This document shows positions 1 to 49,705 of a stretch of DNA of 49,705 bases, piece by piece. This DNA comes from Acidobacteriaceae bacterium. GTDB taxonomy: Bacteria > Acidobacteriota > Terriglobia > Terriglobales > Acidobacteriaceae. Both the position numbers and the translations under genes were made by a program. The DNA lies in contig PLXE01000082.1 of assembly GCA_003151335.1 (NCBI GenBank), positions 1-49,705 of the forward strand, given 5' to 3'. Each line of letters begins with the position of its first letter. Within the stretch, counting starts at the first letter, position 1. Below the pieces are notes generated by a model. The model was not told the origin of the DNA, did no database searches, and was given only the letters and a program-made list of their open reading frames with translations.

Positions 1-69
1 TGAAGAAAACCATTCGGCATCACTCTAAGGTGTAGTCGGGTACCCTTCCCCAATCCCTCTTAGGCAATT

Positions 70-234
70 GTGGCGACCGATCGCTGGTCCGTGCAGGTGG
101 ACCGAAAAATTCTGGTTCGGCGCACTCAGTTTGATCGTTGGTTGCAGGTGCATCCGCTTCGGCCAGCACTGTCGGTCAACATCGACGCTATGGTGAATGA
201 TCTGGTTAGTGGCCTCACTAAAGGGAGAGCTTAA
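70..234 (+). pseudogene. Excisionase-like protein, C-terminal remnant
   Basis: A frame open from a TAG at 61-63 to a TAA at 232-234 encodes about 54 residues. The core reads RWSVQVDRKILVRRTQFDRW, which resembles the end of small excisionase-type winged-helix proteins where the recognition element is followed by an F-x-x-W-L helix. The usual N-terminal helix-turn-helix is missing; a GTG at 70 is the only possible start. The TAA overlaps the integrase ATG at 234 (TAATG), so the two genes look translationally coupled, which suits an excisionase/integrase pair. It may be a decayed gene or the end of a gene broken by a frameshift. The family call is from pattern only. Confidence 0.35.
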
Positions 235-1519
235 TGGGCGTGAAGCTCAAGAAGTACAAAGGTAAGTGGTATCTATTCATCGACTATAACGGCAAGCGCA
301 AAGCGAAATGCCTCGGCACTGATCGCAAATTGGCGGAGTCGATCAAGCGGCAGGTTGAAGCGAAGCTCGTGCTCGGCGATCTGGGTGTGTTCGGGACCGA
401 AGAGCAGAAGCTCCCAACGTTCCGCACATACGCGGACACTTGGATGAAAGACTACGCTCGGGTCGAGTGCAAAACCTCCACCGCGGATGGATACGAAGGG
501 GTACTCCGGCAGTATCTGCGTCCGAGGTTTGCGAGTCACCGACTGGACGAGATCACTCGTGACCAGATCAAGTCGATGATCAATGAACTGGTGGCGAAGA
601 ATCTCTCACGGAGTACGATTCGCAACGCCCTGTGCGTAATTAGGGGCATGTTCAATCAGGCGATTGAAGGCGGTCTCCTGGACTTTAACCCCGCAGCGCG
701 GCTGGGACGCTTCACCCGCACGGCGAAAAGCGCCCAGAGCAAGGGCGTGTCTTTGACAGCCGAAGAAGTACAGACCTTTCTCGATGCTGCCAGCGAAATT
801 TGCCCCGAGTACTATCCGCTGTTCCTTTGTTGCGGTCCAGGGCTGGTCTGCGGCGTGGAGAACTCGTTTCGGTGCGCTGGGGTGACTTGCAGTTTGGCAA
901 GGACGAGAACGATCCAAATCGTTTCATCTTGGTCCAACACAACTACGTGCGCCGAGAGCACACGAACACGAAGAGCAAGAAAGCTCGGCGTGTAGACATG
1001 TCCAAGGACCTGCGAAAGGCATTCATAGCACTAAGGGACAAGCAGTTGCTCGGAGCATTCCTGAAAGGGATGAACGACATCTCCGATGAGTTGGTCTTCC
1101 CATCACCGGAAGGCGGCATTCTCGATCCCGACAACCTGTATCACCGCTGCTTCCTTCCGGTGTTGGCCAAGGCTGGAATTCGCAAGATCCGTCTCCATGA
1201 CCTGCGCCACACATTTGGGTCGCTTCTGATTCAGGCCGGCGCATCGATTGTGTATGTGAAGGAGCAGATGGGCCACAGCAGCATTCAAGTCACGGTAGAC
1301 ACATATGGTCATCTCATTCCCGGAGCAAACATTTCATTTGTCGACCAACTCGACGTGGTTCGGAAGCAGAGAGAGGCAACAACCCCGCAACAATCCGCAA
1401 CCCAGACGCAACGAGCACCGAAAGACGAAACAGAGATTCCCGCAGAAGTTGTTGATTTGATTGGTGGCGGCGGCAGGACTCGAACCTGCGACCTACGGAT
1501 TATGAGACCGTCGCTCTAA
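234..1519 (+). pseudogene. Tyrosine recombinase (phage-type integrase), frameshifted
   Basis: The first frame (234 to about 835) carries an N-terminal arm-binding segment (KYKGKWYLFIDYNGKRKAK) and a core-binding SAM-like domain. The catalytic domain continues in another frame from about 830 to 1519. Switching frames restores AGLRRGEL, which holds the first catalytic arginine, then HDLRHT and GHSSIQVTVDTYGH with the second arginine, the histidines and the nucleophile tyrosine. A single missing base near 830-845 accounts for the break. All catalytic residues are present in one frame or the other, so the gene may be recently inactivated or the break may be a sequencing error. The last residues (GGGGRTRTCDLRIMRPSL) are translated from the antisense strand of the neighbouring tRNA-Met gene, so the protein end is defined by the attachment site. 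GGGAG precedes the ATG at 234. Confidence 0.8.
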
Positions 1520-1538
1520 CCACCTGAGCTACACCGCC
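1465..1538 (-). tRNA. tRNA-Met (CAU), elongator type
   Basis: On the minus strand a full cloverleaf can be drawn. Acceptor GGCGGTG pairs with CGCCGCC, followed by discriminator A. The D-arm contains TAGCTCAGGTGGTTAGAGC, the anticodon loop is CTCATAA (anticodon CAT), and the T-arm is GCAGG-TTCGAGT-CCTGC. CCA is not encoded. The body resembles elongator Met tRNA rather than initiator tRNA; a lysidine-modified tRNA-Ile with CAT is the alternative. Its 3' end points left into the integrase, so this gene is the likely attachment site of the element that ends here. Confidence 0.92.
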
Positions 1539-1676
1539 AAAGGTCAGACAAGGGCCGCCGCGTGGGGGCCGCAGAGAACGTGAGCAGAGAATCTGCTACC
1601 TGCCTGAGCGCGCTAAAACGTCTACCGCGCTCGATCATAAGAAAGGCCGGACGTGACCGCGTCCAGCCCATTCTTG

Positions 1677-1705
1677 ATTCTAGAAGCGGCCCTAGGGGCT
1701 GTCAA
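1677..1705 (-). promoter_or_regulatory. Sigma70-type promoter for tRNA-Met
   Basis: The minus strand reads TTGACA, 17 bases, then TAGAAT: a perfect -35 and a five-of-six -10. Transcription would start near 1670, giving a leader of about 130 nt before the tRNA 5' end at 1538. It is the best sigma70 match noticed in the window. Confidence 0.6.
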
Positions 1706-1876
1706 ACCGCGATTGACACCAGAATTACAGGCTGGACGAGACGCCGATGATCAGAAGTCCTGGGGTCTGCAAAATCTGTAACCCTGCTGTAATAGAGAAG
1801 TGTAAAAGTTCAGGGATTCGTGCGCGCGCCAGGGAGAACACATGCCATCCCTTACAATGTGCGGGAGATAGGAGCC
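1706..1876. other. Intergenic sequence upstream of the porin gene
   Basis: Together with 1539-1676 this forms a gap of about 340 bases between the tRNA and the porin. Apart from the tRNA promoter only the ribosome-binding region of the porin (GGAGATAGGAG before 1877) is recognisable. No convincing promoter for the porin was found. Confidence 0.4.
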
Positions 1877-3328
1877 ATGCGCGGTCATCTTCCAGTTCGA
1901 CCATTTCGATTTCCGACGGGTACCCGTTGGCTTCCCCAGGGTTTCCGCCGGAGCCTCGTGATGCTCGGACTTGTGTTCGCGGCCTTGTTCGCAACCGGTT
2001 TCGGTCAGGATGGCCCGACCGGCGACGCGCCGCAAGCGCCTGCTTCCGATCCCAAGGCAACTTTCTTCGAGCACTCGCAGACCTCGAAGTGGTGGTTTTC
2101 CGGACAGGCAAACATCGTCTTCCAGGCGCACGGCGACTTTTACGCTCTCTACAGTGGCCCCAACAGTCTCCAGAACAAGGCCGAGCACGCGACCTCGCGG
2201 GTGCTGACGTTCTTCAGCGGCTACGAGTTCAACCCCAACACCATGGCTTACCTGGATGTGGAGGAGACAGGTTGGGGCGGCATCAGCGGCGCATTGGGAT
2301 TGGCTGGCTTCACCAACCTTGATGTAGTGCGTAATCCTTCTATTGGTGGCCAGCCCTACATCGCGCGGCTGATGATGGAGCAGATCATTCCGCTCTCGAA
2401 GGAAAGGATCGAAGTGGAGCGCACCGCGTTGTCACTCCCAACCCAAGTCCCGGTGCGGCGACTGGAAATGCGCTTCGGGAAATTTTCGCTGGCCGACTTC
2501 TTCGACCTGAACGTCGGCGGCACTGACAGCCACTACCAGTTTCTGAACTGGGTCATCGACAACAATGGCGCATGGGACTATGCGGCCGATACCCGCGGCT
2601 ACACCGTCGGCGCCATTCTCGACTACGAAGACCGCAACTGGGGCCTGCGCTTCGCGGAGACCTTGATGCCGAAGGTGGCAAATGGCCCCAACCTGGATGC
2701 CGACGTGGCCCGCGCCCGCTCCGAGAACATCGAATTGGAGTTGCGTCCGAAGCTGCTGAAGAACAAAGACACGACCATCCGCATTCTGAACTACGTCAAT
2801 CACGCCAACATGGGCGATTACCAGCAGGCAGTGCAGCTTTATCTGGATCATGTCACGCCCACGCCCGATGTCACCGCAACTCGCAAGCAGGAGACGGTCA
2901 AGTATGGCTTCGGATTTAGTTTCGAGCAGGAGGTGTCCAGCGACATTTGGGCGTTCGGCCGGTGGGGATGGAACGAAGGACAACACGAGTCGTTTGCTTA
3001 CACAGAAGATAACGAAGGCGCGGAGTTGGGGGCGTATGCCAAGGGAACGCGCTGGCATCGCAGCCTCGACCGCGCTGGTGTCGCGTTCGTGTCGAGCGGC
3101 ATCTCGAAAGCGCATCAGACATATCTGGCCGATGGCGGCCTGGGATTTCTTCTGGGCGATGGCGGACTCACCTACGGCCGCGAAACCATCGAGGAAGCGT
3201 TCTACACCACCCACATCTGGCGCGGCGTCTTCTTCGCCTTTGACTTGCAGCACATCAACAATCCCGGATATAACCGGGTCCGCGGCCCGGTGACGGTGCC
3301 GGGGTTGCGGCTGCATCTGGAATTCTAA
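1877..3328 (+). CDS. OprB-like carbohydrate-selective porin
   Basis: This encodes an outer-membrane beta-barrel of 483 residues from the ATG at 1877. That start has GGAGATAGGAG upstream and is preferred to an in-frame ATG at 1820 because it gives an arginine-rich n-region followed by the hydrophobic stretch SLVMLGLVFAALFATG of a signal peptide. The mature part alternates short amphipathic strands and contains segments typical of acidobacterial OprB proteins (FFSGYEFNPNTMAYLDVEETG, cut here to its start; LEMRFGKFSLADFFDLN). It ends in phenylalanine (LRLHLEF), the usual C-terminal barrel signal. Known OprB family members let sugars diffuse across the outer membrane; the substrate cannot be read from the sequence. 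It stands alone between a tRNA and mfd. Confidence 0.75.
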   Translation: MRGHLPVRPFRFPTGTRWLPQGFRRSLVMLGLVFAALFATGFGQDGPTGDAPQAPASDPKATFFEHSQTSKWWFSGQANIVFQAHGDFYALYSGPNSLQNKAEHATSRVLTFFSGYEFNPNTMAYLDVEETGWGGISGALGLAGFTNLDVVRNPSIGGQPYIARLMMEQIIPLSKERIEVERTALSLPTQVPVRRLEMRFGKFSLADFFDLNVGGTDSHYQFLNWVIDNNGAWDYAADTRGYTVGAILDYEDRNWGLRFAETLMPKVANGPNLDADVARARSENIELELRPKLLKNKDTTIRILNYVNHANMGDYQQAVQLYLDHVTPTPDVTATRKQETVKYGFGFSFEQEVSSDIWAFGRWGWNEGQHESFAYTEDNEGAELGAYAKGTRWHRSLDRAGVAFVSSGISKAHQTYLADGGLGFLLGDGGLTYGRETIEEAFYTTHIWRGVFFAFDLQHINNPGYNRVRGPVTVPGLRLHLEF

Positions 3329-3332
3329 GAGC

Positions 3333-3480
3333 AGTTGTCAGTTGTCAGTTTGCTACACAGGCTTTGTAATCCTGAGCAAGGAGCGAAGCGACAAGTCGAA
3401 GGACCCCTATGCTGCCCGCGCACCTTCCACCAGCAGGTTTTTGCAACTGACAACTGGCAACTGACTACTGGCTACTGACA
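3333..3480. repeat. Intergenic repeats: CAGTTGTCAGTTG inverted motifs flanking a dispersed element
   Basis: CAGTTGTCAGTTGTCAG (from 3333) faces CAACTGACAACTGGCAACTG (from about 3445), so the region can fold into a long stem. Between them, at 3370-3412, lies ATCCTGAGC...GTCGAAGGACCCCTAT, the same element family as at 10271, 16825 and 38651. It sits between the stop of the porin and the start of mfd and may act as a terminator-like or REP-like element. Confidence 0.5.
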
Positions 3481-3498
3481 AGGTAAACTAGTCAGGCA

Positions 3499-6400
3499 AT
3501 GATCCTCCCGTTCGTTCGCGAACTCTTCGCGGACGTGGAAAAGTCTTCCGCCTTTGCGCGTGCTGTAACCCGGGTAAAGGGTGGCGCGGGGCGGACTCGT
3601 GTCTCCGGACTCACTCCGACGGGCAAGGCCCTCTTCTACGCACTATTGCATCGCTCGACTTCGCGTCCCGTCATCGTCATCGTTTCTGACAATCGCGCCG
3701 TAGATGAATTGCTGCCGGTGGCGCGCTCGCTGGGCGATCTGACGGGCGCAGTCGCGCCCGACGCGGTGATCGGCTTGCCCGCCTACGACGTGTTGCCGTT
3801 CGAGAACCTGTCGCCGCATCCTGAGATTCAGGAAGCCCGCGCCACCGCGTTGTGGAAGATTGCCACCGGAGCCGCCAGCGTAGTGATTACGCCGCTGGCC
3901 GCGACAGCGATGCGTTTACGCGGCGCCGAATTTTACGCAGACCTGGCCAAAGTGGTGCGACGAGGCGAGATGATCGATCCCGAGCGCCTGGTCGAGCACC
4001 TGCGCATCGTCGGTTACAACCAGGTGGACGTGGTCGAGATGCCAGGCGAGTTCGCGCATCGCGGCGGCCTGCTCGACGTGTATTCGCCGGAACTGGACCG
4101 GCCGGTCCGCATTGAGCTTTTCGGCGATGAAGTGGAGTCCCTCCGCAAGTTCGATCCTGGCACCCAGCGCTCGGCGACCGTGACCGAAGAAGCCATTCTG
4201 CTTCCTCTGACGGAAACGCCCGTGGAAGAAGAGACGCTGGCCGCGATCAATGCACGGCTCTCCGGCGCCCGGTTCCTGGGGGACGAACAGGTGATTGAGG
4301 AGGCGGTCCGCGCGACCGGCGTTGCCGTTTTTCCGGGCTGGGAACTCTACGCCCCGGCGGCCGGGGCGAAAGAGTACTTCTTCGATGATCTGCTGCCGGG
4401 CGCGACCATCGTTCTCGACGAACCCGACGCTCTGAACATCGCGCACGATGCCTGGTGGACGAAAGTGACTGAGGCCCACGAACGCAGCCTCATCGGCAAT
4501 CTGGTCCGTCCGGAAAATCTGTATCTCACGCCGGAACAATGGCACGAGCGCTTGCAGTACGCAGCCACCATCGCCGTCGAGCAACTGGGAATCGAGAGCG
4601 CCGGCGACGAAGAACATCTCATCCTGCAAACCCAGCCGACAACGCGCTTTCACGGCTCGGTCGCTGCCATGACCGAAGAAGTGGGACGGCTGGCGCGGGA
4701 AGGCAAGCGCGTCGTCTTTGCCGTCTCCAGCACCGGCGAGGTCGAACGCCTGGCCGACGTCTTTAACGAATACAACTTGTCGTTCCGCATTGGCAGCCGC
4801 ACCCCCAAGCCGGGCAGCGAAGTGTATGTGGACGAGTCGTCGTACTTCGCGGAAGACGTAGTGGCCACAACCATCGTGAAGGCGTATGTGCCCGAAGGAG
4901 TCGCGCTGCCTGAGGCGAACCTGGTCCTCTTCGGGGCGCGCGATCTGTTCGACGAGCCGGAAGTTTCGCTGGCCCATCCGCAACGGCAGAAGTCCAAAGT
5001 CTCGGCCTTCCTCTCCGACTTTCGCGATCTGGCCATCGGCGATTATGTGGTGCACGTCGAGCACGGCATCGGGCAGTACCAGGGACTGAAAGAGATCCCC
5101 CAGGAAGACGGCGGCACTGTCGAATTCATGATCCTGGAATACGCCGAGGGTGCGCGCCTGTATGTCCCACTCACCCGGCTGGACCTGGTGCAGAAGTACC
5201 GCTCCTCCGAAGGGGTGAAGCCAGTACTGAATCGGCTGGGCACGCAGCAGTGGCAGAAGACCAAGGCGCGGGTGAAGAAGGCCATGCAAGACATGGCCGA
5301 GGAGCTGCTCAAACTTTACGCGGTGCGCAAGACCGCCGAGGGACATTCCTTTGCCGCCGACAGCGAATGGCAACGCGAGTTCGAAGACACCTTCGAGTTC
5401 AGCGAAACCGAAGATCAGATGAACGCAATCGTTGACGTCAAGCGCGACATGGAGTTGGCCACGCCGATGGACCGCCTGCTCTGCGGCGACGTCGGTTACG
5501 GTAAGACGGAAGTCGGGATGCGCGCGGCCTTCAAAGCGGTCAACGACAATCGCCAGGTCGCGGTGTTGGCGCCCACCACCGTGCTCGCCTTCCAGCACTA
5601 CAACACCTTCCGGCAGCGCTTCGCGGCCTTTCCCATCAAGATCGAGATGCTTAGCCGCTTCCGCACCGCCAAGCAGCAAAAGGAAACCATCGCCAAGATC
5701 GAAGCGGGCCAGGCGGACATCGTCATCGGCACTCATCGGGTGCTGTCGAAGGACGTCAAGTTCAGCGATCTGGGGCTGGTCATCGTGGACGAAGAACAGC
5801 GCTTCGGCGTTCGCCACAAGGAGCGGCTGAAGCAGCTTCGCAAAGAGGTGGACGTGCTTACCATGTCGGCCACGCCCATTCCGCGCACCTTGCACATGTC
5901 GCTGCTGGGGCTGCGCGACATGAGCGTGATCGAGACCCCGCCCAAAGACCGCATGGCGATTCAGACCGTGGTGGCGGCATGGGACGAGAAGTTGCTGCGC
6001 TCGGCGATCGAGAAGGAGTTGGAGCGCGGCGGACAAGTTTACTTTGTGCACAATCGCGTGGAAAGCATCTACGAGATCGCCGACAAGCTGCGCGAGATGG
6101 CGCCGCAGGCGCGCATCCTGATTGGCCACGGCCAGATGCCGGAGAGTGAACTGGAGCGCATCATGCTCGCCTTCATGCGGCACGAAGCCGACATTTTGGT
6201 TGCCACCACCATCATCGAGAATGGCCTCGACATTCCGCTGTGCAACACCATCATCATCAACCGCGCCGATCGGCACGGGTTGTCGGAGCTGTACCAGTTG
6301 CGCGGACGGGTTGGCCGCTCGGACCGCCGGGCTTACGCTTATCTGCTCATTCCGCCCGACCGCGAGTTGAGCGACTTGGCAAGAAGGCGGCTGGCGGCGC

Positions 6401-7038
6401 TCAAGGAGTTTAGCGATCTGGGCGCAGGATTCAAGATTGCGGCGCTCGATCTGGAATTGCGGGGCGCGGGAAATCTGCTGGGCGGCCAACAGAGCGGCCA
6501 CATCGAGGCCGTCGGTTTCGAGCTTTACACCACCATGCTGGAGCGCACCGTGCGCGAACTGAAGGGCGAGGTGCAGCCGGAGACGGCCGAAACCCAGTTG
6601 AACCTGGGGCTGAACATCCGCATCCCTTCCGATTACATCCCAGAAGAGAACCAGCGGCTGCGCATGTACAAGCGCGTCGCCGGCGTAGAGACAGAGGCGC
6701 AACTGGAGGATGTCGCGGCGGAGTTGGGCGATCGTTACGGCGCACCGCCTCGGCCGGTTCGAAGCCTGCTGGAGTATGCAACGTTGAAATTGCTGTCGCA
6801 GCGTATCGGGGTGGCGCAGATTGAGCGCCGCCGCGAGGCCGTGAGCATCCGGTTTACCGAGAGCGCCTCGGTCGATCCGGAACGCTTGGCGCGATTCGTT
6901 GCCGGAGAAACTGGAAGCCAGTTCACGCCGGCGGGGGTGCTGAAGTTCAACCTGAAAGAGAAGCAGCCGGAACAGGTGCTGGCGCGGCTGAAGTCGTTGC
7001 TCGAACTGTTGGCGGGAGAGCAGCAGGCAGTCGCGTGA
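3499..7038 (+). CDS. mfd: Transcription-repair coupling factor Mfd
   Basis: Mfd removes RNA polymerase stalled at DNA damage and recruits UvrA for nucleotide excision repair. At 1179 residues the length is normal. The order is: a UvrB-like N-terminal module (about 1-350, with [19 protein letters not shown]), a CarD-like RNA polymerase-interaction domain (about 505-580, with [14 protein letters not shown]), and a RecG-like translocase with Walker A GDVGYGKT at 663-670, DEEQ at 764-767 and [13 protein letters not shown]-type segment ([14 protein letters not shown] near 985) and a C-terminal autoinhibitory domain follow. No defects are seen. The gene is preceded by intergenic repeats and followed by a convergent antitoxin-like gene, so it is probably monocistronic. 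Confidence 0.97.
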
Positions 7039-7061
7039 GAGTTACGGTTGGTCCCGCAATG

Positions 7062-7379
7062 TCACGCGACTGCCTCGAGTCCATTCTTGGCAACCAGAGA
7101 TAGGAGTTTCAGGGAAGCTCCTTGCGGACGCTTTTCACCGCGTTCCCACTGGCTTACCAAGCCGGTAGTGACGTTGAGATAGCGCGCGAAAACCGCCTGG
7201 CTGGCGCCCTCTCGCAGACGGAGGGCCCGGATTTCGTTAGGCTTCAGCAGCCGTACCGGTGTGAGGCACATGGCATCGAATTCGCGCATCGTGCGCTTGT
7301 CCATTGCTCCGGCAGCATGGAGTCCTTCGGCGGTCTCATGGATCGACCCCATCAATGGACTAGGGTATTGTTTTCTCAT
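7062..7379 (-). CDS. Orphan HigA/NadS-type antitoxin-like XRE regulator
   Basis: A 105-residue protein whose C-terminal half is a helix-turn-helix (IRALRLREGASQAVFARYLN, then VTTGLVSQWERGEKRPQG). The N-terminal half (GSIHETAEGLHAAGAMDKRT) resembles NadS/HigA-type antitoxins that accompany RelE/HigB toxins. Such antitoxins bind DNA and repress their own operon. No toxin gene lies next to it: upstream on the minus strand is the galU start, downstream is the end of mfd. It is therefore an orphan, either a retained antitoxin or a regulator in its own right. The start at 7379 is the first ATG; no strong ribosome-binding site is visible. Confidence 0.65.
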   Translation of the reverse strand: MRKQYPSPLMGSIHETAEGLHAAGAMDKRTMREFDAMCLTPVRLLKPNEIRALRLREGASQAVFARYLNVTTGLVSQWERGEKRPQGASLKLLSLVAKNGLEAVA

Positions 7380-7448
7380 CGCATCTCAGACAGTGCTCGG
7401 GGGCTAATATAACACTGAGTGCGGCAGTTGATTCGGCATGGGAGCTTC

Positions 7449-8330
7449 ATGAAAAAGCGAGTTTGCAAAGCGGTTTTTCCGGCGGCGGGACTGGGCACAC
7501 GATTTCTGCCCGCCACCAAGGCCCAGCCTAAGGAGATGATGCCGCTGGTGGACAAGCCCATCATCCAGTACGGCGTGGAGGAGGCACTGGCTTCCGGCTG
7601 CGACCAGATCATCATCGTGACCGGACGCGGCAAGAGCGCGATCGAAGACCACTTCGACGTCAGTTACGAGCTGGAGAAGATGCTGGAGGAGCGCGGCAAG
7701 ACCGATCTGCTGGCCATTGTGCGTCAGATTTCGGAGATGATCCACATCGCCTACGTCCGCCAGAAAGAAGCCATGGGCCTGGGCCATGCGGTCTTGATGG
7801 CGCGCGAGTTGGTCGGCGATGAACCGTTCGCCGTGATCCTGGCCGACGACATCATCGACGCTAAAGTTCCGTGCCTGAAGCAGATGATCGAAATCTACAA
7901 CGAGACAGGATGCTCCGTTCTGGCGACGCAGGTCATCGAGGGCAAAGCCATCTCTTCGTACGGCGTGCTCGATGTTAAACCGGTTGAGGGCAAATGGAAG
8001 GGCCGGCTCTTCGAAGTGCAAAACCTGGTGGAGAAGCCGAAGGTGGAAGATGCCCCTTCGAACCTGGCGATCGTCGGACGGTACATTCTGACGCCCGCAG
8101 TATTTGAAATGCTGGAAGCAACGTCGCACGGAGCAGGCGGTGAGATGCAACTCACCGACGGCCTGAAACAGTTGCTCAAGCACGAAAAGATTTACGGGTA
8201 CACCTTTGAAGGCAAGCGACACGATACCGGCGACAAGCTGGGCTTCCTGAAAGCGACCGTGGAGTTTGCGCTCAAGCGCGACGACCTCGGCGCCGATTTC
8301 CGGGAGTACCTGAAAACGCTGAAGCTGTAA
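7449..8330 (+). CDS. galU: UTP-glucose-1-phosphate uridylyltransferase
   Basis: GalU makes UDP-glucose from UTP and glucose-1-phosphate for cell-envelope polysaccharide synthesis in the cytoplasm. From the ATG at 7449, preceded by GGGAGC, the protein is 293 residues, the usual length; an in-frame ATG at 7419 would add ten unconserved residues. The nucleotide-binding signature FPAAGLGTRFLP starts at residue 10, followed by KEMMPLVDKPIIQY. EAMGLGHAV, LADDI and VEKP motifs are present downstream. The gene is divergent from the orphan antitoxin and convergent with purE. Confidence 0.95.
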   Translation: MKKRVCKAVFPAAGLGTRFLPATKAQPKEMMPLVDKPIIQYGVEEALASGCDQIIIVTGRGKSAIEDHFDVSYELEKMLEERGKTDLLAIVRQISEMIHIAYVRQKEAMGLGHAVLMARELVGDEPFAVILADDIIDAKVPCLKQMIEIYNETGCSVLATQVIEGKAISSYGVLDVKPVEGKWKGRLFEVQNLVEKPKVEDAPSNLAIVGRYILTPAVFEMLEATSHGAGGEMQLTDGLKQLLKHEKIYGYTFEGKRHDTGDKLGFLKATVEFALKRDDLGADFREYLKTLKL

Positions 8331-8357
8331 GCGGAGACAGTCCCTCGACCTCGTTCA

Positions 8358-8864
8358 TTACTTTTGGCTGTTCTTCAGTTTGCGTGATTTCGCTTCCACG
8401 CCCTTCGCCAGCTTTTCTTTATAAGCCTCAAGCTTCTTCGCCACGGCTTGGTTGTACAGTCCAATCATCTGCGCGGCGAGAATGCCGGCATTGGTCGCGC
8501 CCGGTTTGCCAATGGCGACGGTCGCGACGGGAATTCCCGCCGGCATCTGCACCATCGCCAGAAGGGAATCCAGGCCCAGCAGCGCGGTCGAAGGGATGGG
8601 CACCGCAATCACCGGCAGCGTGGTTTCGGCGGCGATGACGCCCGCCAGATGCGCAGCGCCGCCCGCGCCGGCAATGACCACCTTCACGCCGCGAGCCTTC
8701 AGCCCGCGCGAATACTCGCTGGTGCGCGCCGGCGAACGGTGCGCCGAGGTGATGTCGATTTCATAAGAAATGCCAAACTCGGCGAGCGCCTTCGCCGCCT
8801 CGTTCATGATCTCGAGGTCGGAGTCGCTGCCCATCACGATGGAGACGAGAGGATGCTTGGCCAT
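8358..8864 (-). CDS. purE: N5-carboxyaminoimidazole ribonucleotide mutase PurE
   Basis: PurE shifts the carboxyl group of N5-CAIR to give CAIR in de novo purine synthesis. The 168-residue protein has the class I signature: VMGSDSDLEIM near the N-terminus, then SAHRSPART and GAGGAAHLAGVIAAET, with active-site Ser, Asp and His in place. A lysine-rich tail (AKKLEAYKEKLAKG) closes it. It starts six bases after the purD stop, so the two form one operon. No PurK gene is seen nearby, so it must be encoded elsewhere. Confidence 0.95.
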   Translation of the reverse strand: MAKHPLVSIVMGSDSDLEIMNEAAKALAEFGISYEIDITSAHRSPARTSEYSRGLKARGVKVVIAGAGGAAHLAGVIAAETTLPVIAVPIPSTALLGLDSLLAMVQMPAGIPVATVAIGKPGATNAGILAAQMIGLYNQAVAKKLEAYKEKLAKGVEAKSRKLKNSQK

Positions 8865-8870
8865 GGGTGA

Positions 8871-10157
8871 TTATTTCCCCGCGCGCAGATGTTTCAGCCC
8901 CCGCGCTGCGATGTCTTTGCGGTAGTGCATGCCGTCGAAGCGGACCTTCATGACCGCATCGTAAGCGCGCTCCACCGCATCGGGCAGATCTTTGCCGCGC
9001 GCGGTCACGCCCAGCACGCGGCCGCCAGAGGTGTAATACGAGCCGTCGCGAAGGTGTGTGCCCGCATGAAAGACTTTCACTCCGTAGATGCGCTCCGCTT
9101 CGTCCAGACCGCTGATGAGCTTGCCCGCCTCGAACCCGCCGGGATAGCCGCCGGATGCCATCACGACGCAGACCGCCGGATCCTGGGTCCAGCGAAAATC
9201 GCCCTCGCTGACGCGTCCTTCGATGGACGCTTCAATCGCTTCGAGCAGATCGCTCTCCATGCGCATGATGATGGGCTGGGTCTCCGGATCGCCGAAGCGG
9301 CAGTTGAACTCCAACACCATGGGCCCGCGTGCGGTCATCATGATGCCGCAATAGAGGATCCCTTTGTACTCGGCGCCCTCAGCCCTCATGCCGGCGACGA
9401 CCGGACGCGCGATGTGGGTCACCAGCCAGTCGCGCATCTGGGCATCGACCATTTGGTCGGTCGAATATGCGCCCATGCCGCCGGTGTTCGGGCCCTGATC
9501 GTTGTCGAAGACGCGCTTGTGGTCTTGCGCTGCCACCAGCGGAACCACGCGCTCGCCGTCGCTCATCACCAGGAACGACAGCTCTTCGCCCTCCAGGCAC
9601 TCCTCCAGCACCACGCGCAATCCGGCCTCGCCCAGCGTCTTGCCGCTGAGCATGTCTTCGGCGGTGTGCTGCGCTTCGTCCTTGGTCTGCGCGATGACCA
9701 CGCCCTTGCCGGCGGCGAGACCGTCGGCCTTCACCACGATCGGAGCATGAAATAACTTAAGGGCTTCGACGACCTCTTCGTTGTTGGTGCAGACCGAGTA
9801 TTTGGCCGTGGGGATGCGGTGGCGCTGCATGAACTCTTTGGCGAAACTCTTGCTGGACTCCAACTGCGCGGCGGCGCGGGTCGGTCCGAAGACAGGCCAG
9901 CCACGCCTCTGAAACTCGTCCACCACGCCCAGCGTCAGCGGCAGCTCGGGACCGACCACGGTCACATCGGGACTGAGCCGGCTTGCAAGCTGCACCAGTG
10001 AATCCAGGTTCTTCAGGTTCGTGGCGACACATTCCGCCTCGCTCGCAATGCCGCCGTTCCCGGGAGCGCAGTAAAGCTCCGTGACCCGCGGCGACTGCCG
10101 CAGCTTCCATACGATCGCGTGCTCGCGACCACCGCTACCGAGGACGAGGACTTTCAT
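8871..10157 (-). CDS. purD: Phosphoribosylamine-glycine ligase PurD
   Basis: PurD joins glycine to phosphoribosylamine with ATP to give GAR, the second step of de novo purine synthesis. At 428 residues it has the standard length. GSGGREHA is at residues 7-14, the ATP-grasp fold shows KADGLAAGKGV and DHKRVFDNDQGPNTGGMGAYS (cut at its end), and the C-terminus carries the GYP and GRVLGVTA segments. It is the first gene of a purD-purE operon. A dispersed repeat (10271-10320) lies upstream between it and the divergent metal regulator. Confidence 0.96.
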   Translation of the reverse strand: MKVLVLGSGGREHAIVWKLRQSPRVTELYCAPGNGGIASEAECVATNLKNLDSLVQLASRLSPDVTVVGPELPLTLGVVDEFQRRGWPVFGPTRAAAQLESSKSFAKEFMQRHRIPTAKYSVCTNNEEVVEALKLFHAPIVVKADGLAAGKGVVIAQTKDEAQHTAEDMLSGKTLGEAGLRVVLEECLEGEELSFLVMSDGERVVPLVAAQDHKRVFDNDQGPNTGGMGAYSTDQMVDAQMRDWLVTHIARPVVAGMRAEGAEYKGILYCGIMMTARGPMVLEFNCRFGDPETQPIIMRMESDLLEAIEASIEGRVSEGDFRWTQDPAVCVVMASGGYPGGFEAGKLISGLDEAERIYGVKVFHAGTHLRDGSYYTSGGRVLGVTARGKDLPDAVERAYDAVMKVRFDGMHYRKDIAARGLKHLRAGK

Positions 10158-10270
10158 GGGGCCAGGTTCCGCACGACTCTTCTACTGACGAAGTTGAGAT
10201 GCCAAGCGAAAGAAAAGAGTAGGGCGCAGTGCGCCCGATGTCAAACTTACAATGGAGCTGCCTTTCCATC

Positions 10271-10320
10271 TGTCATCCTGATCGAGGTCGCCGCGGCGAC
10301 CGAGTCGAAGGACCCCTATA
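10271..10320. repeat. Dispersed REP-like element, copy 2
   Basis: TGTCATCCTGATCGAGG...GTCGAAGGACCCCTAT, with a perfect internal palindrome GGTCGCC-GC-GGCGACC at 10286-10301. It matches elements at 3370, 16825 and 38651, all intergenic. Confidence 0.55.
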
Positions 10321-10418
10321 GCCGCAGGGTCGCTGTATCGCCGTCTCGCCCGGTAACAAATCTGGGATTGCCTTGCAATCCTCTATTAACTGTCGTTAAC
10401 TAAGATCTAACAAGTCCC

Positions 10419-11105
10419 ATGATCACGGTTTCCAAAGAAGATTATCTCAAGGCCATCCTGGAAGCGGAGGGCGAAGGCGAGCAGGTCATCTCAGCCCGCC
10501 TGGCGCAATGGCTTTCGGTTTCCGCTCCGGCGGTCACCATGGCTTTGCGGCGGCTCAAGCGCGACGGACTGGTTTCCGTGCGCAGCGACGGGCGGGTACA
10601 ACTCACGGCAGAAGGGCGGAAGATCGCCCGGCGACTGGCCATACGGCATCACCTGATCGAACGCATGCTGCACGAGATCTTCGGCATGGCGTGGTACAAA
10701 GTGCACGACGAAGCGGAGCGCCTGGAACATGCCGTCTCCAGCGACTTCGAGGCCATGCTCACGCGCAAATTGGGGCGCGGCGGGCCTTGTCCGCATGGCA
10801 ATTCGCCGACTCCGGAGCCGCCGCGCAGCAAGCGCAAACGTGGCCTGCTGCTGCTTTCCGAATCGCAGCCTGGGGGCCGTTATGTAGTGCAAAGCGTTTA
10901 TGAGCGCGACCGCAGGCTGGGAGAATTTCTGGAGAAGCTTGGTATTCGCCCCGGAGCCGAGATTGTGGTCCATCTCCGGAACTACGACGACACTCTGAGC
11001 CTGGTCACCACGGCCGGCAAGGTATCGCTGGGCCGCAGCGCCGCAGAAAAAGTGTGGGTTGCGCGGCCAAGGGCGACAGTTCCTCCCGTCCAAAAAAAGA
11101 ATTAA
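10419..11105 (+). CDS. DtxR/MntR-family metal-dependent repressor
   Basis: This is a cytoplasmic transcriptional repressor of 228 residues with the three-domain layout of full-length DtxR-type proteins. There is an N-terminal winged helix (TVSKEDYLKAILEAEGEGEQ, then ISARLAQWLSVSAPAVTMAL), a metal-binding dimerisation helix region (RHHLIERMLHEIFGM...HDEAERLEHA) with the CPHGN motif, and a C-terminal SH3/FeoA-like domain (about 140-215). The NRAMP manganese transporter gene follows 90 bases downstream, which points to Mn2+-responsive control of manganese uptake, although MntR of Bacillus lacks the SH3 domain. An iron-responsive role is possible. The gene is divergent from purD. Confidence 0.85.
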   Translation: MITVSKEDYLKAILEAEGEGEQVISARLAQWLSVSAPAVTMALRRLKRDGLVSVRSDGRVQLTAEGRKIARRLAIRHHLIERMLHEIFGMAWYKVHDEAERLEHAVSSDFEAMLTRKLGRGGPCPHGNSPTPEPPRSKRKRGLLLLSESQPGGRYVVQSVYERDRRLGEFLEKLGIRPGAEIVVHLRNYDDTLSLVTTAGKVSLGRSAAEKVWVARPRATVPPVQKKN

Positions 11106-11139
11106 CCACGGTTTAGTAAATCATGTATACTTCGGCTAA
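11102..11139 (+). promoter_or_regulatory. Candidate promoter and metal-regulator operator before mntH
   Basis: TTAACC (11102-11107), 18 bases, then TATACT (11126-11131) fits a weak -35 and a good -10. The half-sites TTTAG (11112) and CTAAGG (11136) flank the -10 in inverted orientation, as TTAG/CTAA ends do in DtxR-family operators. Regulation by the upstream repressor is inferred. Confidence 0.35.
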
Positions 11140-11195
11140 GGATGTGGAATTCGTGGCGACGTCGTGTCGTCGCCGCCTCCTGTTTTCGGTGAGCT

Positions 11196-12626
11196 TTGAA
11201 CACGAAACCCCAGGCGCCGCCTAGCCCGCAGGATGTACGGCCGGATGAAACCGGAGCCGCTCTCGGCAACCATGTGTCGCTGGAGGGGATGCACAGCACC
11301 GTCGCGGTGCCGCACCATGAGGCCGGCTTCTGGCAGCAGTGGCGGGCCTTCGTCGGGCCGGCGATTCTGGTCAGCGTCGGCTATATGGACCCCGGCAACT
11401 GGGGGACGGACCTGCAAGGCGGCGCTCAGTTCAAGTACGGACTTTTGTGGGTAGTCGGGCTGGCCAGCCTGATGGCCATCTTTATGCAGGTCATCTCCGC
11501 CCGCCTGGGCGTGGTGACCGGGAAAGACCTCGCGCAATGCTGCCGCGACTGGTATCCCAGGTGGACCCGCTGGCCCAATTGGCTGATGAGTGAAGTCGCC
11601 ATCGGCGCTTGTGACTTGGCGGAGGTGCTGGGGAGTGCGGTGGCCCTCAACTTGGTGTTCCATATCCCGCTGCTCTGGGCGGTCATCATCACCGGGCTGG
11701 ACGTGCTCCTGCTGCTGGCCATGCAGCACTTTGGGATGCGCACCATCGAGGCCATTGTCGTCTTGCTGATAGTCACCATCGGCGTGTGCTACTTCATCGA
11801 AATTTTCGTTCTGCCGCAGACCCAGCCCAGTTTCCTGGAAATGGGACGGGCATTGATTTCGCCGCGCCTTCGCCAAGCGGGGATGTTGTACGTCGCGGTC
11901 GGCATGATCGGGGCGACGGTGATGCCGCACAACCTGTACTTGCACTCGGCCCTGGTGCAGAGCCGCAAGCTGCAAAAGGACGAACTGTCCATGCGGCGCG
12001 CGGTCCGCTTCAACACCATCGACTCAACCGTGGCGCTGACCATCGCTTTCTTCGTCAACGCGGCCATCCTGGTGTTGGCGGCGATGGTGTTTTTTGGCAA
12101 GGAAAGCGTGACCATCACCGGCGGCCAGGTGGTCAAGTTCGGAGCTAACAGCGATTGGATTCGCGTCGCCTATTTGACGCTGGCGCCGTTGTTGGGGACC
12201 GCGGTTGCGAGCACGCTGTTTGCCGTAGCTCTGCTGGCCAGCGGCCAGAGCAGCACCATCACCGGCACGCTCGCCGGGCAAGTGGTGATGGAAGGCTTCA
12301 TGCACTGGCGAATCAAACCGTGGGTGCGGCGGCTCATCACCCGCACCCTCGCCATTCTGCCGGCAGTCTTTATCATTGGCCTGCGCGGCGACAGCAGCGT
12401 TACCGACCTGCTGATCCTCAGCCAAGTGGTGCTGGCGTTGCAGCTTCCGTTCGCCATGTTTCCGCTCTTGCAGTTCACCAGTTCCCGCAAGCGAATGGGG
12501 AATTGGACGAACGGTTGGTTTCTGCTGCTGGCGGGTTGGGGCAGTGCTATCCTGATCACCGCGATGGACGTTTACAGCTTGCCCGAATCGCTGAAAGCTG
12601 CGTGGCAGGTCATTGCCGGCACGTAA
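11196..12626 (+). CDS. mntH: NRAMP-family Mn2+ transporter MntH
   Basis: An inner-membrane proton-coupled divalent metal importer of up to 476 residues. The family signatures are present: DPGNWGTDL in the first transmembrane helix (metal-binding Asp and Asn) and MPHNLYLHSALV in helix 6. About eleven hydrophobic segments follow in the usual order. The listed start is a TTG at 11196 with GGTGAG upstream; an ATG at 11289 (MHSTVAVPH) preceded by GGAGGGG would shorten the poorly conserved N-terminus by 31 residues, but its spacing is too tight. The gene follows the DtxR/MntR regulator and precedes a universal stress protein, so the group is probably a metal-homeostasis unit. Confidence 0.9.
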   Translation: MNTKPQAPPSPQDVRPDETGAALGNHVSLEGMHSTVAVPHHEAGFWQQWRAFVGPAILVSVGYMDPGNWGTDLQGGAQFKYGLLWVVGLASLMAIFMQVISARLGVVTGKDLAQCCRDWYPRWTRWPNWLMSEVAIGACDLAEVLGSAVALNLVFHIPLLWAVIITGLDVLLLLAMQHFGMRTIEAIVVLLIVTIGVCYFIEIFVLPQTQPSFLEMGRALISPRLRQAGMLYVAVGMIGATVMPHNLYLHSALVQSRKLQKDELSMRRAVRFNTIDSTVALTIAFFVNAAILVLAAMVFFGKESVTITGGQVVKFGANSDWIRVAYLTLAPLLGTAVASTLFAVALLASGQSSTITGTLAGQVVMEGFMHWRIKPWVRRLITRTLAILPAVFIIGLRGDSSVTDLLILSQVVLALQLPFAMFPLLQFTSSRKRMGNWTNGWFLLLAGWGSAILITAMDVYSLPESLKAAWQVIAGT

Positions 12627-12653
12627 CCCGGCGACGAGATAAACGGGACGACC

Positions 12654-13070
12654 ATGTACGACACCATTCTCGTGACGTTGGACGGTACTCCGACGGACCG
12701 CGCCATCATCGAGCACATCAAACAGCTGGCGAAGCTGGCGCACAGCCATTTGGTGTTGCTGCATGTGGCCGACGGCTGGGCGGCCCGGACCTATGGCCCG
12801 GACGCGATCAGCCCGGAAATCGCGGAAGACACCGCGTACTTGGAGAAAGTACGCGCGGAGTTTCAGGCCATCGGCATTCCTACCGAAGCGGAACTGGCGT
12901 ATGGCGAGCCGGTCAAGGAAATCATCAAATGGGTGCAGCGCAAGGGCTGCGATCTGGTGGCGATGAGCACCCACGGACACCGCTTCCTGGCCGACCTGTT
13001 TCTCGGCACCACCGCCACTCAAGTCCGGCATAGCGTCAGCGTGCCTGTCCTCCTCCTCAAGGCGAAATAA
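12654..13070 (+). CDS. Universal stress protein (UspA family)
   Basis: A 138-residue cytoplasmic protein of the ATP-binding Usp type. It begins with YDTILVTLDGTPTDRAIIEH and ends with the nucleotide-binding signature MSTHGHRFLADLFLGTTA...HSVSVPVLL, i.e. G-x2-G-x9-G-S-like spacing, suggesting ATP binding. It lies 27 bases after mntH on the same strand and is likely co-transcribed. What it senses is unknown. Confidence 0.88.
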   Translation: MYDTILVTLDGTPTDRAIIEHIKQLAKLAHSHLVLLHVADGWAARTYGPDAISPEIAEDTAYLEKVRAEFQAIGIPTEAELAYGEPVKEIIKWVQRKGCDLVAMSTHGHRFLADLFLGTTATQVRHSVSVPVLLLKAK

Positions 13071-13096
13071 CCGTTGGACGCAAAAGCGCAAAAGCA

Positions 13097-13924
13097 ATGA
13101 CTCGGGGCTTCTCTTTATTGCTACTGGCGTTGTTTCTGGCCGTGGCGCTGGTAGCTGCGGCGCAGCAGCAGGAGCCGTCCAAAAATCCAGCCGCCAGCAC
13201 TGCCGCGGACGACGCCGAAGCCAATCCCGGGAGACCGACTGTCTCAACGCCCGCAACCCTCACGCCAGTTGACTATTTTCAATTTGAGACTGGGGTCTTG
13301 GCAGCGTGGAACTCACCCGGGTTGTCGTCGCAGGAGAATCTCACCGAAGTCATAAAGTTTTCCGTGTCGCGCTGGATCGAATTGCTGGCCAGCTCAGAGC
13401 CGTATGCGCATTCGAGCGCTGTAGGCCAACCTACAAATGCACCGGGAGACGTGGCTCTGGGGGTCCAAGGGATTGCCTATCACGGGGAAGGCGTAAAACC
13501 GACGATTGCGTTCAGTTATTTCGGCCGAGTTTACAGCGGGGACGCTCCTGACCTTGACATCGGTAGCTTCAGAAACTCAGGGCTCATTCTTGTCAGTGCG
13601 GACGTGAAGGGCTTCCACTACGACACTAATTATCTCTTCAACGAAGTCGTCAACGGCGCGGTCCGCCGGGCCCAGTTTGGACAGACGCTCTCGGTGTCAC
13701 ATTCACTGACGAAGAAACTCGGGATCTCCGGAGAGATATGGCATTTCACCCAGCCTTTTCTGCGCAGCAATACCGTCGGCAACCTGTGGGCGCTGAACTA
13801 CAACATGCGGAGAAATCTGGTGCTTGATGGCGGTTTCAATCGTGGACTAACCAGTACGTCCACACGCTGGGAAGCGTTTGCCGGATTCACCTACCTACTG
13901 CCGCATAGAGTCAGTCTGCACTGA
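13097..13924 (+). CDS. Outer-membrane protein, Phenol_MetA_deg-like
   Basis: A 275-residue exported protein. The first 22 residues (MTRGFSLLLLALFLAVALVA) form a clear signal peptide, followed by a Gln/Pro/Ala-rich linker and a region of alternating beta strands. The start of the domain (FQFETGVLAAWNS) and the segment GQPTNAPGDVALGVQGIAY resemble the barrel family annotated as MetA-pathway phenol-degradation proteins. Such proteins are outer-membrane channels or anchors of unknown substrate. It follows the universal stress protein by 26 bases and may belong to the same transcript as mntH. The family call is by strand pattern, not by a catalytic motif. Confidence 0.55.
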   Translation: MTRGFSLLLLALFLAVALVAAAQQQEPSKNPAASTAADDAEANPGRPTVSTPATLTPVDYFQFETGVLAAWNSPGLSSQENLTEVIKFSVSRWIELLASSEPYAHSSAVGQPTNAPGDVALGVQGIAYHGEGVKPTIAFSYFGRVYSGDAPDLDIGSFRNSGLILVSADVKGFHYDTNYLFNEVVNGAVRRAQFGQTLSVSHSLTKKLGISGEIWHFTQPFLRSNTVGNLWALNYNMRRNLVLDGGFNRGLTSTSTRWEAFAGFTYLLPHRVSLH

Positions 13925-14025
13925 CAGCCCTATCCACTTACCTCTCCGGCGGTTTAAGATAATTAGTTTGGCTTTCTAAAAAACTGCAGCCAGTCATAGC
14001 TCCTCTAATAAGAAGGGACTCATCC

Positions 14026-16782
<2,757 letters not shown>

Positions 16783-16824
16783 GAAGCAGGCGGCTGTCAG
16801 CTATCAGCCGTCAGTTCCTTATGC

Positions 16825-16880
16825 TGTCATCCCGAGCGGCACCGCCAGGGTTTGGCGGCGGAGTCGAGGGACCTGCTTTT
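16825..16880. repeat. Dispersed REP-like element, copy 3
   Basis: TGTCATCCCGAGCGG...GTCGAGGGACC with an internal stem CCGCCA/TGGCGG. It lies between acnA and higA, which converge. GGCTG...CAGCC just upstream (about 16789-16810) forms another small hairpin. Confidence 0.5.
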
Positions 16881-16911
16881 GCGGGCGGCCCGGTTCTCCG
16901 ACGCGAGATCC

Positions 16912-17193
16912 CTAAGCAAATTCGAGCCGTTTCAGCTTGATGCGGTCGGCGCGGACTTGGGCAAGGTCGTAATGCGCCTGCTGCGTAAGCCAGGTTTCGG
17001 CGCTGCCGCCGAAGACCTTGGACAGGCGTACGGCCATCTCGGGAGAAATTCCCCGCTTCTGGTTGACCAGTTCCGACAGCGTGGTGCGCGTGACGCCAAG
17101 GGCCGCCGCAGCTTGCGTGATGGTCAAGCCCAAAGGCTCGATACACTGGCGCAGCACAAAGCCGCCGGGGTGCGGGGGGTTCTTCATCGGCAT
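16912..17193 (-). CDS. higA: HigA antitoxin (VapI type)
   Basis: A 93-residue XRE-type DNA-binding antitoxin. The family signature is intact: [20 protein letters not shown], then [20 protein letters not shown] as the helix-turn-helix, and [19 protein letters not shown]. HigA neutralises HigB and represses the operon. It follows higB by 13 bases with GAAGGAGA upstream of its ATG, the higB-first order typical of this family. Confidence 0.92.
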
Positions 17194-17206
17194 GGTTCAG
17201 TCTCCT

Positions 17207-17485
17207 TCAGTGGTAATCGACATAATCAACGTCTAACGCGTCGCCCTCCACGAAGCGGAAAATCACCCGCCAGTTGGAGCGGACCGTGACCGCCCAAAAG
17301 CCTTGGAACTCGCCTTTAAGCGGATGCAACCGGAATCCCGGTACATCCATGTCCGCGACCGTGCCGGCAGCATCCAGACGCGCGATTATGTCACGCAGTT
17401 TCCCCACATGCTGGCTAATGACGCCGCGAGGGTCGTCGTCCTCGTAAAGACGTTTTAGCCCTTTGTGGCGGACCGAGCGGATCAT
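17207..17485 (-). CDS. higB: HigB toxin (RelE-like mRNA interferase)
   Basis: A 92-residue toxin of the HigB/RelE fold that cleaves mRNA on the ribosome. It starts MIRSVRHKGLKRLYEDDD and contains LHPLKGEFQGFWAVTV and NWRVIFRFVEGDALDVDYVDYH (cut to motif level here), matching the family core and C-terminus. It is translated before higA. The ATG at 17485 lies only a few bases after the predicted -10, so the message may be leaderless. A decayed copy of its 3' end occurs at 17615-17656. Confidence 0.92.
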   Translation of the reverse strand: MIRSVRHKGLKRLYEDDDPRGVISQHVGKLRDIIARLDAAGTVADMDVPGFRLHPLKGEFQGFWAVTVRSNWRVIFRFVEGDALDVDYVDYH

Positions 17486-17490
17486 TCTTG

Positions 17491-17519
17491 ACCGTAACGC
17501 GTAACGTAACGCATGTCAA
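17491..17519 (-). promoter_or_regulatory. higBA promoter with iterated GTTACG operator
   Basis: Minus strand: TTGACA (17519-17514), 17 bases, TACGGT (17496-17491). The spacer is made of repeated GTTACG/CGTAAC units (GCGTTACGTTACGCGTTACG), a likely binding site for HigA. The predicted transcription start falls on or next to the higB ATG. Confidence 0.5.
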
Positions 17520-17614
17520 GAGAAGGCCTGCACCTTGGCAGGTCGGGCGTTTCTTGGCGGCAAGCGGAAATGCGTGCATCTGTCCTCAACGGTGTTGGGC
17601 GGTTGCCTCCTTGT

Positions 17615-17656
17615 ATGGTAATCGACATAATCAATCTCCAGCGCGCGACCTTCACC
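17615..17656 (-). pseudogene. Remnant of a second higB gene (3' end)
   Basis: The minus strand translates as GEGRALEIDYVDYH, matching the HigB C-terminus EGDALDVDYVDYH, and shares the nucleotide run TGGTAATCGACATAATCAA with 17210-17230. AAGGAGG follows, at the place where higA's ribosome-binding site would be, but no higA start remains. The upstream two thirds of the toxin gene are gone. Confidence 0.6.
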
Positions 17657-17797
17657 ACAACTTTCCCTTTAGAGATGGTATTCTCAAGTTAATTCTTGGA
17701 CAGCGGCGTCGGAAACTTACAGAAATTTGGCGAACTCTTGTCGCGCAGTCGTGTTTTTACATTGTGTCTAAGAACTGAACGTGAGGCGGAATTGGCA

Positions 17798-18892
17798 GTG
17801 AGGAAGCTTCTGATTTCGATGTTGCTGCTGGGCGGGCTCATTCACCCGTTGCTGGCACATGCCGATGCGGCCTTGCTGGTAGAAGAGCCCTATGGTTCGT
17901 TCGGGGGCGCCGTCCCTACCGGACACTCTGCCATCTACCTGCCTAAGGTCTGCGCCACCACGCCCACCGAATTGCGGCGCTGCAATCCGGGAGAACTGGG
18001 GGTGGTCATTAGCCGGTATCGCCACGTCGCCGGCCGCGACTGGCTTGCCATACCTCTTCTTCCATACCTCTATGCGGTGGATCGCATTGAGGATGTACCG
18101 GTCTTCGTCAGCCCGGAAACGGTCCGCTCGCTGCGAGACGAATACCGGCGTGCCCACCTGCGGAACATCGTTCCGGACTTTGCGGATGGCGGCATTTCGA
18201 CGGCGGATTGGACGCAGCTAGTGGGGGCCGCATTTGACCGGCAAATCTATATCTTTCATTTTGAGACTACGGCGGAACAGGATGAGAAGCTCATCGCTAC
18301 TCTCAACTCCAGAAATAACCGGTCACACTTCAACTTGTTCTACCGCAATTGCGCCGACTTCTCCCGCGACATTGTCAACTTCTATCATCCCGGGGCCACG
18401 CGCAGGAGCGTGACCGCGGACTTGGGAATCACGACTCCCAAGCAACTGGCCAAGTCGCTGGCCAAATACGGCAAACATCACGAGCGGCTGGACCTGACCA
18501 CCGGGGTGATTCCGCAGGTGCCGGGAAGCGTGGGGCGCAGCCATACGCCGCACGGCGTGGTCGAGACACTCTTGAAGAGCAAGAAATACGCCATTCCTCT
18601 TGCGCCGCTGGCGGTCATCCATCCCATTTTCGCTGCCGGCGTAGTGGCTACCTACTTTTTCTCGGGACGTTTTGGCCCTCCGAAATCGGCCGAGGTGCTG
18701 ACCGATCCCGAGCAAGTGCAACTGCTGGCCCAACGCTACGCGGGAGCGGAAGACGAAGCGCGCGACCAGACGGAAATAGCGCTGGGAACAGGAATTCCCG
18801 CAGAGCAACTCCAGAGTGGCTGTACCCAGGGTAGAGTGGGCCTTCAGGCGCGGCGGCGCGTAAGCTGCTTTGTAAATATGCCAGGACTCTAA
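17798..18892 (+). CDS. Exported, possibly anchored permuted NlpC/P60-like protein
   Basis: A 364-residue protein from the GTG at 17798, which has AGGCGGA upstream and directly begins a signal peptide (RKLLISMLLLGGLIHPLLAHADA). An in-frame TTG at 17696 would bury this signal. A conserved-looking His (H43 in TGHSAIYL) and a Cys (C185 in YRNCADFSRD) have the order seen in circularly permuted NlpC/P60 or DUF4105-type papain-like proteins. Near the C-terminus, IPLAPLAVIHPIFAAGVVATYFF (cut) looks like a membrane segment. This suggests an envelope hydrolase, perhaps acting on lipid or peptide bonds. The catalytic role is inference from the His/Asn-Cys pattern only. Confidence 0.5.
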   Translation: MRKLLISMLLLGGLIHPLLAHADAALLVEEPYGSFGGAVPTGHSAIYLPKVCATTPTELRRCNPGELGVVISRYRHVAGRDWLAIPLLPYLYAVDRIEDVPVFVSPETVRSLRDEYRRAHLRNIVPDFADGGISTADWTQLVGAAFDRQIYIFHFETTAEQDEKLIATLNSRNNRSHFNLFYRNCADFSRDIVNFYHPGATRRSVTADLGITTPKQLAKSLAKYGKHHERLDLTTGVIPQVPGSVGRSHTPHGVVETLLKSKKYAIPLAPLAVIHPIFAAGVVATYFFSGRFGPPKSAEVLTDPEQVQLLAQRYAGAEDEARDQTEIALGTGIPAEQLQSGCTQGRVGLQARRRVSCFVNMPGL

Positions 18893-18978
18893 GGGGCCTG
18901 TGTCAACCGGACGCGACAAGTTCGCCAGACCACTCGATAGTGGCTGCAAATTCAGCCACTACCGACCACTCCCGGTCG

Positions 18979-19007
18979 TTGACATCGCGGCTGACGCTCT
19001 GTTAACT
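18979..19007 (+). promoter_or_regulatory. atpF': Candidate promoter of the ATP synthase operon
   Basis: TTGACA (18979-18984), 17 bases, TTAACT (19002-19007). The -35 is perfect and the -10 matches four of six. It lies 86 bases before the first atp gene in a 200-base gap. Confidence 0.4.
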
Positions 19008-19092
19008 TGAGTATTTACATTTGTAGCCATAGCGCCCTCATTGTTTCTTCAGCAGTAGGCATTCGCGAGCAGCAGGCATTCACGAACCAGGA

Positions 19093-19566
19093 ATGGACCA
19101 GACTCTCAAACAGGTAGGCGAATTACTGCTCGGAGCCGTCCCGACGGCGGTCCTGCTGCTGCTGCTTTATGCCATCTACAGCGCATTGCTCCACAAGCCG
19201 CTGAAGCGCGTGCTGGAGCAGCGTCGCGAGCGCACCGAGGGGGCCTTCCTGAAAGCGCGCGCCGATATAGCGGCCGCGGAAGCCCGCACCCAGGAGTACG
19301 AGCAGCGCTTACGGGAGGCGCGCCTGGTCATCTTCAAAGCCCAGGAAGCCCGCCGCCAACAGGCCCAGCAAGCTCGTGCCGATGCCGTCCTGCAAGCGCG
19401 CACCCGTGCCCATGAACAGGTCCGCGACGCACGCGCTGCCATTGAGCAGGACATGGCTGCCGCCCGAGGAGGATTACAGGCGGAGACCGAGCGGCTGGCG
19501 GCAGAGATCATCCGCACCATTCTGCGGCCTGCGGGCATGGCTTCCGCAGCAGGCGGTCAAGCGTGA
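19093..19566 (+). CDS. atpF': ATP synthase F0 subunit b'
   Basis: One of two peripheral-stalk subunits of the F-type ATP synthase. The 157 residues consist of one N-terminal transmembrane helix (LLLGAVPTAVLLLLLYAIYSAL), cut here at 22 in the protein but starting at about residue 11, followed by KPLKRVLEQRRERTEG and a long alanine/glutamine-rich coiled coil. It is the first gene of the operon and overlaps the next start by four bases (GTGA). Two different b-type genes side by side indicate a b/b' heterodimeric stalk, as in photosynthetic and several other bacteria. Confidence 0.88.
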   Translation: MDQTLKQVGELLLGAVPTAVLLLLLYAIYSALLHKPLKRVLEQRRERTEGAFLKARADIAAAEARTQEYEQRLREARLVIFKAQEARRQQAQQARADAVLQARTRAHEQVRDARAAIEQDMAAARGGLQAETERLAAEIIRTILRPAGMASAAGGQA

Positions 19567-20264
19567 GTACCACTCGAATCGGCCGTCTGGCACTCATTGC
19601 CCTTCTGGCCTGTTCCCTCGGTAATGTTTGGGCGCAAGATTCGGGTCATCCCAAGGCCGAACCCAGTGATGCCTCGGCCGCCTCAAGCTCTCCAGATCCT
19701 AATGGCGCGGTGGCCAAGATTCTAGACGGGGTTTCCGAGCGGGCCGCTTCCACATCGGAGAAGTGGGGACGCAAGGTGGGCTTAGGCCACGACACCTCCT
19801 TCGCAATATCGATCGCTTTCAATTTTGCGATCATCGCATTCCTCTTCTATCTGCTCGTGAAGTCCAAGGTGCTGCAACTGTTTCGCGATCGCACCGCAAC
19901 TATCCAAAAGGGGATACGCGAGGCACAGGCCGCAAGTGCAGAAGCCACGCAGCGTTTAGGCAATATCGAAGCCCGTCTGGCGAAGCTGGACACCGAGGTG
20001 GCGGAGATTCGTAGCTCGGCGGAGCGTGAGGCTGCGGCCGAAGAACAGCGCATCCTCCAGGCCGCCGAGGAAGACAAGCGCAAAATATTGGAGTCGGTTG
20101 AGACCGAGGTCGGCGCCATCGCGCGCAATGCCCGCCGCGAATTGAAGACCTACGCCGCCACCCTGGCGGTTGAGCTGGCATCGCGCAAGATCAAGGTGGA
20201 CGACACCACCGATCAGGCGTTGCTGCGTGAGTTCGTGGGGCAACTGGGAAAGGATGGCAAGTAA
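19563..20264 (+). CDS. atpF: ATP synthase F0 subunit b with exported N-terminal extension
   Basis: The second peripheral-stalk subunit, 233 residues, longer than the usual 155-170. The N-terminus (RIGRLALIALLACSLGNVWAQ) looks like a cleavable signal peptide; about 55 polar residues follow before the transmembrane helix ISIAFNFAIIAFLFYLLVKS and the cytoplasmic coiled coil. A periplasmic N-terminal domain is implied. The GTG start at 19563 overlaps the previous stop. The C-terminal part (LKTYAATLAVELASRKIKVD) has the normal subunit b end. Confidence 0.85.
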   Translation: MSTTRIGRLALIALLACSLGNVWAQDSGHPKAEPSDASAASSSPDPNGAVAKILDGVSERAASTSEKWGRKVGLGHDTSFAISIAFNFAIIAFLFYLLVKSKVLQLFRDRTATIQKGIREAQAASAEATQRLGNIEARLAKLDTEVAEIRSSAEREAAAEEQRILQAAEEDKRKILESVETEVGAIARNARRELKTYAATLAVELASRKIKVDDTTDQALLREFVGQLGKDGK

Positions 20265-20267
20265 ACT

Positions 20268-20807
20268 ATGGCCGCCATTGCCAGCCGATACGCCCGCGCC
20301 CTGGTAGAGGTTGTCCTCGAGCAGAAGATTGCTCCCGACATCGCCCGGCAGCAACTGAATGCCATCGTGAATGCCGTCCACGAAAGCGCCGACCTGCGCC
20401 GCGTGTGGGAATCGCCGGCCATCTCGGCGGAGCAGAAACGGGCAGTTCTGGATGCCCTGGTCCGGCAGATTGGCGCGATCAAGCCGGTCCGCAATTTCAT
20501 CGCGATCCTCATCGATCACCGGCGGATTGCGATGTTGGATGACGTGGCCAAACAGTTTGACACCGAACTGAACGCGCAGTTGGGATTGGTGGAGGCGGAA
20601 ATCTCCAGCTCGCGCCCGCTTTCCGCGGACGGGCAGCGCCAGTTGGAATCGCAGTTGGAGCGTTTGACCGGCAAGAAAGTGCGCGCCACCTACTCCTCAC
20701 GTCCCGAACTGCTGGGCGGAGTTGTGGTCCGCGTGGGCAGCACGATTTACGACGGCTCGGTGCGCGGTCAACTGGAGAAGATGAAGCAGGACCTCATTAG
20801 CGCGTAA
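20268..20807 (+). CDS. atpH: ATP synthase F1 subunit delta
   Basis: Subunit delta connects F1 to the peripheral stalk. The 179 residues match family length and layout: SRYARALVEVVLEQ at the start, VRNFIAILIDHRRIAMLDDV in the middle, and the conserved end ELLGGVVVRVGSTIYDGSVR before a short tail. It starts three bases after the subunit b stop and is followed by atpA after 42 bases. Confidence 0.95.
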   Translation: MAAIASRYARALVEVVLEQKIAPDIARQQLNAIVNAVHESADLRRVWESPAISAEQKRAVLDALVRQIGAIKPVRNFIAILIDHRRIAMLDDVAKQFDTELNAQLGLVEAEISSSRPLSADGQRQLESQLERLTGKKVRATYSSRPELLGGVVVRVGSTIYDGSVRGQLEKMKQDLISA

Positions 20808-20849
20808 TCGCGGTTCATAAAACTTACTAGCAATACTGGAACGAATTCT

Positions 20850-22391
20850 ATGGCGCAGATCAAAGCAGACGAGATCACGAAACTCATCCGCGAGCAGATC
20901 GACAACTACGAAACCAAGATCGCCGTTGATGAAGTCGGCACCGTGATGTCCATTGGCGACGGCATTGCCCGCGTTTATGGCCTGGACAAGGTCATGGCGG
21001 GCGAACTGCTGTCCTTCCCGCACAATGTTTCCGGCCTCGCCATGAACCTGGAAGAAGACCAGGTCGGCGTGGTGCTGCTGGGCGAATACACCCAAGTGGA
21101 AGAGGGCGACGAAGTCAAGCGCACGGGCCGCATTATGAGTGTGCCGGTGGGCGATGCCATGATCGGCCGCGTCGTCAACGGCCTCGGCGTGCCCATCGAC
21201 GACAAAGGTCCCGTCAATACCGACAAGTACATTCCGGTTGAACGCCTGGCGCCCGGCGTGATCGACCGCCGGCCGGTGAAAGAGCCCATGGCCACCGGAC
21301 TGAAGGCCATCGACTCGATGATTCCCATCGGCCGCGGTCAGCGCGAGCTCATCATCGGCGACCGTCAGACCGGCAAGACGGCGGTCGTGCTTGACACCAT
21401 CATCAACAGCAAGGGCCGCGACCTGATCTGTATCTACTGCGCCATCGGCCAGAAGCGTTCCTCGGTCGCGCACGTGGTGAAGACGCTGGAAGACTTCGGC
21501 GCCATGGAATACACCATCGTGGTTTCGGCATCGGCTTCCGATCCCGCCCCCATGCAATACATCGCGCCCTACGCCGCCTGCGCCATCGGCGAGCACTTCC
21601 GCGATAACGGAAAGCACGCGCTGTGCATTTACGACGATCTGTCGAAGCACGCCGTCGCCTACCGCGAAATTTCGCTGCTGCTGCGCCGTCCGCCGGGACG
21701 CGAGGCCTATCCCGGCGACGTGTTCTATCTCCACTCGCGTCTGCTGGAGCGCGCCGCCAAGCTCAACGACGAGCTCGGCGGTGGCTCACTGACCGCTCTG
21801 CCCATCATTGAAACCCAGGCCGGCGACGTTTCCGCCTACATTCCGACCAACGTCATCTCCATCACCGACGGCCAGATTTATCTGGAGACTGACCTGTTCA
21901 ACTCCGGCGTGCGCCCGGCCGTGAACGTCGGCTTGTCGGTCAGCCGCGTCGGCGGTAACGCGCAGATCAAGGCCATGCGGCAAGTTGCCGGCACCTTGCG
22001 ATTGGACCTGGCGCAGTACCGCGAACTGGCGGCGTTCTCGCAGTTCGGCAGCGATCTCGATAAGGCGACCCAGGCGCAACTCGCCCGTGGAGGCCGCCTG
22101 ACCGAGCTCCTGAAGCAGGGCCAGTATCAGCCGCTGCCGTTCTCCAAGCAGATTCTCATCATCTATGCCGGGACCCAGGGCCTGCTCGACGACATGCCGA
22201 TCGATCAATTGGGCGAGTTCGAAAAGGGCCTGTACAACTACGTGGACACCTCAAATCCTGGAGTGCTCAAGTCCATCGAGGAAAAGAAAATCCTCGATGA
22301 CGATTTGCGCGCCGCCCTGACCAAGGTCATCAAGGAATTCAAGGAGCGTTTTGCCAGCGAGCGGCAGGCTGTAGCGAAGGCGAGCGCCTAA
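20850..22391 (+). CDS. atpA: ATP synthase F1 subunit alpha
   Basis: The non-catalytic nucleotide-binding subunit of F1. At 513 residues it is of standard length. The P-loop GDRQTGKT is at 170-177, followed by [14 protein letters not shown] and the [20 protein letters not shown] segment. The C-terminal helical domain is complete. It lies six bases before atpG. Confidence 0.98.
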
Positions 22392-22397
22392 GATCAC

Positions 22398-23435
22398 ATG
22401 GCGAACATACGCGACATTCGGCGGCGCATCCGCAGCGTGAAGAACACGCGCCAGATCACCAAGGCCATGAAAATGGTCTCGGCGGCCAAGCTGCGTCGCG
22501 CCCAGGAACGCGCGCTGGCATCGCGTCCCTACGCGCAGATGCTGGTCAACGTGCTGACCTCGGCGATGGACCGCGCCGACGTGATCGATCCCGTTACCGG
22601 CTCGCCCAAACATCCGCTGCTGGCGGTCCGTCCCGAGAACAACATTCTGCTGGTGCTGGTGACCGGCGATCGCGGACTGGCGGGCGCGTTCAACTCCAAC
22701 GTCCTGAAAGTAGTGACCAAGTTCCTACAATTCTTTTCCGACAAGAACGTTGACATTCTGGCGGTCGGCCGCAAAGGGCGCGACTTCCTGCGCCGCCGCT
22801 ATCCGGTAGGCAAGGCGGGCGGGCCGGAACGCGCCGGGCAGACACAAGTTGTCGGCGAACACCTGAACCTGCTGGCCAAGGTGGAATACGAATCGGTGGA
22901 TGAGATTGCGGACCGCATCGCCAAGGCTTACGTGGAGGAACAGATCGACTCGGTCTATGTCATTTTTAACGAGTTCAAGTCGGTGATCGCGCAGCGCCTG
23001 ATCGCGCAGCGGATTCTACCGGTGCAGGAGATCGGGCGTCGCGAAGTTGCCCTGACGGAAGAGTTCTCGCTGGAACAACGCGAGCGCATGGGAGAGGCGG
23101 CCCGCGCGGCGGGAATCAGCCTGCAACAACCGGGTACGACCGAGGCGGAGCAGGAAGCCGCGAAGTTCGGCACCGCGCCCGTGGACTATATCTACGAGCA
23201 GCCCGCGGAGGAGCTGTTCGCCGACATCCTGCCGCGCTACGTGGCCATGGAGCTTTTCCAGGGGCTGCTGGAATCGGTGGCTGCCGAACACGCGGCCCGC
23301 ATGACGGCGATGGATTCGGCGACCAACAACGCCAATGATGTGATCGATTCCCTGACGCTGACCATGAACCGGGCGCGCCAGGCCGCGATCACCAAAGAGA
23401 TTATCGAGATTGTGAGCGGCGCCGCTGCGTTGTAG
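22398..23435 (+). CDS. atpG: ATP synthase F1 subunit gamma
   Basis: The rotating central shaft of F1. It begins with IRDIRRRIRSVKNTRQITKAMKMVSAAKLR (shown only as a landmark at residues 3-32, key elements R-x-I-x-S-V and TKAMKMVSA) and ends with SLTLTMNRARQAAITKEI. At 345 residues it is about 50 longer than the E. coli protein. The extra length lies near residues 130-150 and in a stretch around 230-260 (LQQPGTTEAEQEAAKFG). A 126-bp gap, unusual for this operon, separates it from atpD. Confidence 0.95.
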   Translation: MANIRDIRRRIRSVKNTRQITKAMKMVSAAKLRRAQERALASRPYAQMLVNVLTSAMDRADVIDPVTGSPKHPLLAVRPENNILLVLVTGDRGLAGAFNSNVLKVVTKFLQFFSDKNVDILAVGRKGRDFLRRRYPVGKAGGPERAGQTQVVGEHLNLLAKVEYESVDEIADRIAKAYVEEQIDSVYVIFNEFKSVIAQRLIAQRILPVQEIGRREVALTEEFSLEQRERMGEAARAAGISLQQPGTTEAEQEAAKFGTAPVDYIYEQPAEELFADILPRYVAMELFQGLLESVAAEHAARMTAMDSATNNANDVIDSLTLTMNRARQAAITKEIIEIVSGAAAL

Positions 23436-25007
<1,572 letters not shown>

Positions 25008-25013
25008 TCTGCC

Positions 25014-25439
25014 ATGGCTGACACGCTGCACTTACAAATCGTGACCCCCGACCGGCTCGTCGTCCGTGAGGATTGCGTGCAGGTCCAGATACCTGGCAAG
25101 AACGGGGAACTCGGTATTCTGCCGGGACACGCGCCGCTCATCACCGAGCTACAGATTGGTGAGATCGGCTATCGGGCGGGCACAACGATGCAGTACCTCG
25201 CGGTCGCGTGGGGCTTCGCGGAAGTCTTGCCGGACAAGGTGACCATCCTGGCCGACAGCGCTGAGCGTGCCGAGAACATTGACGTCAAGCGCGCCCAGGA
25301 GGCCAAGGCGCGGGCCGAGGAAGCTCTGCGCCAGGCCGCCGCCGATCTCGACTATGACGCGACTCTCTACGCGCTGCGCCGCGCCGAAGTTCGCCTGGCG
25401 GTCGCCGCCCGCGCCGGACAGACCGCAGGCGCGCACTAG
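25014..25439 (+). CDS. atpC: ATP synthase F1 subunit epsilon
   Basis: The inhibitory central-stalk subunit, 141 residues. The N-terminal beta sandwich shows LHLQIVTPDRLVV and GKNGELGILPGHAPLITEL, and the C-terminal helical hairpin is alanine/arginine-rich (AQEAKARAEEALRQ). It is the last gene of the operon; a terminator follows within 25 bases. Genes for subunits a and c are not in this window. Confidence 0.96.
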   Translation: MADTLHLQIVTPDRLVVREDCVQVQIPGKNGELGILPGHAPLITELQIGEIGYRAGTTMQYLAVAWGFAEVLPDKVTILADSAERAENIDVKRAQEAKARAEEALRQAAADLDYDATLYALRRAEVRLAVAARAGQTAGAH

Positions 25440-25461
25440 CGCATCACTTGACATTCAGTTT

Positions 25462-25499
25462 GCCGCGCCAGGAGTTCCTTCCCAGCGCGGCTTTGTTTT
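25462..25499 (+). terminator. Rho-independent terminator of the atp operon
   Basis: Stem GCCGCGC (25462-25468) and GCGCGGC (25485-25491), with a loop that can itself pair GGA/TCC, followed by TTTGTTTT. Confidence 0.75.
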
Positions 25500-25508
25500 C
25501 GGGCCCTT

Positions 25509-25961
25509 TCATGGACCACTGCTGGGAAAGACAAGTTCTTCTTTCGTGTTGAAGTTGAAGTAGGCCAGAATCCAGCTTTGGTCTGATCGGTAAACAACAA
25601 ACTTGGCGAAGAGTGGCCCTTTCTCGAAGTCCAGGACCAAATAAATCACCCGCGTTTTGGGCGAAAGGTCTTTGGTGCTTACGACCTCAAACGCCTGATA
25701 TGCACCGTAGTAATCTTGAACTTGCCGCAAGACGTTTGCCTGGCTAAGGGCATCCTTACTTCCATCTATTCCGCTACCTTTAATCCAGGTTCGAACGGCC
25801 TCTTCTGGACCTTTGTTTTTGTATGCTTCCAAGCCCGAAACAATAATGGGCGGGAGGCTTTCGCTAGCTCCCTTCCCTTTTGAGCTAGAGGCCTGTGCAC
25901 GGGAAACCAACGGCGCGAGGAACAGGGCACAAGAACACAGGAAAAACACACGCTTACGCAT
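25509..25961 (-). CDS. Small exported protein of unknown function
   Basis: A 150-residue protein with a signal peptide (RKRVFFLCSCALFLAPLVSRA). The mature part has a Ser/Lys-rich linker and then a compact alpha/beta region (GLEAYKNKGPEEAVRTWIKG, VYRSDQSWILAYFNFNTKEE). I do not recognise the family. It is more AT-rich than its neighbours and lies between two similar terminators, transcribed opposite to the atp operon, which suggests it was inserted there. The ATG at 25961 lies immediately upstream of an intergenic stretch without a clear promoter. Confidence 0.6.
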   Translation of the reverse strand: MRKRVFFLCSCALFLAPLVSRAQASSSKGKGASESLPPIIVSGLEAYKNKGPEEAVRTWIKGSGIDGSKDALSQANVLRQVQDYYGAYQAFEVVSTKDLSPKTRVIYLVLDFEKGPLFAKFVVYRSDQSWILAYFNFNTKEELVFPSSGP

Positions 25962-26056
25962 TTAGCCACCTTTCAGACCAATAGTGCCGACGAACGAACT
26001 TCCTTACGAACGAAGGTTCAAGAGCGCGTACTGGACATTTGCGCCGTTTTGATTGC

Positions 26057-26093
26057 GCCGCGCCGGAAAGGACTTCCGGCGCGGCTTTGTTTT
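26057..26093 (+). terminator. Strong terminator-like hairpin after the small exported gene region
   Basis: A perfect 12-bp stem GCCGCGCCGGAA (26057-26068) and TTCCGGCGCGGC (26074-26085), loop AGGAC, then TTTGTTTT. It is oriented for the plus strand although no plus-strand gene ends nearby, and it shares the stem core and T-run with the atp terminator at 25462. On the minus strand it lies just after the serA stop but lacks a T-run there. Confidence 0.65.
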
Positions 26094-26101
26094 GTCCTGC
26101 G

Positions 26102-27721
26102 TTACGCCGAAACCGCTTTCGGTTGCGGTGCCGCGAAGCGAATCGCTTTGGCCAGAAGAATGGTCTCGATGCAACGCAAGGCGTCGAGCACCTTGTCGCT
26201 GATCTCACCGTCCACCTGCACCACCGCGACTGCCGACGTTTCCTGCCCGCTCTGCCGGCGGCCGAGCGAGAAGTTGGCGATGTTGACGTTCTGTTGCCCA
26301 AGCACCGTTCCGACGCGGCCCACAACGCCGGGCACGTCGAGATTGCGCAAGTAGATGAAGGTCCCTTCCAGCGGCGCCTCCACGTTGATGCCATCGATTT
26401 CCAGCAGTCTGGGTAGGCCGCTGGGCTGAACACAACCGGCCACGGTGTTTTCCTGCTGACCGGTTTTGAAGGTCATGCGCAGCACGTTGGAGGCAGCCCC
26501 GCCCGCGTCGCGCGCTTTCTTGCGCTCGGTGATGCGGATGCCACGCTCCTCGGCGATCGACGCCGCATTCACCAAATTCGCCCGCTCGTGAGCGTGAGCG
26601 ATCTGGTTCAGTGCGCCGGCGACGGCGGCGTTACGAATGAGTGCGGTCTTCCACTCGGCGATGTCGCCGCTGTAGCTAAGGCCCATCTCTTCGACGCCGC
26701 CCTCGCTGGACTGCGCCAGGAACGCACCCAGGCGCTCGCCCAGCAAGATGTACGGCAACATCTGCTGGTATTCTTCTTCGCTGATCGAGGGCACGTTGAC
26801 GGCATTTTGGATGACGCCCTTCAGCAGGTACTCGCGGACCTGCAGCGCGATCTGCACGCCGACGGCCTCCGACGCCTCGTGGGTGGAACCCGCGATGTGC
26901 GGCGTCAGGATGACGTTGGGCAGAGTCGACAGGGGAGAGTCCTTGAGCGGCTCATGGCTGTAAACATCCAGCGCAGCGCCACCCAGTTGTCCCGACTGCA
27001 GGGCTTCGATGACAGCGGCTTCATTCAGCAACTCGCCGCGGGCGCAATTGATCAGGCGCACGCCCTTCTTCATCTTGCGAATGGAATCGGCATTGATCAT
27101 GCCCTGGGTCTGCGGGGTGAGACCGACGTGCAGCGTGATGTAGTCGGACTGAGCGAAGACCTCATCGAGCGATCCCAGGGTGATGTTCAATTGCTGAGCC
27201 AGACTGGGCGCCACGTACGGATCGTGGCCAACGACTTTCATGCCGAAGGCGATGGCGCGGCGGGAGACTTCGACTCCGACACGGCCCAGGCCGACGATGC
27301 CCAGCGTCTTGCCGCGAAGCTCGGTGCCTTGCAGCGTCTTCTTTTCCCATTTGCCGGCATGCATGGTTGAGTCGGCGCGCACCAGGTGCCGCGCCAGCGC
27401 CAGCATGAGAGCGAAGGTATGCTCGGCGACAGCGACAGCATTGCCGCCAGGGGTGTTCATCACCACGATGCCGCGTTTGGTGGCAGCGTCGAGATCGACG
27501 TTATCGACACCCACGCCGGCGCGTCCGATGACGCGCAGCTTGGGGGCCTTGTCCATCATGGCGGCATCGACGAAGGTGGCAGAGCGGACCAGTATGGCAT
27601 CCGCTGTGGCCAGCTCACCCGGTAGCGTCTCTTTGTCTGTAGTTACAACTTTCCAGTCTTTGTGTTCGCCGAAGATGGCGGACGCGGAAGGAGAGATTTT
27701 GTCAGCGATGACGATTTTCAT
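26102..27721 (-). CDS. serA: D-3-phosphoglycerate dehydrogenase
   Basis: SerA oxidises 3-phosphoglycerate to phosphohydroxypyruvate, the first step of serine synthesis. The 539-residue protein is the long type. It has a substrate-binding domain around an NAD-binding Rossmann fold (GKTLGIVGLGRVGVEV), the catalytic NCARGELLNEAAVIEAL and HIAGSTHEASEAVG motifs, an intervening ASB domain, and a C-terminal ACT domain (VPGVVGRVGTVLGQQNVNIA) for likely serine feedback. Its ATG overlaps the TGA of the upstream aminotransferase by four bases, so the two are co-translated. Confidence 0.96.
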   Translation of the reverse strand: MKIVIADKISPSASAIFGEHKDWKVVTTDKETLPGELATADAILVRSATFVDAAMMDKAPKLRVIGRAGVGVDNVDLDAATKRGIVVMNTPGGNAVAVAEHTFALMLALARHLVRADSTMHAGKWEKKTLQGTELRGKTLGIVGLGRVGVEVSRRAIAFGMKVVGHDPYVAPSLAQQLNITLGSLDEVFAQSDYITLHVGLTPQTQGMINADSIRKMKKGVRLINCARGELLNEAAVIEALQSGQLGGAALDVYSHEPLKDSPLSTLPNVILTPHIAGSTHEASEAVGVQIALQVREYLLKGVIQNAVNVPSISEEEYQQMLPYILLGERLGAFLAQSSEGGVEEMGLSYSGDIAEWKTALIRNAAVAGALNQIAHAHERANLVNAASIAEERGIRITERKKARDAGGAASNVLRMTFKTGQQENTVAGCVQPSGLPRLLEIDGINVEAPLEGTFIYLRNLDVPGVVGRVGTVLGQQNVNIANFSLGRRQSGQETSAVAVVQVDGEISDKVLDALRCIETILLAKAIRFAAPQPKAVSA

Positions 27722-28899
27722 ACGCTAGCCACCTCGGCGAATTGACCGGCAAAAACCTCTTGCGCGGCGCGCACGCCTGCGCCCAGTTCGATGTGATGGG
27801 ACGGCGCAACTTTCAGCAGCACATGTTCCAGTGCGCCGATGACGCCGAGGGCGTCGAGATAGTCGTAGTAACCAAGATGAGCGATGCGAAAGATCTTGCC
27901 CTTCATGTCGCCCTGCCCGTTGGCAACAATCATGGCAAAGCGCTCGCGGAATTCCTTCACGATGGCGCTGGAATCCACGCCCGCTGGGGCCAGCACTGCG
28001 GTGACCGCAGCCGCAGGACAGGTGGGCGCGAACAGCTTCAGGCCGAGGGCCTTAATGCCGGCGCGGACCATGGCCGCCGAAGTTTCCGCATTGTGGATGA
28101 GGGCTTCGCGTCCATCGGCAAGATTGCCGTCGCCACAGCGGCGAATGTAGTCGAGCGCCGCCGCCAGTCCGCAGACCAGCGCGACCGCCGGGGTAAAGGC
28201 CGATTCGCCCTTGGCCGCCGACTTGCGCTCCTTGCGCAGATCGAAGTAGTAGCGCGGCTGCTTGGCCGTCTCCATGCGTTGCCAGGCGCGCTCGCTCACA
28301 CAGAGGTAGGCGAGTCCCGGCGGGATCATGACCGCCTTCTGCGAGCCCCCGATGAGGACATCGATGCCCCAATTGTCCACCTCGAAATGCGTGGTGCCCA
28401 GCCCGGTGATGGCGTCCACCACGAAGAGCGTGTCGGTGCCTTTCAGCAACGCGGCGATGGCCTTCACGTCGTGACGCGCGCCGGTGGAAGTCTCGGTGGC
28501 TTGCATGTAAAGCACACCCGCGCCCTCGAGCTTGGACTTGATTTCGCGCAGGTCGAAGGTCTGCCCGTACGGAACTTCGAGCAGCTCGATCTGGCAGGCA
28601 AAGGCCTTGGCGAGATCGCGCCAGCGTTCGCCAAACTTTCCGGCGGTGAGCACGACCACCTTCTCGCCGGGAGAAGTCAGGTTGGAAATCGCGGCCTCCA
28701 TGGCGCCGCTGCCGGAGGAAGCGAGAATGAGAACGTCGTTGGTGGTGCCGATGAAGGTCTTGAGATCGGCAAGGGTACGGGTGAAGATTTCACGGAATTC
28801 GGCCGTGCGGTGATGCATGTCCGCGGCGGCAATGGCATTTTGAGCGGCTGGAAGAAGAGGAGTTGGACCGGGAGTAAATAGCCGTGTCTTACGAAGCAT
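27718..28899 (-). CDS. Class V aminotransferase (serine-pyruvate/phosphoserine type)
   Basis: A PLP-dependent enzyme of 393 residues from the ATG at 28899, which has AGAGGT upstream; a longer reading from 29022 adds an unconserved leader. The start RKTRLFTPGPTPLLPAAQNA is typical of alanine-glyoxylate and serine-pyruvate aminotransferases. DAITGLGTTHFEVDNWGIDV (cofactor Asp) is followed by GGSQKAVMIPPGLA with the PLP lysine. Because it overlaps serA in one operon, it most likely converts phosphohydroxypyruvate to phosphoserine, replacing the usual SerC. That role is inference from context; glyoxylate or serine transamination is the alternative. Confidence 0.85.
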   Translation of the reverse strand: MLRKTRLFTPGPTPLLPAAQNAIAAADMHHRTAEFREIFTRTLADLKTFIGTTNDVLILASSGSGAMEAAISNLTSPGEKVVVLTAGKFGERWRDLAKAFACQIELLEVPYGQTFDLREIKSKLEGAGVLYMQATETSTGARHDVKAIAALLKGTDTLFVVDAITGLGTTHFEVDNWGIDVLIGGSQKAVMIPPGLAYLCVSERAWQRMETAKQPRYYFDLRKERKSAAKGESAFTPAVALVCGLAAALDYIRRCGDGNLADGREALIHNAETSAAMVRAGIKALGLKLFAPTCPAAAVTAVLAPAGVDSSAIVKEFRERFAMIVANGQGDMKGKIFRIAHLGYYDYLDALGVIGALEHVLLKVAPSHHIELGAGVRAAQEVFAGQFAEVASV

Positions 28900-29049
28900 G
28901 GCAGTTACCTCTGCAGGTTGATTGCCGGCGCAGACAAGCACCGACACTGTAATCATAGGCTTCCGCGGCTGGGCAAGCCATGACATGTGGGTAGTGGCTG
29001 TGTGCTCCGTATCACCAGCCAATGTGACTCACTACTCTATAATTACGTC

Positions 29050-29499
29050 ATGAGCTTGACCCAGCAGGTACAAAAAGACATGGTTGACGCCATGCGCAAC
29101 AAGCAAGAACTACGGCTGGCAACTTTGCGCATGATGAAAGCCGCGTTGCAGAACAAGCGGATCGACAAACGCGCCGATCTCGACGAAAAAGAAGAGCTGC
29201 AGGTCTTTACCACCATGATCAAGCAGCGCAAGGACTCCATCGAACAGTTCGAGAAGGGCAACCGCCCCGAACTGGCTGCCCGGGAGGCCCAGGAGATCGT
29301 GATCATCGAGGGCTACATGCCGAAGGCGGTCGGGGAAGAGGAGATCGTTGCCACCGTCCGCGCCGTCATCGCCGAGATGGGCTCTCCCACAATGAAGGAC
29401 ATGGGCGCGGTGATGAAGAACGCCAAGGCCAAGTTCGGGGACGCGCGCGTGGACGGCAAGCTTCTGAGCGAGGCGGTGAAGAAAGGACTCGGCAGCTAA
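29050..29499 (+). CDS. yqeY: GatB/YqeY domain protein
   Basis: A 149-residue protein with the YqeY fold, related to the tRNA-binding tail of GatB. The start at 29050 (SLTQQVQKDMVDAMRNKQ) is family-typical and is preferred to an in-frame ATG at 28987. LRLATLRMMKAALQNKRID, FTTMIKQRKDSIEQFEKGNR and IIEGYMPK are recognisable. The biochemical role of free-standing YqeY is not settled; tRNA-dependent functions are assumed. It is divergent from the aminotransferase-serA operon. Confidence 0.93.
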   Translation: MSLTQQVQKDMVDAMRNKQELRLATLRMMKAALQNKRIDKRADLDEKEELQVFTTMIKQRKDSIEQFEKGNRPELAAREAQEIVIIEGYMPKAVGEEEIVATVRAVIAEMGSPTMKDMGAVMKNAKAKFGDARVDGKLLSEAVKKGLGS

Positions 29500-29536
29500 C
29501 GTTACAACCGAGCGGACCGGAGGTACAATTTTAGCG

Positions 29537-29779
29537 ATGAGCAAAGAAGCAATCGAACTATTGAAGAGAGCCTTGACACTTCCACTAGAGGAACGGGCCG
29601 AACTGGCCAGTTCCCTGATGGAGAGTCTGGATCTAATTCAGGACGAGGGCGCTGAGGCGGCCTGGCAAGAGGAGATTACACGGAGAATCGAAGATCTGAG
29701 AACAGGGAGAGTGAAAACGGTTCCCTGGGCAGAAGTTCGCAAGAAGGCCCAAGCGATCCTTCATGAAGAAACCCATTGA
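29537..29779 (+). CDS. Antitoxin of a ParE-type toxin-antitoxin pair
   Basis: An 80-residue acidic, helical protein of the family annotated as putative addiction-module component. It begins EAIELLKRALTLPLEERAEL and contains ASSLMESLD and AAWQEEITRRIEDLRTGRVK, where the last segment usually wraps the toxin. Its 3' end overlaps the toxin gene by 17 bases, as expected for coupled translation. Confidence 0.85.
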   Translation: MSKEAIELLKRALTLPLEERAELASSLMESLDLIQDEGAEAAWQEEITRRIEDLRTGRVKTVPWAEVRKKAQAILHEETH

Positions 29780-30059
29780 GTTTGTTCCAGAAGCACAAGC
29801 AGAATATTTGTCGGCTCTGGGGTGGTACCGCGGACGGAGTCCGGCCACTGCAGTCAGGTTCGCAGCGGAATTCAACCGATCGGTAGAAACAATCCGGGAC
29901 GCTCCGGAACGCTGGGCTCACTACATGGTTGGTTGCAGACGGTTCTTGCTTCACCAGTTTCCTTTCGCGATTGTCTATCAGGTTTCTCCAAATATCATTC
30001 AGGTGTTAGCGGTTGCTCACTGTCACCAGCGACCTGGCTACTGGAAAGGCCGTCTGTAA
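29763..30059 (+). CDS. ParE/RelE-superfamily toxin
   Basis: A 98-residue toxin with the ParE-like core: FVPEAQAEYLSALGWYRGRS, then AAEFNRSVETIRDAPERW and RRFLLHQFPFAIVYQV near the C-terminus, ending VLAVAHCHQRPGYWKGR. ParE toxins poison gyrase, RelE types cleave mRNA; the sequence alone leaves this open. The pair sits between yqeY and folC. Confidence 0.88.
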   Translation: MKKPIEFVPEAQAEYLSALGWYRGRSPATAVRFAAEFNRSVETIRDAPERWAHYMVGCRRFLLHQFPFAIVYQVSPNIIQVLAVAHCHQRPGYWKGRL

Positions 30060-30113
30060 GAATCGCTTCCGCGGCCTCCTACCTCTCGAATGTTGTAATC
30101 TGAAACTGCCCGC

Positions 30114-31472
30114 ATGACCTACCAAAGCACCGTGGAGCAGCTCTACGCGCTGGGACACGAGCTCGCCAGTACGCCGGCGCACAAGTTCGACCTGGCCTAT
30201 GTGCGCGAGATGCTGGACGCCCTCGGACATCCCGAGCGGCGTTTCGCCAGCGTGCTCGTTGCGGGAACCAACGGCAAAGGCTCGACCGCCGCAATGCTTT
30301 CCTCCATCTTGCGGGTTGCCGGATACCGGACCGCGCTCTACAGCTCGCCGCACCTGGTCCGCATCAACGAGCGGATTCGCGTCAACGGCGAGGCCATCTC
30401 CGACGCGGAGTTCGGCGAAATGCACGATCGCGTCGAGCGCACCGCGCAAGACCTGCTACGTTCCAGCAGGCTGCCCTGGCACCCCAGCTTCTTTGAGATG
30501 CTGACGGTGATGGCCTTTGAATATTTCGCCAGTGTTGCGGTCGAGATCGCGGTGCTGGAAGTGGGCATGGGCGGGCGGCTCGACGCGACCAATGTCGTCG
30601 AACCGATGATCTCAGTCATCGCCGATATCGCGCTCGATCATCAGAAGTATCTCGGCGATACCCTTGCCGAAATCGCGCGCGAGAAGGCCGGCATCATCCG
30701 GCAGAACGGCATTGTGGTCACGCTGCCGCAACATCCCCAGGCGAACGACGTGATCGGCCAAGCCATCCTGGAGAAGCATGCCCGAGGCGTGAGCGCCGTG
30801 AAGTATGTTCCGCCGGTGTCGCCGGGCGCTGAGACCTATCTTGAAGGACGCCCCCTGCCCGAGCGCGGCCGTAGCCGTTATCCGCTTACCGTAATGGGCG
30901 AAGAAATCGACGTGGACTCGCCGCTGGCCGGACGGCATCAACTGCGCAACCTGGCCTTGGCGGTCGCTACTGCGGAAGAATTGGCGCAGTTCTGGTTCAA
31001 CGTGACGCCGCAGCAAATGGAGCAAGGAATTCGCGAGACCCACTGGCCGGGCCGTTTCCAGGTGCTGCCACCGTCGGCGGCGACCCAGCAACGCGAGATG
31101 GTGCTGGATGTGGCGCACAACCCGGCTGGCGCATGGGCCTTGCGATCTGCGCTGTCGGAGAATTTTCCCGGACGCGAGTTGACCATGGTCTTCGCCGCCA
31201 TGCGCGACAAGGCGCTCGAGGAGATGGCCGCGATACTGTTCCCCATTGCCGAGCAGGTGATCGTGACGAAAGTTACCAACCCGCGAGCGGCCACCACCAG
31301 CGAACTGGCGCAAGCCGGCTCGCGCACGGGAACGCCCTTATACGAAGAGCAGAACGTCGCCGCCGCGCTCGCCCGCGCGCGCGAGGTCAGCAAACCGCAG
31401 GGACTGATTGTAGTGACAGGCTCCATCTTCCTGGTGGGCGAGGCCATGTCGGCGATGGGTATTCCGGCATAA
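30114..31472 (+). CDS. folC: Folylpolyglutamate/dihydrofolate synthase
   Basis: FolC adds glutamate to dihydropteroate and to folates in the cytoplasm. The 452-residue protein has the Mur-ligase-like P-loop GTNGKGST at 51-58, the GGRLDATNVV segment, and the DHQKYLGDT and EKAGIIR motifs. The C-terminal domain carries DVAHNPAGA. plsC starts four bases after its stop, and a glutamine amidotransferase overlaps plsC, so the three form one operon. Confidence 0.95.
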   Translation: MTYQSTVEQLYALGHELASTPAHKFDLAYVREMLDALGHPERRFASVLVAGTNGKGSTAAMLSSILRVAGYRTALYSSPHLVRINERIRVNGEAISDAEFGEMHDRVERTAQDLLRSSRLPWHPSFFEMLTVMAFEYFASVAVEIAVLEVGMGGRLDATNVVEPMISVIADIALDHQKYLGDTLAEIAREKAGIIRQNGIVVTLPQHPQANDVIGQAILEKHARGVSAVKYVPPVSPGAETYLEGRPLPERGRSRYPLTVMGEEIDVDSPLAGRHQLRNLALAVATAEELAQFWFNVTPQQMEQGIRETHWPGRFQVLPPSAATQQREMVLDVAHNPAGAWALRSALSENFPGRELTMVFAAMRDKALEEMAAILFPIAEQVIVTKVTNPRAATTSELAQAGSRTGTPLYEEQNVAAALARAREVSKPQGLIVVTGSIFLVGEAMSAMGIPA

Positions 31473-31476
31473 CGCG

Positions 31477-32337
31477 ATGACGAACACCGCAACACAAGTC
31501 GAAAGCCGCGAAGCGAGCCGGGGCTCTCTGCTGAGCCGTCTGCGTTCGTACCTGTTTTTCACGCCGTTGATCTATCTGTACACGGGAGTGCTGGGCACGC
31601 TCTCGTTGCTGTCGTCGCTGTCGGACCGCGAGGGGCGCATACAACACTGGTTCGCGCGCACCTGGGCGCGCATGATCCTGAAGACGGCGCTGGTCCGCGT
31701 GCGCGTCGAAGGACTCGACCATGTCAGCCCTGCGCAGACCGCCATCTATGCCGCCAATCATCTGTCGGCGCTCGACATTCCCGTGCTCTACGCCTGCCTG
31801 CCGGTGCAGTTCCGTATCATGGCCAAGAAGGAGCTGTTCCGTTATCCGTTTCTAGGCTGGCATCTGAAACGGTCAGGGCAGATCCCGATTGATGCGGGCG
31901 ATGCGCACGCTTCGCTGCGCAGTCTCAATCACGCCAGCGAGTCCTTGCGCCACGGCACTCCGCTGGTGGTGTTTCCTGAAGGCGGGCGCTCCCTCACCGG
32001 GCAGCTTCAGGAATTTATGGGTGGCGCGGCTTACGTTGCCATCAGGGCGCAAGCTCCGATCGTGCCCATCGCAATCGTGGGAACGGACGGAGCGTTGCCC
32101 ATGAACAGCTTCCATCTGTTGCCGGGTGAGGTGGAGATGATCATCGGGCAACCGATTCCCACCACCGGGCTGCGCGTGCGTGACATGGACAGGATCACGA
32201 TACAACTACGGCAGGCGATTGCAGAGATGTACTATTCGCGGTCGAAGACCGTCCTTTTACCGCAAACGAGCGGCGAAGCCCAGCCCCAACCGTTGCTGGC
32301 GCCCAACTCGGAGTTCCAGCGAAAAGAACCGACATGA
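31477..32337 (+). CDS. plsC: 1-acyl-sn-glycerol-3-phosphate acyltransferase
   Basis: An inner-membrane-associated acyltransferase that converts lysophosphatidate to phosphatidate. In 286 residues it shows a hydrophobic N-terminal segment (FFTPLIYLYTGVLGTLSLL), the catalytic H-x4-D motif NHLSALD (H95, D100), KKELFRYPFLGWHLKRSG and FPEGGRS. The C-terminal tail is proline/glutamine-rich. Its TGA overlaps the ATG of the next gene. Confidence 0.92.
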   Translation: MTNTATQVESREASRGSLLSRLRSYLFFTPLIYLYTGVLGTLSLLSSLSDREGRIQHWFARTWARMILKTALVRVRVEGLDHVSPAQTAIYAANHLSALDIPVLYACLPVQFRIMAKKELFRYPFLGWHLKRSGQIPIDAGDAHASLRSLNHASESLRHGTPLVVFPEGGRSLTGQLQEFMGGAAYVAIRAQAPIVPIAIVGTDGALPMNSFHLLPGEVEMIIGQPIPTTGLRVRDMDRITIQLRQAIAEMYYSRSKTVLLPQTSGEAQPQPLLAPNSEFQRKEPT

Positions 32338-33119
32338 AACCGCGGATTGCCATTCCAACCCCCAACTCGACGCGGCCACTCTATGTGTTACGCGCCCTGC
32401 CTCAGTATGAGCGGGCGATTCGCGCGGCTGGAGGCGATCCCGTCATCATTGCGGCGAATGCTACCAACGCGGAGATCGCGCAGGCCGTCAAGCGCTGCGA
32501 CGGCGTGCTCCTGCCGGGCAGTCCGGCGGATGTCGATCCCGAAAAATATGGCGCGCAGCGGCATCCCGAGACTGCGCCCACCGACGCCTTTCGCGATAAC
32601 GCCGATGAGCTGCTGTTGCAGGATGCCTACAACATGCGCAAGCCGGTCTTCGGCATCTGTTACGGACTGCAATCGCTGAACGTGTGGCGGACCGGCACCC
32701 TCGACCAGCAATTGCCTGCGGGAGTCAACCACAAAGCGGGCAGCCGCGTCGCTCAGGCGCATCGGGTGCAGGTTGATCCGCAGTCGAGGCTGGCCGGAAT
32801 CCTGCGCGACGCGGGCGCTCTCCCCGCCGCCAACGAACTTGTCATGCCGGTAAATTCCAGCCATCATCAAGCGCTCGAAACGCCGGGCGATGGATTGCGG
32901 CTGGTGGCATGGTGTCCGGAGGACGGAGTGAAAGAGGCGGTCGAGGGGACGGCGCCCGATCAATTTGTGCTGGCGGTGCAGTGGCATCCCGAACGGACTT
33001 ATGACAGCGATGAAGGTTCGCGGGCCATCTTCCGCGCTTTTGTTCAGGCGGCTGCCGAGTGGCATAAGAAACTGGCCAACAAGCAGCAGGACTTCGAGTC
33101 GGTGGCGGGGAAGAGTTGA
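32334..33119 (+). CDS. Class I glutamine amidotransferase, PuuD-like
   Basis: A 261-residue hydrolase of the gamma-glutamyl-GABA hydrolase family (peptidase C26). The nucleophile is C109 in FGICYGLQSLNVWRTGTLDQ, and the His-Glu of the triad is in QWHPERTYD near the C-terminus. VNSSHHQALE is also family-typical. In most PuuD proteins the nucleophile motif reads GICRG; here it is GICYG. Its place after folC suggests possible action on gamma-glutamyl conjugates such as folate polyglutamates, but this is only contextual. Confidence 0.85.
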   Translation: MKPRIAIPTPNSTRPLYVLRALPQYERAIRAAGGDPVIIAANATNAEIAQAVKRCDGVLLPGSPADVDPEKYGAQRHPETAPTDAFRDNADELLLQDAYNMRKPVFGICYGLQSLNVWRTGTLDQQLPAGVNHKAGSRVAQAHRVQVDPQSRLAGILRDAGALPAANELVMPVNSSHHQALETPGDGLRLVAWCPEDGVKEAVEGTAPDQFVLAVQWHPERTYDSDEGSRAIFRAFVQAAAEWHKKLANKQQDFESVAGKS

Positions 33120-33196
33120 TTCACCACACAGGCACAGGGAAAAGAAGAAGTCCTCCCCTTGGTGATGGGCAGCGTCTTCGAGTAACCTGATCTCTT

Positions 33197-34489
<1,293 letters not shown>

Positions 34490-34527
34490 GGGCCACTCTC
34501 TAGTTCGCGGCGAGACCAGCCCGAAGG

Positions 34528-34748
34528 GCGGCATTTGTGTTAGCCGCGGGCGTACCGGGGTCCCCGACAAGCGCCGTTTTTGCGCTTGTTGGGGTGGTTG
34601 AGCCCGCGGTGCGCGTCGGCTCACCGCATCCGAGCCGCATAGCGGCGGCAGCGTTCCACCAGTTCTTGTGCCGCCGCTGGCGCGGCTCCGTTTCCCTACG
34701 GGCACCGAACCGCGGGCTTACGCCCACGGCTAACACAAATATCGCCGC
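34528..34748. repeat. Nested inverted-repeat element (MITE-like), about 220 bp
   Basis: Outer arms: ATTTGTGTTAGCCGCGGGCG (around 34533-34552) and its near reverse complement CGCCCACGGCTAACACAAAT (34721-34740). Middle arms: AGCCCGCGGT (34601-34610) and ACCGCGGGCT (34709-34718). Inside is a 13-bp hairpin, CCCCGACAAGCGC (34562-34574) with GCGCTTGTTGGGG (34582-34594), around a CGTTTTT loop. No coding capacity is evident. It fills the 350-base gap between serS and the CGNR gene; the rest of the gap shows nothing else. Confidence 0.6.
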
Positions 34749-34842
34749 TGCGCGGCTGACACAGAGAAAACCTGCTTTTCAAACTTGCTGCCAATAAGCA
34801 CTCTAACCTCCTATACCTCAAAAACAGGTTACAATAGAGGCA

Positions 34843-35472
34843 GTGCCCAGCATCAAACCACACTCTGGCTATCACTTCGATCTCAGCGGGGGAGCGCTTT
34901 GCCTTGATTTCGCCAACACCGTAAGCCACCGCCACCTTCCGCAACGCCGCGCCGAACACCTTGACAGCTATGCGGACCTGGTGGCGTTCGCAGATCAGTC
35001 CAAGCTTCTGCCGCCGAAGCTGGCCGCCAGTTTGCGCGCCCGCGCCAACCGCGACCCTGCCGGAACGCGAAGCGCCTTCCGCAAATCCATCGTCCTGCGC
35101 GAAAGCCTCTATCGCGCCTTCACCGCCATCGCCGCAGGCAAGCACGCCCGTCCCGCAGACGTCCGGCAGATTAACGACTTTGCGCTGGCGGCGCTGCAAC
35201 ACCGCAAACTGGCGCAAACAAACGGCGATTATCGCTGGGAATGGCGATCCAACGGAAGTGATCTTCTCGATCGCATACTGTGGCCGATCGCGGAGTCGGC
35301 TGCCGAACTTCTTACCTCGGAAGATCGCGCCGCAGTTCGCGAATGCCGTGCCCCCGACTGCGAGTGGCTCTTCCTCGACCACAGCCGCAACCGCAGCCGC
35401 CGCTGGTGCGACATGAAGTCCTGCGGCAACCGCCAGAAAGCCCGCCGTCACTACCAGCGCGCCCACGCATAG
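34843..35472 (+). CDS. ABATE/CGNR zinc-finger protein
   Basis: A 209-residue protein with an N-terminal ABATE-type domain (GGALCLDFANTVSHR, then HLDSYADLVAFADQ) and a C-terminal CGNR zinc finger: C-x4-C in CRAPDCEWLFLD, then WCDMKSCGNRQKARRHYQR. Proteins of this type are thought to be stress-responsive transcriptional regulators. The start is a GTG at 34843 with GAGG close upstream; it aligns with the family N-terminus. The gene is flanked by the inverted-repeat element and a convergent TPR gene. Confidence 0.87.
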   Translation: MPSIKPHSGYHFDLSGGALCLDFANTVSHRHLPQRRAEHLDSYADLVAFADQSKLLPPKLAASLRARANRDPAGTRSAFRKSIVLRESLYRAFTAIAAGKHARPADVRQINDFALAALQHRKLAQTNGDYRWEWRSNGSDLLDRILWPIAESAAELLTSEDRAAVRECRAPDCEWLFLDHSRNRSRRWCDMKSCGNRQKARRHYQRAHA

Positions 35473-35530
35473 TTATTCCACAGGGATTGCGGTGTGACGG
35501 TCAGCTTCAGCAATTCTGTTTCGCGTACTC

Positions 35531-36490
35531 CTATTGCGCCTTCTTCTCCATCTCCAGACAGCGATTGTGCAGTTTGGCATCGTCGGTCAGCCCGTCGGCA
35601 ATGACGCATTCGTCCGCCGCGGCTTTAGGGTCGGTGTCCTTTAGCAGGTTGGACAGCATGAGATGCGGGGTGGGCCAGTCGGGCGAAAGCTTGGCCGCTG
35701 CCCGCAGCTCAGCCACCGCCGCCGGGATGTCGTGCTTCTTCTGGTACACGATCGAAAGATTGTAGTGAATACTGGCGTTCTTGGGCTGGAGCTTTATCGC
35801 TTCCTTGTATTCGGCGATGGCTTCATCCGTCTTGCCGGAATCGTCGAGCACGCTGCCCAGGTTCATGTGCGTCTGCGCGCTCTTCGGGTCGATCGCCACC
35901 GCCGCCCGATAGTGCTGAATCGCGCCCGCGAAATCGCGTCGGGCATAGAGCAGGTTGGCCAGATTGTTGTGCGCCGACGCCATCTTGGGATTGAGCCGCA
36001 CTGCCTCCCGGTATTCGATGGCCGCGTTGACGACGTCGCCGTTGTGCTTCAACGCCAGACCGAGGTTATTGTGTGCGTCGGCATCGTTGGGCTTCAGACG
36101 CACCGTTGTTTTGAGCTCGGCGATAGCATCCGTATAACCCTTCCGATCAAGGTACAAGCGCCCGAGGTTATAATGTGCGGCTGTGTAATCCGGATATTCC
36201 TTGATGGCGGTTTTGTATTCGTCAATGGCGGCCTCTACATCGCCGTCCTTTTCGAACGCCACCCCCTGGTGGAAGTGTCGTTCCGCACCTGCGGGAATCA
36301 TTGCCTTCGCCTGCGTGGGCGGCTTCTCTGGCGCCGGCGGTTTCTCCGGCGCGGAGGTTTTCTCGGGCGCAGGCGTTTTGTCCGGTGCGGCTGCTTTCTG
36401 CTGCGGGTAGGCAAAACCGCAAAGCAAGAGCGCAATAGCCGCGGCGATCAACGAGCGGCGCAGAATCGGTCCTTGGGTGGAAGGTTGCAT
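35531..36490 (-). CDS. Exported tetratricopeptide-repeat protein
   Basis: A 319-residue protein with a signal peptide (RRSLIAAAIALLLCGFAYPQ), a low-complexity linker of repeated APEKPP/TPAPEK units (about 33-60), and at least six TPR units from residue 70 on. Examples are AAHYNLGRLYLDRKGYTDAI and AHNNLGLALKHNGDVVNAAI. TPRs mediate protein contacts; the partner is unknown and the location is periplasm or outer membrane. It lies 31 bases after the M28 peptidase gene and is probably co-transcribed with it. Confidence 0.85.
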   Translation of the reverse strand: MQPSTQGPILRRSLIAAAIALLLCGFAYPQQKAAAPDKTPAPEKTSAPEKPPAPEKPPTQAKAMIPAGAERHFHQGVAFEKDGDVEAAIDEYKTAIKEYPDYTAAHYNLGRLYLDRKGYTDAIAELKTTVRLKPNDADAHNNLGLALKHNGDVVNAAIEYREAVRLNPKMASAHNNLANLLYARRDFAGAIQHYRAAVAIDPKSAQTHMNLGSVLDDSGKTDEAIAEYKEAIKLQPKNASIHYNLSIVYQKKHDIPAAVAELRAAAKLSPDWPTPHLMLSNLLKDTDPKAAADECVIADGLTDDAKLHNRCLEMEKKAQ

Positions 36491-36521
36491 AGTGAGGCCA
36501 ATCTCTCAGGTCTTGCGCTGT

Positions 36522-37982
36522 CTATTTCAACCAGTCTGGCAGAGGCTGCGGCTTTCGGGGCAATTGCGCGTCCATGTTGGCCAGCGCATAGGCCAACACC
36601 GCAACTACCGCGGCATTTTCGCGCAACTCGCGAGGATCGATCTTGTCCAGCGTGTCCGCGGCCGTGTGGTGATAATCAAAATAGGTGCGTACGTCTTGTA
36701 CGGGGCTGAAGGTCGGCACTCCGGCGACCTTCAGCGGAATGATGTCGGAGCCAGTTTCATCCGATGACCGCAAGAGCCAGGCCCCAGACTTTGAGAGTAC
36801 GTCGGCGACGGGCTGGAGAAGCTTGAGGGCGGCTTCGTCCCCGCCAATATTGACGCCCAGCGGATGCCCGGCGCCCAAATCCGTTTCGATCGCTGCGAAA
36901 TGGTTGGCTACGTCGCCGGCGTGCTGCTTGGCGTAAGCCTTGCCTCCAAAGATTCCCGTCTCCTCGGCCATCCACGCCACGATGCGAATTGTACGTTTAG
37001 GCTGGAGATGCAATTGCTTCAGCAGTTGCGCGGTTTCCATCGACACCGCAACGCCAGCGGCATCATCAATCGCACCGGTACCCAAGTCCCACGAATCGAG
37101 GTGGCCAGAGACAATCACCACCTGCTCGGGATGTTCAGTGCCCTTCAAGTCGGCAACCACGTTATAGGACGCCACATTGGGCAACAATTTTGGCGTCAGC
37201 ACCAGGTGCAGGCGCACCGGACCTTGGGCGGCAAGCCGGGCCATCAACTCAGCGTCTTCTGCGGTAACGGCAGCCGCGGGAATGCTCGGCAGTTTGGCAT
37301 CGTAGCCAGTCTCGCCCGTGTGCGGCAGCCGGAATTGCGCACCGCCTGCGGAGCGCACCAGCGCGGCCACGGCGCCCTTGCTCGCGGCAGCCTCACGTCC
37401 GTCCTCGCGATAGGCCACTGCTTGTCCGTAGGCCGCCAGTCCGAATCCTGCCGCCACCATCTGGTGGTCGAAGCCCTCGTTGAAGACGACAATCTTGCCG
37501 GCGACCTGCTCGCGTGGCATCGCCGCAAGTTCATCGAAATTATTGACGACAACAATTTCAGCCGTGATCCCTTCGGCCGGAGTCGCGTTGTCCACCGAAG
37601 CCAATGCAGTTACCACGATCTTCTGTTGGGTGCCTGGCACCTGGCCGGGATAGCTGACTAGCGCGGCATGCTCTTCGCCGCGCACCCAGTGGGGTACGCT
37701 GACTGGTTCCAGGGTCACCCGCAGCCCGAGTTTGCGCAGTTCGTCTGCAACATATTCAACCGCGGCGGCTGCCTGCGGTGAGCCCGTCAGACGCGGCCCG
37801 ATGTTGTCCGTCAGGTGCGCCGCCTGGCCATAGGCATAATCGTCCTCAAGAGCGGCCTGGTGCAAATGACGCAGTTGTTGCAGGAGTTCGGGGCTCCAGG
37901 GCGAGGCGGGTTTCGTTTGCGCTGTTGCGGCGACGGTTGCGAGCGTCAATATCCCCAGCAAGAGCAGGTGCAATTTTGTCAT
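36522..37982 (-). CDS. Exported M28-family zinc peptidase
   Basis: A 486-residue protein from the ATG at 37982, where the signal peptide MTKLHLLLLGILTLATVA begins; an upstream ATG at 38018 would precede it with 12 odd residues. A PA-type insertion (about 120-270, with GKIVVFNEGFD) is followed by the M28 core: VSGHLDSWDLGTGAIDDAAG (zinc His and Asp), AEETGIFGGKAY (catalytic Glu) and YHHTAADTLDKI (zinc His). It resembles carboxypeptidase Q-like aminopeptidases. It lies 61 bases after def and is followed by the TPR gene. Confidence 0.87.
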   Translation of the reverse strand: MTKLHLLLLGILTLATVAATAQTKPASPWSPELLQQLRHLHQAALEDDYAYGQAAHLTDNIGPRLTGSPQAAAAVEYVADELRKLGLRVTLEPVSVPHWVRGEEHAALVSYPGQVPGTQQKIVVTALASVDNATPAEGITAEIVVVNNFDELAAMPREQVAGKIVVFNEGFDHQMVAAGFGLAAYGQAVAYREDGREAAASKGAVAALVRSAGGAQFRLPHTGETGYDAKLPSIPAAAVTAEDAELMARLAAQGPVRLHLVLTPKLLPNVASYNVVADLKGTEHPEQVVIVSGHLDSWDLGTGAIDDAAGVAVSMETAQLLKQLHLQPKRTIRIVAWMAEETGIFGGKAYAKQHAGDVANHFAAIETDLGAGHPLGVNIGGDEAALKLLQPVADVLSKSGAWLLRSSDETGSDIIPLKVAGVPTFSPVQDVRTYFDYHHTAADTLDKIDPRELRENAAVVAVLAYALANMDAQLPRKPQPLPDWLK

Positions 37983-38043
37983 CAGCTTTTCCAGCACAGT
38001 CCGAGGTGAGCATAGCAAATTGCCGACGACCGTGTTTGTGAAA

Positions 38044-38628
38044 TCAGCCTAGGCCCGCTTTCACCTCCGCCGTTGTTTTGTTCTTCCACAAGCGAGCGTA
38101 GATATCGAGAGAACAAAACGTGCGGCTCTGCATGCGGTCGAGATACAGCGTCCCGCGCAGGTGATCGATTTCGTGCTGCAGGATGCGCGCGTACCATCCC
38201 GAAGCCTCAATGATCCGAGGCGTTCCCGTCTCATCCTGGCACAGCACACGCACCCGACGCGAGCGCGCCACAATCGCGGTGAAGCCGGGCACGCTGAGGC
38301 ATCCCTCGAAGAACTCAACCTCGCCCGCAGGCTGCGGGTGCAACACTGGGTTGATGATGACATGGAAAGGAAGTGGCTGGCGCTCGCGCTCGGCGATCTG
38401 TTCGGCGGTCAGGCCGGCCAAGTACTCCTGCTTGTCTTCGATGACGGCGAGTTGCAGCGGCAATCCCACCTGCGGCGCCGCCAGGCCGACACCCGGGGCG
38501 TCGTTCACGGTCTCGCGCATGTGCTGGATCAGTTGCTGAATTTCTGTGCTGCGAATCTCGGCGGCGGTCACAGGCCGGGCTGGCTGGCGCAGGACCGCTT
38601 CACCGACGCTGACGATCTTGAGGCGCAT
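38044..38628 (-). CDS. def: Peptide deformylase
   Basis: Def removes the formyl group from the N-terminal methionine of new proteins. From the ATG at 38628, preceded by GAGGAA, it is 194 residues; an in-frame reading from 38763 adds 45 residues translated from a dispersed repeat and is rejected. All three motifs are present: GVGLAAPQVG (46-55), EGCLS with the metal ligand C110, and HEIDH (152-156). Confidence 0.95.
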   Translation of the reverse strand: MRLKIVSVGEAVLRQPARPVTAAEIRSTEIQQLIQHMRETVNDAPGVGLAAPQVGLPLQLAVIEDKQEYLAGLTAEQIAERERQPLPFHVIINPVLHPQPAGEVEFFEGCLSVPGFTAIVARSRRVRVLCQDETGTPRIIEASGWYARILQHEIDHLRGTLYLDRMQSRTFCSLDIYARLWKNKTTAEVKAGLG

Positions 38629-38650
38629 GGTGTTCCTCAGTAATTCTAAT

Positions 38651-38700
38651 GCTGTCATCCCGAGCGGAGCGCCCGCAAGGAATTTCCGACCCGCTTCTTT
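38651..38700. repeat. Dispersed REP-like element, copy 4
   Basis: TGTCATCCCGAGCGGAGC... matching the 5' half of the elements at 10271 and 16825; the 3' half diverges (GGAATTTCCGACCCGC). It lies just upstream of def. Confidence 0.45.
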
Positions 38701-38875
38701 TCGGGGTCCCCAACGAGCGCGGGCGCGATGAGAAAGGTGAGACCGCGCCCGGCTTTGTTGCATCCATTTCGTGACTAAGGTTTGCGGCTGACGGCAGCGC
38801 GCAACTCTGGTACTCTCGCCTCAACGAGGCAGCCTACATGCGCCAAACTGCAATGCGAAACAGGGTCCCGGGAAG

Positions 38876-39781
38876 GTGACCGGCCTGAAGAAGAAATCGA
38901 TTCGCCCGCCTAAGACCCACGACCAGCATGAACTGGTCATCGTCTCCGGGATGAGCGGGGCGGGGAAGGGCTCGGCCCTGAAAACGTTCGAGGACCTGGG
39001 CTACTACTGCGTGGACAACCTGCCGGTTGGACTCATCTCCAATTTTGCCGACCTGGTGCTGGATTCGCTGGAGATCCAGCGGGCCGCCCTGGTGGTGGAC
39101 ATCCGCGAAGGGGCGCGGCTCGACAAGTTGCCACAGGTCCTTGCCTCTTTGCGGCGAATGCTCAAGACCACGGTGGTCTTCCTGGAAGCCGACAGCGATG
39201 TGCTGGTTCGGCGTTATAGCGAGACGCGGCGTCCTCACCCGCTGGGACGCGACGCCTCCGTGAGGTCGTCGCTGACCGCAGAGCGCCGCCGCCTGCAACC
39301 GCTGCGCGCGCTGGCCGATGTGGTGGTGGATACTACCCAGTTCAATGTCCACGAATTGCGCGCCCAGCTTACCGAGCGTTTTCAGGGCGGCAACAGCGAC
39401 CGGAACCTGTTGATCTCCTGCGTCAGTTTTAGCTATCGCGAAGGGGTCCCGGAAGATGCGAACCTGGTGTTCGACGTGCGCTTTCTGCCCAACCCGCACT
39501 TCATTCCCAAGTTTCGTCCGCTGACCGGGCGACATCCGGAAGTGGCCAAATACATTCGCTCGTTTCCGCAAACCCGGGAGTTCATCCAGCGCATCTCCGA
39601 GTTGCTCATCTACCTGGTCCCGCATTACATCCGCGAAGGCAAGAGCTACCTGACCATCGCCTTCGGATGCACCGGCGGCAAGCATCGCTCGGTGATGATC
39701 GCCGAAGAGGTGAAGAAGCGCCTGTCCAAAGCCGGGTACAACATCAAAGTCGTGCACCGCGACTCGCCGGTGGCGAGTTAG
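38876..39781 (+). CDS. rapZ: RapZ/YvcJ nucleotide-binding adapter protein
   Basis: A 301-residue P-loop protein of the RapZ family, which in E. coli binds small RNAs to steer RNase E and control glucosamine-6-phosphate synthesis. Walker A is GMSGAGKGS (25-33), followed by GYYCVDNLPVGL. The C-terminal domain carries VSFSYREGVPEDANLVFDVR and GCTGGKHRSV. The start is the GTG at 38876. It overlaps, as GTGA, the stop of a 13-codon open frame that begins at 38838 (MRQTAMRNRVPGR), so translation of rapZ may be coupled to that short frame. Confidence 0.93.
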   Translation: MTGLKKKSIRPPKTHDQHELVIVSGMSGAGKGSALKTFEDLGYYCVDNLPVGLISNFADLVLDSLEIQRAALVVDIREGARLDKLPQVLASLRRMLKTTVVFLEADSDVLVRRYSETRRPHPLGRDASVRSSLTAERRRLQPLRALADVVVDTTQFNVHELRAQLTERFQGGNSDRNLLISCVSFSYREGVPEDANLVFDVRFLPNPHFIPKFRPLTGRHPEVAKYIRSFPQTREFIQRISELLIYLVPHYIREGKSYLTIAFGCTGGKHRSVMIAEEVKKRLSKAGYNIKVVHRDSPVAS

Positions 39782-39885
39782 AAACTTACACCTGGCCCAC
39801 TGACTCCTTGTCTTCGGCCCTCACCTCGCCACTTTTACTCCGTCGCTGTACCATGGCATTGCAATCCAATGCGACGGAGGATGTC

Positions 39886-41334
39886 ATGGTACCTGCACTT
39901 GCAGAGCTGGAACCCAAACCCATATGGAAGCACTTTGACGCTCTGGCAGCGATCCCGCGCGCCTCGACCAAGGAGGCTGCCGCGCGCGAATACGTGCTGG
40001 CGCAGGCCGCCCGCCTGGGCCTCGAGGTCGTTCAAGACAAGGCCGGCAACATTGTTGTCCGCAAGCCGGCGCATAAGGGGCGCGAGGGCGCGACGAAGGC
40101 CCTGTTGCAGGGCCACCTCGACATGGTCTGCGAGAAGAACGAGGGCACAGCCCACAACTTTGACACCGATCCCATCAAGGTGGTGCGCGATGGCGATTGG
40201 CTGAAGGCCGACGGAACCACTCTGGGCTCCGACAACGGCGTGGGGGTGGCGGCGGCCCTGGCGGTAATGGAGAGCACCGATATTGCTCACGGTCCGCTGG
40301 AGTTCGTGTTCACCATCGACGAAGAGACCGGTCTGACGGGCGCTGCGGAATTTCAGGCTGGAGTGCTCAAGTCCAGCTATTTTCTGAATCTCGACAACGA
40401 AGAGAAGGGTACGCTGTGCATCGGCTGCTCCGGCGGAGTGACCACGACGGCGCGCCGCAAGGTCACGCTCCGGCCAGCGGGAGCCGGTGCCGGTTGGCGC
40501 ATCAAGGTGCTTGGCCTGAAGGGCGGCCACTCCGGTGTGGATATCCATCAAGGCCGCGGCAACGCCTTGCGCATTTTAGGCGGCGTGCTGCAGAAGGCGC
40601 TGGAAAGTCTGCCGGTTGAAGTCTCCGACATCAAAGGCGGAAGCGCGCAAAATGCAATTCCTCGCGAGGCGTCGTCGATTGTGGTGCTGGACGCGGCGCG
40701 GGAAAAGGACCTGAAGTCGCTGGTTGCGACGGCCGAGGCGGAATACAAGGCCGACCTTGGCAGCTTCGATCCCGATTTGCAGATTACGGTCGAGAAGGCC
40801 GAGCGCCCAGAAAAGGTATTGGACTCTACTGACGCAAAGCAGACCGTCGCCTTGCTAGTCACCGTGCCTCACGGCGTTCTGGCGATGAGCCCCGACGTTC
40901 CCGGACTGGTGCAGAACTCAACCAATCTGGCGATCATCACCACCAAGGGCGACATGATCGAGATCGTCACCAGCCAGCGCAGCGCGATCGAGAGCAGCAA
41001 GCAGGCGTCCGCGCGCATGGTTGCCACCGCATGTCGCCTGGCGGGATTCGAAGTCGAGCATCGCGGCAGCTATCCCGGCTGGAAGCCCGAGCCCACCAGC
41101 GAAATCGTGCGCAAGCTCCAGGCGGTGCACCAAGAGCTCTTCGGCGAGCCCGCCAAGCTGATCGCCATGCACGCCGGCCTGGAGTGCGGCGTGATCGGCG
41201 AGAAGTATCCCGGCATGCAGATGGTGTCGTTCGGGCCAACCATCGTCGATCCCCACAGTCCCAACGAGCGCGTACAAATATCTTCGGTCGAGAGCTTCTG
41301 GAAGTACCTGAAGGCGGTGCTGGAGCGGATTTGA
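39886..41334 (+). CDS. pepD: Cytosolic aminoacyl-histidine dipeptidase
   Basis: A zinc dipeptidase of the M20 family (PepD). The ATG at 39886 has GGAGG five bases upstream and gives 482 residues, close to E. coli PepD; an ATG at 39853 is possible but lacks such a site. Metal and catalytic residues are visible: LLQGHLDMVCEKN (His, Asp), SDNGVGVA (Asp), DEETGLTGA (Glu pair). GHSGVDIHQGRGNALRIL and the C-terminal HAGLECGVI follow. It is the last clear housekeeping gene before the accessory DNA. Confidence 0.95.
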   Translation: MVPALAELEPKPIWKHFDALAAIPRASTKEAAAREYVLAQAARLGLEVVQDKAGNIVVRKPAHKGREGATKALLQGHLDMVCEKNEGTAHNFDTDPIKVVRDGDWLKADGTTLGSDNGVGVAAALAVMESTDIAHGPLEFVFTIDEETGLTGAAEFQAGVLKSSYFLNLDNEEKGTLCIGCSGGVTTTARRKVTLRPAGAGAGWRIKVLGLKGGHSGVDIHQGRGNALRILGGVLQKALESLPVEVSDIKGGSAQNAIPREASSIVVLDAAREKDLKSLVATAEAEYKADLGSFDPDLQITVEKAERPEKVLDSTDAKQTVALLVTVPHGVLAMSPDVPGLVQNSTNLAIITTKGDMIEIVTSQRSAIESSKQASARMVATACRLAGFEVEHRGSYPGWKPEPTSEIVRKLQAVHQELFGEPAKLIAMHAGLECGVIGEKYPGMQMVSFGPTIVDPHSPNERVQISSVESFWKYLKAVLERI

Positions 41335-41432
41335 GCAAAGGGGCGACAGTCCCCCGGGTCGCATGATTTTGGCGCTCGGGGCGCGGGTGTGCTGTAATCT
41401 TGTCTCAGACGTTTAGATAATCCGAGTTTCCG

Positions 41433-42089
41433 ATGGCAAATATGCAGGCACCAGACATTCACGAAGCGTTTTTTGAATACAGGGCTGTTCTGGGTTCCCC
41501 CTTATTCGAGGCTTGGACACCGCCCAACAAAGCCGTGACTGTGTTGGTGCCGGTTCTGAAGCAGTGGGGTGTAACGCTTGGGGACGTGACTTGGAATCGT
41601 GAGAATAACTCAGCCAAAGATCTCCAAGTTACATTCAATGTTCAAAAACTTGGTGCGGTGCTGAAGATCGGCCTAGATTCTTTGGTTTTTGACGCGTTCA
41701 ATCCCGATTGGGGGCAAGCTCCCCAATTGTTGGAACTGTTTCAGACATGCACCAGCGTTCTTCAGGCTGCCGTCGGTTTGCAGATCGCAAGTCAGGAAGC
41801 GGTTTTGACCTTTCATGTAACACCGGGCGATCGAGCCTTCAAGGAAGTAATGCGTGAGTTGGTCAGGAGTGACAAATTGGGTGTCGCGAATATGTATGCA
41901 TTAGGAGTGTATGAAAGCGACTCCTCCTTCATAATCGACAGATCGCTCCGATTTGATGGTGGTGCGTTCGTGCGACTGCAGCGAGTATTTGCGGCCTCGG
42001 TTACGTTCGACGAGTTGGCTAAAACGCTTTACGACGACGAAATAAGAGTTCTCAAACTACTCCAATTGTCAGAGTTACTGCCGAAATGA
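41433..42089 (+). CDS. Hypothetical protein, first gene of an accessory trio
   Basis: A 218-residue soluble protein without a signal peptide or membrane segment. I do not recognise the family. It has mixed alpha/beta character (AVTVLVPVLKQWGVTLGDVT, LQIASQEAVLTFHVTPGDRA) and ends in LLQLSELLPK. Codon use is more AT-rich than in pepD upstream. Twelve bases separate it from the DUF5678-like gene, so the three genes up to 42937 are likely one transcript. No strong ribosome-binding site precedes the ATG. Confidence 0.6.
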   Translation: MANMQAPDIHEAFFEYRAVLGSPLFEAWTPPNKAVTVLVPVLKQWGVTLGDVTWNRENNSAKDLQVTFNVQKLGAVLKIGLDSLVFDAFNPDWGQAPQLLELFQTCTSVLQAAVGLQIASQEAVLTFHVTPGDRAFKEVMRELVRSDKLGVANMYALGVYESDSSFIIDRSLRFDGGAFVRLQRVFAASVTFDELAKTLYDDEIRVLKLLQLSELLPK

Positions 42090-42101
42090 AGGATGGTTTT
42101 C

Positions 42102-42527
42102 ATGGCAACAATGACTCTTGTGCCACAAGACATTACGGATTTCAGCCATGATGAGCGCAGCTCTCGGATGGCGCAACAGTCTGTGATTGGGGAGCGCGCT
42201 ATTCAAGACGCGCTAGCCGTGGCCCCCACTGGAACTCCGAGACGGCCAGTGCGCAGAGCGGAATTCGTGCGTGCAAGACAGCACGTCGAAATGCTCAAAG
42301 GCGTCGTGGATGAAGTCGTTCGGCAGCAGCGTGATGCTCAGGAAATGCGGTGGATTGCTGATCATAGCACTGCTTATTCTGGTCGGTGGATAGCCATTGC
42401 AGGTAACCGTTTGTTAGCGGAGGGAAACACTGCAAAGCAGGTCTATGATGCCATTCGCGGTTCCCATGAGCGCCCTCTTGTCGTGAAGATAGAGGCCGGC
42501 GACAAAGCTCCATTCGGAGGTTGGTAA
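42102..42527 (+). CDS. DUF5678-like protein
   Basis: A protein of about 141 residues. The N-terminal half is variable and charged. The C-terminal part (HSTAYSGRWIAIAGNRLLAE, then NTAKQVYDAI and ERPLVVKIEAGDKAPFGGW) has the layout of DUF5678: a Gly-x-Trp-hydrophobic start, one helix, and a final strand. Proteins with this domain are often encoded directly before retropepsin-like proteases, as here. The function is unknown. The start at 42102 is chosen over 42093 because the latter adds only three residues; neither has a strong ribosome-binding site. Confidence 0.6.
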   Translation: MATMTLVPQDITDFSHDERSSRMAQQSVIGERAIQDALAVAPTGTPRRPVRRAEFVRARQHVEMLKGVVDEVVRQQRDAQEMRWIADHSTAYSGRWIAIAGNRLLAEGNTAKQVYDAIRGSHERPLVVKIEAGDKAPFGGW

Positions 42528-42937
42528 CCCTGCCTGCAACGCTGCACTTTCAACGATCACATCGGTACGGTGCGACGGGTGGTGACATCTCTATCCCAAT
42601 TCAGCTCAAGGTTGGAGAGCGTGTGGTTCGTATTCAGGCAAAGGTCGATACCGGAGCCGCATTTTGCATCTTTCAGCGAGAACACGGCGAAGAACTTGGC
42701 ATTGACATAGAGGGTGGCGAGAGGATTAGGTTTAGCACTGCTGCCGGCGAATTTACCGCCTTTGGACACGAAATAATGTTGGAAAGTTTCGGGTGGGAAT
42801 TTGCCAGCACTGTTTATTTCGCAGAAGAGCTGGAGTTTCCTCGTAACGTAGTGGGACGCGTTGGGTGGCTGCAGCAGTTTAGGGTTGCAATTGTGGACTA
42901 CGAGGGCATTCTGCACCTCAGCAAGTACGATGACTGA
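42521..42937 (+). CDS. Retropepsin-like aspartic protease
   Basis: A 138-residue protein with one aspartic-protease half: VDTGAAFCIF (catalytic D43 in DTGA), then EELGIDIEGGERIRFSTAAG as flap region and VVGRVGWLQQFRVAIVDYEG near the end, where retropepsins have hydrophobic-hydrophobic-Gly. It should work as a homodimer. The reading frame overlaps the previous stop. The TTG at 42521 directly touches GGAGG, so a CTG at 42530 may be the true start. The catalytic fold is clear; the substrate is not. Confidence 0.7.
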   Translation: MVTLPATLHFQRSHRYGATGGDISIPIQLKVGERVVRIQAKVDTGAAFCIFQREHGEELGIDIEGGERIRFSTAAGEFTAFGHEIMLESFGWEFASTVYFAEELEFPRNVVGRVGWLQQFRVAIVDYEGILHLSKYDD

Positions 42938-43002
42938 TCCTTTCGGGCGTCCTCAAGAGCGTCCTGTCGGCCGGTGGCCCAGGCAAGCATCGTGACGGGA
43001 GT

Positions 43003-43170
43003 CTACTTCAGCTTTGCATACTCCGTTTTGGCGGCATGGAGGATGGGTATGATCGGGGTCAGCCTCTTTCCAGAGGGCGAAGAAATCCTGATACGACTTG
43101 CGGGCGGCTTGCTTGTCGCCCATCATCGCCTGGGCGCGTCCCAGTTGTAGATTCGTCCGCCGAACCCTAG
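43003..43170 (-). pseudogene. C-terminal fragment of a TPR protein (kinase-tail type)
   Basis: The minus strand encodes [20 protein letters not shown], then [15 protein letters not shown]; after a one-base frameshift it continues [13 protein letters not shown] and stops at 43003. This tail is typical of large acidobacterial Ser/Thr kinase or winged-helix proteins with TPRs. The body of the gene is absent, so this is a remnant. Confidence 0.65.
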
Positions 43171-43233
43171 GGAGTATCCCTGCGGATGGCTAAGAACAGT
43201 CCACCCCCCGAAACGGTGGCTCAATGGGTGTTT

Positions 43234-43584
43234 CTACTTGGGTGTTTTCCGGCCGACAATGTTCAGTTCCACGACCTGGCCATCTGGATTTTTCACCAGC
43301 AATACCTTGCCGTTGGGAGCATTTAGTTTGGCAGGAAATTCTTTGCCGGCGGTCCAGTCGATAAACGTTGCCGCCGGTCCGCTGGTGCGACAAACGTAAA
43401 TCGTATTCTCCATGCGCATGGAGATCTTGTAGCCATCCGAACCTTCCATGTGCTGGGCGTTCGCGGCGACCCGTTCGAAAGCCACAACCTTTGCCATCTG
43501 ATAGCCTTCGTCCGCGTTTTGCGCATAGGCGAGCATCGCAGCCAGGGCGATGCAGCACGATAAAGCAAGCAAACATGTCTTCAT
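43234..43584 (-). CDS. Small exported protein of unknown function
   Basis: A 116-residue protein from the ATG at 43584, which has GGAGG eight bases upstream; a longer reading from 43638 is rejected. A signal peptide (KTCLLALSCCIALAAMLAYA) is followed by a compact domain with several strands (KISMRMENTIYVCRTSGPAA, KVLLVKNPDGQVVELNIVG). I do not recognise a family. It lies between the TPR remnant and the first tmRNA-type repeat. Confidence 0.6.
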   Translation of the reverse strand: MKTCLLALSCCIALAAMLAYAQNADEGYQMAKVVAFERVAANAQHMEGSDGYKISMRMENTIYVCRTSGPAATFIDWTAGKEFPAKLNAPNGKVLLVKNPDGQVVELNIVGRKTPK

Positions 43585-43985
43585 TGGCGTTCCTCCCTGA
43601 TGGTCGAAAAGAGAGTATAGACCGAGTCCCCGATGCACGCAGGAATAATGGGCACCCCGTTCTAGGCCGATTTTGGCTAGGGCGGGGCAATTAGCGGAGT
43701 GCGGGAGGAAGACAACTGTCCTGACATTGATCAGGCGGATGGTGAAGCTTGCAATATGGTGGAGGCGGCGGGAGTTGAACTTTCCCGTCGCATTGAAAAC
43801 AGGGAACTTATTGAAAAATTAGAGAATCGCGATACGCGGAACACTCACGATTGGGCATTTCATTGCACGCGTATTGCACACACAAAAAGACGCGACTCTC
43901 GCCGCGCCCCACACTTTGGAAGGAGTGCGCTTCCCGCGTCAAAGCGGGAAGCGGCCATCAGTCGGTTCCCCGCATTCAACTTTCG
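43585..43985. other. Gene-free stretch with att-type repeat and hairpin
   Basis: Holds the 21-bp tmRNA-end repeat at 43760-43780 and, at 43929-43952, a 9-bp stem GCTTCCCGC/GCGGGAAGC with loop GTCAAA just after the stop of the 43986-44765 gene. The stem lacks a T-run. No credible coding region is seen; open frames here are antisense or random. Confidence 0.5.
43760..43780. repeat. Direct repeat of the tmRNA 3' end, left copy (att-like)
   Basis: The 21 bases here equal 44991-45011 exactly (core GGAGGCGGCGGGAGTTGAAC). On the minus strand they are the T-loop and acceptor end of a tmRNA. Identity to the other copy stops in the T-loop, as expected for crossover by a tyrosine recombinase. Confidence 0.7.
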
Positions 43986-44765
43986 CTATTGCTTTTCGTC
44001 GACAAGCGTCGAGACTCTTCCGCTTTGCTTGTTGTCGGAGACAGTGGTCATTTTCTTTCCATCGGGCGAAACTGTGATCTTCTGGACACTGTAAAGCTTG
44101 CCATCGCGCTTATAGGTGACTTCGATGGCGCGGTCCCCCAACTGCTTCACCGACACAGTCTCACTCGCATAGATGCCCTTCACCGGGTACTCTTTGCCAT
44201 CGAGCTTGGCTTCCCAGCTCTCGCCGGTCGGTGTGGACATGCTCAGCCCATCGCCCCCGCCCTTCCATGTGCTGGTGAGCCCAGCAGTGTCTTCATTGAG
44301 GTTCTGGATATGCCAAGAACCGGAGGTCGCATTGGAGCCGGCCGGCCCCTTGGAAGCCCGCATGAACTTGACTTCTGTCTTGTAGGGCTGGCTGCCGTCG
44401 GCGGGATAGTTGGTAATCGAAAGGGTCATCGTCTTCCCATCCGGCAATACGGTCCTGATCTGATCGGACACCGTCTTGCCAGCTTTTTTTGTGGTGATGT
44501 GAATTGTATTCGCGTCCACAACCTGCACCGCGATCATGTCATATGTCTGGCCAGTGACAGGCTGATCCTGGCCGTCGGCCTTTACGTTGTTGACTTTGGG
44601 GACGCAACTTTCGCAGTTGTACATCCCATTGTTCACCGAATACACGTAGGGCTTCTGCGAAAGCTTAGACTCCGCCATGTTGGTCTTCCAGGTACCGTCG
44701 AACGGACTTTGTGCGAACAACATCACGGGGAGAAACCACAAAACAACGCAGAGCATTTTATTCAT
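43986..44765 (-). CDS. Exported protein of unknown function
   Basis: A 259-residue protein with a signal peptide (MLCVVLWFLPVMLFAQ) followed directly by SPFDGTWKTNMAESKLS, the start common to many acidobacterial secreted beta-rich proteins. Repeated strands such as GKTMTLSITNYPADG and YSVQKITVSPDGKKMTTVS suggest a lipocalin-like or beta-sandwich fold. A C-x2-C pair (NCESCVPKV) sits near residue 50. No enzyme motif is seen. It is the only gene between the two tmRNA-end repeats. Confidence 0.65.
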   Translation of the reverse strand: MNKMLCVVLWFLPVMLFAQSPFDGTWKTNMAESKLSQKPYVYSVNNGMYNCESCVPKVNNVKADGQDQPVTGQTYDMIAVQVVDANTIHITTKKAGKTVSDQIRTVLPDGKTMTLSITNYPADGSQPYKTEVKFMRASKGPAGSNATSGSWHIQNLNEDTAGLTSTWKGGGDGLSMSTPTGESWEAKLDGKEYPVKGIYASETVSVKQLGDRAIEVTYKRDGKLYSVQKITVSPDGKKMTTVSDNKQSGRVSTLVDEKQ

Positions 44766-44935
44766 GCTTATCTCCTGATTCTGATGATTCTGATTAGTTG
44801 GTTAGGAATCTGAGGTTATGCTCGCGCTCCAGGTTTGTCAAAACCAGGGTAGACGAAACTAACCCAGGGCACGGCACTTTGGCGCAGCCGGGCAAGTGCG
44901 CGCTGCACTGATTGATCTTTAGTGTGAATTGAAAT

Positions 44936-44955
44936 CAGCGGGCTGGGGCCCGCTG
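44936..44955 (-). terminator. Terminator-like hairpin downstream of the tmRNA segment
   Basis: Stem CAGCGGGC/GCCCGCTG with a four-base loop, 36 bases after the tmRNA 3' end on the minus strand, followed by GATTTC. The T-run is short. The 225-base gap 44766-44990 shows nothing else except two GATTCTGAT repeats at its start. Confidence 0.4.
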
Positions 44956-44990
44956 TATGCTAGTAAACTATTGAAAATAAACACGTTGCT

Positions 44991-45011
44991 TGGAGGCGGC
45001 GGGAGTTGAAC
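44991..45011. repeat. Direct repeat of the tmRNA 3' end, right copy (att-like)
   Basis: Exact partner of 43760-43780, 1231 bases apart, at the 3' terminus of the tmRNA segment. Confidence 0.7.
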
Positions 45012-45135
45012 CCGCGTCCGAAAATGTTGTCAGCAAAATACCCACGTTAGTCTCGTTCCGACGTCCGTTGCCACGCCACTCGCCGGCGGCGCTCAGCCTC
45101 GCGACGTATCGCGGGGAGGAGAAGACAACGGATCA
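44991..45135 (-). ncRNA. ssrA: tmRNA (ssrA) 3' segment, apparently truncated
   Basis: Read on the minus strand, the end TTTTCGGACGCGGGTTCAAC then TCCCGCCGCCTCCA is the tRNA-like 3' end of tmRNA: T-stem GCGGG/CCCGC, acceptor strand CGCCTCC, discriminator A. The preceding GAGTGGCGTGGCAACGGAC and GAGACTAACG resemble the last pseudoknot region. The partner strand GGAGGCG, the GGTTTCGAC or GGATTCGAC box and a tag reading frame were not found within 450 bases on either side. It is either a fragment carried by an integrated element or an unrecognised variant. The true ssrA would lie outside the window. Confidence 0.6.
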
Positions 45136-45140
45136 TCGAT

Positions 45141-45205
45141 TCACTGCAAAATAATTCAAACTCACTGCAACGCAATTCAAACATTACTGCAAGTCAATTC
45201 CAACA
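45141..45205. repeat. Tandem 21-22 bp repeats next to the tmRNA segment
   Basis: Three imperfect units: TCACTGCAAAATAATTCAAAC (first 20 bases are the unit core), TCACTGCAACGCAATTCAAA and TTACTGCAAGTCAATTCCAA. A fourth decayed unit begins at about 45206. Their position beside an att-like site fits arm-type recombinase sites. Confidence 0.6.
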
Positions 45206-45248
45206 ATTACAGTAGCTGTGCATTCTGGAATTATTTTGCATTGGCGGC

Positions 45249-45278
45249 GTATCGCGGTGTATCGCGGTGTATCGCGGT
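45249..45278. repeat. Three tandem copies of GTATCGCGGT
   Basis: Perfect 10-bp units at 45249, 45259 and 45269. The core GTATCGCGG also occurs at 45106-45114 inside the tmRNA segment. The region to 45414 holds no gene. Confidence 0.7.
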
Positions 45279-45414
45279 TTTTGGCGGGTCTTGGCGCGCC
45301 CAAATTCGCCGAAATTCGGACATACTTGTGTGGAATTGATTTTCAGTGCGGCGAGATTCGACCTCTGTAAGTGCTTGATTCTTCGTGAAGGGTCCAGGCT
45401 TTTCGTGCGCTTGT

Positions 45415-45540
45415 CGCGAACCTACGGCTAAGACGCAGATCAGAATCCGGTAACTTATTCAACCCAAACGGCTTACGTGATGAACCGACGCATGAGCTTC
45501 ATGCAATCCCGCGAACATCCCACGAACCTTGGCAGCCTCT
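45415..45540. repeat. Conserved flank of the XRE module, copy 1
   Basis: Aligns with 47580-47706 through blocks CGCGAACCTAC, TAACTTATTCAA, CTTACGTG and CCCACGAAC in the same order and similar spacing. In copy 2 it lies beyond the stop of the XRE gene, so the conservation is not explained by that protein. Confidence 0.6.
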
Positions 45541-45761
45541 AGTTTCTTGGGGTTTCTTGCTGAGCATTTTTCGAGCAAAGAGATCCAGCGCTCTATCCTC
45601 TTCATGTCAACGCCAGCCCGACGCCAGAACCAAAGAGACTCATTTTCTTTGGCTAAGCTTCCCATCTGCAAGAAGCGTTCAGCCGATGGTGCACTGTCCG
45701 TTGTGTTACCGCCGAAAGGGCAGCCACTCTTGGCCGCTCGCAAGCTGCTTTCGGAGAACAA
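45459..45761 (-). pseudogene. Decayed XRE-family regulator, copy of the gene at 47707
   Basis: The frame keeps the segment PSAERFLQMGSLAKENESLW, then FWRRAGVDMKRIERW, which aligns with PSVENYIRMANLADETSCLW and FLERAGVETGRFERL of the intact gene. The helix-turn-helix is gone; a trace LRKQLASGQEW is readable in another frame near 45750. The reading continues past the point where the intact gene stops. It borders directly on a truncated Crp gene. Confidence 0.65.
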
Positions 45762-45763
45762 CC

Positions 45764-46063
45764 TTACTGCGTAAAAGCCAGGGCCTTCAGCCCCGCCTTA
45801 TTCCGTATGCGTAGGGTTGAGCCCTTCCTCTCCACGATCTGCTGCTTCGTCAGGTCGGCGAACATACGGGTTACGGTTTCCCGGGACGTGCCAATCATCT
45901 GCGCCATCTCGTCATGGGTTAACGCAAGCTTTATGTGCGGCTGGGCCTTGGCGGTTTCCCCGCCTTGGCCGGAGAACTGGACAAAGCGATTCACGTCGCG
46001 TGCAGTTCGGGTGCGACCTCGGCCAAGGCTTGACTGAGGAGCAGAATGTTGGGTTGGACGCAC
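45764..46063 (-). pseudogene. Crp/Fnr-family regulator, C-terminal DNA-binding part only
   Basis: About 75 residues of a Crp winged helix are intact (FSGQGGETAKAQPHIKLALT, then HDEMAQMIGTSRETVTRMFA and ERKGSTLRIRNKAGL). The cyclic-nucleotide-type effector domain is missing; the first 30 residues are unrelated Arg-rich sequence. Compared with the complete regulator at 46513 it is a different paralogue. Without a sensor domain it is probably non-functional. Confidence 0.7.
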
Positions 46064-46079
46064 AGTATTTCAGCTACGA

Positions 46080-46460
46080 TTACTTTGCCAACAGGTAAGC
46101 AATAGTATCGAGCAGGATATTCGGTGGCTCACCTTTTGCCAAAAAGCCATCCGCAAACTCCAGGCCAGCAGGCTTCTCTGCGGCAGCCGAGATGATCAGA
46201 ATGGGAACCTCCGGTTTCAGTCCCTTCATTTCTCTGGCGATCTCTGTTCCTGTCTTGGCGCTTAGAAAATGGTCGGCGATTACCAAGTCGATAGGACTCT
46301 GCTTAAAAAGCTCCAGGCCATCTTCAGCTGAGTGGGCCGTTAGCACATCGTAGCCTTCGCTGACGAGCAGGAGCTTCCTTACCCGCAACGCGATGTCAGC
46401 ATCGTCTATACACAATATCAGCGGGGTCCTTGCAGCGGTAGATAATGAAGCCAAGTTCAT
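46080..46460 (-). CDS. Single-domain response regulator
   Basis: A 126-residue receiver domain without an output domain. The acidic pair D19-D20, the phosphoacceptor D63 (LVIADHFLSAKTG), the conserved Ser in LIISA and the Lys in FLAKGE are all present, so phosphorylation is plausible. AGGAACGG precedes the ATG. It is encoded 52 bases after the FNR-like regulator on the same strand, so the two may be co-transcribed. No histidine kinase is in the window. Confidence 0.88.
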   Translation of the reverse strand: MNLASLSTAARTPLILCIDDADIALRVRKLLLVSEGYDVLTAHSAEDGLELFKQSPIDLVIADHFLSAKTGTEIAREMKGLKPEVPILIISAAAEKPAGLEFADGFLAKGEPPNILLDTIAYLLAK

Positions 46461-46512
46461 GGCCGTTCCTAATCTGCCCGAGAGAACATCCGGGCGTGCG
46501 CGTTTATCGGTT

Positions 46513-47226
46513 CTATGCGCCAGCCAGCTTTTGAATGGCAGGCATATTCTGGATCAGCAGGGTGGAACCATGAATTTCCGCAATGCGCTGCTTGCGAAAA
46601 CTAGCGAGAGTACGGGTAACTGTCTCACGCGACATCCCGATGATTTGCCCGATCTCATCATGTGTTAACGCTACCTTGATCCCGTGAGCCGTGGCCACGC
46701 CGGAATCGTCATGCGACCATTCCAGCATCAGGCGGGCAATTCGCTGGGGTGCTGAGTTCATTGTGAACGAGCGAAGCTGCTGGTACGCCTGTTGGCACTC
46801 GCGGCTCAATTGTATTGCGACGTGCATGGAGGCAGCGCCGTGTTCCTTCAAGAACTTAAGAAAGTCGTCCCGTTTAACAAAGTTAAGTTGGCACGGCTGG
46901 CCAGTTTCCGCAGTGGTCTCGTGAGGGATTCCAGAGATGGCTGCGTCCAACCCTAACACCTCTCCGGGTTGAGCGACTTTTAATATCAGGGTCTGGCCGT
47001 CTTTCGAAGTGGCTGATAATTTCACGCGGCCTTTACAGAGAATGTAAATACCACGGCATACTTGCCCTTCAACGAACAAAGTTGCGCCAGCCGGATGTGC
47101 GATTGTGAACTTTATGGGCTGGAACGCTTCCATTACTGATTTCGGCAAATGGCAGAAGAAGCTCCCGGAACACAGTTTGCAGGCGAGACAGTTTTCGACC
47201 AGCTCCATCCCGTATGGTGAATGCAT
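46513..47226 (-). CDS. Crp/Fnr-family regulator with N-terminal cysteine cluster
   Basis: A transcription regulator of about 238 residues. After SPYGMELVEN comes a four-cysteine cluster (C13, C16, C19, C25: CLACKLCSGSFFC), then a cNMP-type beta-barrel (AGATLFVEGQVCRGIYILCK) and a winged helix (LTHDEIGQIIGMSRETVTRT). The cluster resembles FNR-type iron-sulfur ligands, so oxygen or NO sensing is possible. In-frame ATGs at 47316, 47250, 47235, 47232 and 47208 make the start uncertain; 47226 was chosen because SPYG-E begins related proteins. The gene is upstream of the response regulator. Confidence 0.85.
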   Translation of the reverse strand: MHSPYGMELVENCLACKLCSGSFFCHLPKSVMEAFQPIKFTIAHPAGATLFVEGQVCRGIYILCKGRVKLSATSKDGQTLILKVAQPGEVLGLDAAISGIPHETTAETGQPCQLNFVKRDDFLKFLKEHGAASMHVAIQLSRECQQAYQQLRSFTMNSAPQRIARLMLEWSHDDSGVATAHGIKVALTHDEIGQIIGMSRETVTRTLASFRKQRIAEIHGSTLLIQNMPAIQKLAGA

Positions 47227-47316
47227 CGCCATCATCTCGTGGGAACCCATATCGCGCAGAGTCGGTGGCAGTGGATGAAAGGAGATCAACCCTTGCTCTG
47301 AGAGGCCGACTGCCAC

Positions 47317-47579
47317 TGACTCGCGTTATTATCGGGGCAGCTTACGGCGTTCAACAGACGGAGATCTGTTCAATATTGCTCACCCAGCAGATTTTTTAAA
47401 CCTTCTCGAGAAGGCCCCGAGCGGCTCATCCGCCACAGTGCCTTCTGGGCTCCTGAGGATCGAATGGATCAGATTCGGCGTCCCCTCTCATGGAAGACGA
47501 TCTCTGGGGCGCGCCTTATGGAAGGCAGGGATTTGGCCGTGACGGAACTGCGTTAAGACTCTACGTTCATAAACTCATT
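47317..47579. other. Gene-free stretch left of the Mu-like element
   Basis: CTTCTCGAGAAGG at 47401-47413 is a short palindrome after the regulator start. No gene is supported. The left end of the Mu-like element should lie in or near 47400-47700, but no terminal repeat can be assigned without its right end. Confidence 0.4.
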
Positions 47580-47706
47580 CGCGAACCTACAGCTGGGAAG
47601 CCATGCAGAACCCAGTAACCTATTCAAGCTAAGTAACTTACGTGGTTAACCAATGCATGGGCTTAGGGCGATCCTGCGAACCTCCCACGAACTTGTTACG
47701 CAGCAG
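47580..47706. repeat. Conserved flank of the XRE module, copy 2
   Basis: Partner of 45415-45540. Shared blocks include CGCGAACCTAC, TAACCTATTCAA, ACTTACGTG and CCCACGAACTT. It begins right after the XRE stop codon and is non-coding here. Confidence 0.6.
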
Positions 47707-47982
47707 CTAGGTCTTCTCAGACTTCTTAGTGGTTTTGCGCAAAGTCAGCCGTTCGAAACGGCCAGTCTCGACACCGGCTCGCTCTAAGAACCACAGGCAA
47801 CTCGTCTCATCAGCCAAGTTTGCCATTCGGATGTAATTCTCAACCGATGGTTCTTTGCCACCGTTCTCCCAACGAGAAACTGAAGATTGTCTGACGCCAA
47901 AGAGCCGTCCGAAATCTGCCTGTAAAAGCCCCAGCTGTTTGCGAAGTGCTGCGATTCTTGCCGCCCACTCTTGTCTCGCCAC
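47707..47982 (-). CDS. XRE-family repressor of the Mu-like element
   Basis: A 91-residue DNA-binding protein. The helix-turn-helix is LGLLQADFGRLFGVRQSSVS followed by RWENGGKEPS. The C-terminal tail (LWFLERAGVE) is shared with the decayed copy at 45459. The start is a GTG at 47982 with AGGAGA upstream. It is divergent from the transposase across 134 bases that contain GGATATA half-sites, the arrangement of a phage or transposon repressor. That it silences transposition is inference. Confidence 0.82.
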   Translation of the reverse strand: MARQEWAARIAALRKQLGLLQADFGRLFGVRQSSVSRWENGGKEPSVENYIRMANLADETSCLWFLERAGVETGRFERLTLRKTTKKSEKT

Positions 47983-47992
47983 TAGTCTCCTC

Positions 47993-48032
47993 TTGACATA
48001 TATCCGCAGGGGATATACCCTAGGGATATATC
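47993..48032. promoter_or_regulatory. Operator-promoter between repressor and transposase
   Basis: Half-sites: TATATCC (47999-48005) inverted to GGATATA (48011-48017), and a second GGATATA (48024-48030) after CCCTAG. A plus-strand promoter TTGACA (47993-47998), 17 bases, TACCCT (48016-48021) lies across them, so bound repressor would block transcription of the transposase. Confidence 0.5.
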
Positions 48033-48116
48033 AGTGACCCTCAGTAAACGTTAGCATAGCGCGACAGTAATGCAGTCTTGTAGGTCTTGGTTCGCGGTGT
48101 CGCATAGCAGGCCCGG

Positions 48117-49705
48117 ATGATTGCCACCAAAAACTGGATCAGCGTGACCGAAGTGACTAATCTGACCGGCTGGCACCCGCAGCATGTGCGCCGGCTGGCG
48201 AGAGAGGGCCAGTTGCGGCACCGGCCCTCGAAACCAGTGAGGAGCAATGGACGAGCCCAGCGTGAATACGCACTGTCGTCCTTGCCGGTTGAAGCGCAGT
48301 TGAAATTCCTCAAGCAGCCGCTGCTGTCAGGACCAGATTGCACGGCTCTGGCTCTTCGCTCGGATCTGAACCAATCCAACCTGTTTGCTTCGCTGCCGGA
48401 GGTTCCCGAGCCCGAGCGCCTCAACTTTTCCGCCAGGCAGAACGCACAGGCCCTGAAGCGCCTGGAGGCGATTGCGCCGCTCGTGGAATTTAGCAGCCGC
48501 AGCCAGCGATCCCGTCAAACGTTTCGTACCGCTGGTGGAGTTGCCGTGCGAAGCATGAACTCGCTGGCCGGCTACCTCGCCGATCAGCACCAGGTCAGCC
48601 CCCGAACTCTCTGGAACTGGTACGGACAGTACCGCAAGCTCGGCTATGCGGGTCTGGTCGATCGAGTTCGCTCGGATAAGGGAAAGTCGCGGTTCCTCCG
48701 AGCCCATCCCACGGTCCGCGCATATCTGGAGAACAAGTACCTGGGTGAACGGCTGTCGATTCGGCTGGTGTACCGGGCCTTGCTGCGCGATCTGCGGAAT
48801 CTGGAACCGGAATGCACCAGACCACCGAGCTACAGCGCCGTCCGGTCGTATTTGCAACAGCTGCCCAAGCCCTTGCTGATCCTGAGCCGGGAAGGCGAGC
48901 GGCAGTTCCAGGAACGTTGTGAGCCCTACCTGCTGACCGACTTCGAGTCTCTGGTGCCCAACCAGATCTGGGTCTCTGACCACGGCCAGCATGACGTCTG
49001 GGTGCGCAATGACCTGTTTTCCGGAATATCGACGAATGCGGCGATCCGGCCCTGGCTGACTGCCATGATCGACATGCGCTCCCGCAAGATCGTCGGCACC
49101 GCCTGGTCGGCCACCCCTAGCTCACACACCATCAGCTCGGCACTACGGGTGGGGATTGCAGACTTTGGGATTCCCCAGATCCTCTATGTGGACAACGGCA
49201 AAGACTACGAGAAGATCGGCCGCATCGACTTCTCTCCGGAATGTAGTGGCGTACTGGTCAGGCTGGGAATCCAGCCCCAGTACTGCCTACCCCGCCATCC
49301 CCAGTCAAAGCTGATCGAGAGCTGGTTTGGGACTGTACGGAAGCGGTTTGATTGCCTCTGGCCCTCCTACTGCGGACCGGGTCCCAAGGATCGGCCAGAG
49401 CAGTGCACTGCTGCCTTGAAAGAGCACCAGGGGTTTCTGAAGGGCAAACGGAAAAGCTCACCTCTACCCTTGGCCAGCGAGTTCATTGCCACAGCCCGGC
49501 AATGGATCGCAGAATACAACTCGCAGCATCCCCACGGCGGACGAGGCATGCGAGGCCGGACTCCGGATGAGGTCTTTAACGAACTGCTGCTGCCCGGTCA
49601 GAAAAGACTGATTGAGACCCCAGATGTTCTCTATGCCTTGTTCTGGGACCGTCAGCGGCGCAAGGTGTCGGAGGGCGGATGTGTGCAATTGTACGGAGAA
49701 CGCTA
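48117..49705 (+). CDS. Mu-type DDE transposase, 3' end beyond the window
   Basis: An open frame from the ATG at 48117 to the window end encodes 529 residues with no stop. It starts with an excisionase-like winged helix (NWISVTEVTNLTGWHPQHVR), has a second helix-turn-helix (SPRTLWNWYGQYRKLGYAGL) and then an integrase-core fold. The putative catalytic triad is D288 (SDHGQHDVW), D359 (YVDNGKDYE) and E401 (SKLIESWFG), with spacing like phage Mu transposase rather than D-D-35-E elements. The C-terminal MuA-type domain begins after about 480. A target-capture ATPase gene is expected downstream. The frame looks intact, so the element could be active. Confidence 0.9.
   Translation, partial: MIATKNWISVTEVTNLTGWHPQHVRRLAREGQLRHRPSKPVRSNGRAQREYALSSLPVEAQLKFLKQPLLSGPDCTALALRSDLNQSNLFASLPEVPEPERLNFSARQNAQALKRLEAIAPLVEFSSRSQRSRQTFRTAGGVAVRSMNSLAGYLADQHQVSPRTLWNWYGQYRKLGYAGLVDRVRSDKGKSRFLRAHPTVRAYLENKYLGERLSIRLVYRALLRDLRNLEPECTRPPSYSAVRSYLQQLPKPLLILSREGERQFQERCEPYLLTDFESLVPNQIWVSDHGQHDVWVRNDLFSGISTNAAIRPWLTAMIDMRSRKIVGTAWSATPSSHTISSALRVGIADFGIPQILYVDNGKDYEKIGRIDFSPECSGVLVRLGIQPQYCLPRHPQSKLIESWFGTVRKRFDCLWPSYCGPGPKDRPEQCTAALKEHQGFLKGKRKSSPLPLASEFIATARQWIAEYNSQHPHGGRGMRGRTPDEVFNELLLPGQKRLIETPDVLYALFWDRQRRKVSEGGCVQLYGER

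Follow-up and report, generated by a model that had tools for sequence, protein, structure and literature searches.

In Dehalococcoides, ssrA islands lie in tandem downstream of ssrA and are bounded by a 20-bp ssrA repeat; 31 such islands are reported, and for the 15 among them without an integration module the authors suggest cis-mobilizable elements (McMurdie 2011, PMC3146451). The elements known as CIMEs have lost their integration and transfer genes, keep attL and attR at the target gene, and arise by decay and accretion (PMC5704250). The tDNA islands collected with Islander pair an intact target gene with its 3' fragment, tmRNA being the most enriched target, and the filters of that program require an integrase and a length of 2 kb or more (PMC4383910). 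Acidobacteria were not found in the best-matching literature on the subject, which we do not take as absence from print.

We examined a duplicated tmRNA end in an Acidobacteriaceae genome of 121 contigs (4.65 Mb; completeness 100, contamination 0.66). The window, that is, the whole stretch of 49,705 nucleotides that was analysed, lies on contig C34; other contigs of the same genome are given as C numbers, loci as L numbers, and related genomes as G numbers. Very probably, the duplicated end at 43760-45011 is the trace of site-specific integration that targets the ssrA 3' end; it reads as an integrase-less unit of 1,231 bp (core to core), in which a pair of ssrA attachment sites encloses a single gene for a predicted secreted protein. 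The element is compact, decayed, and of a kind already known. The initial annotation had offered two interpretations, a remnant of nested integrations or a permuted or divergent tmRNA; the former is supported, as each copy is flanked by sequence that belongs to an ssrA-specific system of integration seen in other genomes and an intact ssrA lies elsewhere, while the latter is not supported, since neither ARAGORN nor an Rfam library of 4227 families yields a second half.

The duplicated core and its flanking arms

The exact 21-bp direct repeat TGGAGGCGGCGGGAGTTGAAC occupies 43760-43780 and 44991-45011 and corresponds, on the minus strand, to tmRNA from the T loop to the discriminator base. It had been noticed from the letters alone and proves to be the sole 21-mer present twice on one strand of the window, and none of 40 first-order Markov simulations contained any such repeat. 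The left copy is followed by CCA at 43757-43759 (CCTCCACCA), and the right copy ends without an encoded CCA (CCTCCAAGC). That one secreted-protein gene is enclosed by the repeat also holds: the cores flank a single open reading frame of 259 amino acids (43986-44765, minus strand), with a start that resembles a signal peptide by eye only. This predicted cargo gene belongs to no confident Pfam family (best E 0.0044, below cut-off), a Pfam scan of it returned no recombinase domain, and it has close paralogues in its own genome on C51 (85%), C66 (83%), and C14 (76%).

On the element side of the left core lies a conserved flank, the P arm (43781-43825, minus strand). Together with the core it has a match in 16 of 300 family genomes, the genome itself and the congener G300 included, 14 of them outside the genus. 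G300 has a segment of 9.1 kb that begins at ssrA and is closed by this arm; with the far end of that segment, the window is 81% identical over 153 bp, core included. A matrix for the arm was built from 12 copies outside the genus, chosen by eye from 26 non-ssrA core copies, the exclusions being the genome's own copy, two from congeners, one that contains N, a duplicate, and nine in which no arm was visible; it places the site in the window first of 99,322 positions, with 20.2 against 10.7 for the next nonoverlapping site, a rank that is partly circular because the window itself had served as the query for finding the copies.

The opposite arm, P', is marked by the 18-mer TTTATTTTCAATAGTTTA (44964-44981, minus strand), which occurs once in the window and agrees at 18 of 18 positions with a stretch of G129 that lies between core and integrase. 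The contig with the intact ssrA, C105, matches it at 15 of 18 positions at that gene, and other stretches reach at most 13 of 18 among 20,000 sampled; the 18-mer was picked by eye from G129 and had no part in finding the genomes with the P arm. At least 8 of 298 genomes (own genome excluded) match the window through 28 bases after ssrA, that is, to query base 173 or beyond. From the end of ssrA to 44887-44927, moreover, the window aligns at 74 to 77% with G302, G271, and G124, and a hairpin at 44936-44955 (minus strand) resembles, by eye, one downstream of ssrA in sister genomes. The P' arm may therefore be partly native to the genus, since 44887-44990 looks like ordinary post-ssrA sequence of the sisters.

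From this arm evidence, the left copy is attR-like (element arm, core, CCA) and the right copy is attL-like (ssrA-like side, core, element arm). With the P arm matrix, the stretch 5' of the right core scores -21, and it consists of ssrA-like sequence; at a simple tandem junction one would expect a P arm in its place, which counts against the integration reading, and an extra step is needed to account for the tmRNA piece.

The intact ssrA and its chromosomal place

The initial annotation advised looking for a complete ssrA outside the window, and an intact one-piece gene lies at C105:1215-1578 (169 bits with RF00023; tag ACKNTIANQNLAYAA). The outcomes named there as contrary to its claim, a full tmRNA model scoring across 44991-45400 or a genome with no other ssrA, did not occur. 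RF00023 has 13 matches in the genome, and the gene on C105 alone passes the cut-off. Eight of the 13 were examined, namely the intact gene, the piece in the window, and six weak loci; among the latter, ARAGORN places tRNAs in five (L002, L003, L005, L006, and L008) and none in L007 (C103:90019).

The intact gene ends in CCTCCATGC, so that CCA is no longer encoded, while the six congeners seen read CCTCCACCA; CCA is not encoded at the end of ssrA in G125, from another genus, either. An element-like flank stands in the place of CCA after the intact gene (positions 1187-1215 of L024, C105). Over its last 120 nt, this gene is identical to the ssrA of G124 and of G298, and its end therefore looks native.

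In the sister genome G271, the pepD-like peptidase gene of the window (39667-41334, plus strand; gene name by eye) lies about 130 bp from ssrA, and genes of C105 follow that ssrA; in G302, pepD and ssrA are also linked, with about 10.8 kb between them. In the genome studied here, pepD and the 3' fragment are on C34 and the intact ssrA is on C105, both contigs break off between the two genes, and the assembly does not join them. Given the short distance in G271, mobile DNA probably separates pepD and ssrA here, and we infer at least 9.6 kb of inserted DNA between them (8.4 kb on C34 and 1.2 kb on C105). The link between C34 and C105 is drawn from G271 and G302 only. Among 20 loci checked of 80, one has an ssrA core within 10 kb of pepD, so that the adjacency is not general and the claim that it is ancestral rests on two genomes.

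With an assembly in 121 pieces, one might ask whether the right part of C34, or C105, is foreign to the genome. Such an artefact of assembly or binning is highly improbable, as in both G271 and G302 genes of the two contigs surround a single ssrA locus, the repeat at 45137-45529 is genus specific, and completeness and contamination are as given above.

The decayed tmRNA piece and the adjoining repeat

The right core is the 3' end of a decayed ssrA piece of 146 nt (44991-45136, minus strand). It retains a tRNA-like 3' end, with T arm and acceptor 3' strand, and part of the last pseudoknot region. The earlier impression that the right copy runs for about 145 nt in tmRNA sequence and then changes to repeats is borne out by three observations: RF00023 matches 44990-45066 with 26 bits (E 5e-8), below its gathering score of 47; aligned with the ssrA of G090, the 109 nt that lie upstream of the identical end score 59, above the maximum of 52 in 300 shuffles; and the change falls at 45137. 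Against the intact ssrA of its own genome, the same 109 nt score 49, within the shuffle range and above its 95% point of 42. These shuffles (n=300) were mononucleotide and preserve base composition only. With the intact gene, the piece shares 76% identity (111 query bases).

Neither ARAGORN nor Rfam, applied at gathering score to the whole window, with Rfam also at E up to 1 over 43400-46000, found a 5' half, an acceptor partner strand, or a tag frame, in agreement with the initial reading that partner strand and tag frame are missing. A functional tmRNA has a 5' half with the acceptor strand and a tag frame, and for 44991-45136 neither was found. The T arm and acceptor 3' strand kept in the piece are what one would also expect of a permuted or two-piece tmRNA with an overlooked other half. 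Since a complete one-piece gene is present in the genome and the partner half is absent by both programs, such a tmRNA is very unlikely, to the point that we give it practically no credence; the stretch after GACTAA, moreover, departs from the sister ssrA genes and contains gaps.

As to the origin of the piece, its alignment scores with the ssrA genes of G090 (59), G271 (55), G300 (53), and G125 (52) all exceed that with the gene of its own genome (49), which makes a simple recent duplication of the latter unlikely. A search of eight congeners with the piece as query gave one match in seven of them and no second copy at E 0.001; six of the matches are at the ssrA gene of the respective genome, and that in G301 is a core with both arms. 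Perhaps the piece was carried in with mobile DNA, or it is old.

At 45137, the tmRNA-like sequence gives way to a dispersed repeat of 393 bp (45137-45529) with short tandem motifs, which ends exactly at the piece. A 764-base query has 15 matches in the genome besides itself, of which 6 cover 45137-45529 fully or minus a base, the others being partial or outside it. The repeat is present in 8 of 300 genomes, all of the own genus. Ten further copies in the genome were inspected by eye; in 5 of them the repeat stops at this very base, next to a tRNA-Pro-like 3' piece that has a T arm, and four of these five pieces are also recovered by BLAST with E below 0.001. Because of this shared end, the join of repeat and tmRNA piece may itself be a scar left by the integration of another family of elements.

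The same shared end bears on a further explanation, in which an island displaced the native 3' end of ssrA, now the 146-nt piece, the island's own copy completes the gene on C105, and the 393-bp repeat is the end of that island. The sequence downstream of the piece, which is like that after ssrA in the sisters, also speaks for it. However, the last 120 nt of the gene on C105 look native by their identity to G124 and G298, the piece is closer by score to the ssrA of G090 and G271 than to that of its own genome, and the crossover would have to fall in the last pseudoknot region rather than in the T loop. We consider this course of events rather unlikely, though it deserves weight, and continue to read the piece as one side of an attachment site.

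Other tRNA-related ends were seen in the genome and its relatives. In G124 (L170), the repeat ends just before a tRNA-SeC gene, and ARAGORN calls the piece on C82 (L173) tRNA-Pro. At L175, L176, L182, L184, and L185 (on C15, C66, and C61) there are tRNA-Pro- and tRNA-Met-like 3' halves that ARAGORN does not call as tRNAs. The pieces at C66:60515 and C61:28420 directly follow PF00589 matches, and tRNA-targeted islands may therefore be frequent in this genome. Within the window, a short tyrosine recombinase open reading frame at 800-1538 (239 amino acids, PF00589) overlaps the 3' part of a tRNA-Met on the opposite strand and is perhaps another island end. Beyond the 393-bp repeat, 45764-47316 holds a Crp-type helix-turn-helix (HTH) piece without a sensor domain, a response-regulator gene, and then a full Crp-like regulator; sequences like the HTH piece occur on C20, C14, and C103.

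Integrases, small units, and known elements

Integrases with PF00589 start 92 to 138 bp after ssrA or a core, in the same orientation, at three places in G129 and G156 (112 bp after a core in G129, 138 bp after ssrA in G129, and 92 bp after ssrA in G156). Two of them are 55 and 57% identical to the first. All three share an invariant H-x-x-R, H, and Y towards the C terminus, which we take to be the catalytic residues. The genome studied here has 22 places with PF00589, and none is near this type, the best being 23% identical over 302 amino acids with two of the three integrases as queries; the 1,231-bp unit is therefore probably immobile now. A search with all three integrases against the loci retrieved, at E 1e-8, likewise gave no fitting integrase in this genome and no integrase remnant in the window. 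PF00589 has no match on C105 and none on C34 except at 827-1315, hence none to the right of the cores.

Small stretches from core to core recur in relatives, with 3.1 kb in G042, 2.1 and 1.8 kb in G338, 3.3 kb in G125, 3.7 kb in G366, and 0.9 kb in G170. In G042, G125, G338, and G366, one of the two cores has no visible P arm, and PF00589 has no match inside the stretches of these four genomes. The unit of G042 has genes that are katG- and fur-like by eye, and G338 has two units in a row. In G042 (L150, 6273-9565), two more ssrA cores follow ssrA, one of them 144 bp from the core of ssrA, and the sequences after ssrA and after the far core are nearly alike.

Remnants of an integrase N terminus lie after the core in the stretches of G366 and G170, and some of the small units therefore appear to be deletion products. 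By the same token, the 1.2-kb segment of the window might be what deletion has left of one large ssrA island and never have been a self-standing mobile unit. No integrase remnant was found in the window with the three queries, which argues against this; that both arms sit at the expected ends and that small stretches recur elsewhere may seem to argue against it as well, yet these two facts fit either reading. We regard the chances of such a deletion as about even, and integration at the 3' end of ssrA as the very probable source of the duplicated end.

Our results lead us to propose that a tyrosine integrase specific for ssrA, of the type found 92 to 138 bp after the core in relatives, once recombined both sites. 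Such an integrase would join element and ssrA at the core, and the tmRNA gene would stay whole at that site. The unit would then have lost its integrase or would never have had one, and what persists may be a remnant comparable to a cis-mobilizable element. Its left attachment site would be the 146-nt tmRNA piece, which either arrived with mobile DNA or dates from an earlier event, and which would since have decayed and been cut by the end of the 393-bp repeat. Rescue of stalled ribosomes would fall to the intact ssrA on C105.

As a speculation to which we give little credence, a cassette-like array may be anchored at the ssrA 3' end in this family of Acidobacteriota. Its small units, each with one or two genes flanked by ssrA cores and several of them with both P and P' arms, would be mobilized by an ssrA-specific tyrosine integrase acting in trans, somewhat like integron cassettes; the units here and in G042, G338, and G125 would be its members. 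On the preferred reading of the locus, an apparently broken tmRNA can be explained as the scar of an attachment site, and ssrA would be a repeated landing site in a little-studied family, the Acidobacteriaceae.

Compared with the ssrA islands of Dehalococcoides (PMC3146451), the unit is likewise bounded by an ssrA repeat and, like 15 of the 31, is missing an integration module. It differs in its size of 1.2 kb and in its place beside a long decayed ssrA piece; moreover, the Dehalococcoides islands use the serine recombinase DsiB at attL (PMC3146451), whereas the three integrases examined in relatives here are tyrosine integrases with PF00589 at that position. The islands in Islander resemble the locus in having an intact target and a 3' fragment; by definition the two share orientation and replicon there, a relation that here would follow from the linkage in G271 and G302. 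They differ from the locus in that here the integrase is missing, the length is less than 2 kb, and the target is on another contig; by its published filters, which need an integrase and at least 2 kb (PMC4383910), Islander would reject the unit, and small ssrA arrays may be undercounted since units below 2 kb or without an integrase fail these filters. Unlike the CIMEs as outlined in PMC5704250, the unit lies in a genome with no fitting integrase among its 22 PF00589 places. Like them, and as judged from sequence alone, it has kept attL- and attR-like sites, with cores and P' and P arms at the expected ends and with the ssrA side of attL decayed, and between these sites it is free of integration and transfer genes, as seen from the scan of the 259-amino-acid reading frame and the positions of PF00589.
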